A stretch of DNA of 54,825 bases from Thamnocephalis sphaerospora (Eukaryota > Zoopagomycota > Zoopagomycetes > Zoopagales > Sigmoideomycetaceae): assembly GCA_003614735.1 (NCBI GenBank), contig KZ992454.1, positions 1-54,825 on the forward strand, written 5' to 3'. The position numbers and the translations under genes were made by a program. Positions 1 to 54,825 of the stretch are shown here, one piece after another. The notes below the pieces were generated by a model. That model was given only the letters and a program-made list of their open reading frames with translations, ran no database searches and was not told the DNA's origin. Numbering within the stretch: position 1 is the first letter of the stretch; each line of letters begins with the position of its first letter.

Positions 1-417
1 CTGCCTACAAGGACATTGAACAGCTGAACCGCCATCCAGGATACATCTCCAAGCCTGATCTGGTCAGCCGTGTCGATGCTCTGAAGCAGTACGCCAAGCA
101 GGATGAAAAGCTCATCAACTATGTCGGCAGTAAGGTGACTGACATCAAGTACGACTCGAACAACCCAGCGGTCATCGCCAGTGTGCGCACCAAGGTCGCC
201 ACCGTCCTCGAGCAGGTGTACAAGCAGGTCAACATTGTTTACCCCAAGGCGGCTGATAACGCTTACAACTCGGCCAACGTGCACAGCGGTGGCAAGTCTA
301 CCAAGCGGTGCCATCAAGGAGAGCTGCGGTGCAAGGTGTAGGAAACAGCACGCTGAAGAGGAAAGCCACAAGGAGGAGTTGGCCGGTTACATTCCAACTC
401 TGGCCACGGTCTATTGA
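1..417 (+). CDS. 3' end of an unidentified gene, helical protein (partial)
   Basis: The reading frame is already open at base 3, so the 5' end lies outside the window. It encodes a hydrophilic, probably helical stretch rich in Lys, Asp, Val and Tyr. Frame 3 stops at 341, but a 70-base intron at 279-348 (GTGCAC...ACAG, phase 0) joins codon AAC at 276-278 to an acidic C-terminus beginning HAEEE and ending at TGA 415-417. The intron is my inference; the alternative is simply the frame-3 stop. The alternation of charged and hydrophobic residues recalls lipid-droplet or amphipathic-helix proteins, but no motif lets me name it. No signal peptide or membrane segment is visible in this fragment. Confidence 0.5.
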
Positions 418-871
418 GCGCTATGCCATGGGATATGGCGCGCGTACCGCATTCCCTAGTAATAAAATGGTACTGCGCAGATATTTACACCGACGGTTTT
501 GGATGTCTCTGCCACCATTTTGCCATTATGTTTACATGTGCCTTGCACTGCATATGCAGTGGCCACGCAAATATCGTGTCCGAGGAAGCACGTATATTTG
601 TAGGCTGGCTGTCCGTAATGTGGAAATACATACTATGCAATATCGTTGCCGCCAAGCACTGCGCCAGCACCAAAACAGACAACTACGAGGCTTGCAAAGA
701 AATGGTGTTGTACACCTCAAGCGACTGACCTAACTTTTCCAAAGGCACAGTAGATGTAGCGTACCATCATCCAGCCGCTATGAAAATAAGCACTGAGTTA
801 AGAAAACTTCATTTCCACACACTGATTGTCTGCGCGCCGCATAGGCCGACGAGGCTAAACATTGCTGCGCG
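418..871. other. Intergenic, no gene seen
   Basis: Lies between the convergent 3' ends of the partial gene on + and the F-box-type gene on -. Frames that stay open here have no family motif, and I see no RNA gene. Confidence 0.4.
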
Positions 872-1460
872 TTACTCGGCGCCAAAACTATAGACTTCGA
901 TGGCTTTCCAGTCATCGATTATACGCACAAGACCCGTTGCATGGCTGCTTATTTCTGCAGGACGTGTCGAGCAGTCCTCGAGACTAAATGGAAGCCTTGT
1001 GCCGTTCTGGCCATTGAACAGTAGCAGGCGTTCCACCAGATCAGATTTTTCGCAAGCAGAAAAAATGTAGCCAAGCAATGGTTCAATCTCCAAACTTACT
1101 GTAGCGTTCACTTTGGTACACTGTGTTGGCTCATCCGCTGAACAGACAAAATGGTTATCCTGCACAAAGGCAAATCCACCAGGAAGCTGAGTCACACCAC
1201 ATATTTGTGCGCTCTTCCTTAAAAGTGGTGATACCGGGGAATCGGTGGCGTTTGTTGCAGAGATATCATGTACGATTACTTCACACGGGTACGGCTGGTG
1301 CGGGGACATCAGGTTGATGTAAGCACCAACGCGATTTACCCTTTCGCTACCATGCTCACTAATGGGAAACACACGCGTGATTTTACATGCTGCTTTCAAT
1401 CCCAGGTACACCACACCACTGCATATTATCTTAAAAGATTGTCGGTGAAAATTTCCACAA
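872..1460 (-). CDS. Downstream part of the F-box-type gene (frame-shifted ORF)
   Basis: An open frame of roughly 195 codons runs on the minus strand to a stop at 872. It has no convincing ATG and overlaps the end of the F-box ORF (1426-2514) in another frame by some 30 bases or more. Its content alternates short beta-like strings (VYLGL, AQICG, GGFAFV), as expected for the C-terminal propeller-like half of fungal F-box proteins, so I read it as a continuation of that gene. I could not find one clean GT-AG junction that joins the two: acceptors at about 1420-1430 exist, but the donors in phase are poor. A sequencing frameshift or a real inactivating indel are equally possible. Confidence 0.5.
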
Positions 1461-2514
1461 GCTTCCAGTGCATATTCTTGCCTTCTTTGTCCAAGCCGGC
1501 CGTGTAGATGACAATGCTTTTCGGCACAGTACGGATGACTGTCATTTTTGTGCCTAACGCAGCATTCAGCGGCACCTTCTGTGTGGTTCCATACATCATG
1601 TTGTGTGCTATGATATCAACATGACCGCACTCGTTAAACACGACAAACATCGTCCAGCAACCTCTTGATACTTGAGCGTAATTGCGATTGCAAAGGCCCG
1701 CCCTCCTGCCCATCACATTATAGGCTCTATCATAGCGCTCGTCGAGATGAGGGTACCGTCCACGATGCCGCTGCAGCCGAGCCTGGAGCTCACTAAGAAG
1801 TTCAGGCTTATTATTAACCCGAATCTGCTCATCATTAAAATAAACTAGGTCGAGCGATGCCGGTGGCTGTGTATCAAGCTCTTTCTGCAGCTCGTTTCGT
1901 TCTTGTTCCGTGTTAGGAACACAGTCACCGTCAAGTGCATACGTATGATTGACGATAGGCTTATCTATACCATCTACGTTTGAAAAGTGCATCACTTTTG
2001 CGGATGCATGCGCAATTGTATCGCAAAACAGGTCATACACACTTCCATCGCATGTCCTGTAACCGGGTATTTGTGGAAAAGCGTAAACACGACGAATGTA
2101 TCTTCCCTGCTTCCAGTTGCGCTCCGTACAGACACGACGACGATATGTATCGCGCCAGTCCAGCATTGCCCAGCACGGCGCTAGTGAGGTGTCGTCTTCT
2201 GCGTCGGCTCGCCTCGTCGCAGTGCGTGCACACCAGTCTATGAAGTGCTCCTCGCATGATTGTATCGTTGGCATAAAGCTGTACTGGTAAAAACCCTGCC
2301 AAAATGTATTGTCGGTCAGCAGTTTGCCAAGTGAATGACAGGTACCGGCAATGGCGAGGGTAGCGCGCAGGCCTGCATGTGTTAACAGTCGGTAGCGATC
2401 TGGAGGTGGTAGCGCATAGAGCACCCGCTCCAATGACGTGTGCATGATTGTGGGCTTCATGGGAAGAGGTGGGTGTAGTGATAGCACAAAAGCTAGCAGC
2501 AGTGCAGTCGACAT
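1426..2514 (-). CDS. F-box-like protein
   Basis: 362 codons from ATG 2514 to TAA 1426. Residues about 25-75 read like an F-box (LPPPDRYRLL, then a leucine/alanine helix and FWQGFYQ). About residue 130 there is WRDTYRRR followed by RNWKQGRY, a pattern common just after the F-box of fungal F-box/WD-like proteins. F-box proteins recruit substrates to SCF (SKP1-CUL1) ubiquitin ligases. The first about 20 residues are hydrophobic; translation could instead begin at the internal Met codons near 2460 (MKPT) or 2445 (MHTS). The reading frame stops early, and coding-like sequence continues in another frame downstream (see 872-1460). Identification rests on the N-terminal pattern only. Confidence 0.6.
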   Translation of the reverse strand: MSTALLLAFVLSLHPPLPMKPTIMHTSLERVLYALPPPDRYRLLTHAGLRATLAIAGTCHSLGKLLTDNTFWQGFYQYSFMPTIQSCEEHFIDWCARTATRRADAEDDTSLAPCWAMLDWRDTYRRRVCTERNWKQGRYIRRVYAFPQIPGYRTCDGSVYDLFCDTIAHASAKVMHFSNVDGIDKPIVNHTYALDGDCVPNTEQERNELQKELDTQPPASLDLVYFNDEQIRVNNKPELLSELQARLQRHRGRYPHLDERYDRAYNVMGRRAGLCNRNYAQVSRGCWTMFVVFNECGHVDIIAHNMMYGTTQKVPLNAALGTKMTVIRTVPKSIVIYTAGLDKEGKNMHWKLVEIFTDNLLR

Positions 2515-4016
2515 TTATGGAACACAGCAAAACAAGTGGCGGCATACGCACTTTTTCATGGCTAAACCAAGCACCACATCAGTATCAGAGTGAGCAACTG
2601 CAGAGCCTTTGCAAGGAAATGGCACTGGTTAGCCCAAGTGGTTGACGCATTTACGCCATGGGCACAGTATATGTATCCTATCGCTATTCGGTCGTCATGA
2701 AGGTAGCCGTTGAACAAACAAATTCATTCATCTTCACGCCAGATGGGTATTGCACGGCAACAATTACGTGAGAAACAAGTAGGATTCAGGACGGTGCGGG
2801 TGGTGAGCGGGCACGACCAGCTGGGCGGACCGCGAAATGCATTCGCCACATTCGCTTGGCGGGACAACATTTGTGCAAGTATGTTTCTCCATGCAATAGC
2901 TTATCACCATTTCCCAGCGGAAACCACTAGCGCGTATCTGCATACGAAAGGCTGCCAAGCAGCTTGGTCGCGACTGACAGGGGTTGATATGGCGGAAAGA
3001 TAGTACCACTCGTTGAAAGAATGATCGGCACTGGTCTTGCTCGAGCGCGGAAGGTATATTAGCCAGCGTTAGACGCGTCGTATTTCGGGCAAAGGGTCGC
3101 TGGTACCCGGAAGGGAGGACAAGCCCACATTGGCTACAGTGTGAATAAACTTGTTTTGGGACACTCGTGTGACGTAGGAAACTATGTCAATGGGCCATTG
3201 TAAAATTCCACCATTCAACCTGTAGGTACTGCATGAATGGCGCTGACGAAGCGCTACGCTGCGTGCGCCATATGTCGCCTTGTAGTGGCGTTCTCTACGC
3301 ACAATATGCTGCGTTCTTGTGGTCACGATACAGAGTTAAGAGACGTCGCATACATCTGTATATCTCGCTAAACCTACCGCGCTCATGTATTCACGCACGC
3401 AGCTTGAGCGAAAAGTACGCGGACGGCTTTGAAAGGAAATCCACCGTGAGCCCGGGGCCAAACACGACAGACACTGCGCAGATGTTTGATAGCTATGCTT
3501 CGCAAGCAGTAGCTTGCAACCACTCGCAGCAACGCAGCACGCGTACAAAGCGACAGATGCCGCTCGCGTTGCCCAAAGCGCTGCGTCGCTTGCTCTACGC
3601 GCTACCGAAAACGCTGCGGCGTACTACGCATACCATAACAGGATGCAATTCTTGCAACACAGCGATCGCAGGTACTAGTGGCAAACGCTTTTGGTAAACC
3701 GGCCTTCGCACTGCCGTACGCATACAAGCATTATTCGGTAGTTACAGGATAGAAGAAGAAAAGCTAGCATTCGCGCGAGTAGGTGCAGGGGCAGGTTTGC
3801 AGTTTGAAATCGATAACATATTTAAGAAGCCTCACCGCTGCTGCTGCTGCTGCTTGGTTCACATTGTGCTTTCACATCGCTTATCCTCTGCACATATACA
3901 GCCTTTATTCTTCAAACCGCCGCAATAGCCAAGCACTACAGCAAAGCCTAATGCTCAAAAGGCTACGTCGCTCTTTGGTACACTACGAAGAGCACGGTGC
4001 CGACAACAGCTACGCT
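2515..4016. other. Intergenic, shared 5' region of the F-box gene and OPT 1
   Basis: About 1.5 kb between divergent genes. A plus-strand frame at about 3485-3678 stays open for some 60 codons, is Ala-rich and coding-like (for example KATDAARVAQ, ATENAAAYY), but has no ATG and no clear splice partner. A short CTG/GCT run lies at about 3838-3856. No gene is assigned. Confidence 0.35.
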
Positions 4017-6248
4017 ATGACCAATACTGGCCCTACACCCATGGCGCGCGAAACTAGCGAGGCCGAACGCGCGGAGCAGCCGACCGACGTGGCTACTGGA
4101 CTGCTCCCCGAAAAGGAAGACGGATCCAGCGAGTCCGGCGAGCAAAGTAGCATCAGCGACAGCAACGACGAGGATGACTCTCCCTACGCGGCGGTGCGCG
4201 CCACAGTCAGCAACAAGGACAATACCGCGTTGCCCAGCCTTACGTTTCGCTTTTGGATCATGGCAGTGCCAATTTCTATTGGCACTGCTTTCTTTAATAC
4301 TATATTCTCGCTGCGCACGTTCACCATCAGCATCGGCGGCGTTATGGTGACACTCCTGACGCTGCCGCTCGGCCGCTTTCTCGCGCGCGTTCTGCCAAAC
4401 AAGGAGATTGGCGTTGGTCAATTCCGATTTTCGCTCAATCCCGGTCCATTCAATGCCAAGGAGCATTTGCTCATCAGCATCTGTACCAGTGCAACCGGCG
4501 TAGCATATGCGCTAGAAATTATTGTCATCAAAAAGATATTCTACCAGTCAGACACACCGCTCCTCGGCTCGCTGCTGCTTACACTCACCACGCAGTGTAT
4601 TGGCTACGGCCTGACCGGGTTTTTCTACAAGCTACTTGTTCGGCCAGCAGCCATGATATGGCCCGCAACCCTGATTGACGTTGCCATGTATCGCGCCTTT
4701 CACGAGCAAGATGGGCATGGTGACCAAGGTGCAAAACGCATGCGCTTCTTTCTGATAACGGCCGGCATCAGCGCACTCTACTACATTGTTCCCGGATTTC
4801 TCTTCACTGGCCTTTCTACCATCTCCATTCTTTGTCTGGCCATGCCAAACAATTTAATTGCCAACCAGATCGGCTCGTTTACCAAGGGCCTTGGCGTACT
4901 GTCGTTTACCCTCAACTGGAACAGTCTAGTCAGCAGCCTAGGCAGCCCGATGGCAATGCCGTTCTGGGCGATTGTCAACGCATTTGTAGGCTTCGTCATC
5001 TTGGCCTGGATCATTACACCGGCAGGATTCTACAGCAACGTCTGGAATGCACAGCAATACGGACTGCTAAGCTCGGCGCTATACAAGGCCGATGGCGAGC
5101 CATACCCGTCACTGGAGCTGTTAAACGAAGATCTGTCGCTCAATGAGGAAAAGTATGCCGAAATAGGCCCGCCGCGCATATCGTTCATGTTTGCCAATTC
5201 TTACGGCATCGGCTTTGCTGCGATGGCGGCCATATGGGTTCATATAATCATATACCACGGTAAGGACATGCTGCAGCGTATCCGTACGTCGCGCTCTACC
5301 GCAGACGATGTCCACGCACGCCTCATGGACAGATATCCAACGGTGCCGCATTCGTGGTACCTCATCACGCTTGTTGTCAGCACCGTGCTAGCCATTTTCA
5401 CCTGTGAGTACTACGACACCCAGCTACCCTGGTGGGGCGTGCTGCTGGCTATTGTCACTGCAGCATTCTTCACTTTGCCGATTGGCATTATCCGCGCCGT
5501 GTCGGGGCAGGCACCTGGTCTGGACATCATCACCGAGTTCATCATCGGCTATCTATTGCCGGGAAAGCCTATAGCCAACGTAACCTTCAAGACCTACGGC
5601 TTCATCTGCATGGCCGATACCATCACGCTTCTCAAGGATCTCAAGATCGGACACTACATGAAAGTCCCTCCACGACACATGTTTATTGCGCAGATGGTTG
5701 GCACCCTTGTTCCTGGCACCGTTAACGTGCTGGTGACTTATCTTCTGTTTGACATGATGCCGGACCTCTGCTTCCACAAGGACTGGCTTTGCCGCGCACC
5801 ACGCGTCTTCTTTAGCTCATCTGTTGTCTGGGGGCTCATTGGCCCCAAGCGCATGTTTGGCCCAGAAGGCTACTACAACGCGCTGCTCTGGTGGTTCCTG
5901 GTTGGCGGGCTTTTGCCGATTCCGTTCTGGCTGCTCTCTCGGCGCTACCCAAACTCCTGGGTCAAGTACATCAACGTTCCCGTGGCCCTCACCAGCGTCT
6001 CGGGCATTCCGCCGTCATACACCGGCGCCTATCCGATCTGGTTTCTTGCCGGTACCCTGTTCCAGTTCTATCTGTTCCGCTATCGCCAGCGCTGGTGGTC
6101 GCGCTACAACTTTGTGTTGTCGGCAGCACTGGATGCCGGAATTGCCTTTACAAGCTTCATCATATTCTTTGCCTTTACCAACAACGGCATTGGCCTAGAC
6201 TATTGGGGTACTCGCGAGGACTGCCCGCTTCTTAAAAATGATCCCTAG
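4017..6248 (+). CDS. Oligopeptide transporter, OPT family (copy 1)
   Basis: An intronless 743-residue protein if started at ATG 4017 (purine at -3); an in-frame ATG at 3951 would add 22 residues. It is a multipass membrane protein that imports small peptides (and in some members metal chelates or glutathione) with protons across the plasma membrane. Family marks visible are: an acidic N-terminus ending in DSPYAAVRATVSNKD (near residue 60), NPGPFNAKEH (residue about 141), TQCIGYG, RPAAMIWP, FIIGYLLPGKPIANVTFKTYG, GHYMKVPPRHMF, and a C-terminal WWSRYNFVLSAALDAG followed by a Trp/Cys-Pro tail. Length is normal for fungal OPTs. It is paralogous to the genes at 12361 and 34652. There is no neighbour on the same strand and no regulatory element I can name. 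Confidence 0.93.
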   Translation: MTNTGPTPMARETSEAERAEQPTDVATGLLPEKEDGSSESGEQSSISDSNDEDDSPYAAVRATVSNKDNTALPSLTFRFWIMAVPISIGTAFFNTIFSLRTFTISIGGVMVTLLTLPLGRFLARVLPNKEIGVGQFRFSLNPGPFNAKEHLLISICTSATGVAYALEIIVIKKIFYQSDTPLLGSLLLTLTTQCIGYGLTGFFYKLLVRPAAMIWPATLIDVAMYRAFHEQDGHGDQGAKRMRFFLITAGISALYYIVPGFLFTGLSTISILCLAMPNNLIANQIGSFTKGLGVLSFTLNWNSLVSSLGSPMAMPFWAIVNAFVGFVILAWIITPAGFYSNVWNAQQYGLLSSALYKADGEPYPSLELLNEDLSLNEEKYAEIGPPRISFMFANSYGIGFAAMAAIWVHIIIYHGKDMLQRIRTSRSTADDVHARLMDRYPTVPHSWYLITLVVSTVLAIFTCEYYDTQLPWWGVLLAIVTAAFFTLPIGIIRAVSGQAPGLDIITEFIIGYLLPGKPIANVTFKTYGFICMADTITLLKDLKIGHYMKVPPRHMFIAQMVGTLVPGTVNVLVTYLLFDMMPDLCFHKDWLCRAPRVFFSSSVVWGLIGPKRMFGPEGYYNALLWWFLVGGLLPIPFWLLSRRYPNSWVKYINVPVALTSVSGIPPSYTGAYPIWFLAGTLFQFYLFRYRQRWWSRYNFVLSAALDAGIAFTSFIIFFAFTNNGIGLDYWGTREDCPLLKNDP

Positions 6249-6692
6249 ACACGACGCCACCCGCACTATGCACACAATGTATAGTGTGGTCTGACCGTCG
6301 CAGGACCGTATACTATTCAGCACATGAATAAAGTATGAATGGTCGACCAGCAATGCTATTGAGCTGATCATGTGTATGCAGAGATACTGGCATTGTGGTG
6401 CCTTGTTGGTTCTGGGCCGTGAAAAGTATCCATGCGCAAATTGGCTAACAAACACTCTCACCATGGCATGGATGGCTCACGTATGCAGATCTGACGCATG
6501 TACGATTGAAAATCATATCTACTATGTTTAACGAGACTTGCAATTGCGCTGGGGAACAGCCATAAGCAGATAATGTGGGTTGCTAGCCCATCTGTAATCA
6601 AACATAGATACCATGTGCTGTTCCTGGTATATTATACATCGATAGACTGATGTAGCGCGATAATGCTGAAGAGCGACAGGCGCTAGCGGCCA
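6249..6692. other. Intergenic between convergent 3' ends
   Basis: Holds the 3' flanks of OPT 1 (+) and the DUF300 gene (-). An AATAAAG at about 6327 could serve OPT 1 polyadenylation. Nothing else is recognised. Confidence 0.4.
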
Positions 6693-9600
6693 CTAGAAAG
6701 AGCCGTTCCGTCTCAGCGGCCTCGTGCTGTCGGCAGGTTCGTCACTGTCATCCAGATTGCTCACACGGCCTGTGTGCGGATGCATAAACTGTGCAGCTGC
6801 TGGTGCCGGCGCTGCTGTCCAGGCGGCCGGCGGTGCGCGCTGCGTCAAGCGGGCACGCGACGTCAGCCCGCCGCCGCTTGCATGCCTATTGCCGGCCAGT
6901 AGCTGCGTTGCTGGCGGCGTATGCCCTGGACGATCCAGATGAGCAGAGCGCTCGCCAGTAATACGCATGCGCTCATGCTCCAGATCCACATACGCATCAC
7001 CAATCGCTTCGTAGCTGCCATCTTCGTTCTCGACATCAAAGGTGCGTGCTGCTGCACTACCATCCGACGCCACGTCTCTCTGTGCGCCATATGGTACATG
7101 AGGTGCAGCATGGTGGGTCTGCGCAACGACGCCGTCATTGAACGACAGCCCTTCCTGCTCGTCCAGATCCGTTAACCGTTCAGGGGCTCGCGAACCGCCA
7201 CGTCCGCCAGCGCACGAGGTGGCTGCCGATGAGGATGGATTGCGAAGGTCTACGGAACACTGGTCCATCTCCATATCCGTGGACATTGCATACTGAATAC
7301 TTTCAGGATGACCACTACCAGGATCCTGCGAGTTTGCAGTATCCAGCGACTCGGCATAATACGCGCTGAACTGGCCTGATGACCGCCGGTCTGACTCTCG
7401 CCGCTGTAGCTGACCATGCTCGGCAGTAATTTGCCCTTGGCGGCTACGATGGAAGCTGTGCACATCCTCTTCCACCTGTGGAGGATGGGCGGAAGCAGTC
7501 GTCACTTGAAACGGCTGGTAATCGGAGGTGTATGGGCTAGCCTCAGTCCTGCGTACTATCGTGGCCACTGTGCTGGAGGAGGACGCGGCTGTACGGCGTA
7601 GACTGGTGTCTGCAGTGGATCCTGCTGCTCGGCCGTACGTGCCAACTTCATCAACAGGATGCAGCGGGGATGAGGGCTTCTCATCATCGGGAACATAGTA
7701 CCGATCAGGATAGCCTCGAGCAGTCGTTGCGCCAGCTGCACTTGGCATTGCATCGTCGCTGGTCGGCCGTAGTGCTCTGCGATCGACGACGCGTTCTACT
7801 GGCTCGCGCGTCGCATCGTTACTTGGCGAGTGTTCGTGCACACGACGACTCGTCCTGCGATGACGCTGGTCGGCGTCGATGGCATCGCGATCCGCAACGC
7901 TTGCACTTCCCTCGACGCTGTCGCTTCTATCTCTGGCTACATCGCGCTCTGGACTAGTAGTACGTTCCCAACGATCAGTCAAGCGGCGAACTATGCCGGG
8001 CGGTGTTGGCGGCTCCGTATACGACGACTGGGTTCCTGAGCGTGCGCGACCACCACCACTGCCAGCATACGCTGCTGCACGCCAGTCGTCACGCAGGCGA
8101 CGGGTTGGCGGGAATTCGGCACTTCGCCGTGGCTCACGCTCATAGCCGTAAGACGACCTCGCGCCATCCGCGTATACGCCATAGCCACCAATTGCGCTGC
8201 CGCTGCGAGAATAGCGATGCCCGTAGGAGGATCTAGGGATGCCGTCGTGTGGCATTGGTGGACGCGGTGGTGACGGCATTGGCATCGGCGGCGGTGGTGG
8301 CTCGGGGCGCACCGATGGCGACATGGTGCGCGAGAAACGCCGCTGTGCTGCGTCATATGCCTCCATATCGCGTTCATAGCGTGCCATGCGTTCCGCATAG
8401 GCGTCGTGTGCGCGACGCGCCTCCCAATAGGTATAGTAGTCATAGGCGGCACGGTCATCGGAGCTGTAGGGGCCATGCCGCCAAGGACCATCACTGGCTT
8501 CGGAAAAGTCGCCGAAAGTCGGTGCACGTCCATCCTGCTGCTGTGCGTAATAGTAGCGGTAGTAGTCACGATAATAGCGCTCCCGTTCTTCATCCACCTC
8601 GCCACTTCCACGATGCCGGGCCAGCTCCTCTGCATGCCACGCGTCCTGTGGACTGCGGTACGGATCCGACGTGCGATGATCGCGATAGCGCTCTTCAGCT
8701 GTATAGCGTGATGCGTGTGTCCGCTGTTGCGACATAGGTGACGGCGATCGCGAGCGCGTACGTCCGTCGCGGTGTGCACGGGAATCAGACTGGTAACGCG
8801 CCATATCCGGATCGGTAGCTCCTTCGGCAGTTTGCGGGTTAACGGTTGAGTAAGCGTCGTACGCTGACCGCTGCGGGTAAGGCGCTTCATCGTGATCAGA
8901 TGTGCGTTGTTGGTGCGCTGCACTATGAGAAGCCTCGCTGGAAATGCCAGTAGGAGGGGCCGGTGGTGCTGCCGGCATGTCCGGAAGGGGCAGACGCGTG
9001 CGCGATCGTGCACTGCCATATCCGTTACGTGACTGGACGCTGCCTGTACGCGCATGCTGTCGTCCGACGCTCTCCTGTCCAACATCCCGTCTGTCAGCGT
9101 AATATGTGCGGTCTGCTGCCTGCTCTCCGGCGATAACACCAGTAGACTGCAAGTCAAAGCGCCGTCCAGTACGGTCCACGAATTCTTCCTCTCTTGGCTG
9201 CGCAGCAGATCCACCGCTTTGCTCTCCCTTGCGGCGCGCATAAGACGAGCGACCCTCCACACTCTCCTTTTGACTGTCGGCCGCTGTACCGTCGTCGAAA
9301 TGGACTGCAGCATCATCGCCACGTCCCAGCGAGGTGCGTGTCCGCGCTGTGTGTGACGGATAATTGCGAAGCTCAACAATCTCCATAGAGTTGGCCTCCC
9401 GCTGCCGTGCCTGCCTACCAGTGGTACGGCCGTAGGATGTGTCCGCAAGTGAGTTAAGCGTCAAATCCGCCGAGTAGTCCTTGCTATGCGTAGCGCCGTG
9501 ACTCCCCTCAAACACCGAGTCATCTCCGTGATTGGCACCAGGATTAATCTGGCGCGTAGAGTGGCCATCACTTTCATCCATCTCTCGCTGCTGCTGCTCC

Positions 9601-10935
9601 AGTAGCCGCGTCTGCCGTCGGCGGCTACGCATTCGCTGCACCGCCACGGATTCGCGACGTGTCAATAACATGCTACCAGGGCGCGCCAGCTCCATCGACG
9701 CCTCAATATCCAGGGTGGCACGATGGTCTGCATATCCACTATGTGGCATGGGCTTGCCGCGGATGTTGCACCAAAAGTACTGGACTCCAAACCAGATCTC
9801 GCGCAACGAATCCATTGGATTCATCGAGTCGACAAAGCCGCGCCAGATTTTGGTGCGTTTACGGTTTTCCGGACGGTACGGGCGGTAGTCGAACGCCTTC
9901 ACGTGCAGCGTAGCAAAAATAATCATTTCAAAACAGATAATGATCGAGTTGAGACCGTTGGCAATGTTGGCCTTGGTCCAGTATTCGGTCTCGTGAATTA
10001 GACCAAAACTAGCTAGCATGCTGATCGCCACATACTGCCAGAAGCAAAAGAAAATGACCAGCTTGACGCATATGAACTTGTAGAACGGCTTGAACGGCTT
10101 CAAATCTTCGCTGACCACCATATAGAACGTAACCAGCGCGTACATGGCGACGGTAACCGAGATAAAGTTGACTGCCACCACATATAAATGAGTAAACTTG
10201 GGGCTGTACGACTCGGGGCAATAGAGACCAAAGAGATGCGTAATCATAGCGACCAGAGTGGTAATGGGCTTGAGCACCACATACTGGAGAATGGCGTACT
10301 TGAGCCCCCAGAGAAAATGTGTAGAGGCCGGACTGTAAGAGATGCAGTTGAAGGGAAACGGAAACTTTTTGGGCTCCCAGTGCGACTGGATCACCGCCTG
10401 CTGCTCCTCGGCCGTGTCTCCCAGATACTCCAGCAGTAAGATAAAGAAGGATGCAAGCACAAATGCCTCGTAGCAGTCGCGCAGCACCTCGAAATAGACA
10501 GAATCGCGATAATAGAAATAGGACAGCCAGGAGACAACAGCGTAGATGGGCACCATCATGCAGATTCGAATGATATATCGCTGCTGATTTGGCTGTATCG
10601 TGCGTGTCAGCCGTTGCGCGAGATACCATCGCCCATGCGCCCCGACGCACCTTGTAGTAATACTGCGCATGCTTATAGACAAGCACCATAGAAATGCAGG
10701 TAGCCACAGCAGCAGCGGCTCCCGACATGATCCATCCGATGGTCGATGCTTTTGCCAGGTCACGCAGCGACGACACTGTATGCGGATTGTCGCCCTTGTC
10801 TTCAAAGCAGATGGCGTCGCTGAAAAATCCATGGTTCTCGCCGCTAGCCTCGGTCACTGCGGCCAACATGCCCACCAGTAGCGTTCGTATCAACAGGCCA
10901 AGCAGGCCTGCGCTGTCCCCTCTTCGAATAATCAT
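6693..10935 (-). CDS. DUF300 / OST-alpha (TMEM184/LAZ1-like) membrane protein with very long tail
   Basis: Two exons: 10651-10935 (95 codons, ATG 10935) and 6693-10592, separated by a 58-base intron 10593-10650 (GTGCGT...ACAG, phase 0). Total 1394 residues. Residues about 1-370 form the organic-solute-transporter-alpha fold: an N-terminal hydrophobic segment with a short Cys-containing lumenal loop, a second membrane helix, then the family signature around RYIIRICMMVPIYA and RDCYEAFVLASFF, and further helices to about residue 330. The remaining about 1000 residues are low-complexity and presumably disordered: rich in Arg, Ser, Asp, Tyr, Gln, with SR/RS pairs, Tyr runs (YYRDYYRYYY) and Pro-rich patches, ending LRRNGSF. 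Family members act in endomembrane, vacuolar or plasma-membrane transport and trafficking; the substrate here is unknown. Confidence 0.85.
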
Positions 10936-12360
10936 GGTGCGTGTAGCAATATCGCTTGTCGAGATGCGCGCTAAGCCAGCAACGTAGGGTGAGCGCCACG
11001 AACGACGGAGACACCGACAAAACGCCGCTACGCGATAGAGGATGGCGGTCAACGTCGCCCTGGCCGTTTCTGCGCACACCGTGGTGCAAGCTAACGGGTC
11101 GCCGAAACGTACAGTGCATAGACAGCGCAGCGCGCAAGGTGAGACACTGCCAGAAGCGCTAGTATACACAAAAGGAGGAGGAGGAAGCCGGAAAAAAGTG
11201 ATGCAGTCGCCGTGTTAAGCGCAGACTGCTGGCAGCGAGCAGGCGATATCGACGCTTCGTTGGAAGGTCAGGCGGTCGTCTGACCGTCGACAGCGGCGAC
11301 GCAGGGTGCAATACAATTCACCACCTGATAACTCACGTGGACAAGAAGAAGCAATCTACACGGCAGCTATGGCTAAGCTGCCGTCCACGACAGGGCGTCA
11401 GCGGTTGTCGGGGCAAAATTACGAGTAAATGTGCGGGAATAATAACTAGGGCCGCAAGGATGAGGGCGAGTGCAGAACAGGCCGCAAGCACACCAGTCGG
11501 CTACTGAACGGTCAGCTCAGGCGTAGCGCCGCACGGCAAATGCAGAATAAAGGCGAGAGACGTAGGGCCGGCTTTGCCAGGAATCATGAGCAGACCAAGA
11601 TGGGCGCGGGAAGACAAGGTGGGGCGAGGTGGGCTGAGGAGGCCGACAGAAATATACCCAAAGCGGCAAGTAAGGAAAGTCCGCGACCACAATCCGACGC
11701 GCAATGGTAATGGTACCCATCCTATAGTTACATCAAGGCTTCCGAGGTTGCGGCAGGCGTAGCGGGGCGCCACTTGGCGATTACTTGCAGCAACGCATGG
11801 CGGCGATGCACTTGCTGCAACGGCATCTGCAAAATGGAATACGCGCGAGGCTGCCACGGTGCGTCAGCCCCCTCACTTTCTCTCTCTCTCTCTTTCTCTC
11901 TGTCGTCTGCACCACAGGGCTGCGTCGTACTTGGCTGGAAAAGCACGAGTGGCTAGCACACGTGAAACGGGCCAACATGGCGACACGTTGCTACAGCATG
12001 AGCATTGAGATACATGGCAGGCACCAACCATTCAATCCACGAGATGGTGTCGCAGTAAAGGTAGGCTCCCATGGCCAGTAGACCATGCACGTCGGCAATA
12101 GCCTGTCGCCTGCGAGCAGACCAAACCCGCATGCTACCAGCACCAGCGCTGGTGGCGTCAAAAGAGTGCTCTACGATGACAGCTAGACTAGGACTCCACT
12201 TGAGACTACCTTGACGCCACTTTGCTTACATTTTACTATTGCACGATGCATCCGTCGCCGCTCACACGCTATAACAGGCTGGCGTTGGAGCCAGTGCAGA
12301 CAAAAGCCCAAACAAAAACCTAAAGCGGCAGGACCATCAGCATGTCGTGCTATGTGCGCA
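10936..12360. other. Intergenic, 5' region of the DUF300 gene
   Basis: Minus-strand upstream region of the DUF300 gene, reaching to the 3' end of OPT 2. It contains a CT-rich microsatellite near 11877-11901. Open frames here lack family motifs or good starts. Confidence 0.35.
11877..11901. repeat. (CT)n microsatellite
   Basis: An interrupted run of CT dinucleotides in the intergenic stretch; ordinary simple-sequence repeat. Confidence 0.8.
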
Positions 12361-14586
12361 CTAGTCGAGAAGCGGACAATCCGGCTGATTGCCCCACCAA
12401 TCAAACTCGATGTGGTTGTTCTGGAAGGCCCAGAAAATGATGAAGCTACCAATGGCCACACCTGCGTCCAGACCTGCAGACAGAATGTAGTTGTAGCGCG
12501 ACCACCAGGTGCGACGATAGCGGAAGACGAGGAACTGGAAAATAAAGGAGAGAATAAACCAGGTTGGGAAGGCGCCAGTGTAGGCAGGCGGAATGCCACC
12601 GACACACGCAAGCATGACGGGAATGTTGATGTACTTGACCCACGACTTGGGATAGCGGCGCGACAACAGCCAGAACGGCACCGGAAGCAACGCGCCGATC
12701 AAAAAAAACCACATAAGGATTGAATAGTAGCCTTGCGCGCCAAACATACGATCAGGGCCGATTACACCCCAGATGACAGAGGCAGAGTAGAAGACGCGGG
12801 CGCTACGGCAGCTCCACTCGGGGTTCAGCTTTGGATCGCAAATGCCCTCGACGCTGAACATAAGGTAGGCGGCGATGACATTGAACACGCCGGCAATAAT
12901 GGTGCCCGTCATCTGCGAGATGAACATGTGCCGCGGTGGAATCTTCATGTAGTGGCCGAGCTTGAGATCGCCGAGAAGGACAATACCCTGGTACATGCCG
13001 ATGTAGCCATATGTTTTGAACGTAACGTTGGCCATCGGATTACCCGGTAGGATGTAGCCGATGACAAACTCGGTGATGATGTTGAGGCCGGGCGTCTGTG
13101 TGGATATGGCCGTAATAATGCCGATGGGCAGGATAAAGAATGCAGCCATGCCGATGGAGAGTAGCACGCCCCACCACGGCAGCTGCGTGCCGTAGTACTC
13201 GCAGACGAATACCGACAGACCAGTGGAGATGGCGAGAACGGCAATGTACCACCATTGAGGTGCCGGGTCGTATTTGTCCATCATCCTAGCGTGAATGTCG
13301 TCGGCACCGCGCGACTCACGGAAGCGACGAACAATGTCCTTGCCGTAATAGAGGAAAACGTGCGAAATGACGGCAGCCAGTCCAGCAAAGCCGATGCCGT
13401 AGCACATGGCAAACATAAAGGACATGCGCGGCGCGCCCACCTCGGCATATATATCCTCCTTGATGTTGAGTGTCGCCTTATCGACCAGATTAAGTGTGGG
13501 ATACACCTTGGCGTCAGGCGTGAAGAGGCCAGAGCTGATAAACGGCAGGTTGATCGACTCGAGCAGGTTGTTGTAGTAGCCGATTGGCAGCAGAATCCAG
13601 ATGAGAACGATAAAGCCCACAAAGCCGTTGGCCACCGCCCAGAACGGCATCATCAGCGGCGACACCACGTTGGCAGTGATGTTGGACCAGTCCAGCGTAA
13701 AGGACAAAACGCCCATGCCCTTGGTGTAGGATCCGATCTGGTTGGCCAGCACGTTGTTGGGCATGGCCAGGCAGAGAACAGAGATGGCCGAAAGCATGGT
13801 GAACAGGTAGCCCGGCAAGAAGTAGTAGATGGCACTGGCGGCAGTAACCAGCAGGAAGAAGCGCATGCGCGTCATGCCACCCACGGCGCCCTCATCTCGG
13901 TCGTGGAAGGTGCGAAACACGGCAACATACATTAGGTTGCTCGGCCACATCATGGCTGCAGGGCGAACCAGATACTTGTAGCAGACGCCAGCCAGACCGT
14001 AACCGACACATTGCGTGGTGAGCGTGAGCAAGATGGAGCCGATGATGGGCGTGGGCGAGTGGTAGAATAGTTCTTTGATGACGACAATGTCGACGGCGTA
14101 TGCGACACCGACAGCAGAGGTGACGCAGGTGGTCATAAGGGCGTGTTCCTTGGCGTTGAACGGTCCGGGATTGAGAGAAAAGCTAAATGGGCCGACTTTG
14201 ACAAGGCGGTCGGGCAGCACGCGGGCTAGCCAGCGACCAAGCGGAAGGATGATGAGGATAATGACCGAGTTACCGATGGAAATGTTGATGGTACGGAACC
14301 AGAACATTTGATTGAACATGGCCACGGCGATGGTCAGCGGCACGGAGATGAGCCAGAAGCGGAACGTGAGTGTGGGTAGGCTGGGATCGTCCTTGTTGCT
14401 GACCGTCGCGCGCACCACGGCGTATGGCGAGTCTTCCTCGCCATCTTCGTTAAAGTACGGCTTGCTGTCGTCGACCTCCTCAAATTCATCCAAATTCTCA
14501 ATGTATCCCTTCTTTTCGGTGCGCGGGTCTTTGGCGTGCGCCTGTTTCTCGTCTATCTCTTGCATCTCTTGTGCCGAGGCAGACAT
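12361..14586 (-). CDS. Oligopeptide transporter, OPT family (copy 2)
   Basis: Intronless, 741 residues, ATG 14586. The same architecture as the copies at 4017 and 34652: a charged cytosolic N-terminus ending EDSPYAVVRATVSNKDD, then NPGPFNAKEH, TQCVGYGLAG, RPAAMMWPSN, FVIGYILPGNPMANVTFKTYG, GHYMKIPPRHMF and a terminal WWGNQPDCPLLD. Predicted role is proton-coupled import of short peptides at the plasma membrane. This start is well supported: the frame opens with MSASAQEM at about the same distance from the conserved motif as in copy 1. The C-terminal DCPLL ending is shared with copy 1, so these two look like the closer pair. Confidence 0.93.
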   Translation of the reverse strand: MSASAQEMQEIDEKQAHAKDPRTEKKGYIENLDEFEEVDDSKPYFNEDGEEDSPYAVVRATVSNKDDPSLPTLTFRFWLISVPLTIAVAMFNQMFWFRTINISIGNSVIILIILPLGRWLARVLPDRLVKVGPFSFSLNPGPFNAKEHALMTTCVTSAVGVAYAVDIVVIKELFYHSPTPIIGSILLTLTTQCVGYGLAGVCYKYLVRPAAMMWPSNLMYVAVFRTFHDRDEGAVGGMTRMRFFLLVTAASAIYYFLPGYLFTMLSAISVLCLAMPNNVLANQIGSYTKGMGVLSFTLDWSNITANVVSPLMMPFWAVANGFVGFIVLIWILLPIGYYNNLLESINLPFISSGLFTPDAKVYPTLNLVDKATLNIKEDIYAEVGAPRMSFMFAMCYGIGFAGLAAVISHVFLYYGKDIVRRFRESRGADDIHARMMDKYDPAPQWWYIAVLAISTGLSVFVCEYYGTQLPWWGVLLSIGMAAFFILPIGIITAISTQTPGLNIITEFVIGYILPGNPMANVTFKTYGYIGMYQGIVLLGDLKLGHYMKIPPRHMFISQMTGTIIAGVFNVIAAYLMFSVEGICDPKLNPEWSCRSARVFYSASVIWGVIGPDRMFGAQGYYSILMWFFLIGALLPVPFWLLSRRYPKSWVKYINIPVMLACVGGIPPAYTGAFPTWFILSFIFQFLVFRYRRTWWSRYNYILSAGLDAGVAIGSFIIFWAFQNNHIEFDWWGNQPDCPLLD

Positions 14587-16204
14587 GTTGCGTACCGTTC
14601 GCGTATCGCTTAATGTTGGCGTTGGCGGATTGGTAGGGATGCGACTGAAATTGGCGGTTCGTTAACTGCGCTGACGACGGCGCAGGCAAGGAGGACGTGT
14701 CGACTGCGTGTGGTGGAATTCGTATCGGTAGAGCCGTAGGCTGATGGTGATACCTACTGCTGCCGCTGCAACAACGAGTGCAACTTTTATCCAGTTCAGC
14801 GCTAACCGAGATGTGCATTCAGCACACGCTGCAAACAAAGTACACCAGGCTGGGAGACATCACAACGTGCTTGCACCGGCAGGTGGTTGCACTTTGTATA
14901 GCGTAAACATGGTTCCACGCGCGTCCCAGCGCCTAGACGACCGAACCAGTGGCACCAGCGTGTAGCGAGCTCTGCGCCAGCAGCACTGCACTGCTGCAGT
15001 GACTGTACTAGCAGCACTGGCAGATCACCTGCTACAGCTTGGGTGAATCGTAATCGCCTTTCCAACCAAGCGCAAGCTACATGGCGCGCTGTTCATCGAA
15101 CTTGGCGTACAAAAAACTATGCTGGCAGAGGCCTTGCGGGGAAAGTGTGCATGGAATGGCGCCATAGATGCGTGTGTGTGCGTGTGTGCTTGCGTGCGTA
15201 CCCTACGGTAGCAAATGTTACCTTTCTCATAGTGTTCAGCGTTGCAGACGACATGAAAATAGGCCTCTCTGCCTTTCGGGAAGTTCTGTCGCCACACGCT
15301 AGGGTTCAATGCTGCGAACGTGTATGCCGCGTTACACACGTGCACGGTTTACAAGCTACAGAGCTGANNNNNNNNNNNNNNNNNNNNNNNNNNNNNNNNN
15401 NNNNNNNNNNNNNNNNNNNNNNNNNNNNNNNNNNNNNNNNNNNNNNNNNNNNNNNNNNNNNNNNNNNNNNNNNNNNNNNNNNNNNNNNNNNNNNNNNNNN
15501 NNNNNNNNNNNNNNNNNNNNNNNNNNNNNNNNNNNACACCACTCTGCGTACTGCTTTCAACAAATATCACGCCCACTATGTAGGCAGCGACTCAAGACAA
15601 TTGGCTACAAAGGCAAAAGATTTACACTACAGGCTGTATAACGCGTTGGGTACTGTGACGCAGTACCGCACGAGGAACACAACCGCGCAAACAGGTTGAC
15701 GGCCGGTGCACACCCACTGCCACATAGGCCTCGGCGACAATCCTATGGTTAACAGCTGGCCGCAAGACAGTCGCGTAGCCCGTTGTGTAGTACAGTTGGA
15801 ATAGAACAAACATTTCCATAGCTGTTGGCATCAGCTACTTGCTTATCTCTTTTCCTAGCAAGGTCAGATATGCATCAACCTCGCTTCAGACCGGCGTTGA
15901 TCGAGTCTGTAGATTTGTATCGCTTGGCGGATACCATGCTGCGGCTCAGGACTGACACTGAAATGCTGCTCGTGTATTCGCGACAATGATGTAGATTCTA
16001 TCAGCTTTGCTGACTGCCATCATGCCGACAAGACTGTACCATCTATTACAGATGCCATTAGCATACGCTCGTTGCAGCATCAGCGTATCGTAGTGTCGTA
16101 TCATCGCAATTTACTGCAGTATACTAAGAAAAGCGCTAAGAAACAGGGTGTGTATTGCGGTCATTGTGCTACGATTCTGCGACATCTGCACACGCCAGCG
16201 ACCT
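14587..16204. other. Intergenic with assembly gap
   Basis: 5' flank of OPT 2 and 3' flank of the EI24 gene, interrupted by the N run. A plus-strand ATG at 15870 opens 39 coding-like codons (MHQPRFRPAL...) ended by a stop, with no partner exon found. No gene is assigned. Confidence 0.3.
15368..15535. other. Scaffold gap (168 Ns)
   Basis: Unsequenced bases. Any frame shown as crossing it is meaningless. Confidence 0.99.
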
Positions 16205-17255
16205 CTACACGCGAGCTGCTGCTACATCAGCCTCCTCTTTTTCTTGCTGCTGTAGCTCCAGTACATCCACTGGACCGTACTCGCCCGAACCGGCGACACC
16301 ACCTCCAGAAAGCTCGGCGGCACTGTTGGAGCCTTCACCGGTGCCATAGTCATTAGGCTGAGCTTCCCAAGTTACCTTGCCGTCGCCGTTAATGCCGTAC
16401 TTGGCCAGCAGCTTTTGCTCCTCCTCCCACTGCGCCGCGGACCAAAGAGCTGCGCCGACCGCATTGGTGAAGGAAAAGAAGATGTTGGCGATGGGGACAA
16501 GCTGCAAAAAGTAGCAGACAGTGCCAAACCCTGTGTATCATCGCCGGCTATGCGATCAGCAGCGAATCGTAGCGCCAACTAATGTTCGCACTCACCTGCA
16601 TACGCGCGCCAATGGTGGGCTGCGTACGCGCGGCTCTGCTTAAAGTCCCAGCCCTTGATTTCCACATGGTACCGCGTTTGCTTTTCCCAGGCAAACATCC
16701 AGCCGTTCACGTAGCAGAAAAGCACCGTGCCAGCAATGGGAATGGCGTTGAGCGGAAATGTGATGATCAGCAGTAGGATGCTCACGATGGTGCTAGTGCA
16801 GCACAGACCACAATCCGTAGCGCAGCCACGACAACAGGCGTCCGGCCGGTCATTGATTGGCAGGCCCTTGTCACGCCACACATAGTCGACCATGGTCTCA
16901 GCAAGGGCCGGGATAATGATGAGCACGGAAATAAGCACGATAAGTGCAGACATGAGCAGCGCAATAATGACAGCGACCACCCATGCGAGGCCAGACGGAC
17001 AGTTTGCTGCAATGAGAGCGCGTGCAACGAACGGCATTGCAACAAAGCTGCCGACCAGCGAGGCAATGGCCACCAAGAGGGCAATAAGAAAGGCTGAACG
17101 GTCCAGATTAGCGGGTGCAGACGTGCAGACGTAAGCGCCAGCGCTGCTACTGCAAGCGCAAATTACCTACCGCAAAAGCATTTGGCCCAGAGCGCCGGGT
17201 GCACAATAAAGTAGAAGATACCCTGGATAGGGTAGCTGGACGACGGCAGCAGCAT
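16205..17255 (-). CDS. EI24-domain membrane protein (RRT8/LDS-like)
   Basis: Three exons: 17171-17255 (ATG 17255), 16596-17093 and 16205-16530; introns 17094-17170 (GTAGGT...TCAG) and 16531-16595 (GTGAGT...ACAG). Phases agree and give 302 residues. The N-terminus reads SYPIQGIFYFIVHPALW, the usual opening of the EI24/CysZ-like domain. Long hydrophobic segments follow, then a Cys-rich hydrophilic loop (residues about 100-120), FPLNAIPIAGT with NGWMFAWEKQTRYH, and finally LQLVPIANIFFSFTNAVGAALW. The tail is acidic with a Gly/Ser stretch. In yeast, relatives (Rrt8, Lds1, Lds2) are lipid-droplet and spore-wall proteins. An in-frame stop precedes the ATG, supporting the start. Confidence 0.85.
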
Positions 17256-17633
17256 GCTGAGCAGCGGTGGATGCTAGTTGGAATGCGTATGGTACAGACA
17301 GCGAGAGTATGTGGCGGATAGGAGAGCAAGCGACACAGGCAAAGTCCTTTGGTGCAATGGCAGTGCAATGAAAGAGAAAGACAGCCAAACGCACTGGCGG
17401 ACAACGAACCGGCTGAGCTGTGGTGCTTGGCTTGGTGCCTATTTTTAGCAATGTGCATTTTGAACGAAATAGGATTGGAATTACATTTTGGCGTAGAACA
17501 GTGCGATAGCAGCTATTGACATTGATGCAGCGGCGCTCACAAGCACGCGGGCTGTGGACAGATAAGCACATCTGGCGGTAATGTAGGGCAGGCCCGCGTA
17601 CACCGTGGGCGTGCGTATACGAATGATAAGCCC
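17256..17633. other. Intergenic, promoter of the EI24 gene
   Basis: Short gap between the EI24 gene start and the 3' end of the deacetylase gene, both on the minus strand. No distinct element is recognised. Confidence 0.4.
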
Positions 17634-19026
17634 CTATAGACCCAGAGCCTGAAGCAGCGCACCCATGCCAACGACAGCACCGGAGACCACGTACAATGCC
17701 GCAAGTCCACCGGACGTCGACGTTAGGGCAAAGCGCGACGACGGCGAGGCGGCCGATCTAGCTGCTACCGCAATGCCGCCAACATCCCCACTGGGTGATC
17801 GCTTGTTTGAGGTGCGGCTCTTGTCGTCGGCGGACTGTTCCTGGTAAGGCGAGGCACCGGCACACTCGGCAACCGTGGTCAGGACGTGCCCTTTTTCGCG
17901 AAGCAGGGATACGATGCGTTCCTCCATGTCGACACTTTCCGAAAAGATGTCGTGCTGCAGCGAAATGAAGCCTGCATCATTTTTGAAGTTCAGACCGGTC
18001 GGCTTGGTGAGGGCATTCTGAAAGGCCTGGAAGATTTTGGCGCTGTCCTGTTTGGCCGCCAGCACAGCATAGTCGGTGCAATCCATGTTCCACATGACGC
18101 TGCGATAGCCAAGCTGCTTGAATACTGCCTTCACGCGCTCATCTGCCTCTCCATAGCTGTGTATCACGGATGACAGAGTGTTAGCGCCGCGTAAACTGCG
18201 GGGACAGTAAACTTGGTCGTGATCACGGTCATGGCTACGTACGGTGGACGAATAAGGGCCGGGCGAGCACCGGTGGCATTAAAGATGGCATTCTCAGTGG
18301 CTTTGATTTCGGCGATTAGCTGGTCGTTGGGAAGTGACTAGGTATGGGCAATAGCAGCAGGTCAGTCAAAGCACTGGCGTCATGCGACATTCGCGCATCA
18401 CTTACCGACAGATGCGGGTGCGACCAGGTGTGCGAGGCGACAATATGCCCAGCATCGTAGGCGCGCTTTACAATGTCCGGATATTGCGCAACGTGACCGC
18501 CCAGGAAGAAGAAGGTCACCTTCACCTTGAGTCGATCAAGCGTGTCAAGTAGCGTACGTGTGTACGGGCTTGGGCCGTCATCAAACGTGAGCGCCCACTG
18601 CCCAGTCTTGGGACAGCCGTAGATATCTTCTGCGCTTGGACAGCTGCCACATGTTTCCCAGCAGGTCTTGCAGTCTCCAGGGGCGCATGCCGAGCCGGGA
18701 CAAAGCCCGCCGCCGACAGTCTTTGGCCCGACGCCTGCCGGCAGCTTGCTAACGTCAATCAGTCGTGACCATTCGCTCCGTGGCTGTGCCGGACTGACAG
18801 GGTCGCTGGCTATAGCGGCGATAGAGACAGTCGCGGCTGTTTTTGCGAGTGCGCTTGAAGCGCTCACTTGTGGTCCGCTTCCCTTATGGCGTGCCGGTGC
18901 GGTAGTAGTCTGCGATTTTTTTGCTTGCTTCACGCCAGCAGCGCCAAGAGTGGCTCCACGCACACACACAGTGCACAGTATTCCCAGTGCCAGCAGTCGC
19001 AGGGCAAGAGTGAGCAGAGGACGCAT
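17634..19026 (-). CDS. Chitin/polysaccharide deacetylase, secreted, probably GPI-anchored
   Basis: Three exons: 18406-19026 (ATG 19026), 18243-18337 and 17634-18156; introns 18338-18405 (GTAAGT...CTAG) and 18157-18242 (GTACGT...ACAG). Total 412 residues. Begins with a signal peptide (MRPLLTLALRLLALGIL), then a Ser/Thr/Ala-rich stretch and a Cys-rich segment. NodB (CE4) motifs are complete: TFDDGPSPYT (motif 1), SHTWSHPHLS (metal-binding H-x3-H, split from the next motif by intron 1), RPPYG (assembled across intron 2), WNMDCTDY (motif 4) and ISLQHD (motif 5). The C-terminus is a Ser/Gly patch then a hydrophobic tail, typical of GPI attachment. The enzyme converts chitin to chitosan in the wall, in growth or sporulation. 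Confidence 0.93.
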
Positions 19027-19223
19027 GTTGGCAGCAAAGAACACTGCGCTCGAAAGCCAATCTGGTTAGCTGACAAGAAATACTACGCAAGAATAGCACG
19101 CGTCGACTAGGTTAACAAAGGATGGCACGCACAAGGAAGGCGATAAAAATCAGCAACAATACAAACAGCCTGGATAGCAGCGCGTACGCAATATGCAAGG
19201 GAGACGGCAACCGGTAGATGCTA

Positions 19224-19583
19224 CTATCGCGGCGGTAGGAGATTATATGTGGTAGCGCGGAATAGCTCGTAATACACAAGGATGAAATTGCTGCATTCTA
19301 CCGCCACGGCTAGCAGTATTTCACAATTCGACTGCACCACTGCAACCCATATAATGGCAAGCGCGGTAGGAGGGTGCGTACGCAATACAGCATGTGGATG
19401 GGTATCTAAGGTGCTGATCTGCATGCACTAGCGTGACTCGATGCAAAGCGAAGCAGGCTCGGCGTACCGCGTCGGCAAAGGACCGGTTCTCTATCGACGT
19501 TCTCACCTGATCGTGGCAGCTGGGCCACCTTGCAGCTTCATCATGAACACATCCAAGGCTACGTTATGAACAGATGACGCCAT
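19224..19583 (-). CDS. Probable small two-exon gene, unknown function
   Basis: Exon 1 at 19507-19583 opens with ATG 19583 (MASSVHNVALDVFMMKLQ...) and ends at a consensus donor GTGAGA. Intron 19414-19506 ends TCAG. Exon 2 at 19224-19413 runs to TAG in the matching phase. The product is 88 residues: a short amphipathic N-terminus, then a hydrophobic middle (LAIIWVAVV, ILLAVAVE) and a basic end. It resembles no family I can name. The first exon and donor look genuine; the acceptor is less certain, and other downstream exons are possible. It sits just upstream of, and on the same strand as, the chitin deacetylase gene. Confidence 0.35.
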
Positions 19584-21422
19584 CAGTGTATCGCTGGAAA
19601 CGCAAGCATCAAGCGCCGGTTGGGAGGGCATAATAATAGAATTGCCACCAGTCTCGGCGGTTGCATGCAAACACCGTCGCCTGGCGTCCGCCTACGGAAG
19701 CTAGTTTACGCCACCTCCAGGCATAGCGCAACTGGGAGGCATAGTGGCGGTTACCACGGAGCGCAATGGTGTTTGGCATCTTTGGTCGCCTGTGCGTGCA
19801 GTACAGGTGAACAGCACAGGTGTCGCACGCTGCGAGATGCATCAATGTTACGCAATATACAGAAGCGAATTTCCGTGCATGTGGCGCAATACCAAGCGTA
19901 GACATAGCGCAAATCACGCCTGCTGCTGACCAGTAGTGTAACTTGCACTGTGCACTTGCAACCTAGGCGCAGCGGACCAGGTGACAAACGCCGAGAACGA
20001 GAAGGGAACCAAAGGCGAGTGTGCGTTCACAGAATACCACGTTACTTTGCATTATCAGGTGGCTCTTACATGGGATATGCCGTAAAAATAGCAATATACA
20101 CCGAATTGTGGGTAGAGCTTGGAGTGCGCCGGCGGAGAGCATTGAAAATTAGCGTAGCTATACGGCGGGTGCAAGTGGCCATCGCGCCAGTAGCCGGCCA
20201 AAAGGGAAATGGGGATAAGCGCAAGAATGGGCGGTATACTGCAAAAGACGCGGATGGCCAGTCTAGCGGTGCTTTCCAAAGCCTCCCAGACTGCGGCGAT
20301 CGGGTGTGAAAGCATGCGTGCTAATGCCCACGGCTATGTGAGCGCCAGCGGTGAATCTGCGCAACGCTGATGGAAAAAGGGGTGACCAAGAAACGGCGGA
20401 TGGCACATGCAGCAGAAAGCGCAGAAAAAGCCGGAAAGAACATTCACGCAGTAAAGATCGACGAGCGTCGTGGATGGCATACCGGCAAGTTGCGCTCCTT
20501 CTATAGGCTGTCCGCAAGAGCTCTGAACGTAGCCAGTGCGTCGTTTGGGATGCGGCGAGGCTGAGTTTGCTGCAGAGAACGTGAATGGGCTGGCAGCACG
20601 GTGGGATGCCGCATCGGCCAGTGCAGGACAATATAGAGCACAAAATAGTGCTGTGTTAGCGTATGGTATCGTTTTGGAGGCTTTTAGTTTGCAGCAGCAA
20701 TCTGAATGAGAAAGCACCGAGCTTGACGCAAAGACAGCTTGAATAAACGATAACTCGTGCTAAAATTGTATAGCGGTGAGCTTTAAGTAGGCGACAGCGA
20801 CAGCGATGGTAGCGACAGGGTTATTCTTGTCTGCAGCAAGCGCCAAACCCATCACCAGCGCAGACGGCTTTTCCTGGATGGCAGGAGCTGCAGCAGCGTA
20901 GCAGCCCCGGGTGTCATTGCGTCTCGCTGTGGAGCCTGTGAATATATTACACACAGCGCTCCGCGCCGACATTTACCATAGAAAGCGACGCAGGCCTGTA
21001 ACTACTGATGCTATCCCAGCCTGGGACATATGACTGTACTTGCCATCCACGTTTGCATAAACAACAGAATAGTGTTTTGCCGTGTGTTTCAGCGCAAAAC
21101 CAACGCTGGCATGCGACCTCTAAAGGTGACGTGTATCTGTCGAGACTCTGGCATGGAGGAAAAGATCATCGCTTTCCTGGCTGCCAACGGTCAGACTCTA
21201 AGCAATTCCGATTGCGCTACACTGTATTGCAGGCGTTTTAGCGCCCTGCAGCGTAGCATTAGCAGGCCACTATACGGGATGAAGCTGACGTTAAAAGAGC
21301 GCTGATGCCCAAAGGGGTGTCGAACCTTGCATCAGTTTGCCTGGCTGGAGGCGTGGCTGCAGCGCTAAAACGCGTCCGGTTTTTCTAAACACGCCACACC
21401 AACATCGATTTTTCTTTCCACG
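19584..21422. other. Intergenic, no secure gene
   Basis: About 1.8 kb between the small minus-strand gene and GPN1. It includes a 70-codon minus-strand frame at 20760-20972 (separate entry) and a plus-strand frame at about 20545-20709 that is Ala/Gln-rich and coding-like but lacks a start. No RNA gene is seen. Confidence 0.3.
20760..20972 (-). CDS. Possible small protein, mitochondrial-type N-terminus
   Basis: An uninterrupted 70-residue frame from ATG 20972. The N-terminus is Arg/Ser/Ala-rich with no acidic residue in the first 19, as in matrix-targeting presequences; the C-terminal half has two short hydrophobic stretches (ALVMGLALAA and ATIAVAVAYL). No family is recognised and the frame is short enough to be chance. 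Reported as a candidate only. Confidence 0.2.
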   Translation of the reverse strand: MSARSAVCNIFTGSTARRNDTRGCYAAAAPAIQEKPSALVMGLALAADKNNPVATIAVAVAYLKLTAIQF

Positions 21423-22765
21423 ATGGCCACCACTGCGACACAGCCAGCCGCGCTCATCCTCATCGGCATGGCCGGCTCCGGCAAGACGACGCTCATGCAG
21501 GTGCGTTGCGTGTTGCGTGCTGCGTTCGGGCGTGGCGTACGTCCTGAGGCCAACAGTTTCCGTCACAGCGTCTGAATGCGCACCTGCATAGCATTGGCCG
21601 GCCGCCGTACACGCTGAATCTCGATCCAGCCGTGGCTGAGCTGCCGTACACTGCCAACATTGACATTCGCGACACGGTCAACTACAAGGAGGTCATGAAG
21701 CAGTATAACATGGGACCCAACGGCGGCATTCTTACCGCGCTCAATCTGTTCACGACAAAGTTTGACCAGGTGCTTGGATTTGTGGAGAAGCGCGCGGACC
21801 AAGTGAGGTAAGGTCATGTCTGCCCGCGCCTTTCGCGCAGCATGGCGCTGACAGCGTTCTGCAGCCATGTCCTTGTCGATACACCTGGCCAGATTGAGAT
21901 CTTTACGTGGTCAGCGTCAGGCGCAATCATTACCGAGGCTATTGCGTCGTCGCACCCGACGGTGGTGCTGTATGTGGTGGATACGCCACGTTGCAGCAGC
22001 CCCGCCACTTTCATGTCCAATATGCTCTATGCGTGCAGGTACGCCGCCATGAACGGAGCTTTGGGCGATACCCGTCGGTGCTTACGCTGCATGTCTCTAG
22101 TATTCTGTACAAGACGCGCCTGCCGTTCATGCTGGTGTTCAACAAGACGGATGCGCAGCCGCACGACTTTGCCATCGAGTGGATGACCGACTTTGAGGCG
22201 TTTCAGCGCGATGTGCACCAGCGTGACGATACCTACATGGCTTCGCTTACCGGTTCCATGTCGCTGATGCTTGAGGAGTTTTACAACTGCCTACGTGTGG
22301 GTATTGCATTGTGCACGAGTGTGGCAGTGGTGCCATGTCCTATTGCTATTGCTTACACACTGTATGCGCCTACAGGCGGTCGGCGTTTCCGCCGTGACTG
22401 GCGCTGGCATGGATGAGCTGTTTGCCGCGGTTGACGAGTGTGTCAAAGAGTACGAAACGTGAGTATTTGTGCGCTTGTAATAGGCGCAACGTCTGGTGGC
22501 TAATGCGTTTGCTCATGGGGCGCCACCTATGCTACAGCGAATACAAGCCAGAAATGGAGCGTCTTATGCGCGAAAAGGTACTGTCGATCGAATCGATTGG
22601 AATGTAGCGTGTCTGTGCAGCACATGCTAACGGATATCTGCCCATCCTGCCTGCATCTAGGCAGAGCGACAGGCGGACGAAAAGAGACGCAATGTGGAGC
22701 GGCTGCTGCAGGATCTGTCGCTGGAGCAAGAAGTGGACGACACTAGTGCAGCTGCAGAGGATTAG
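21423..22765 (+). CDS. NPA3: GPN-loop GTPase 1
   Basis: Seven exons: 21423-21500, 21569-21807, 21865-22038, 22101-22296, 22376-22458, 22538-22577 and 22661-22765, all with GT-AG introns of about 57-83 bases and consistent phase; 304 residues. Motifs: P-loop GMAGSGKT (residues 15-22), the diagnostic Gly-Pro-Asn insertion NMGPNGG (75-77), switch [21 protein letters not shown] (base specificity) and MSNMLYAC. The C-terminus is a charged helix. Npa3/GPN1 is a cytoplasmic GTPase required for assembly and nuclear import of RNA polymerase II, working with GPN2/GPN3 and chaperones. It is shorter than the yeast protein because the acidic C-terminal tail is abbreviated. Its 3' end converges on the cytidine deaminase gene about 150 bases away. 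Confidence 0.95.
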
Positions 22766-22852
22766 ACAATTTACAAAAGAACCGCGCAATCTTGAGCGTG
22801 TCATGGCTGCAGTGCGGTGTATTGTGCAATATATCTTGGCCAGGCATTGGCG

Positions 22853-22882
22853 TCTACTACTACTACTACTACTACTACTACG
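22853..22882. repeat. (TAC)n trinucleotide microsatellite
   Basis: About nine TAC/ACT units between the converging 3' ends of GPN1 and cytidine deaminase. Confidence 0.9.
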
Positions 22883-22911
22883 CTCGACGCCAATGCTGCA
22901 TGTGCCACACG

Positions 22912-23701
<790 letters not shown>

Positions 23702-23904
23702 GGCAGTAAGCAACTGTTTGTAACAGAAATGATGGGAATGAATCGACGAGTGAGCTGCAGCTGACGTGTAGAGGCAATGCAGGCGATATCGTCGGCTGGC
23801 TGTGAGCGTGCGTCGTCATCCACAAAAGCACATCGCCACAATGCGCTGGCTGTTCATTGGGCGCCCCATGAGCACAAAAATGTTTACTGTCTCCTTTAGA
23901 CACA

Positions 23905-25445
23905 TTACAACCCAAGCGCACGCGCTGTGGCTTCAATCTCCTGTACACTGTCCACATGCCTGTGCTCAAGTCAGTAAGCAGGCAATTTAGGAGGCCATAG
24001 CAGCGCAGCGCCACCGCTGCTACTCACTTTAGCGGATCCAGCGGGTGCTCCTTGCGCATAAGATTAGCAAGCACGCGGCCAGGCCCAAACGCAAGCCAGT
24101 GTCGCGTATTGCCGGCTGTCTTGCAGTATTCTACCGAACGGTACCATTGAACACGCGCTGTCACCTGCTGCAGTAGCAGCGGCGAAATCTCCTCTGCCTT
24201 GCCGTGCTACACACCGCTTAGCGTGTCAGTTTGCGTCTGGCGAGAGTGCTGCGTGCCTAACCTACCGGTCTTGCCGTCACATTGGAGATTACATCGACCA
24301 CCGGTGTCTTGAAGGCTACCTTTTTCAAGGCAGGATCCAGCGCTGCTGCTGCTGGCTTCATCAGGCTACAGTGGAACGGTGCGCTGCAGACGAGACAGGT
24401 AAGATGGCTATCCGATTGGGGCAGACATTGCTCGGCCGTATCCCTTGACGCGTGCTGCGCCACCAATCACTTACGAGACTGGAAGATCCACCGCTCTTGC
24501 CGCCAGCCGCCACTCTTGGAGCATGTGAGCGGCCTTGTACACGCCAGATGTTGTGCCGCTGATAACAGCTTGGAAAGACTAGGCGTCGACCATGCGTCAG
24601 CGCTATGAGCTCTGCCACCGCCATACCATCAACGCTTACCGAGTTGATGTTGGCCAGCTCTGCCAGTTCGCCAGCCGCCAACTGAGGCTGCACACGTTCC
24701 GTGATGGCCTGCTCCAGCTCGTCCAGCTTACCACGCCGCACTACCAGCGCCGACATGGAGGTGGGGCTGCAGATATCTTCGTGCACGGTTTTGCTCATCG
24801 CCAGACCGCGTGCTCGCACTAGCCGCACAGCATCCCTGAGCGAGAGCGATCCAGTCGCCACTAGTGCTGTGTACTCGCCCAGCGAATGGCCGAGCGCAAA
24901 TGCCGCGCGGTCCTTGACCGAAAACCCAAACTCCTTTTCGAGCACACGGAGAAAGGCGATGGACGTTACAAGAATCGCCGGCTGGGCGTTCTCCGTCAGC
25001 GTCAGCGTTTCCTGTGGTCCGTCAAAGATCAGATCACGCAGGTGCATCTGCAGCGCCTCATCGGCCTCTTGGAAGACAGCAAGCGCCGATGGAAAGATCT
25101 CGTAAATATCCTTGCCCATCCCAACGCGCTGCGCGCCTTGGCCTGCAGGGTGCCGCCGTACGTCAGCCAGCTGCACCATAAACGACCTCTCTGTGCATGT
25201 GGCCTTTAGACTACACACCCGGGAAGAGCAGCGCACACTTTGCCTTGTCAAAGGCTGCCGTCGTCTTTACGGGCCGCATTGCATCAGCTGTCACGACCAC
25301 CTGGACGCTGGCACGCGATCACGCTTACCTTGCCCCTGCTTGGGGCGTAGCGTGGCGCTAGCGTACGAGCGACGCGTGGCAGCCGCGACGGTGGACCACG
25401 TTTTAGCGCGGTGGGCGTTCGACACAGCCGCGCTAACGTAGACAT
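23905..25445 (-). CDS. MCT1: Malonyl-CoA:ACP transacylase, mitochondrial
   Basis: Seven exons: 25329-25445 (ATG 25445), 25219-25264, 24640-25142, 24475-24578, 24266-24383, 24028-24206 and 23905-23959; 373 residues with consistent phase. The first exon is an Arg-rich, acid-free matrix-targeting sequence. The catalytic domain starts CALLFPGQGAQ, has the nucleophile in FALGHSLGEYTAL (Ser141), the substrate Arg-bearing VRLVRARG, and ends with APFHCSLM (catalytic His). It loads malonyl groups on mitochondrial acyl carrier protein for type II fatty-acid synthesis, feeding lipoate. The acceptor of intron 1 could also be 36 bases upstream (a 28-base intron); I preferred 64 bases as in neighbours. The gene is head-to-head with CWC27. 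Confidence 0.94.
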
Positions 25446-25738
25446 TGTCGCCTGAGTAGCGGTGATGCAAAGTCAACGGCGTTTTAGCAGCAGGCACTAG
25501 CTTTGCGCGTGCGTGGTGGTGGCTGGAGCGACCGGGGAGAAGGGGCGGAAAGAGCAGCGTGGCGTCGGTATGGCGCGCCAGCAAACAAGCGGGATAGAGA
25601 CGTTGACAGAGAGAGATAACGGCGGCAGGATCGCCAGCCGATAACCCCTTACCTGATGGCTACCGCCGCCGCTGCTGTTTTGGTTTACGACGGCAGCCAC
25701 TTTGTTCACGCCATTCCAACCCAACAGCATGAGCCAAA
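25446..25738. promoter_or_regulatory. Shared bidirectional promoter MCT1 / CWC27
   Basis: 293 bases separate the two ATGs, which face away from each other, so both promoters must sit here. No TATA box is evident; the stretch is GC-rich. Confidence 0.6.
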
Positions 25739-27673
25739 TCTACATTCAAGAGCCACCCACGACGTACGCGTGACGGCGGCAAAAATGCGGGGCAGCGCAG
25801 CGTCTGTACGGTTGGCTGATACGATGACCCGGGCGTGTCGACACACAGTGGGCGCGTGGTGCTGCACACCACGGTCGGCGACCTAGACATGGAGCTCTGG
25901 TGCAAAGAAGCGCCCAAGGCCTGTCGCAATTTCATTCAACTCTGCTTGGAAGGATACTATGAGGACGTCATCTTTCATCGCGTGGTGCCCGACTTTATTG
26001 TACAGGGTGGCGATCCTACCGGCACCGGCATGGGTAGGCTTACCAAAGGCGCCAGCACCACCATGCCTCTAACATGTGCGCAAACCGTTCAGGCGGCGAG
26101 TCCATCTATGGCGAGCCGTTCGCAGACGAGTATCACTCGCGTTTGCGTTTCACGCGACGTGGCTTGGTCGGCATGGCATCTGCAGAACGAAACGACAACA
26201 CATCACAGTTTTTTATCACGCTCGGAGCAACGCCCGAGCTGCAAAACAGGCATACGCTGTTTGGTCGGATAGCAGGCGATACACTCTACAATGCGTTGAG
26301 CATCAGCGAGCTGGAGCTGAACGGGGAACGGCCAGTGCGTCCGCCAAAGATTAAAGGCGCCAAAGTGCTGGAGAATCCGTTTGAAGACATTGTGCCGCGC
26401 ACCACACCGGCCGAAAAGCAAGCAATGCGCGAAGCAGCGGAACGGCGGCGGCGCGAGCAGGAAGCAGCAAAGGCGCGGCCCAAAAAGGGTGTCAAGTAAG
26501 CGTGTCCAGCGCGGCTGCACTTGCTAGAGTAATGGCCAGCAGCAGCACCTAACGTTGCATCACGTTTGCAGAAACAAGCAGCTGCTCTCGTTTGCCGACG
26601 AAACCGATGATGCAGCTGGCGGGGCAGTGGAACGCGTCAAAATGCGCAGCAGTCACGATGTGCTGAAGAATGACCGGAAACTAAGTCGCAAAATTGCGGT
26701 TGATGTGTCTGTACTAAGTACGCCTCCTCCGCCCGCGGAAAAGGTACAAACAGCGCAGTGCGACCATGCAGCACGCGATCCTGACACGTAGAGCGATGCA
26801 GACGGCCGCTTCCGGAGCAGAGGAGAGTGCCAAGAATTCCGGTGCTGGTGCTGAAAAGACATCTGATCACACCGTACAAAAGGATGCGAGCAGTGACGCC
26901 ATCGACGACGCTTGGAAGTCGGACACTGCGTTTGATCGGGAAATGCGAGCGCAAATACTGCTGGAGAAGGAAACACTTGCTCAGTCCAAGACAAAACCCA
27001 AAAAGCAAGTGTGGTCGGCAGCTGATAATACGCGATACCCGTCTGACACTGTCTGTAATGTGCTTGGGCAGGGAAACTACTGTTCGCGATGAAATCGAAC
27101 GCGTCAAAGCCGATCTGCGGGCCATGAATGCAAAGCAACGGCAGGGAGACGAGGTGCCAGAGAAGAAAAAGGAAAGATCATGGCTAGAAGAATCGCTGGC
27201 GCAGTACCGAGATTCCGGAAAGTCGATTATCGGAGGGCGAAAGCGGCGCAAGGCTGATGCCGAGGACGATGTAAGCATGGTAGTAGCGGTTTACCCTATA
27301 CATGCGGGCTGACGTGCTTGTTTCTGGACGTCAGACACTGGCTAGGCTAAATGCTTTTACTTCCAAGCTGGCCGCTACTCCAATCGACTACCAGAGAGTT
27401 GGCAAAAAACCGGCCGAGGTCAGCGGAGAGCTGTGCGCACTGCATCAGGTGGCAGACTGCGAGTCATGTGCACGCGAAAACACTCAACAGGCGCCAAAAG
27501 AAAGCGAATTCGAGGGCGAAAACTGGGAAGACCATGGCTGGCTAAGCCACGAACTGGTCTTTGCAAAGGACAGCAAGGGCAAGGACCTGATGAAACGCCG
27601 CGATAATGTGAATGACTATGTGGTCATTGACCCGCGAGTACGCATGCTAGCAGAGAAGCGACGGCAGCCGTAG
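25739..27673 (+). CDS. CWC27: Cyclophilin-type spliceosomal protein CWC27
   Basis: Seven exons: 25739-25773 (MSQIYIQEPPT, the near-invariant CWC27 start), 25849-26033, 26093-26495, 26572-26743, 26802-27010, 27072-27270 and 27335-27673; 513 residues. Residues 1 to about 170 are a cyclophilin domain: GDLDMELW, FHRVVPDFIVQGGDPTGTG, GGESIYG, SQFFITLG and ELQNRHTLFG, where the usual active-site Trp is replaced by His, as expected for catalytically weak CWC27. A linker with SSHDVLKND and a Lys/Arg/Glu-rich coiled coil follow, then the conserved end (WLSHELVFAK, YVVIDPR). It joins activated (Bact) spliceosomes with CWC22/EIF4A3-type factors. Two junctions are judgement calls: the acceptor at 26801 and the donor at 27010. 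Confidence 0.92.
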
Positions 27674-28608
27674 CCCAACATGGAATTGCCGTCGCGAGTG
27701 CATGTGGGCCAGGGACACCACCTTTGCCTGGTACGGGTTTCAAACAACGGTATTCCAATTAGGTGCCAAAATAAAACGCGCATCCGTATGCAGCATCATG
27801 TGCCAAGAGTGTCTTGTTCTTGAAAGCTGAAGCAGACAGCGCAGAAGCTGTGGCCATTCGTCGTGGCAGCAGAGATGCACAAGCGAACACGTCGCCTCCG
27901 CAGTCCCATTCTACATGATGCAGGCAATGACATGCCGCACAGTGGTGCCCCTGGCCAAGCATCCGGTATTGCTAATATGCAACCTATAACGGTGTCTGAC
28001 GTTGCAAGCCCCGTAAACGCGCCCACGCGATTGTCTGCAAAGCGGTACACTTGCTACAATCTGTATCACAACGATGCGCATACTATGGCCAAGCTCTGTA
28101 GCGCTTGCTTGATTGCATACAGCAATGTTGCCGGCATGGCCTGCAAACCGCATAAGCTTCGTCAGCCCAAGACGGTCCTATAAGGCGGCCGTACACGAGA
28201 AACCCGCCCGCTACAGCTGTTCACGTCGAACGGAACACATGGGCTTAGCCAGCTACACGTGCGCTGCCTCGAGGAAATGTTTCGTATTACCACCCCGTGT
28301 ATTTCTATCAAAACCAGCGACAGTCACATATGTGCGCCAAATAGTAACCGCAAGCCCGTTTCCTATATCTGTAACGCCACCACGCGACCTACAAACAAAT
28401 GGGTCTTCTTTCGGATGTGTGCGCTCTTTATCCCCCTCGCATGTCCCAAGCAGCCGCTTTCACATATAAGCGACTACGTGCGCGGATAGCCGCACCTTTC
28501 TCCGTTCATACTACTGACGCTCAGTTCACTCACCCTCGCCCGCATACTCTGCAAGCGCCGCTTGCCTAGCACACTTTTACTTAACGCCCTTTTAGATCAA
28601 CTCTCATT
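27674..28608. other. Intergenic, promoter of the repeat-rich protein
   Basis: No gene is supported. The right end holds the promoter of the secreted repeat protein, with a TATA-like box at 28462-28469 and a pyrimidine-rich leader before the ATG. Confidence 0.4.
28462..28469 (+). promoter_or_regulatory. TATA-like box of the repeat-rich secreted protein
   Basis: CATATAAG about 140 bases upstream of ATG 28609, similar to the spacing seen in the three small secreted-peptide genes near the right end of the window. Confidence 0.45.
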
Positions 28609-30654
28609 ATGCAGTACGTAACCATCACTGCCCTGTTGGCAGTTTTTGCCGCCGCAGGTGCTGTAGCCTCGCCTTCCTACGGTGGTGAGGCGCCCCCCAG
28701 TGGTAACTCGCCGGCTCCGGCTTATGGTGGCAGCTCCCCGGCTTCGGCTTATGGCGGCAGCTCTCCGGCTTCGGCTTATGGTGGCAGCTCTCCGGCTCCG
28801 GCTTATGGTGGCAGCTCCCCGGCTTCGGCATATGGTGGCAGCTCTCCGGCTCCGGCATACGGTGGCAGCTCCCCGGCTCCGGCTTATGGTGGCAGCTCCC
28901 CGGCTCCGGCTTATGGTGGCAGCTCACCTCCGGCCTATGGTGGCGAATCTCCAGCTGGATCTCTCCCGCCGGTGCCTGTCTATGGCGACGAGATGCAGTT
29001 CCCGAACGTCACTGTGCCATCCAACACGACGAACAGCACGACGAACAACACGGTGCCATGCACCAAGTGCACTGGCACGCAGCCGTCTACCGTTCCTGTT
29101 GTAACGCCGCCAGTCACCAGCACACCGTGCAACGAGTGCAAGACTTCGTCTCCTGTGCCCACCACCACGCCGTGCACCGAATCCCTCAAGGTGCCGAAGC
29201 CCAGCACTACAACGCCCTATCTGCCGCCTGTGTCCACGCAGGTCGAGCGTGTTGAGGTGCCCACTCCGTACCAGCCATCGACCAAGGTCCCCGCGACGCC
29301 GTACCAGCCACCGGTCGATCGTGTCAATGTGTCCACTCCGTACCAGCCATCTGCCAAGGTCCCCGCGACGCCGTACCAGCCGCCGGTCGATCGCGTCAAT
29401 GTGCCCAAGATGCCTTGGACCCCGATCGAAGGCGGTGAACTGTCGGGTGGCCAGACTCGCTGCCCCGAGTGCAAGTGCGACACCAACAACACCGTGGTCT
29501 CTCCGACTACCGTTACGGTTACTGGTACGGCTACCACCGTCACGGTGCCAGGCCCGACCACGACCGTCACCGTCTCTGGCCCTGCGACCACCGTCAGCGT
29601 GCCAGTGACGCGCGCGACCACGGTTCCGGTCACCGTGACGGTCCCGGTCACCTCGTATGTCACCGTGCCGACGCGCGTGGTCGAGACGGTCCCGGTGACC
29701 TACACGATCACCTCGCCGGTCCCGATCCCGACTCAGGTGCTGAAGACGGTCGAGGTTCAGGTGCCGTACCCGGTCACCACCACGGTCATCAAGCACATCG
29801 AGACCAAGGTGCCGTACCCGGTCGAGAAGCCGGTCGAGGTCAAGGTTCCGGTCTACGTGCCTGTGCCGAAGCCGTATCCGGTGAACGTCGAAGTCCGAGT
29901 GCCTGTTCCTGTGTCGATGCCTGTCCCTGTGTCGGGCCAGCCGGGTGGCGTCTCTCCAGGCTCCAGCTACCCGCCGGTGTCGTCCGTGGCGCCGCCCTGC
30001 ATCACCGGTGACTGTGTGCCGGTGACCCCGAAGCCGAAGAAGCCGTGCACCAGCGGCTGTGTGCCAGCGGCCCCGAAGCCAAAGAAGCCGTGCACCTCGG
30101 GTCAATGCACTCCAGTGTCGTCGGTGGCTCCTGAGACCCCGTGCAGCTCTGGCCGCTGCACTCCGGCTCCAAGCTACACTCCGATCACCGGCTCTGCGCC
30201 AGGTGCGCCGTGCAACAGCACCAACTCTACCGTGTCCAACTCCACCAACTACGGCAACGTATCCAGCGTGCCGGTGCCCTCCACCTACGGTGGCCAGGTC
30301 TCGGTGGACACACCGGTGCCCGTGACCTACGGCGGTCAGTCTCCGTCGAGCATGCACGAGACTCCGGCTTATGGTGGCCAGGCCCCGCCGAGCCTGCCAA
30401 ACACTCCCGCCTACGGTGGTCAGTCTCCGTCGAGCACCCCGTCGACCCCCGCCTACGGTGGCCAGGCCCCGCCGAGCCTGCCAAACACTCCCGCCTACGG
30501 TGGTCAGTCCCCATCTAGCGCCCCGTCGACCCCTGCCTACGGTGGCCAGACTTCTCCCATCAAGAGCTACGGCATGAATTCTTCGCCCAAGAGCGACGAT
30601 GACGAGTACGAGTCCATCGATGACGACCAGCCGTACAAGTCTCTCGCCGCCTAA
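28609..30654 (+). CDS. Secreted repeat-rich wall/mucin-like protein
   Basis: Intronless, 681 residues. A clear signal peptide (MQYVTITALLAVFAAAGAVA, cleavage near AVAS) is followed by tandem 9-residue repeats SSPAPAYGG or SSPASAYGG (about residues 35-110). Next are Thr/Asn/Pro-rich linkers with CxxC pairs (PCTKC, CNEC, CPECKC), a duplicated TPYQPP...VDRVNV unit, a long Val/Thr/Pro beta-like region (TVTVTG, VPVTVTVPV, VPYPV), KPKKPCTSG repeats, then C-terminal PAYGGQ repeats alternating SPSS and APPSLPN. It ends acidic, with no hydrophobic GPI tail. Strong third-position C/G bias suggests high expression. Likely an extracellular coat, adhesive or wall component; the family is not recognised. 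Confidence 0.85.
   Translation: MQYVTITALLAVFAAAGAVASPSYGGEAPPSGNSPAPAYGGSSPASAYGGSSPASAYGGSSPAPAYGGSSPASAYGGSSPAPAYGGSSPAPAYGGSSPAPAYGGSSPPAYGGESPAGSLPPVPVYGDEMQFPNVTVPSNTTNSTTNNTVPCTKCTGTQPSTVPVVTPPVTSTPCNECKTSSPVPTTTPCTESLKVPKPSTTTPYLPPVSTQVERVEVPTPYQPSTKVPATPYQPPVDRVNVSTPYQPSAKVPATPYQPPVDRVNVPKMPWTPIEGGELSGGQTRCPECKCDTNNTVVSPTTVTVTGTATTVTVPGPTTTVTVSGPATTVSVPVTRATTVPVTVTVPVTSYVTVPTRVVETVPVTYTITSPVPIPTQVLKTVEVQVPYPVTTTVIKHIETKVPYPVEKPVEVKVPVYVPVPKPYPVNVEVRVPVPVSMPVPVSGQPGGVSPGSSYPPVSSVAPPCITGDCVPVTPKPKKPCTSGCVPAAPKPKKPCTSGQCTPVSSVAPETPCSSGRCTPAPSYTPITGSAPGAPCNSTNSTVSNSTNYGNVSSVPVPSTYGGQVSVDTPVPVTYGGQSPSSMHETPAYGGQAPPSLPNTPAYGGQSPSSTPSTPAYGGQAPPSLPNTPAYGGQSPSSAPSTPAYGGQTSPIKSYGMNSSPKSDDDEYESIDDDQPYKSLAA
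28705..28940 (+). repeat. 27-base coding tandem repeat (YGG repeats, N-terminal)
   Basis: About eight near-identical units encoding [SP]-rich octa/nonapeptides with YGG; differences are mostly GCT/TCG exchanges (Pro-Ala-Pro versus Pro-Ala-Ser). Prone to copy-number change. Confidence 0.85.
30325..30550 (+). repeat. Coding tandem repeat (YGGQ repeats, C-terminal)
   Basis: Several copies of a PAYGGQ-type unit with alternating spacers; two-unit blocks of roughly 100 bases repeat almost exactly, consistent with unequal crossing-over or slippage. Confidence 0.8.
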
Positions 30655-30818
30655 ACGCACATCCAGTTATTTTGTCATTATATTAAACCTAAAGTCCTTT
30701 CAATCGGAAGCACGCTATAGCGCTATACTCGAGCGCCGACCCGTACGAATCGTGCAAATAGCGGTGCAACCATGAGATGAATTATTTTATCTTTGTCCTA
30801 GTGATGACTAGCACACCT

Positions 30819-32426
<1,608 letters not shown>

Positions 32427-33579
32427 GATGATACAATGTGGATTTGAACGCGGTTGGCAGGCTATGCGAGATGGCAGATGGAGAATGGACCGTCAAGTAG
32501 CAAGTAGGCAGGCAAAAAGGCTTGGCAGCACTGTCGATGGGTAGAACAAGTAGGTATGGTAGTCTGGTGTGGCATCCCAAGCGAGCGCATCCTTTTCAGT
32601 GCGAGTCCATCGGTATCACATCTACATCAGTGAACGTGAATCGGCACACTCACATCGCCATCGTCATCAGCAGCGCCCACACCAGATCAGCAGTCACACC
32701 GGACCGCAGGCACGAGACACCGCGTCGGCTAGGCTGCAGCAAGATGCACGCTCACCAACCTTGCCTTGCGCACCGCCATGATGCATTTCCACACGCCAAA
32801 ACAACGACTGTCCGTGCCCATAAAGCACGGAGCCCGCAGGTAGCACAGCGTTTGGTATCTACCGCCGTTGGACAGACTCGGTGCCACCGGGATAATGTGG
32901 GCGGTCAATATGAGTGCGAGGCTGTGAGACCACTGTGCCGCCAACGCCGCATAGACACTACGTCTCGGTAGCAGCGTCGCGGTTTTCTTGGCTGTGTCTA
33001 GGAGAGCATGCGCAGCTTCCGCAGCCTCTGCCCCATATGGCTGCTAGGCTTGGGCGCTTTGGCAAACAAGCCACGCTTGTTCTGTGCCCGCCACCGCGAG
33101 AAGCCTAGCGAGTCCGTGCCGCCGGCGCCTAGTCGCAACGTTGCACACCGGTGCATGGTCGGTTTTCCAGGTCGACAGGCAGGCAAACACCCCATCCGCC
33201 GCTGCGCTCGCCTTGCACCGCTATGCGTGTTCACTCCACTTGCCTATTGTCGCTTCCATTACCACTCGCGCCTGCCTGGTTGGCCGACCACTGTTCACTT
33301 GCTATCCACTCAAGCGCAGTGTTTAGGCCACACTTGTTTATTGCCGCCGCCAGATAGCCACGCTTTCGGGTGCTTGCACGCGTACAGGCGTGCACTAGGC
33401 CAGGTGAGTGGCATGATGGTCCGGCACCCCTGTCTCCTTTCATCTGCGCCAGCATACGTCCATCCGTAATGCTTCGGTTTTGGGATCCGACACGGCGCGA
33501 CCAGTCGCACCACGCGTGCAATGCTGCCACATGCGCCCGTTGCATGTTCGCCACGCCGAGCATCCTTTATCTGTTCGTG

Positions 33580-33635
<56 letters not shown>

Positions 33636-34651
33636 GCTCCACTGGCGACTGCTGCTAGCGCCGTTTTACCGTCTTTGCCGCCGTGTTTGCGCATGCTGCC
33701 CGTCCTCTAGCACGCACCCGCGCTCGAGCATTGCGGGCCGACCGCTACGGTATTCCAGTGACTGCATATTACCCTTCACCATTCTTGGCATAGCACCGTC
33801 GCTCTTCTTCTGGCCCGCTGGCCCGCGCAGCGCTGTTTGCCTAATATATGCCAGCGCTACACAATAGCACACTTGGTTATTTGGCGTTTACCGCACGCGT
33901 CTCATACTTGGCACGGCCATACGTTGCTCCATCCTGTGCCTGTGGGTCTGCCCTCTTCAAACACGCACCTCGTGCTACTGGCGGCGCAGCGTATCCTCCG
34001 TTCCGCCTTCGCCTTGGTCTTTGGCCGCCACCGCCGGTGCCGCTACACTATCCCTTTTCTCTCTACTCGCCCACCTCGCCTTGCGCTGTCAAGTAGTTTG
34101 CCATTCCCCAGCGCACGCTGTGAATCTGGCTGCCGTGACGACGCCAGCGCGCCTCAATACATCTGCCGGCCGCTAGCCAACCGCATTTGCCCGAGCATTC
34201 CCTACGCCACATTTAGCTGCCCGGTGGACTGCGGACGCTGTGAATCCCAGCTCTGCGCTACCTTTTATTATTGCTGCTGCCGCGTTTGCTGCTAAGAAAC
34301 GACGAGATCTTTTGCCTGTCGCAACGTTCTTTACATCCTTGTCTGGCGCCGCTGGCTTTGGTCGCCGTTTACTGCTGTTGGACCACCGGTCTGTTACTTT
34401 TCTGCTGCTACCCGCCTGTAGCGTCGGCTGGCATTGAAAGCGACCGTATTCAGAACACGCTTAATTGTCCGCTGACGCGTTGTTTGCCAACATAGGACGT
34501 GCATAGACACACGTGTTTTCGCTTTCGCTGCATTCGGCTGTGACGCATCACCGTTGCTGGTCGACCGTCGGCGCCTGTGCTCCTATTAATCAAGCGCGTC
34601 TGCATACGCGCACAGCACGTGAGCATTCTGCTGTGGCAGCGCGTGGTGGAT
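32427..34651. other. Intergenic between divergent DAHP synthase and OPT 3
   Basis: 2.2 kb with no family-bearing frame. It includes a long (CT)n tract (33580-33632). A minus-strand ATG near 32780 (MAVRKA...) opens a short frame with a possible donor, but no convincing downstream exon was found. Confidence 0.35.
33580..33632. repeat. (CT)n microsatellite upstream of OPT 3
   Basis: About 25 CT units with one interruption, roughly 1 kb upstream of the OPT 3 start. Confidence 0.9.
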
Positions 34652-36991
34652 ATGGTCTTCAAGCGAAAACCGCCGGGCCGCACCCGTAGCGTCTATGCCA
34701 CCTCTTTTGCATCCACTCTGGCCGGTGACAACGAGCCATACGGCGCAGATCGAACGCATCCCTCCGTGGTGGACAGCGCCGGCGACCCGCTGGATGATGA
34801 AGACTCGCCGTTTGAGATTGTGCGCGCCACCGTCAGCAACAAGGACGACGGCACACTGCCGACGCTTACGTTTCGCTTCTGGCTGCTGAGCATCCTGTTT
34901 ACGGCAATTCTTTCGTTTGCAAATCAGGTGCTGGCATTCCGCGACTATTCCATTCTCATTTCGCCCATCGTGGTGCAGCTTGTTTCGTTTCCCCTGGGAA
35001 AAGGCCTCGCTCGTGTGCTCCCTGACTGGCATGTGCATCTGGGAACCTTCAGCTTTCGCCTGAATCCCGGGCCGTTCAACATGAAGGAGCATGCGCTGAT
35101 CATTGCCTGCGCCAACTCTGCATCAGCCGTGGCGTACGCAGTGGATATCATCGTGGTGCGGCGTATCTTTTACCAGGTAGATCGCGGCTTCCTGGGCGGT
35201 CTGTTGCTGGTGCTCACCACACAGTGTCTCGGCTATGGCCTTGCCGGCATCTGTCGGCGCTTTCTGATCCGGCCTGCAGCCATGATTTGGCCGGCAAACT
35301 TGGTTTCCGTCGCGCTCTATCGCACGCTGCACGAAGAGGCAGATCTAGAAGCGCTTGAGACAGATGCCGGCGGCTCAGGCGCAGTCGGCGGTGCTCGGAG
35401 CATCACTAGCGGTGCGTCGCATATGACTAGCCAGAGGGCCACAACGCGAATGCGATTTTTCATGATAGCCACGCTGGGAAGCTTTGCGTACTACTTTTTG
35501 CCAGGCTATCTGGCCAGCTTTCTGGGCGCCATCTCTATCCTGTGCCTGATCCATCCCCACAGCCTACTTCTCAACCAGCTGGGCTCGGGCCGCCACGGCC
35601 TAGGCATCCTGTCCTTTTCCCTTGACTGGAACAACGTCATCTCGTTTCTCGGTTCGCCCATGGTCACACCATTCTGGGCCAGCCTGAACCTGTTTGTTGG
35701 ATTCGTCATCGTCTGCTGGATTCTGCTTCCGATCGGCTACTACAGCAACTGGTGGAACGCAAAGCAGTTTCCAATCATTGGCGCTGACGTATACGACATC
35801 AACGGCAAAAGCTATCCGGTGCTGAGTGTGCTAAACAAGACAACCTGGTCGCTGGACGAAACCCTCTACAAGCAGTATGGCGAAGGGTACATGTCGTTTT
35901 ACTTTGCAATCAGCTACGGGGCTGGGTTTGCCACGCTGGGAGCGGTTGTCGTGCACACCATGCTGTATCATGGTCGCGAGATTATGGCACGCTTGCGCGA
36001 TGTGCGGACAGGCGCCGAGGACATTCACGCGCGGCTGATGGATCGCTACCAGGAGGTGCCCAACTGGTGGTACGTTACCGTCCTGATGCTCAACACCGGA
36101 CTGGCCATCCTTACCTGCCACCTGTATGACCTGGACCTGCCCTGGTGGGGTCTGTTGCTGGCTGTTTTGATGGCAGCGGTGTTTATCGTGCCTATCGGCA
36201 TCATCACCGCCATTGCCAACCAGACACCGGGCCTCAACATCATCACCGAATTCATCATCGGCTACCTGCTTCCCGGTCGGCCTATTGCCAACATGACCTT
36301 CAAGACCTATGGCTACATTTCTGTGGTGCAGGGTATTAGCTTTCTTGGTGATCTCAAGCTCGGCCACTACATGAAGATTCCGCCGCGCCACATGTTTCTG
36401 GCGCAGATGATCGGCACCATCATAGCTGGCGTCATCAATCTCGCCACTGCCTACCTGATGATGAATATTGTGCCCAATCTGTGCGCGCCCGACGGCAACG
36501 TGGCAGCAACACGGTGGTCGTGTAGCAACACGCGCACTTTTTACTCGGCGTCCATCATATGGGGCGTCATTGGCCCAAAGCGTCTGTTCAGCACGACGGA
36601 AAGCCTCTATTCACCTATTCTCTGGGCTTTTCTTATCGGCGCACTGCTGCCGATTCCTTGCTGGCTGCTGGCTCGCCGATTCCCCGGCTCCTGGCTGGTG
36701 TATGTGCACGCCCCCATTCTTTTGTCGGCCACATCGCTGATGCCGCCGGCCCGACCGGCAATGTACAACACCTGGATTATCGTTGGCTTTGTCTTTCAGT
36801 TTGTCATCTACCGCTATCGGCATCACTGGTGGAGTCGCTTCAACTATGTTCTCTCCGCAGCACTGGAGACGGGCACTGCGCTGGGTGCACTGGTTGTGTT
36901 CTTTGCGTTCCAGCTACGTCGCGTGCACCTGGACTGGTGGGGCAACAATGATCTATGTCGGGCAGATCTCGATCACAGCAACACCTCATAG
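34652..36991 (+). CDS. Oligopeptide transporter, OPT family (copy 3)
   Basis: Intronless, 779 residues from ATG 34652 (MVFKRKPPGR). The family motifs are in the same order as the other two copies: DSPFEIVRATVSNKDD (residue about 55), NPGPFNMKEH (about 138), TQCLGYGLAGICRRF, RPAAMIWPAN, FIIGYLLPGRPIANMTFKTYG, GHYMKIPPRHMF, WWSRFNYVLSAALETG and a final WWGNNDLC. It differs by a Gly/Ser-rich insertion of about 25 residues (35370-35430) in the loop after the RPAAMIWP helix and by a hydrophilic tail. Predicted plasma-membrane importer of small peptides. The frame is open upstream of the ATG with no better start; an additional 5' exon cannot be excluded. Confidence 0.93.
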   Translation: MVFKRKPPGRTRSVYATSFASTLAGDNEPYGADRTHPSVVDSAGDPLDDEDSPFEIVRATVSNKDDGTLPTLTFRFWLLSILFTAILSFANQVLAFRDYSILISPIVVQLVSFPLGKGLARVLPDWHVHLGTFSFRLNPGPFNMKEHALIIACANSASAVAYAVDIIVVRRIFYQVDRGFLGGLLLVLTTQCLGYGLAGICRRFLIRPAAMIWPANLVSVALYRTLHEEADLEALETDAGGSGAVGGARSITSGASHMTSQRATTRMRFFMIATLGSFAYYFLPGYLASFLGAISILCLIHPHSLLLNQLGSGRHGLGILSFSLDWNNVISFLGSPMVTPFWASLNLFVGFVIVCWILLPIGYYSNWWNAKQFPIIGADVYDINGKSYPVLSVLNKTTWSLDETLYKQYGEGYMSFYFAISYGAGFATLGAVVVHTMLYHGREIMARLRDVRTGAEDIHARLMDRYQEVPNWWYVTVLMLNTGLAILTCHLYDLDLPWWGLLLAVLMAAVFIVPIGIITAIANQTPGLNIITEFIIGYLLPGRPIANMTFKTYGYISVVQGISFLGDLKLGHYMKIPPRHMFLAQMIGTIIAGVINLATAYLMMNIVPNLCAPDGNVAATRWSCSNTRTFYSASIIWGVIGPKRLFSTTESLYSPILWAFLIGALLPIPCWLLARRFPGSWLVYVHAPILLSATSLMPPARPAMYNTWIIVGFVFQFVIYRYRHHWWSRFNYVLSAALETGTALGALVVFFAFQLRRVHLDWWGNNDLCRADLDHSNTS

Positions 36992-37349
36992 TCAGCCTCT
37001 GTTCGCCGTCGCAATGGGTGCTTGTCTCGGGCAGATGCGCCTATGCACTACGTTGTAATGCGCCACGCTGCTTGGGCAGCCACCTTGTTTGTTATTTCTC
37101 ACTGCCCTGTAATCATCCGGCCGTGCTGCATGCTTAATAGCAGCGCCGAGTCTACATAAACGCATGCATACCGCTCTCTATCGCGTCGCCTAGTTTACTG
37201 CAGCTGCCTGACCAGGGAGCGTACACACAGCGGTAGACTGGTACGTCACGTACGATCTGCATTACACTAATGACGAGCGCTGCATGGTAGATCCCTCCAA
37301 CTACGATGCATCGCATCTACACGCCACTCCTCTTGTGCAAGAACACCAT
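36992..37349. other. Intergenic between convergent 3' ends
   Basis: 3' flanks of OPT 3 (+) and the F-box/LRR gene (-). Nothing recognised. Confidence 0.4.
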
Positions 37350-38414
37350 CTACGCCTCGTGACTGGTCTCCTCTTCATCCACCGAGCCATCCTCGTCATC
37401 CTCGGTGACCCATCCCCCTTCGTCGCTGCGGTCGTGCCCATCACCCTGGACGCCTGTATCGTCCGCTGTCCCCATTTGCGAGCCATCAGCTGATTCTCGC
37501 GTAGACTGCGACGATTGGCTTGCTAGCACCAGCGGCTGGTCTGCAAATAGTATGCCGTAGCAGTCGCTCAAGTCTAGCCAGCGCAGTTTGGGGCAGGCAG
37601 CGCGTAGTGCAACAACGGCCTCGTCTGTAACCAGCTCACAGCCTTTCAGACTAAGCCAGCGCAGGTTGTGATTGCCACGGGCCAGTTCATGCAGCCCCTC
37701 GTTGGTGACGTTGGTGTAGGAGAAATCTAGACGTTCTAGCAGCGGGCACCAGGTTGAAATTGCCAGCGCAATCATATCACCAATGGCGCATCGAGCCACC
37801 GAAAGCTCACGCAGCGTGGACTGGCATTGTGACAGCAGCATGCAAAGGGGCCGTCCGTTTAAAGATGTCCAGCTAAGATCCAGACACTGTATCCGCGGCA
37901 TCCACAGGGGCATCTGCGTCGACATTGGCAACGCTGACGAGAAAGACAGCAGCGCCGTTGTCTCCGTTGGCTGACTCGTCTTTGTCGCGTTAGTGCCACG
38001 CGCCATAGCCGTCCTATGGTGAGCCTCGGCGTTTAGCCTACCACGCCGACGCTTGCCTGCTGAGCCACGCTGCATTTGCTGCGACACCTCTTCTTCCTCG
38101 GACATATTCGCACAGCGTAGCAAGAGTCCTGTCAGCTCATTCTGAGCCAGCTCGCTCCAGCGACGCGCCATAAGCGACAAATCTACAACGCGTACCCAGC
38201 GCAAGTGCGCGTCTGGCGTAGCGCGCATACACTGGCGCATCTGCGTCACCGTCGTCCACGCCAGCGTATGATAAAGCCAGGGCAGCGCGGCGTCACGACA
38301 AAGTCGCGAAACACGCGCCAACCGCGGTAGCACCGGGTGCTCGGCCTGGCGTGCGATATTGTCCAGCACTTCAAGCGGCAGAGATGGCCGCTGCACCTCG
38401 CGTCGTCGGGCCAT
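37350..38414 (-). CDS. F-box/leucine-rich-repeat protein
   Basis: Intronless, 354 residues, ATG 38414. An F-box-like N-terminus (residues about 10-55: SLPLEVLDNIARQ, LARVSRLCRDAALPWLYHTL) is followed by a charged linker and then leucine-rich repeats: IQCLDLSWTSL, LRELSVARCAI, LERLDFSYTNVTNEGLHEL, LRWLSLKGCELVTDEAV and LRWLDLSDCYG. The C-terminus is an acidic Asp/Glu tail. Such proteins (yeast Grr1/Amn1 type) present substrates to the SCF ubiquitin ligase; the LRR concavity binds the substrate, often by phosphodegrons. Substrate here unknown. Confidence 0.85.
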   Translation of the reverse strand: MARRREVQRPSLPLEVLDNIARQAEHPVLPRLARVSRLCRDAALPWLYHTLAWTTVTQMRQCMRATPDAHLRWVRVVDLSLMARRWSELAQNELTGLLLRCANMSEEEEVSQQMQRGSAGKRRRGRLNAEAHHRTAMARGTNATKTSQPTETTALLSFSSALPMSTQMPLWMPRIQCLDLSWTSLNGRPLCMLLSQCQSTLRELSVARCAIGDMIALAISTWCPLLERLDFSYTNVTNEGLHELARGNHNLRWLSLKGCELVTDEAVVALRAACPKLRWLDLSDCYGILFADQPLVLASQSSQSTRESADGSQMGTADDTGVQGDGHDRSDEGGWVTEDDEDGSVDEEETSHEA

Positions 38415-40117
38415 ATTGCCGGCGAGTGTCTAAGCGCAAAGACAAAAAAGAAAAAGCAACCTGCAGTCCACTTGCAGAGATGGTTGTCATCGTGCTGGCG
38501 CTGACACCGGCAGGGCTGCCACCGACGTGGCCTGTGTGGCACCCGTGTGGGCGCACAAAACACCTTGGCCAGTGCACGCCTCTTGTCAGTGACTCAAGGA
38601 CGCCATGCTTTGCCAGACGGCCTTGTGTTGCCGAGATGTGCTGTTGCTGCTGTCCTCTCGACGCGCCAGTGCTTATAGGCCAGTGTTCCCAGCTGCCAAA
38701 CGCTTTGTTCACTCCCCACGCTATCTGCGCTTAAACTACCTGGACCCTCACACTGTAAGTGTCGCCAGCATTTTGGCGTGCGCACACACTTGTGTCTGTG
38801 GCGTCAACCGCACTCGCGTACACATGCGTCAGCCATCCGCCAGCTGTCCAGACGAGCGGACACGCGCAGCATGCCTTGCAGTGAGGCCGCGTGCGCAGCA
38901 CGTAGTACTTGCGTGGCATTCTTGCCATCGACATGCTGTTGCCTACTGTACGCTGTCTCGTGGTGCGCGCAGGCGCTGGAATGGCACTTTTCATGCATGC
39001 CGTTAAAGCGAGAGTGCGTGTTTTCATACGTCTGTTTGACGGTGGCCTGGCCGGGCGTTTCTGTTTGCGTGCAACGCTACGTTGTATCGGCAGTCTACGT
39101 CTATCTGCGCCTTCGCTTGCCAAGTACGCTCTTTCAACGCAGCCAGCCTATTGCGGACAGCACACACTGTTGCCTTGTCACAGGCGGCTGCATTTACATG
39201 GCCAGCCTACGTGTCCACTGCGGAGTGCTGTATCACTGGCAGTGTGTGTGTGTGCGTGTGTGTGCGTGTATGCGTGTGTGTCTCTCCTTGTCTCGTCCAC
39301 TTTCGCTCACTCGTGTCCGCACCTTTGCTCACTCCTTTTCCGCACCTACCACCACATTACACTCGCTCGTGCTCCGCATCCAACTAGCCCTTGTCGCTTT
39401 CACGCTTGTCCTGGTGCTGTGTTGCTGCGTGCGCCATCATCCCCTTCCCTCCCCTCCTCCCTCTGCTCTTTCCGGCTCATCGCCCGTGTAAGAGCGCGCA
39501 AACAGCGGCACAGCGCTTACCTTCGACCGGCCATCTGCTCGCCAGTTCATCGGTCGGACGCGGGAAAGCCTAGGCGGCTGTAATTCCTTTGCTACGACCG
39601 CTCGTCCACGGTGCCTGCTACTGTCGCGGCAAAGCGCGTCCTGTGGCCATCGCCAGTAGAATACGGCTGGCATTCGTGGCCATCCGTATCGTGCCTGGCA
39701 CCGCATTTCTGCTCGCTGGCTAGGCGGCGTGTCCCGTTTGTGCAGTCTCTCTCTTGTACCAGAAGCATAAGCGCGTACGCATAGGCCTGCTATTCCATTC
39801 TTTGCGGTGCAAACACGGGTAAGCGTGGCGCGCTGCGGGACTCACATGCACGCGCATACCAGCGTGCCCAGCCATTTGGGTATTTTCCAATCTACCAGGG
39901 GCTTGCATCGGCTTGCTATCCTGCTACGGGCACGTCGCTTTCGTACCCATCCAGCACATTTGTGGGTCAGAAAACTCGAACGGTCGCTGACATCTGTCAT
40001 TTGTGCCATCGCCATGGTCAATTTGTAGATTAGCATCAGCTTGCAAGTTGAGCTGACTGCACCAGGATATCCCGCATTTGTCATCCCGCACTTTTGTCAC
40101 AGCGGCGGATCAATAGC
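38415..40117. other. Intergenic between divergent genes
   Basis: 1.7 kb between the F-box/LRR and kelch-BTB starts. It contains a (GT)n tract and pyrimidine-rich patches. No gene supported. Confidence 0.35.
39241..39282. repeat. (GT)n microsatellite
   Basis: GT dinucleotide run with C and A interruptions in the intergenic region. Confidence 0.85.
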
Positions 40118-42745
40118 ATGGCATACAACCATCGATCCTCGGTGGATCCAAGTGCGGCGGCCAATATGGCCAACGGCACCGGTAGCGGAGGCAGCGCCAT
40201 TTATGCCGGTGGCATGGCAGCACAGCCCGTGCACGACACCCGCAGCCAGGTAGGTGAAGCGCGCAAAGACAGCCGCCCTAGCCCGCAGCAGAATCCTGTT
40301 TGTCGTGCAAGTCGGCTAGGCGCAATGCTCTGTACGCGGATGCCAACCATTTGACGATACGCTTTTTAGAACGGCTCCGAGGCAAGCGACGTTTTGCCAG
40401 CACCTGTCACTCCGCAGCAACGCACGCTGGACCCCTTGGTAGTGTCCATGTACACCACAAGCGGTGCGACGCCGCCACCTGTGGCCGGTGCGTCTTTGAC
40501 GGCGATCGGCGACAAACTGTGGGTGTTTGGTGGGCGGCTGGTGAGCAACCGCCTTATGACCAACGAGCTCTACTCGCTGGATCTGGAGACGTTTGTATGG
40601 CGCCGGCACGCAGACCTGCCGGGTGATCCGCCGCCAGAGCCGCGCTACTTTCATAGTGCCGACCAGTCTGGCCCGGATCGTCTGGTTATCTTTGGCGGCA
40701 TGGGGCAGCGGTCACAGGGCAGCGGTGGCTCGTCGCACGATGCTTCCACGGTGCTGTCCGACGTTACGGTGCTGGATGTGAGCGATCCGCAGCGGCCACG
40801 CTGGCGCCGGCCACGTGTGTCGGGCCCGACCCCGCGTGCTCGCTACGCACACTTGACGGCCGTCAATGGCCGCCAGCTGGTGGTCATTGGCGGACAGGAC
40901 CTGCAAAACACCTATGTTGAGGACGTGCACACACTTGACCTGGACACCTTCACGTGGACGAAGGCATCCCCGTTTCCTAAACACTGCGGCGTGTATCGGT
41001 CCATTTCGCTTTGCTACGCAGGCTCCACCTATGTGTATAGCAACTACAACTTTACCGATGTGCGCCGCGAGCTGCAGGTTCTTGGCCCAGATCTCCATCT
41101 AACGGATCGCTCTCGTGGCATGACGGGCGAAAATCTGCCGCCTGGTTTGCGCTTTCCCACTGGTCACCTGATTGGCAATCATCTAGTGGTAAGCGGCACA
41201 TATCTGACCAACACGTCGCAAACGTTTGCCACCTGGCTGCTGGACATGCGGCGGTTGGTGTGGGCACGCCTGGAGTGCTCTCGACCGCTGCACAATGGCA
41301 GCTGGAATCGCGCTGTGCTTGACGCGCGGCGCAATCGGCATCTGATTCTTGGACATCGCGATCGCACCCTGCTTGCCGACTACGAGCATCGACGTGTCAA
41401 CTTTGACCATGTGGCAGCCGTCTGTCTAGAGTCATATGGTGTGTACGATATGCCGCGCCAGCGAGTAAGCGTGCTGGGCCAAGAGCTTGGCTGTATGTTG
41501 CTGGATCGGCCGCAATTCTCCGATTTTGAGATTCGCGCTGCTGTCGAGTCGAGCGACGCAGCAGGCGAGGAAGTAGGCGCCAGCGACAGTCACGGCGGCC
41601 CTAGCACACAGATGGACGGCACCGGCAGGAATGGCACGGCGGAGGTGCCCAGTCGTGGCAGCAACGGCTCGCCGCTTGGCCGAAGGGAGCGCACCATCTA
41701 TGTCAACACTCGTCTTTTGCGCGAGCGCTGGCCGTACTTTGACCGACTGATACGCGCCAACGCACAAGAGCATCACCGCCGCTACCTACGCTTGCCGGAA
41801 CCATACCCCGTCGTCTACCATATGCTGCGTTACCTCTACTCGGGTGCGCTAGACCCATCCTCCTCGGTAGACATTCTCGGCGAACTTATGGTACTTGGAG
41901 ATGTGTACAATCTTACCGATCTGGCAGCACATGCTGCAGACGTTCTTCATGGGCGGCTCACATTGGACACGACGCCTCATATCTTCCGCTATGCAACAAT
42001 GGCACGGAGGAACGGACTGCGTGTGCGTGCGCTGCGGATTATGCGTCGCAACCCAGACACGCTCGCGCGCTCTGTCGCGTTCTGGCAACTGCCTGAAGAC
42101 GTGCGATCCGAGATCATCACATTCCTTCCCATCTCGTTTCCGCGCTCTCCGCCGGCCTCTGTAGTTGCTGTACTAGGCAGCTCGAACAACAGTGCTAGCA
42201 GCAGCTTGTCGCAGCGCAATCTTAACCTTGTACAGCGGGTAACGCCATCTATGGAGCGTCTGGTCGGCCCAGTGCCTCCCAACGCAGCCACCAGCACAGG
42301 ATTGGCCGCCAGCGGTGACCACAATGTTGGCACTCTTGGCCGAAACACGCTGACCGGTGCCACGCCCACACAGGCCACCGTTCTGTCGTCCATGAACGGT
42401 GTGAACGGCACAGCAACACACGCCTCCATTAGCCCGCGTCTGGTTGACAACAGCGCTCTGCGCGGCCATACAGACACCTTCCAGAGGTCCAGTCCGTCGT
42501 TGCAGCAGCAGCAGTTTTCACGCACGCCTCATGCCAGCCCGCCGATGACACCAGGTTCGCGCAGTCCGTTTGCAGCGGCGCAAACGTCCGCAGGCATTAA
42601 TGAGTCGCATCGCGCACTTCATTTCTCGCACAATTTGGCCGGTTCTGGACCGCTTGGCGCAGCCTCGTATCACTACACGCACCGCTCGCAGGATCTACAA
42701 GCGCAAATGCGTCAGCAACATGCACGGCCTCAGGCACGACAATAG
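40118..42745 (+). CDS. Kelch-repeat and BTB-domain protein
   Basis: Two exons: 40118-40249 (ATG 40118, 44 codons) and 40370-42745, intron 40250-40369 (GTAGGT...TTAG, phase 0); 835 residues. Kelch blades from residue about 70 show the Gly-Gly pairs and spaced aromatic residues: KLWVFGGRL, DLETFVWRR, RLVIFGGMG, RARYAHLTAV, QLVVIGGQD, DLDTFTWTK. A BTB/POZ domain follows at about residues 475-600 (IYVNTRLLRERWPYFDRLI, MLRYLYSGAL, LGDVYNLTDLA), then a BACK-like helix region and a Ser/Thr/Gln-rich disordered tail. Fungal kelch-BTB proteins such as fission-yeast Ral2 and animal LZTR1 act on Ras signalling or as CUL3 adaptors; which role applies here is not decidable. Confidence 0.85.
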
Positions 42746-43736
42746 CAGGCACCGTACAGGCACATGGCTGCGCTTGCGGCACGTCGTAGCGGTCATTGAT
42801 TCCTGTCCGTTGGCGAGCACCAGCAAGCGCACTCGTATCGGCATCTGTGCATCCTGCCTGGCATGCATCGCAGCGCCGCGTCTTGGCCAAAGACTCGCAG
42901 CTCGCTACAGCCAAGGTGCCATGACATAGGGCCTTTTTATTTCGTTTTTCTGCGCGTGTAGATCATGCCTACTTTGTTGTCCTCGCTGCGGCCCATCACG
43001 GCACTGCTTCCTTTGACCATCGCTACCCTCACCTCTATTCTACCATTTCCTTCGTGTTCTCGTACGCCTTCAATTTACTCGGTCGTCCTCCTTGATTGCT
43101 GTCACGACCGGCGTCGTGTATGGCGTCGGCGCCAACTAGTGACGTGCCATGCGACTGGCCTCTGCGCTACTGGCTACTGCGACGCTGCCATCAGCGCGTT
43201 GTGCTCACGCAGCCTTATTCATAATAGTTACTGTCGCAGACCAAGCTTTCCCAGCAAATGTCCGCACGGCCAGGATGAATGTAATTTAAAAGTGCACTTG
43301 CCGTGAAGCATTGGCCACGATGGTTCTGCCAAAGCTGTGTAAAGCACGCGGCCAGACCAAGGGAGCATGTACACACTACCGAATATTTGTAGGTATTTAT
43401 TATGTTTGGTGCACTTTGGCGAGCTTTACATGGCAACAGGACGACGGACAAATGCGTCATGGTAGGGCACAAAGACTGTAAAGTACAGTGTCGGTCTTAT
43501 CTACGGCTGATCGTAATGCAAGGTGGCGTACGGCGAGCAGAGGGCCACAGGTATACCGGCACCAATACCACTTGCTCAGCTACGCACGAGATGGTAGTAC
43601 AAAGACGCTTGTGGCTTTGTGGAAAAAATCTATATCATGGCAAAGAGTGCTTGCAGTCCGATGTAAAAGCGCTGCCCAAATGGGGTGCAGCGTACCACAG
43701 TCTACACGACGCCCATGTATCTATAGGCGCCCAGTT
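42746..43736. other. Intergenic between convergent 3' ends
   Basis: About 1 kb between the kelch-BTB and COP1-like genes. Frames are open only by chance; no motif seen. Confidence 0.4.
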
Positions 43737-46700
43737 TTACCCCTCGGCGAGCTCGAGCATTTTGACTACGCCGTGACTGTTGCCTGCAATCATTACGTTC
43801 TCCGTGCGACGCCACGCCACAGCGCTAACAAAGAGCGTAGGATCATCGCTATGCGATTCACGTCCCTGTTAAGCCAAGCGAAGCAGTTTGCCACATTGTG
43901 AGCGTCGAATGAACCACCGTGCGTCGCACGCGTGCGCCAACTAACCGTTACAATGCTGGGCGCCGCAAAGGGCGTCTGGATGGCCGGACGCGTGATAGGT
44001 GTAAAGTAGGTGTAGATGTGGTTGTCCTCGCTGCCACAGCTTAGCCAGTTGCCGTCGCTACTCACGGAGAGCCCAACAAAGTTTTTGTCGTTGATGTGAC
44101 CTTCGTATTTGCGTACACACTGCCCCGTCTCCTTATGATTCCACATGCGCAGTGTACCGTCGGTTGATGCCGTAACAAAGTGGTTGCTGTCGACGTAGCG
44201 GACGCATGAAATGGCCTTGCGATGGTCGCTGCACTTGAACAATTCTCGGCTTGGGTAGCGTAGATCGTAATACCAGGCGTTATGATCTACGCCATCGTCG
44301 TTGCCAATCAAGCGTCAGCAAGCTATATCGCACCACGCTCACGCTGCGCTGCACAGCACACTTACCAGCGCTTCCAAAGACAATGTGATTGCTATCGTAC
44401 GGGTTGAAGCGCACGGTGCAGACATTGGCCAAGCTTGAAATGGTGAGCGTAGACCGCCGCTGGTTGGTGGACCAAATCTTCACTATAAACGAGCGCGCAC
44501 GGTCCATCAGCCGCAGTGCCATCAGGTCGTCGGCGACGCCAAGGTACACACCTTTTGCATCGTCGCTACCACTTGCAAGGTACTGCATCCCCAGTGGCGC
44601 ATAGTCGACAGTCCAGACACGGCACTCGTGCTCCACGTACGCAATTACGGGCTTCCCGGTGAATGTGTCGAGCACAGTTACAGCGCCATCGTAGTCCGAG
44701 CTTGCTAGATGTGCCGTGTTGTTGTGGCTCCATGACACGCAGCTTCAATTCGGTAATTGAATCGTAATCAGTGGTGAGCACCGTTCAGCAGACGGCACAG
44801 GTTATCCAGCCACCTACCTTATCTTGTTTGGACCAGTGATCTCGCGCACAGGAAGCAGCATGGACGACGGGTCACTCTCCGTGCTTTGCCTATTTTTGCC
44901 CGGCGCTTGCTGCTGTGTAAGCCAACCATGGAAATCCGCATAGTTGAAGACTTTGATCTTGCGTGTTACGCCTGCTAATGCAAAAAAGCGATCGTCGGTG
45001 CTGAACTCGATGCTGGATACAATTGCCGATACGTTGACCGCGTCACCGTAGCGCATTCGGCCAAGCGGCATTAGCCTTTGATAGCGTGAAAACATATCCA
45101 GCTCAGCCGAAAAATTATTGAGCACAGTGGCACGATCGGTTGAATCTACGCGGACACATGCGCATATCAGTGCACTGTCTTGCAAGGTGTTGTAGAAAGT
45201 CGCTGCAGGTCCGTGACCGTAGCACTCACTGTCGGTTATGGTTTTTAGATACGCGGCACCAATGTCGTCGGCGTACTTTTGAATTCGCGCGGTCTTTCGC
45301 TGTGCCTTGGCTGTACGCTCCATAGCGAAACTGACGGATACACATCAACAAGACGAAGGAACGCTGCGGCCATTTTGCCACAACACCTACTTGTTGGCAG
45401 CGCTAGAGCTTTGCTCCAGCATACTGTCGTAAGAGCCAGTCTCCTAAAAAGACGCACAGACAAACAGTCAGGCGTCGCTTCTTTCAGCGCACTGCGGCGG
45501 TGACATGCTTACTGCATAGGACCGCTTGTTTCTTGAAAGCGACGAACTCCATCCATCATGAGCATCCAAACCCGGCGAGAATATTGACGCCTCATCCAGG
45601 TAAGCCACATTGGGCACCGCCATAGATGTCGAGATGGATGCTTCGAGGCGCTTAGCCGTAGCCGTGACCAGTTCTGCGTCCTTGCGGATGCACTCAATCT
45701 GCTGCTGTAATACCTGAACCTCCTATTTTGAGACGATCACGATGAGTCTACAAATCATATTGTCCTTTAGAAAACGTACGCACCGCCATTTGCGACTTTA
45801 ACAAGCTGCCGAGTAAAAGATTCAGATTGGCATTGGCTTCCGCCTGATCGTGACTGTCCTTTTGAAGTTCCCATTCGCCCTCTGCGGATGCCAATGAAGC
45901 TATAGGCGCAAAGTGCGCGGCATTCGAAAAGGTAAGCAGTCGACCTCGGGCAGGGGACCTTGCAAGCAAAGACCGCACATACCTTCAGGCCTATCGTCTG
46001 CCGGTGCTGGTCGGGCTGCATCCTGTTTCCATGGAGTGGAGTGAACCTGTGAAGAGGACGACTGCGTTTGCCGATAGATCTGCAGCATGACGTCCACTGA
46101 TTTAGGCGAGCCAAGCATTAGTAACGGGGCTCTTGCGCTGCGTGAAGTTTCAACATATTGCCCCGACGCTTACTTAGTGGTGCCGGAGTAATGTCTCTCA
46201 TTTGACTGGGTGCTCGACATTGGGGGCATGTGCCGTGCAGACGCATGTACTGCTGAATGCACAGGCCACTAGTCGTCGTAAGCAACGATAATCAGTGTAA
46301 AGCTGGTCAGCATATGCCTACCCGCGCAAAAGTACAGTTGCGCCCTGTAGCAAGCACCTACCAGAACATGTGCCCACAAGGTAGTGAATGTGCCTGTGTA
46401 ATGACTTCCTTGCAAATGATGCTATGTACAAGGTTTTCGTCAGCATGTGCCGGTCCAAACAGGTGGCTCCACAGCGGTTGGCTACGCTGTGCTAATCAAC
46501 AAGCACTCTCGGCCTAAGCGTTCCGCAATAACATGTGCACAGTCGCTATGCAAATGTTCACGCTTCACGCACCAGGCAATAATGTTTTGCTTTGCAAGAC
46601 CACCCATAAGCTGTAGGAGCACCTGATTGCTGGGATGTACCGGCGTGTCCGTTGCGCCTGCCTCCAGAATACCGCCAGCCGACACATCTGGCGCCATGGA

Positions 46701-47147
46701 TGGAGCGGGAGGCATTGGCAGCGCCATGCCAGTCGCCATCGGATGAAAGGCGCTTGAGCCCGCTGGATCCAGCCCCATACTGGAATTCGCCATCCTGACG
46801 CCACCGTTCACGTCTCTCCGGCGTTTACGCGCCATGTGTGCGTGCGAGGACGATGAGGACGCCGGTGATGGAGATGCACTGCGTACAGGGTAAATGGCCG
46901 TCGATGTCCAACGCAGTGCTGCTCCGTCAGTACCGCGCACATCAGCAGATGATGGCACATCAGTCGGCATCAGACGTGCAGGAGGATGCTGCAGCGAGTT
47001 GGGCGTAGCGTCCCCACGCGAGTTTGATGCGGTATTTGTTGACGAAGTTACGCTGGACGACTGCGACGTAGGCTGCGATTCCACGGGCGGGCGATTTGCA
47101 GCGGCCGCCAGACTTTGCTCACTGTCTGTTGGAAATTGCCGCTCCAT
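43737..47147 (-). CDS. COP1-type RING/coiled-coil/WD40 E3 ubiquitin ligase
   Basis: Twelve exons: 46573-47147 (ATG 47147), 46362-46421, 46174-46268, 45983-46096, 45784-45899, 45513-45722, 45391-45443, 44818-45330, 44552-44742, 44366-44482, 43946-44286 and 43737-43865. All phases agree; 837 residues. After a disordered Ser/Pro-rich N-terminus with a basic RKRRR patch comes a complete C3HC4 RING (Cys192, 195, 207, His209, Cys212, 215, 226, 229) whose first Cys codon is split by intron 1. A coiled coil (LQKD...AEANANLNLLL, VQVLQQQIE) follows, then a seven-bladed WD40 domain with COP1-specific strings: SSIEFSTDDRFFALAGVTRKIKVFNY, SWSHNNTAHLASSDYDG, GSDDAKVKIWST and WYYDLR (DDB1-binding WDxR-like). 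Intron 3 has a perfect TACTAAT branch site. Confidence 0.92.
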
Positions 47148-49496
47148 AATGCACACTGCCTTTTAAACTTTGCCCGGCTTCCGTGCGCCGGCCCGTTTGC
47201 TCGGCAGTGGCAACGACGTCTCTTGCCTGGCGTTGCAGCAATGAAGATAGCAACCGGATGAGCTACAAGCGTCGAAATTGGTCAGGTAGAGCAAGTTCAA
47301 GGTGCAAGCGAGAGGAAGTGCTGCTGAGAAACGAGAATAAGGTGGGAAGGAAGACGTACGTCAGGTGCATGCTAGGTTGAACGCAAAGGTCAGCGCTGCG
47401 CAAAGAGCAAGCGCAGTGCATAACATTCAAAGGCGTTCTTCACGTGATCTGCCATGCACGCCGTTACAACGCTTACCAGAGACTGTGCCCGCCACCTATC
47501 GTGATCCAAATACGACGTGTATGCGGCTTATTGAATGGTTCGATACGATTTGTGCTGAGCTCTACGGCCAGCTGTTGTGTAGTGTGGTCAGAAAGCGACG
47601 CGGTGCAACCGCTGGCGCAAGCGCTGTCTTGAGCACACCAAACACGCCAGCAGTATGAAAACGCAGCAGGAGTGGGGCCAGGCTGCGGCGCAAAGCTTCA
47701 GCGCTTTAGATATGTCCACACGGTATAAGCGGCGTTGCGTCCAAGAAAGACGTGGTGTGTCTGCACAAGGGTACGAAAGCGCGGTACAGGTGTAGTAGAA
47801 GGGCTGGCTTTGGGTGAGTTATATCGGCACCGCCAAAGATTATCGACCAATTGCAGGCACACTTGCGCAACGCCCTATGCCTGGCCTTCTGCACCGTTGT
47901 GTTCCAACGATTCAATATTTGCCGCTCCCAGGACTAAATCCGCTGCGACAGTGAGAAGAAAGGGTCCAAAGAAGCGGCAGATCTTGGGAGGTGCTTGGCG
48001 CCCGACACTGGCACGGCCATGCTATGGACAGGCAAAATACACAGCCAACCCCGCCGATGTGCGCCGGCTGGAACGCAGAAATGGGCCGGATCACTTGTTG
48101 GGCTACGCTGCGGCAAGCATGTCAGGTGTCTGGTATAGAATGCACTTTGGCTGCCATGAATACCAATGGGCTGATGTGAGACAAGGTTAACAGGCCATTA
48201 ACAGTCGCTGCAGCATCGTATGGCACCAATAGTCATGTTCAATCTGTATCAGTGGACAACCACCTGACCTGCACTGGCGCCCAAGTGAATGGCGCGCGCT
48301 TACGTTTTCGAGTCTGCAGCACTCGTGAATGGTGATCACTGCGGAATTTTCCGAATGTGGCTCTTGGACTCCAAGGGCGTTGAGCAATGAGCCTGTAAAA
48401 GTGAAACACCCAGCTGGCTACCAGTACGCCTGTTTTAGTTGGGAATTTGCACATCTAATACGGACAGTAGTGGCAGCTTTTCTGCATTGATAGGGGCATG
48501 TAAGGATTACAGAAATAGCGCACGGTTTGGCTAAAGCGTAGATAAATATTGCAGCACTCCAAGATATGCACTGTTGCGCACTCGATTCGAGCTAGTTTGT
48601 ACGCCATGCTATATTTCGTATTAGACACCTGTACGCTCTGACTGGCTGTCGTCCAAACAAGCAACTCAAAATGCCTGCAACCATGCTAGCACATGCAAAA
48701 GCCGCTGGCGATCATGCGTGCATGACAGCGTGCTACGCCCGTTGAAAGTGGTACTTTTGCCCGCTTGCCACCTTGCCAAGCGCACCGCCAGTCTCGTGCC
48801 ACTCTATCAATTGCAGCGTGCCGGTATACCAATCAGCATCGGATTCAGCGAGCGTAATGTGCGGCTCTGGCATGCATGCTGAAGCTGTAAAGACATACAC
48901 GCTTGCTTTGCCTGCGCTGCTTTGACGTTGACTGCACCATGCGTGTCCGCGGCGTGTTACATCAGTACTACAGGCACATGGTTACGCGCAAAGGCCGTTG
49001 CATCGCCGTGAGCACCTGTAAAAGCTGCAGTGCACTCCATTGGGTTTAGATGTGTGTCCTATCAACGGCAAGACATTTGCGTGATTAGCATGCCAATGGT
49101 GGCGGTAACTGTAGAATACGGATCACACTGCAGCGCATAAAGAGGAATGCTACGACTCTAGAACGCGGACATTTGCATCAGGTTCATCCATCACGCTACT
49201 CTCAGACAGCCACGCAGATATGCAGATTACGGCGATTACAGAGAGGATATATTGAGTAGACGCATCCGAAAACAGCATGCATTCTGCAGTATGCGTGTTC
49301 GACTGTCCACCATGAAGCAATAATGCAATATCGATGCGTGATAGCACAATAGGCTATCCGCCAAAAGCGTGGCAGGCTGCAAAGCGCTGCCGCTGTTTCC
49401 AAATCAAGAACATGAGAATATATCCAGTGCGGGTGGCCTAGTTCACCAAAAACTCGGGCGGTTTGGGTCTACACTTGACCAAGGCAATAGCGAACG
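47148..49496. other. Intergenic, 5' region of COP1-like gene
   Basis: 2.3 kb without a secure gene. A minus-strand frame ending at 48733, with an internal ATG at 48873, encodes 46 coding-like residues (TLAESDADWYTGTLQ...) and could be a last exon; no partner found. Confidence 0.3.
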
Positions 49497-49661
49497 CTAC
49501 CTAGTAGCGCCAGTTGTAGGGGTGGCGCCATTACCGGTAACTTGCTTTGGTTTGCTATCTGAAACGGTGCCAAATCTGCCTGGCGCGGCCTCTACAGTGA
49601 TGCTCGTCGAGGCAACAGCCAGAAGCGCGGGCAGAGCAAACAGCACGTAGGAATACTGCAT
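49497..49661 (-). CDS. Small secreted peptide, family copy A (C-terminus altered)
   Basis: 54 codons from ATG 49661 to TAG 49497. The hydrophobic signal peptide (MQYSYVLFALPALLAVAST) and the EAAPG cleavage region match copies B (50557) and C (52342). Beyond that the mature part is short and polar. Compared with copy B at the base level, one G is missing around 49519-49523; the reading frame therefore leaves the shared aromatic ending and stops at a shifted TAG after TTGATR. An ancestral stop lies in the other frame at the homologous place. Either a decayed copy, a functional variant or a base error. Confidence 0.6.
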   Translation of the reverse strand: MQYSYVLFALPALLAVASTSITVEAAPGRFGTVSDSKPKQVTGNGATPTTGATR

Positions 49662-50556
49662 GCTGATTAGACTAGTTGCAATGGCTAGCTGTGAGCAATT
49701 ACAGAGCGTGACAGTAGATGCAGGTACGTGAGGGGGCGTGTGTGGGCACTAGCTGGCGATACTGGTATGGCATAGTAGTGCATAGCGTCCGCTATATACA
49801 CTTGCCGGTGCCAGTTACCAGGATTTGCAAACATTTGTGATAACAGGGCATCCGTTAATTATTAATCATGCATTGTGCCCTCGCGTTCCGCCTCTTTGTA
49901 TCTTATCGAGCCACTTGAGCTATCTGTGATGTGCTGCTTTACATCTGTCCAGCAGCTTCGCCCACAATCTAGTCGAAGCCATTTTTGCGCAGTGATCGCT
50001 CGCACCGCTCCTCTGGCGCGCACTTGTAGCAGTGCCTCGCAGCATTCAATGATACATGGTCTTTATACGCATATTTCTATTTATCACAAGTATGCACAAA
50101 AAACCAAGTCTGTGTGGACGATAATCGTACGCTGTCGCGGTAACCGCCAAGCAAAAGCAAAGCATTTCTCGGTGAGTTGAAGAGGTCATTTTTACCCAAA
50201 AAGTGATGCTCGGTTCTGACCGGATGCGCACAAAACTAAACAGAGGGCGCAGACAAAGGCTGGGATTCATGTGTAGCAACCATAGTGCACTATTTTAATA
50301 ACCTCAAGTTTTTCACTGCCGCCGCCATGCTCTGCTGGCACGAAGCATTATTGCTATAGTGTCATTCGCGGTAGCTAGTGGAAAAGTAATCGTTTTACAT
50401 AACAGGCGGAAAAGGCTGCATCGTTTTCGAAAGTAACCGCCGAGTAGGCTGGCTTCCGTTTTGCGCTGTTATCCACAGATTAAAGGCGCAAGAACGTGCC
50501 TGGCATGTTTAACTCGACCCTTCAGAGGCATTGACCGAGTCAGCGGCTAGTGCTAC
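49662..50556. other. Intergenic between peptide copies A and B
   Basis: Promoter of copy A at the left end, 3' flank of copy B at the right; no gene seen. Confidence 0.4.
49793..49800 (-). promoter_or_regulatory. TATA box of peptide copy A
   Basis: TGTATATA on the minus strand, about 135 bases upstream of ATG 49661, at the same distance as in copies B and C. Confidence 0.6.
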
Positions 50557-50712
50557 TTAGTAGTGCCAGTTGTACCGGGTGCCGCCGCCAGTGACTTCTT
50601 CTGGCTGGCTGCCAGGAAGGCCGCCAATACCAGGTGCAGCCTTAACGACGTTAGCGGTTGATATGATGGCCAAAAACACGGCTAGAGCAAGCAAGGCATG
50701 GGTGCACTTCAT
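50557..50712 (-). CDS. Small secreted peptide, family copy B
   Basis: 51 residues from ATG 50712 to TAA 50557. A signal peptide (MKCTHALLALAVFLAIISTA) is followed by the conserved segment APGIGGLPGS, a short Gln/Glu linker, a Gly-rich turn and a terminal RYNWHY. After removal of the signal the mature product would be only about 26 residues. The sequence TTGGCTTTGGCTAATTTTCTC before the start is similar to that of copy C. The antisense strand also stays open, which I treat as a shadow. Function unknown: a secreted signal, antimicrobial or effector-like role are all conceivable and none is shown by the sequence. Confidence 0.65.
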   Translation of the reverse strand: MKCTHALLALAVFLAIISTANVVKAAPGIGGLPGSQPEEVTGGGTRYNWHY

Positions 50713-52341
50713 ATTGAGAAAATTAGCCAAAGCCAACTGGCTGCAGGTGGTAGAACAGTGCAAGTTTGTATACAATTGCGCAAGGAAGGCTAAAGTGCGG
50801 TGGTCGGTGATGTCGATGGAGCAGATCAACATACAGTACAGGCTGTATATCTGCCAGCCTATACCGGCGTCAGGTAGATATCTGCTTACAGCCAGCACTT
50901 GCTTGACTCTTGCCTGCTGTGCTACGCATGCTGCACTGTCATTTGACCTTTCAGTCGCAGCCATGCATAAGCCGTGTCTGCCAAAGCGAAGACTTGTGTA
51001 ATGCACTATACGTCAGTCGAAGCATGTGGAGCTTTGAGCGTTGAAAATTACCCATATTGGTGACATCAACCCTCCCCATTTGGCAGCGTTTAATATCCCT
51101 CTCGCCCCAATCCGACTAAAGGCAGGCTTTTACTTCATTACTGGTGTGCGCTATCAAGGCAGAAGTGTGCATTGGACCCTCATTCAGTGATAATATCGTC
51201 TTGCTCTGGTGGCCCTTGTTAGCATGATGCACGGTCGGCTCATTCCGTGACCCTAGATTAGAGCTGTGGCTTTGCATTGGGGAGCACCGACGCGAGCGTC
51301 AGCAAGTAAACACCAGGACTGTCCATGGGCTTACGACCTTAGCGCTTTCTGGATGCCTGGCGGTGACCATAAGCTTAGAGCCACTTTTGGCAAAACTAGC
51401 TAGCTTTGCTGTACACTTGGCCGGTGTTCAACGCACAAACCAGTCGTGCCGCTCGGCGTAACAGTCAACGTCATAAAACCGCTACTTCTGTAGCACCATC
51501 GTGCTCGAAACGCGCCAGCCAACATGTCGCCCACCGTCTATGTTCAAGGCCTACGTCTACAAGGCAAGGACTACGTGCAACGCTGAAAGAAAGCACAAGC
51601 AGAGCTGCTACCCGGTGCGTCAGTATGCCCGTCCACTGGCGGACCCACCAAACTCAAGCAAATTATCACGTGGAAATTCCCCAGCTGGTACCACGTCGGC
51701 TGTTGCATGTCGCCATGCGTTAGTGGAAAGCAGGTGGCTATGGTGTTGGTATACCAAACATAGCGTGTCTTTACACCACCCCCGAAAACGAAACTGTACA
51801 TCAACACGGTTACCCGTCGCTTCACTGCTACGCATCATTGCTCACGCGCCTGCGGCGTTGTGCCACGCAAAATTTACAACGCTGTGTATGTTTGTGTGCA
51901 ACAGAGTCGAAAACCTGCCAAGTCGCGCGGCCGACTATCACCGCAATCCCTGTGGTTGTTATCACGATAAGCCGCGCAGTTTTGCGCCATTCAGCAACCA
52001 TAGAAAAGTAGCAATAAGTATGATGGCTCCACACCACTTTCAAGGCAATCGGCCAGATAGCTAGCAACAGAGTATAGTGTACGGGTGAATGCGAGTCAAC
52101 TAGACCAAGCGCACAGTGGGAGGCAGATGTGATCGCACGTCACTCCATAGCTTGAGTGATACTCTAATGCACTTGTATAATGTGAATAGATCATTCATTA
52201 GCAATATGTAACAGGTTGCAAGAACGGTACGCTGTCCGTGGGGCCAGGCGTATAAACGCGGGCAGAATAGTCGGCCTAGCCTTGCTGCTGGCATGAGTAA
52301 ACTGAGCGCTTGCCTTGTCCCGCTAGAGCAACAGCGACTGC
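50713..52341. other. Intergenic between peptide copies B and C
   Basis: 1.6 kb. Contains the copy B promoter at its left end. The plus-strand frame at 51501-52064 is long but has no domain, signal or biased codon use that I can see. Confidence 0.35.
50845..50852 (-). promoter_or_regulatory. TATA-like box of peptide copy B
   Basis: GATATACA on the minus strand, about 137 bases upstream of ATG 50712; weaker than the boxes of copies A and C but in register with them. Confidence 0.5.
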
Positions 52342-52533
52342 TTAGTAGCGCCAGCCAAAGCGGCCACCACCGCCGCCAAGGGGATCCTCCGGATCGCAGT
52401 CTGGGTCTTCAGGATCACATGTGGGCTCGCTGCCAGGAAGGCCACCAAGGCCAGGAGCGGCTTCAACAACGACGACAGTCGAAGCGACGGCCAGAAGCGC
52501 GGCCAGAGCGAGCAGAACGTGGGTGTACTTCAT
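52342..52533 (-). CDS. Small secreted peptide, family copy C
   Basis: 63 residues from ATG 52533 to TAA 52342. Signal peptide MKYTHVLLALAALLAVAST, then APGLGGLPGS as in copy B. It carries an extra acidic insertion made of two CDPEDP units (two Cys seven residues apart), a five-Gly run and a terminal RFGWRY. The leader bases ATTAGC...AACATG upstream (about 12-24 bases before the ATG) resemble those of copy B. Of the three copies it has the strongest TATA box. The insertion looks like a tandem duplication within the gene. Confidence 0.7.
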   Translation of the reverse strand: MKYTHVLLALAALLAVASTVVVVEAAPGLGGLPGSEPTCDPEDPDCDPEDPLGGGGGRFGWRY

Positions 52534-54825
52534 GTTGATGAGATTAGCTGAAGTCAAGTATTAGTGGGTGGTTACAGGAGAGAGATGGCTTTGGGTGGAA
52601 GTAGACAAGAGGCAGCTGGTTGAATGACTGGTGATGATATTGGGTCCAGAGCGTTGCGCGGCGCTGCATTATATACACGCCGTTGCTGCTCGCTGCAACA
52701 CTGTGGAAACTAGCTAGAACCCTAACTATGACCATATTTGCTACTATAAGCTGCGCACAACACCCCAATAAGCGATTACCATTTTCGCAAGCACCAATGC
52801 AGTATTGGTCGGCCGGCCACAGCTGCGTCCAAAGAACAGCTGCTTGGAACAAGGACTTGTACAGTGCATCATGCGCCGGAGGAGCGTGATCCACCTAGAA
52901 AACAGACGGCAGCTCAATTTGGTAGCGGTTGGCGGTGCATATAGTAATTCCCAATCCGGCAGTCGCCCAATATGGCCAACTGCCTGCTCAGCACCAGTGT
53001 CAGGCCATTGCACACCCATCGGCTGCAGTAGGCATGCACTGCTAGGTAGTGTCGACTAGAGGGCCAGCGGCGAGACTGCCAGCTTCCGATACTTGCTTGT
53101 CCTCTCGCGCTGAGTCGTTTGTAAACGATCTCCGCCGTGTGCTTCGTGGTTACTACAGTCCGCAAGAGTTACCAAGCAACAGCGCTGATCTTCTCTAGGC
53201 TTGAACCGCAGTGCCATTTACGGAAGGCGGCGCAAGGAACATCTACGTAGGTGTTGGCAAATGGATTTCGAGATTACCTACTTAGAGAGTCGCCTGCGCC
53301 GACCGCACGCTCGAAGCCTACAGCGAGCGCAGTGTGACGTAAACCACTGGATGCAGGACAGGAGACGGTCTGATTAGTGCAGACAAGGCTTGCCGATTTG
53401 GACTACGTAGTTGGCAGGCTCTAGCATATGCCAAGAAACACAGCGCCGGTCCTTGGTCGAACAGCGCTCAAAGACAGCGTGATCTAGTGGTACCATGATG
53501 GTGCTTGCCGTGAAACTGCCGAGGCGTGATGATTACACGGGCACAAGCCTTCGCAAGAATGCGGGTTTGTCTATGGCAGCGGCAAGAATGTCGCCGCCGC
53601 GCAGCCTCGCTCTGCTTGAGTCCTCCACATTGGGCAAAATACTGTGCACTAGCAACAGCAGCCAAGGCAGCCTGGGACACAAAGCGCAGGCGTATTTGGA
53701 AGGGTCGCTGTAAAGCGATGATCATGCTGTTGGGTTGCGGACTGCGCCGCGCATCAGCACCAAGTGCAAACGCTGCCAGCCTGCCCAAGAGACCGTGACC
53801 CGGTGCGTCAAAAGACGGGTATAGCAAACCGGTTTCAACCACCGTTTACTCGGGCTCCTGCCGATGAGAAGGCGATGCGAGTCGATCGACTTGGAGCCAC
53901 AGTTAATTACTCGTATGCATTGTAAAGCAAGAGCACGTAAAGGCTTGGTGGTTCAACCCGGCACTCGCCTGCAGGGATGGAGCTGGAAAAACTCCCGTTA
54001 ATACAGCGCATCATTTGATAGCATAGCCCACACAAGCGAGCAAAACCGCAAGTCGATAGAGTACTAGGCAAAATACACGGCGCATGTATAGCACAAATAT
54101 AGCCTGGACGGGTTATTGCGACTCATAAAAGCGCAAGATTCTGCCTGGGCTAGTCGTCTGCCTTAGTGTTAAAATTGCTCTTGTGCTACCTATTCCTTTG
54201 CGTGCAATCTCCGCTGCCCATGCCATGCTCTGGCAATGACGGCGGAGCTTGCGAGGTGTGTCAATTGCACCTTGATGGATGTAGGCAGTTGGTTAGGCAG
54301 GGTGTGAGAATTAGCTGCGCCAATACGCAGTTTACCGGTGTGGCCTATACGTCGGACTGCAAATTACGTGTGCACAGTGCAACAGGTGTAGCTGGGCCAA
54401 CCCGCCATGGATAGGAAAGCACGAAAGGGCACGGGTTTTGCTGTGCACGCTAAATTAGGCTTTGCACACTGAAAGCAAACTTTACAGTAACAAGCGTGGG
54501 CCATACAAAGGCTAATAGGCGATGCGCGTGTTGTGTGCAAATCGATGCTACGGCCATATTCGCAACTGTATAGCTGCCGGATGTGCGCTGCCAGTTCTGC
54601 ATCGCGCCGCTATGCTGCGGCCGTGCAAAAGCACTTGAATACTGGTTCTGCGATCGCTGCAAAGTAGATCGCCGAATGACATTACGTACCAGCTATTCAA
54701 TTTTTGCCGCTACTAGCAAAGATTCGTGCTTACAAAAGCGCGCTAGGTTGAAGGCGCGCTGAGGAGCCTTTGTAACGTGCGGGCCTCCAACCGCACGTGT
54801 TTTCCATTTTCCATACAAGTATTGC
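52534..54825. other. Intergenic to window end
   Basis: 2.3 kb with no supported gene. Contains the copy C promoter and, at 54166-54414, a Cys-rich open frame without an ATG (see findings). Confidence 0.35.
52669..52676 (-). promoter_or_regulatory. TATA box of peptide copy C
   Basis: GTATATAA on the minus strand, about 137-142 bases upstream of ATG 52533. Confidence 0.65.

Follow-up and report, generated by a model that had tools for sequence, protein, structure and literature searches.

A family of short, predicted secreted peptides with a conserved aromatic C-terminal tail in the mycoparasite Thamnocephalis sphaerospora

Introduction

Several kinds of short fungal peptide enter the secretory pathway from small precursors. 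The precursors of dikaritins carry a signal peptide and short aromatic-rich blocks in Kex2-bounded repeats, and a UstYa-type oxidase goes with them. Among the pheromones, Saccharomyces cerevisiae alpha-factor has a C-terminal Tyr, and STE3 receptors take lipidated pheromones. In the part of PMC6265332 on which we draw, alpha-factor type precursors are described as carrying tandem copies of the peptide and dibasic sites for processing by Kex2, and the part of PMC9723739 used here describes fungal small secreted proteins as having a signal peptide, fewer than 300 residues and no further membrane segment. For the obligate mycoparasites of the Zoopagales, no description of secreted peptides was found in the open-access literature searched. 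These fungi are hard to grow, and the family described here is small and well bounded, with one conserved tail that lends itself to direct synthesis and testing.

Thamnocephalis sphaerospora is placed in the Zoopagales. According to the relevant part of PMC6784888, strain RSA 1356 was kept in dual culture with Cokeromyces recurvatus, co-assemblies were built from pooled reads of single- and multi-cell libraries, and the mycoparasites studied there were considered obligate. Here we analysed a window of 54,825 bases, which is contig C31 of the 14,455,036-base, 594-contig assembly of this fungus, and in which an original prediction had placed a family of three short secreted-peptide genes.

Results

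Members of the family

The window carries three minus-strand genes, A, B and C, each with a signal peptide followed by AAPG, as had been predicted, and the E-values placed their kinship beyond chance. A genome search with gene C as query returned gene B at E=5e-9, copy A at 9e-6 and gene F at 2e-9, with three further genes lying outside the window. Genome searches with the members gave six distinct genes in seven places, each a single exon, so that the predicted relationship among the three window copies stood and the family proved larger than the window:

Contig C31 (window), 52342..52533, minus strand: gene C, 63 aa, with a signal peptide, a predicted cut between VEA and APG, a 38-residue acidic and Gly-bearing product with two Cys, and the tail GGGGGRFGWRY
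Contig C31, 50557..50712, minus strand: gene B, 51 aa, with a signal peptide, a predicted cut between VKA and APG, a 26-residue product and the tail TRYNWHY
Contig C31, 49497..49661, minus strand: copy A, a 54-aa frame retaining the signal peptide and AAPG, with the family tail out of frame
Contig C31, 49501..49518, minus strand: tail DNA of copy A (YNWRY-stop), in a frame different from that of its signal peptide
Contig C15, 50195-50344, plus strand: gene D
Contig C15, 51665-51814, minus strand: gene E
Contig C408, 11975-12136, minus strand: gene F, repeated on contig C532

E-values between the listed member matches ranged from 8.4e-20 (E-D) to 5.9e-3 (C-D). Copy A was linked to B and C only; A was absent from the matches listed for queries E and F, and those listed for query A included none of D, E and F. 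The reading frame of copy A ends in TPTTGATR, outside the family tail; either the copy is broken or the assembly contains an error here. Contig pieces C408:5001-13536 and C532:1465-10000 were 100% identical across the 8,536 bases common to both pieces compared, which reflects redundant co-assembly contigs or a very recent duplication; because of this identity, gene F was counted once.

The window contains three genes for oligopeptide transporters within a span of 33 kb (3951-6248 plus, 12361-14586 minus, 34652-36991 plus), and each of them is a single long open frame. A protein search with one of the three gave matches named T. sphaerospora or Syncephalis at 49-67% identity, against 45% for C. 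recurvatus; judged by these matches, the window's oligopeptide transporters are zoopagalean, host carry-over being a general possibility. The window also encodes, at 28609-30654 on the plus strand, a long protein rich in Pro, Ser and Gly, which starts like a signal peptide and contains PAYGG-type repeats; Pfam gave no match to it at E<=0.01.

The product and its C-terminal tail

The five intact members (B, C, D, E and F) comprise 49-63 residues and, at the predicted cut, would give products of 26-38 residues; the cleavage site of C was predicted by the (-3,-1) rule for signal-peptide cleavage. By eye, each intact member has a single hydrophobic stretch, which is N-terminal, and no further membrane segment. 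The shared segment APG[I/L]GGLPGS of B and C and their endings YNWHY (B) and FGWRY (C) were found as predicted. The gaps among the five intact copies are whole codons.

All five intact members end in W-x-Y-stop. Their tails, RFGWRY, RYNWHY, RYNWRY, WYNWRY and RWGWRY, give the consensus [R/W][Y/F/W][N/G]W[R/H]Y. The residues invariant across the five (gene C numbering) are M1, K2 and seven more in the signal peptide, including A25, followed by P27, G34, G55, W61 and Y63. The tail DNA pattern gave nine matches genome-wide, namely the seven family places, covering all six genes, and two others, and the reversed pattern gave none. The two other matches, on contigs C45 and C300, were rejected as chance, as the family N-terminus was absent before them.

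The mature parts of B, D, E and F contain no Cys, and that of C contains two. AlphaFold2 placed one helix in precursor C, at residues 4-24, and no structure thereafter (mean pLDDT 58), a low-confidence model from five sequences that shows only a lack of prediction.

Promoters

A TATA-like box had been predicted upstream of each window gene. This was correct for A and C, and gene B has only a weak element (GATATAC):

Contig C31, 52670..52675, minus strand: TATATA box of gene C, at -142 from the ATG
Contig C31, 49793..49798, minus strand: TATATA box of copy A, at -137 from the ATG
Contig C31, 50846..50849, minus strand: weak TATA-like element of gene B (GATATAC), at -137 from the ATG, with no TATAWA

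Across the family, TATAWA was present in five of the six genes, at -137 (A), -142 (C) and -144 (D, E and F), D and E sharing theirs by recent homogenisation; the predicted matching promoter layout is therefore common to five of six members. For the strong expression that had also been proposed, a TATA box is no more than suggestive. The chance of a TATAWA per 50-base stretch was 0.5% in the sequences used. With D and E counted once, the element occurred in 4 of 5 (p about 3e-9), a value that is indicative, as the stretch was chosen after the sites had been seen. TATAWA was found within 250 bases of the first in-frame ATG in none of the 11 long open reading frames of the window, some of which are shadow frames whose first ATG may not be the true start.

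Substitution patterns

We applied Nei-Gojobori counts to the ten pairs that the five intact members form; as each gene enters several pairs, these are not independent. All ten pairs had a dN lower than dS when the whole coding sequence was counted (dN 0.11-0.58 vs dS 0.48-1.54). The synonymous share of changes exceeded the neutral expectation at p<0.05 in eight of the ten non-independent pairs (p 0.002 to 0.037) and showed no excess in B-D (p=0.26) and B-E (p=0.37); neutral substitution between copies, which the original prediction had named as counting against it, was not the case in those eight. Judged from these patterns, the genes look genuine, and purifying selection appears to have largely maintained them.

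The constraint is uneven along the product. The dN of the mature middle exceeded that of the signal peptide in 10/10 pairs, and pN was lower in the tail than in the middle in 9/10, the exception being C-B; by these measures constraint is weakest in the middle of the mature part. In the middle, dN was higher than dS in B-D (1.32/1.18) and B-E (1.75/0.64), estimates made unreliable by alignment and saturation, and diversification of the middle in these two pairs is not excluded. In the six-codon tail alone, dN equalled or exceeded dS in four of ten pairs (C-F, B-E, B-F and E-F), a comparison that rests on very few sites and is hence little informative.

The window copies had also been taken as recently duplicated. 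This was not borne out: the dS of B/C is 1.06, with synonymous sites near saturation, so that the B/C duplication is not recent, and a recent event was seen only in the pair on contig C15.

Probable gene conversion in the C15 pair

Genes D and E stand 1.3 kb from each other in inverted orientation. Upstream of the ATG, back to -345, 335 of 345 columns were identical, and 56 of 57 in the first 19 codons (97-98%), compared with 67 of 90 (74%) in the remaining coding sequence, which covers the end of the signal peptide and the mature part; the 3' flank matched at 153 of 309. The homogenised tract differed from the remaining coding sequence with a Fisher p of 5e-11. This drop from 97-98% to 74% indicates gene conversion, and the simplest reading would be an old duplication followed by recent conversion across the promoter, the leader and the greater part of the signal peptide. 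The pair clearly illustrates homogenisation of promoter and signal peptide alongside a mature peptide that, for the most part, still differs. From one case it cannot be said whether selection set the conversion breakpoint.

Of the 24 differences counted between D and E, 13 fall at third positions. Diversifying selection on their mature part was rejected on the basis of its dN/dS of 0.20/0.86. Farther upstream of the tract lies a degraded repeat (67%), and a DNA search of the genome gave no third copy of the promoter and signal-peptide cassette.

The stretch separating D and E holds a zf-RVT remnant, from a reverse-transcriptase zinc finger (C15:50706-51098; 27.7 bits vs cut-off 27.5). Spread of the family by a retrotransposon was considered and rejected as a general link, because none of the seven zf-RVT matches in the genome fell on contigs C31, C408 or C532; one of 14 control genomes matched, below the cut-off.

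Searches for relatives

The searches covered the protein database, Pfam, NCBIfam, PDB and viral and prokaryote contigs, with other Zoopagales DNA (Syncephalis, Piptocephalis) left out. Pfam gave at best 13.9 bits for six proteins against a cut-off of 27, NCBIfam at best 12 for five proteins against a cut-off of 125, and PDB no sensible match (best E=0.27). A search of the protein database with the five-sequence alignment returned none of 3403 candidates at E<=1 and none at E<=10, in a set limited to proteins sharing 5-residue words, where distant relatives could be missed. Similarly, none of 57 pattern matches in viral contigs and none of 126 in prokaryote genomes was confirmed. The family's own copies were not returned from the protein database either (E<=10), so the genes appear not to be annotated there. 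The prediction of a duplicated gene family of short, putatively secreted peptides without a described relative is supported within the sources searched.

Neighbourhood and candidate machinery

A Pfam scan of ten neighbouring pieces revealed nothing common to the three loci, with no shared pathway or enzyme domain and four pieces without a match. On C408, two multicopper-oxidase pieces are no more than 4 kb from gene F, and a helicase piece is also close to it; a C15 neighbour is a glutathione S-transferase piece, and a window neighbour is a Kelch/BTB protein. The two oxidase pieces are on opposite strands (3013-4005 minus and 4906-6174 plus in piece coordinates). The Ste2 profile PF02116, searched exon by exon, and the UstYa profile PF11807 each gave no genome match, and all 14 controls were silent for both as well. 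A STE3-like seven-helix candidate was seen at C184:17784-18422; neither its genome-search score (26.5 bits) nor its hmmscan score (22) reached the cut-off of 29.2, and the controls were silent.

Discussion

Our tentative choice, held at somewhat less than an even chance, is that these genes encode a family of short secreted ligands of the mycoparasite T. sphaerospora that act through their C-terminal tail, probably where the parasite meets its fungal host. Most of the genes stand behind a TATA promoter, and the product would enter the secretory pathway through its signal peptide, be cleaved behind the Ala of [VA]-x-A, and be released whole as a 26-38 residue peptide that is probably disordered, bears Gly and is often acidic. 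The middle may serve as a loosely constrained spacer, and binding of an extracellular partner would fall to the C-terminal [R/W]-aromatic-[N/G]-W-[R/H]-Y, whose carboxyl end is free. Contact with the host is suggested as the most likely site of action by the obligate mycoparasitic habit, a prior rather than a result. Against the ligand reading stand the two pairs without synonymous excess (B-D and B-E) and the non-independence of all ten, the four pairs in which tail dN equals or exceeds dS, the missing link of copy A to D, E and F, the low-confidence model, products lacking the high Cys content of typical effectors, and ten scanned neighbouring pieces with no pathway in common.

A long shot, in our estimate, is that the family represents free-C-terminus peptide ligands with a receptor of their own, that is, a hormone or pheromone system arisen outside Dikarya, which would work without Kex2 processing. 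Gene conversion would then keep the cassette of promoter and signal peptide uniform, and new ligands would arise as the mature part behind it changes.

Set against a ligand acting at host contact, a self-signal is unlikely, though it deserves real weight: the peptide would be a pheromone or colony hormone with a free C-terminal Tyr, alpha-factor-like, whose receptor lies in the fungus itself. A short secreted peptide with a conserved aromatic C-terminus and Tyr last fits this, as does the below-cut-off STE3-like candidate (26.5 and 22 bits vs 29.2), but these peptides are unlike the lipidated pheromones that STE3 receptors take. Ste2 gave no match, though no control genome matched either. Each gene has a single copy of the tail, and a dibasic pair was found in only one of five intact products (KK in E), leaving four without a dibasic Kex2-type site, unlike the precursor layout in the part of PMC6265332 used here.

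A cell-wall or spore-surface peptide, whose Tyr/Trp tails would be cross-linked into a matrix by oxidases, is rather improbable. Its composition would suit such a role, Gly making up 15-32% of the intact products and three to four of the last six residues being aromatic, and the multicopper-oxidase pieces lie close to F; against this, the products lack polymer-forming repeats, and among the ten pieces scanned the oxidases stand beside F only.

We regard a RiPP precursor as quite improbable. The aromatic C-terminal hexapeptide would then be the core, cross-linked as in dikaritins, and a conserved aromatic block after a variable part agrees with this; Kex2-bounded repeats are absent, no enzyme domain is common to the ten neighbouring pieces scanned, and UstYa gave no genome match, with silent controls.

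An antimicrobial or host-toxic role, the former among the functions originally suggested, is highly improbable. Tails rich in Trp, Arg and Tyr occur in some membrane-active peptides, and this tail resembles them, but charge gives no support (net -6, -1, -2, +2 and +2 for the intact products C, B, D, E and F), and no helix was predicted past residue 24 of C.

That these are no genes at all, being chance open frames or decayed repeats, is barely credible: one of six is frame-broken, two of ten pairs lack a synonymous excess and the protein database does not return the copies, but the frame is kept with whole-codon gaps over five copies, with synonymous excess in the other eight pairs, 13/24 D-E differences at third positions and a shared promoter.

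Comparison with known systems

Dikaritin precursors share with this family the signal peptide and a short aromatic-rich block; here there is one block, at the C-terminus only, and no Kex2-bounded repeat. Alpha-factor type pheromones, the Ste2 ligands, are likewise secreted peptides with aromatic residues and a C-terminal Tyr, but in comparison with their description in the part of PMC6265332 used here, the combination of Kex2 dibasic sites and tandem peptide copies was not found: the family lacks repeats throughout and dibasic sites in four of five products, and its peptides are 26-38 residues long rather than 9-14. From the candidate effectors treated in the part of PMC9723739 used here, the family differs in not being high in cysteine, in its conserved C-terminal motif and in the purifying selection seen in most pairs. 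In kind, it belongs to the fungal small secreted peptide families, which are already known as such, with a tail that is undescribed as far as searched. With the small secreted proteins and candidate effectors of that source it shares a signal peptide, a length far below 300 residues with a single N-terminal hydrophobic stretch in all five intact members, the lack of a recognised domain, a small paralogous family and a bearer that parasitises a living host.
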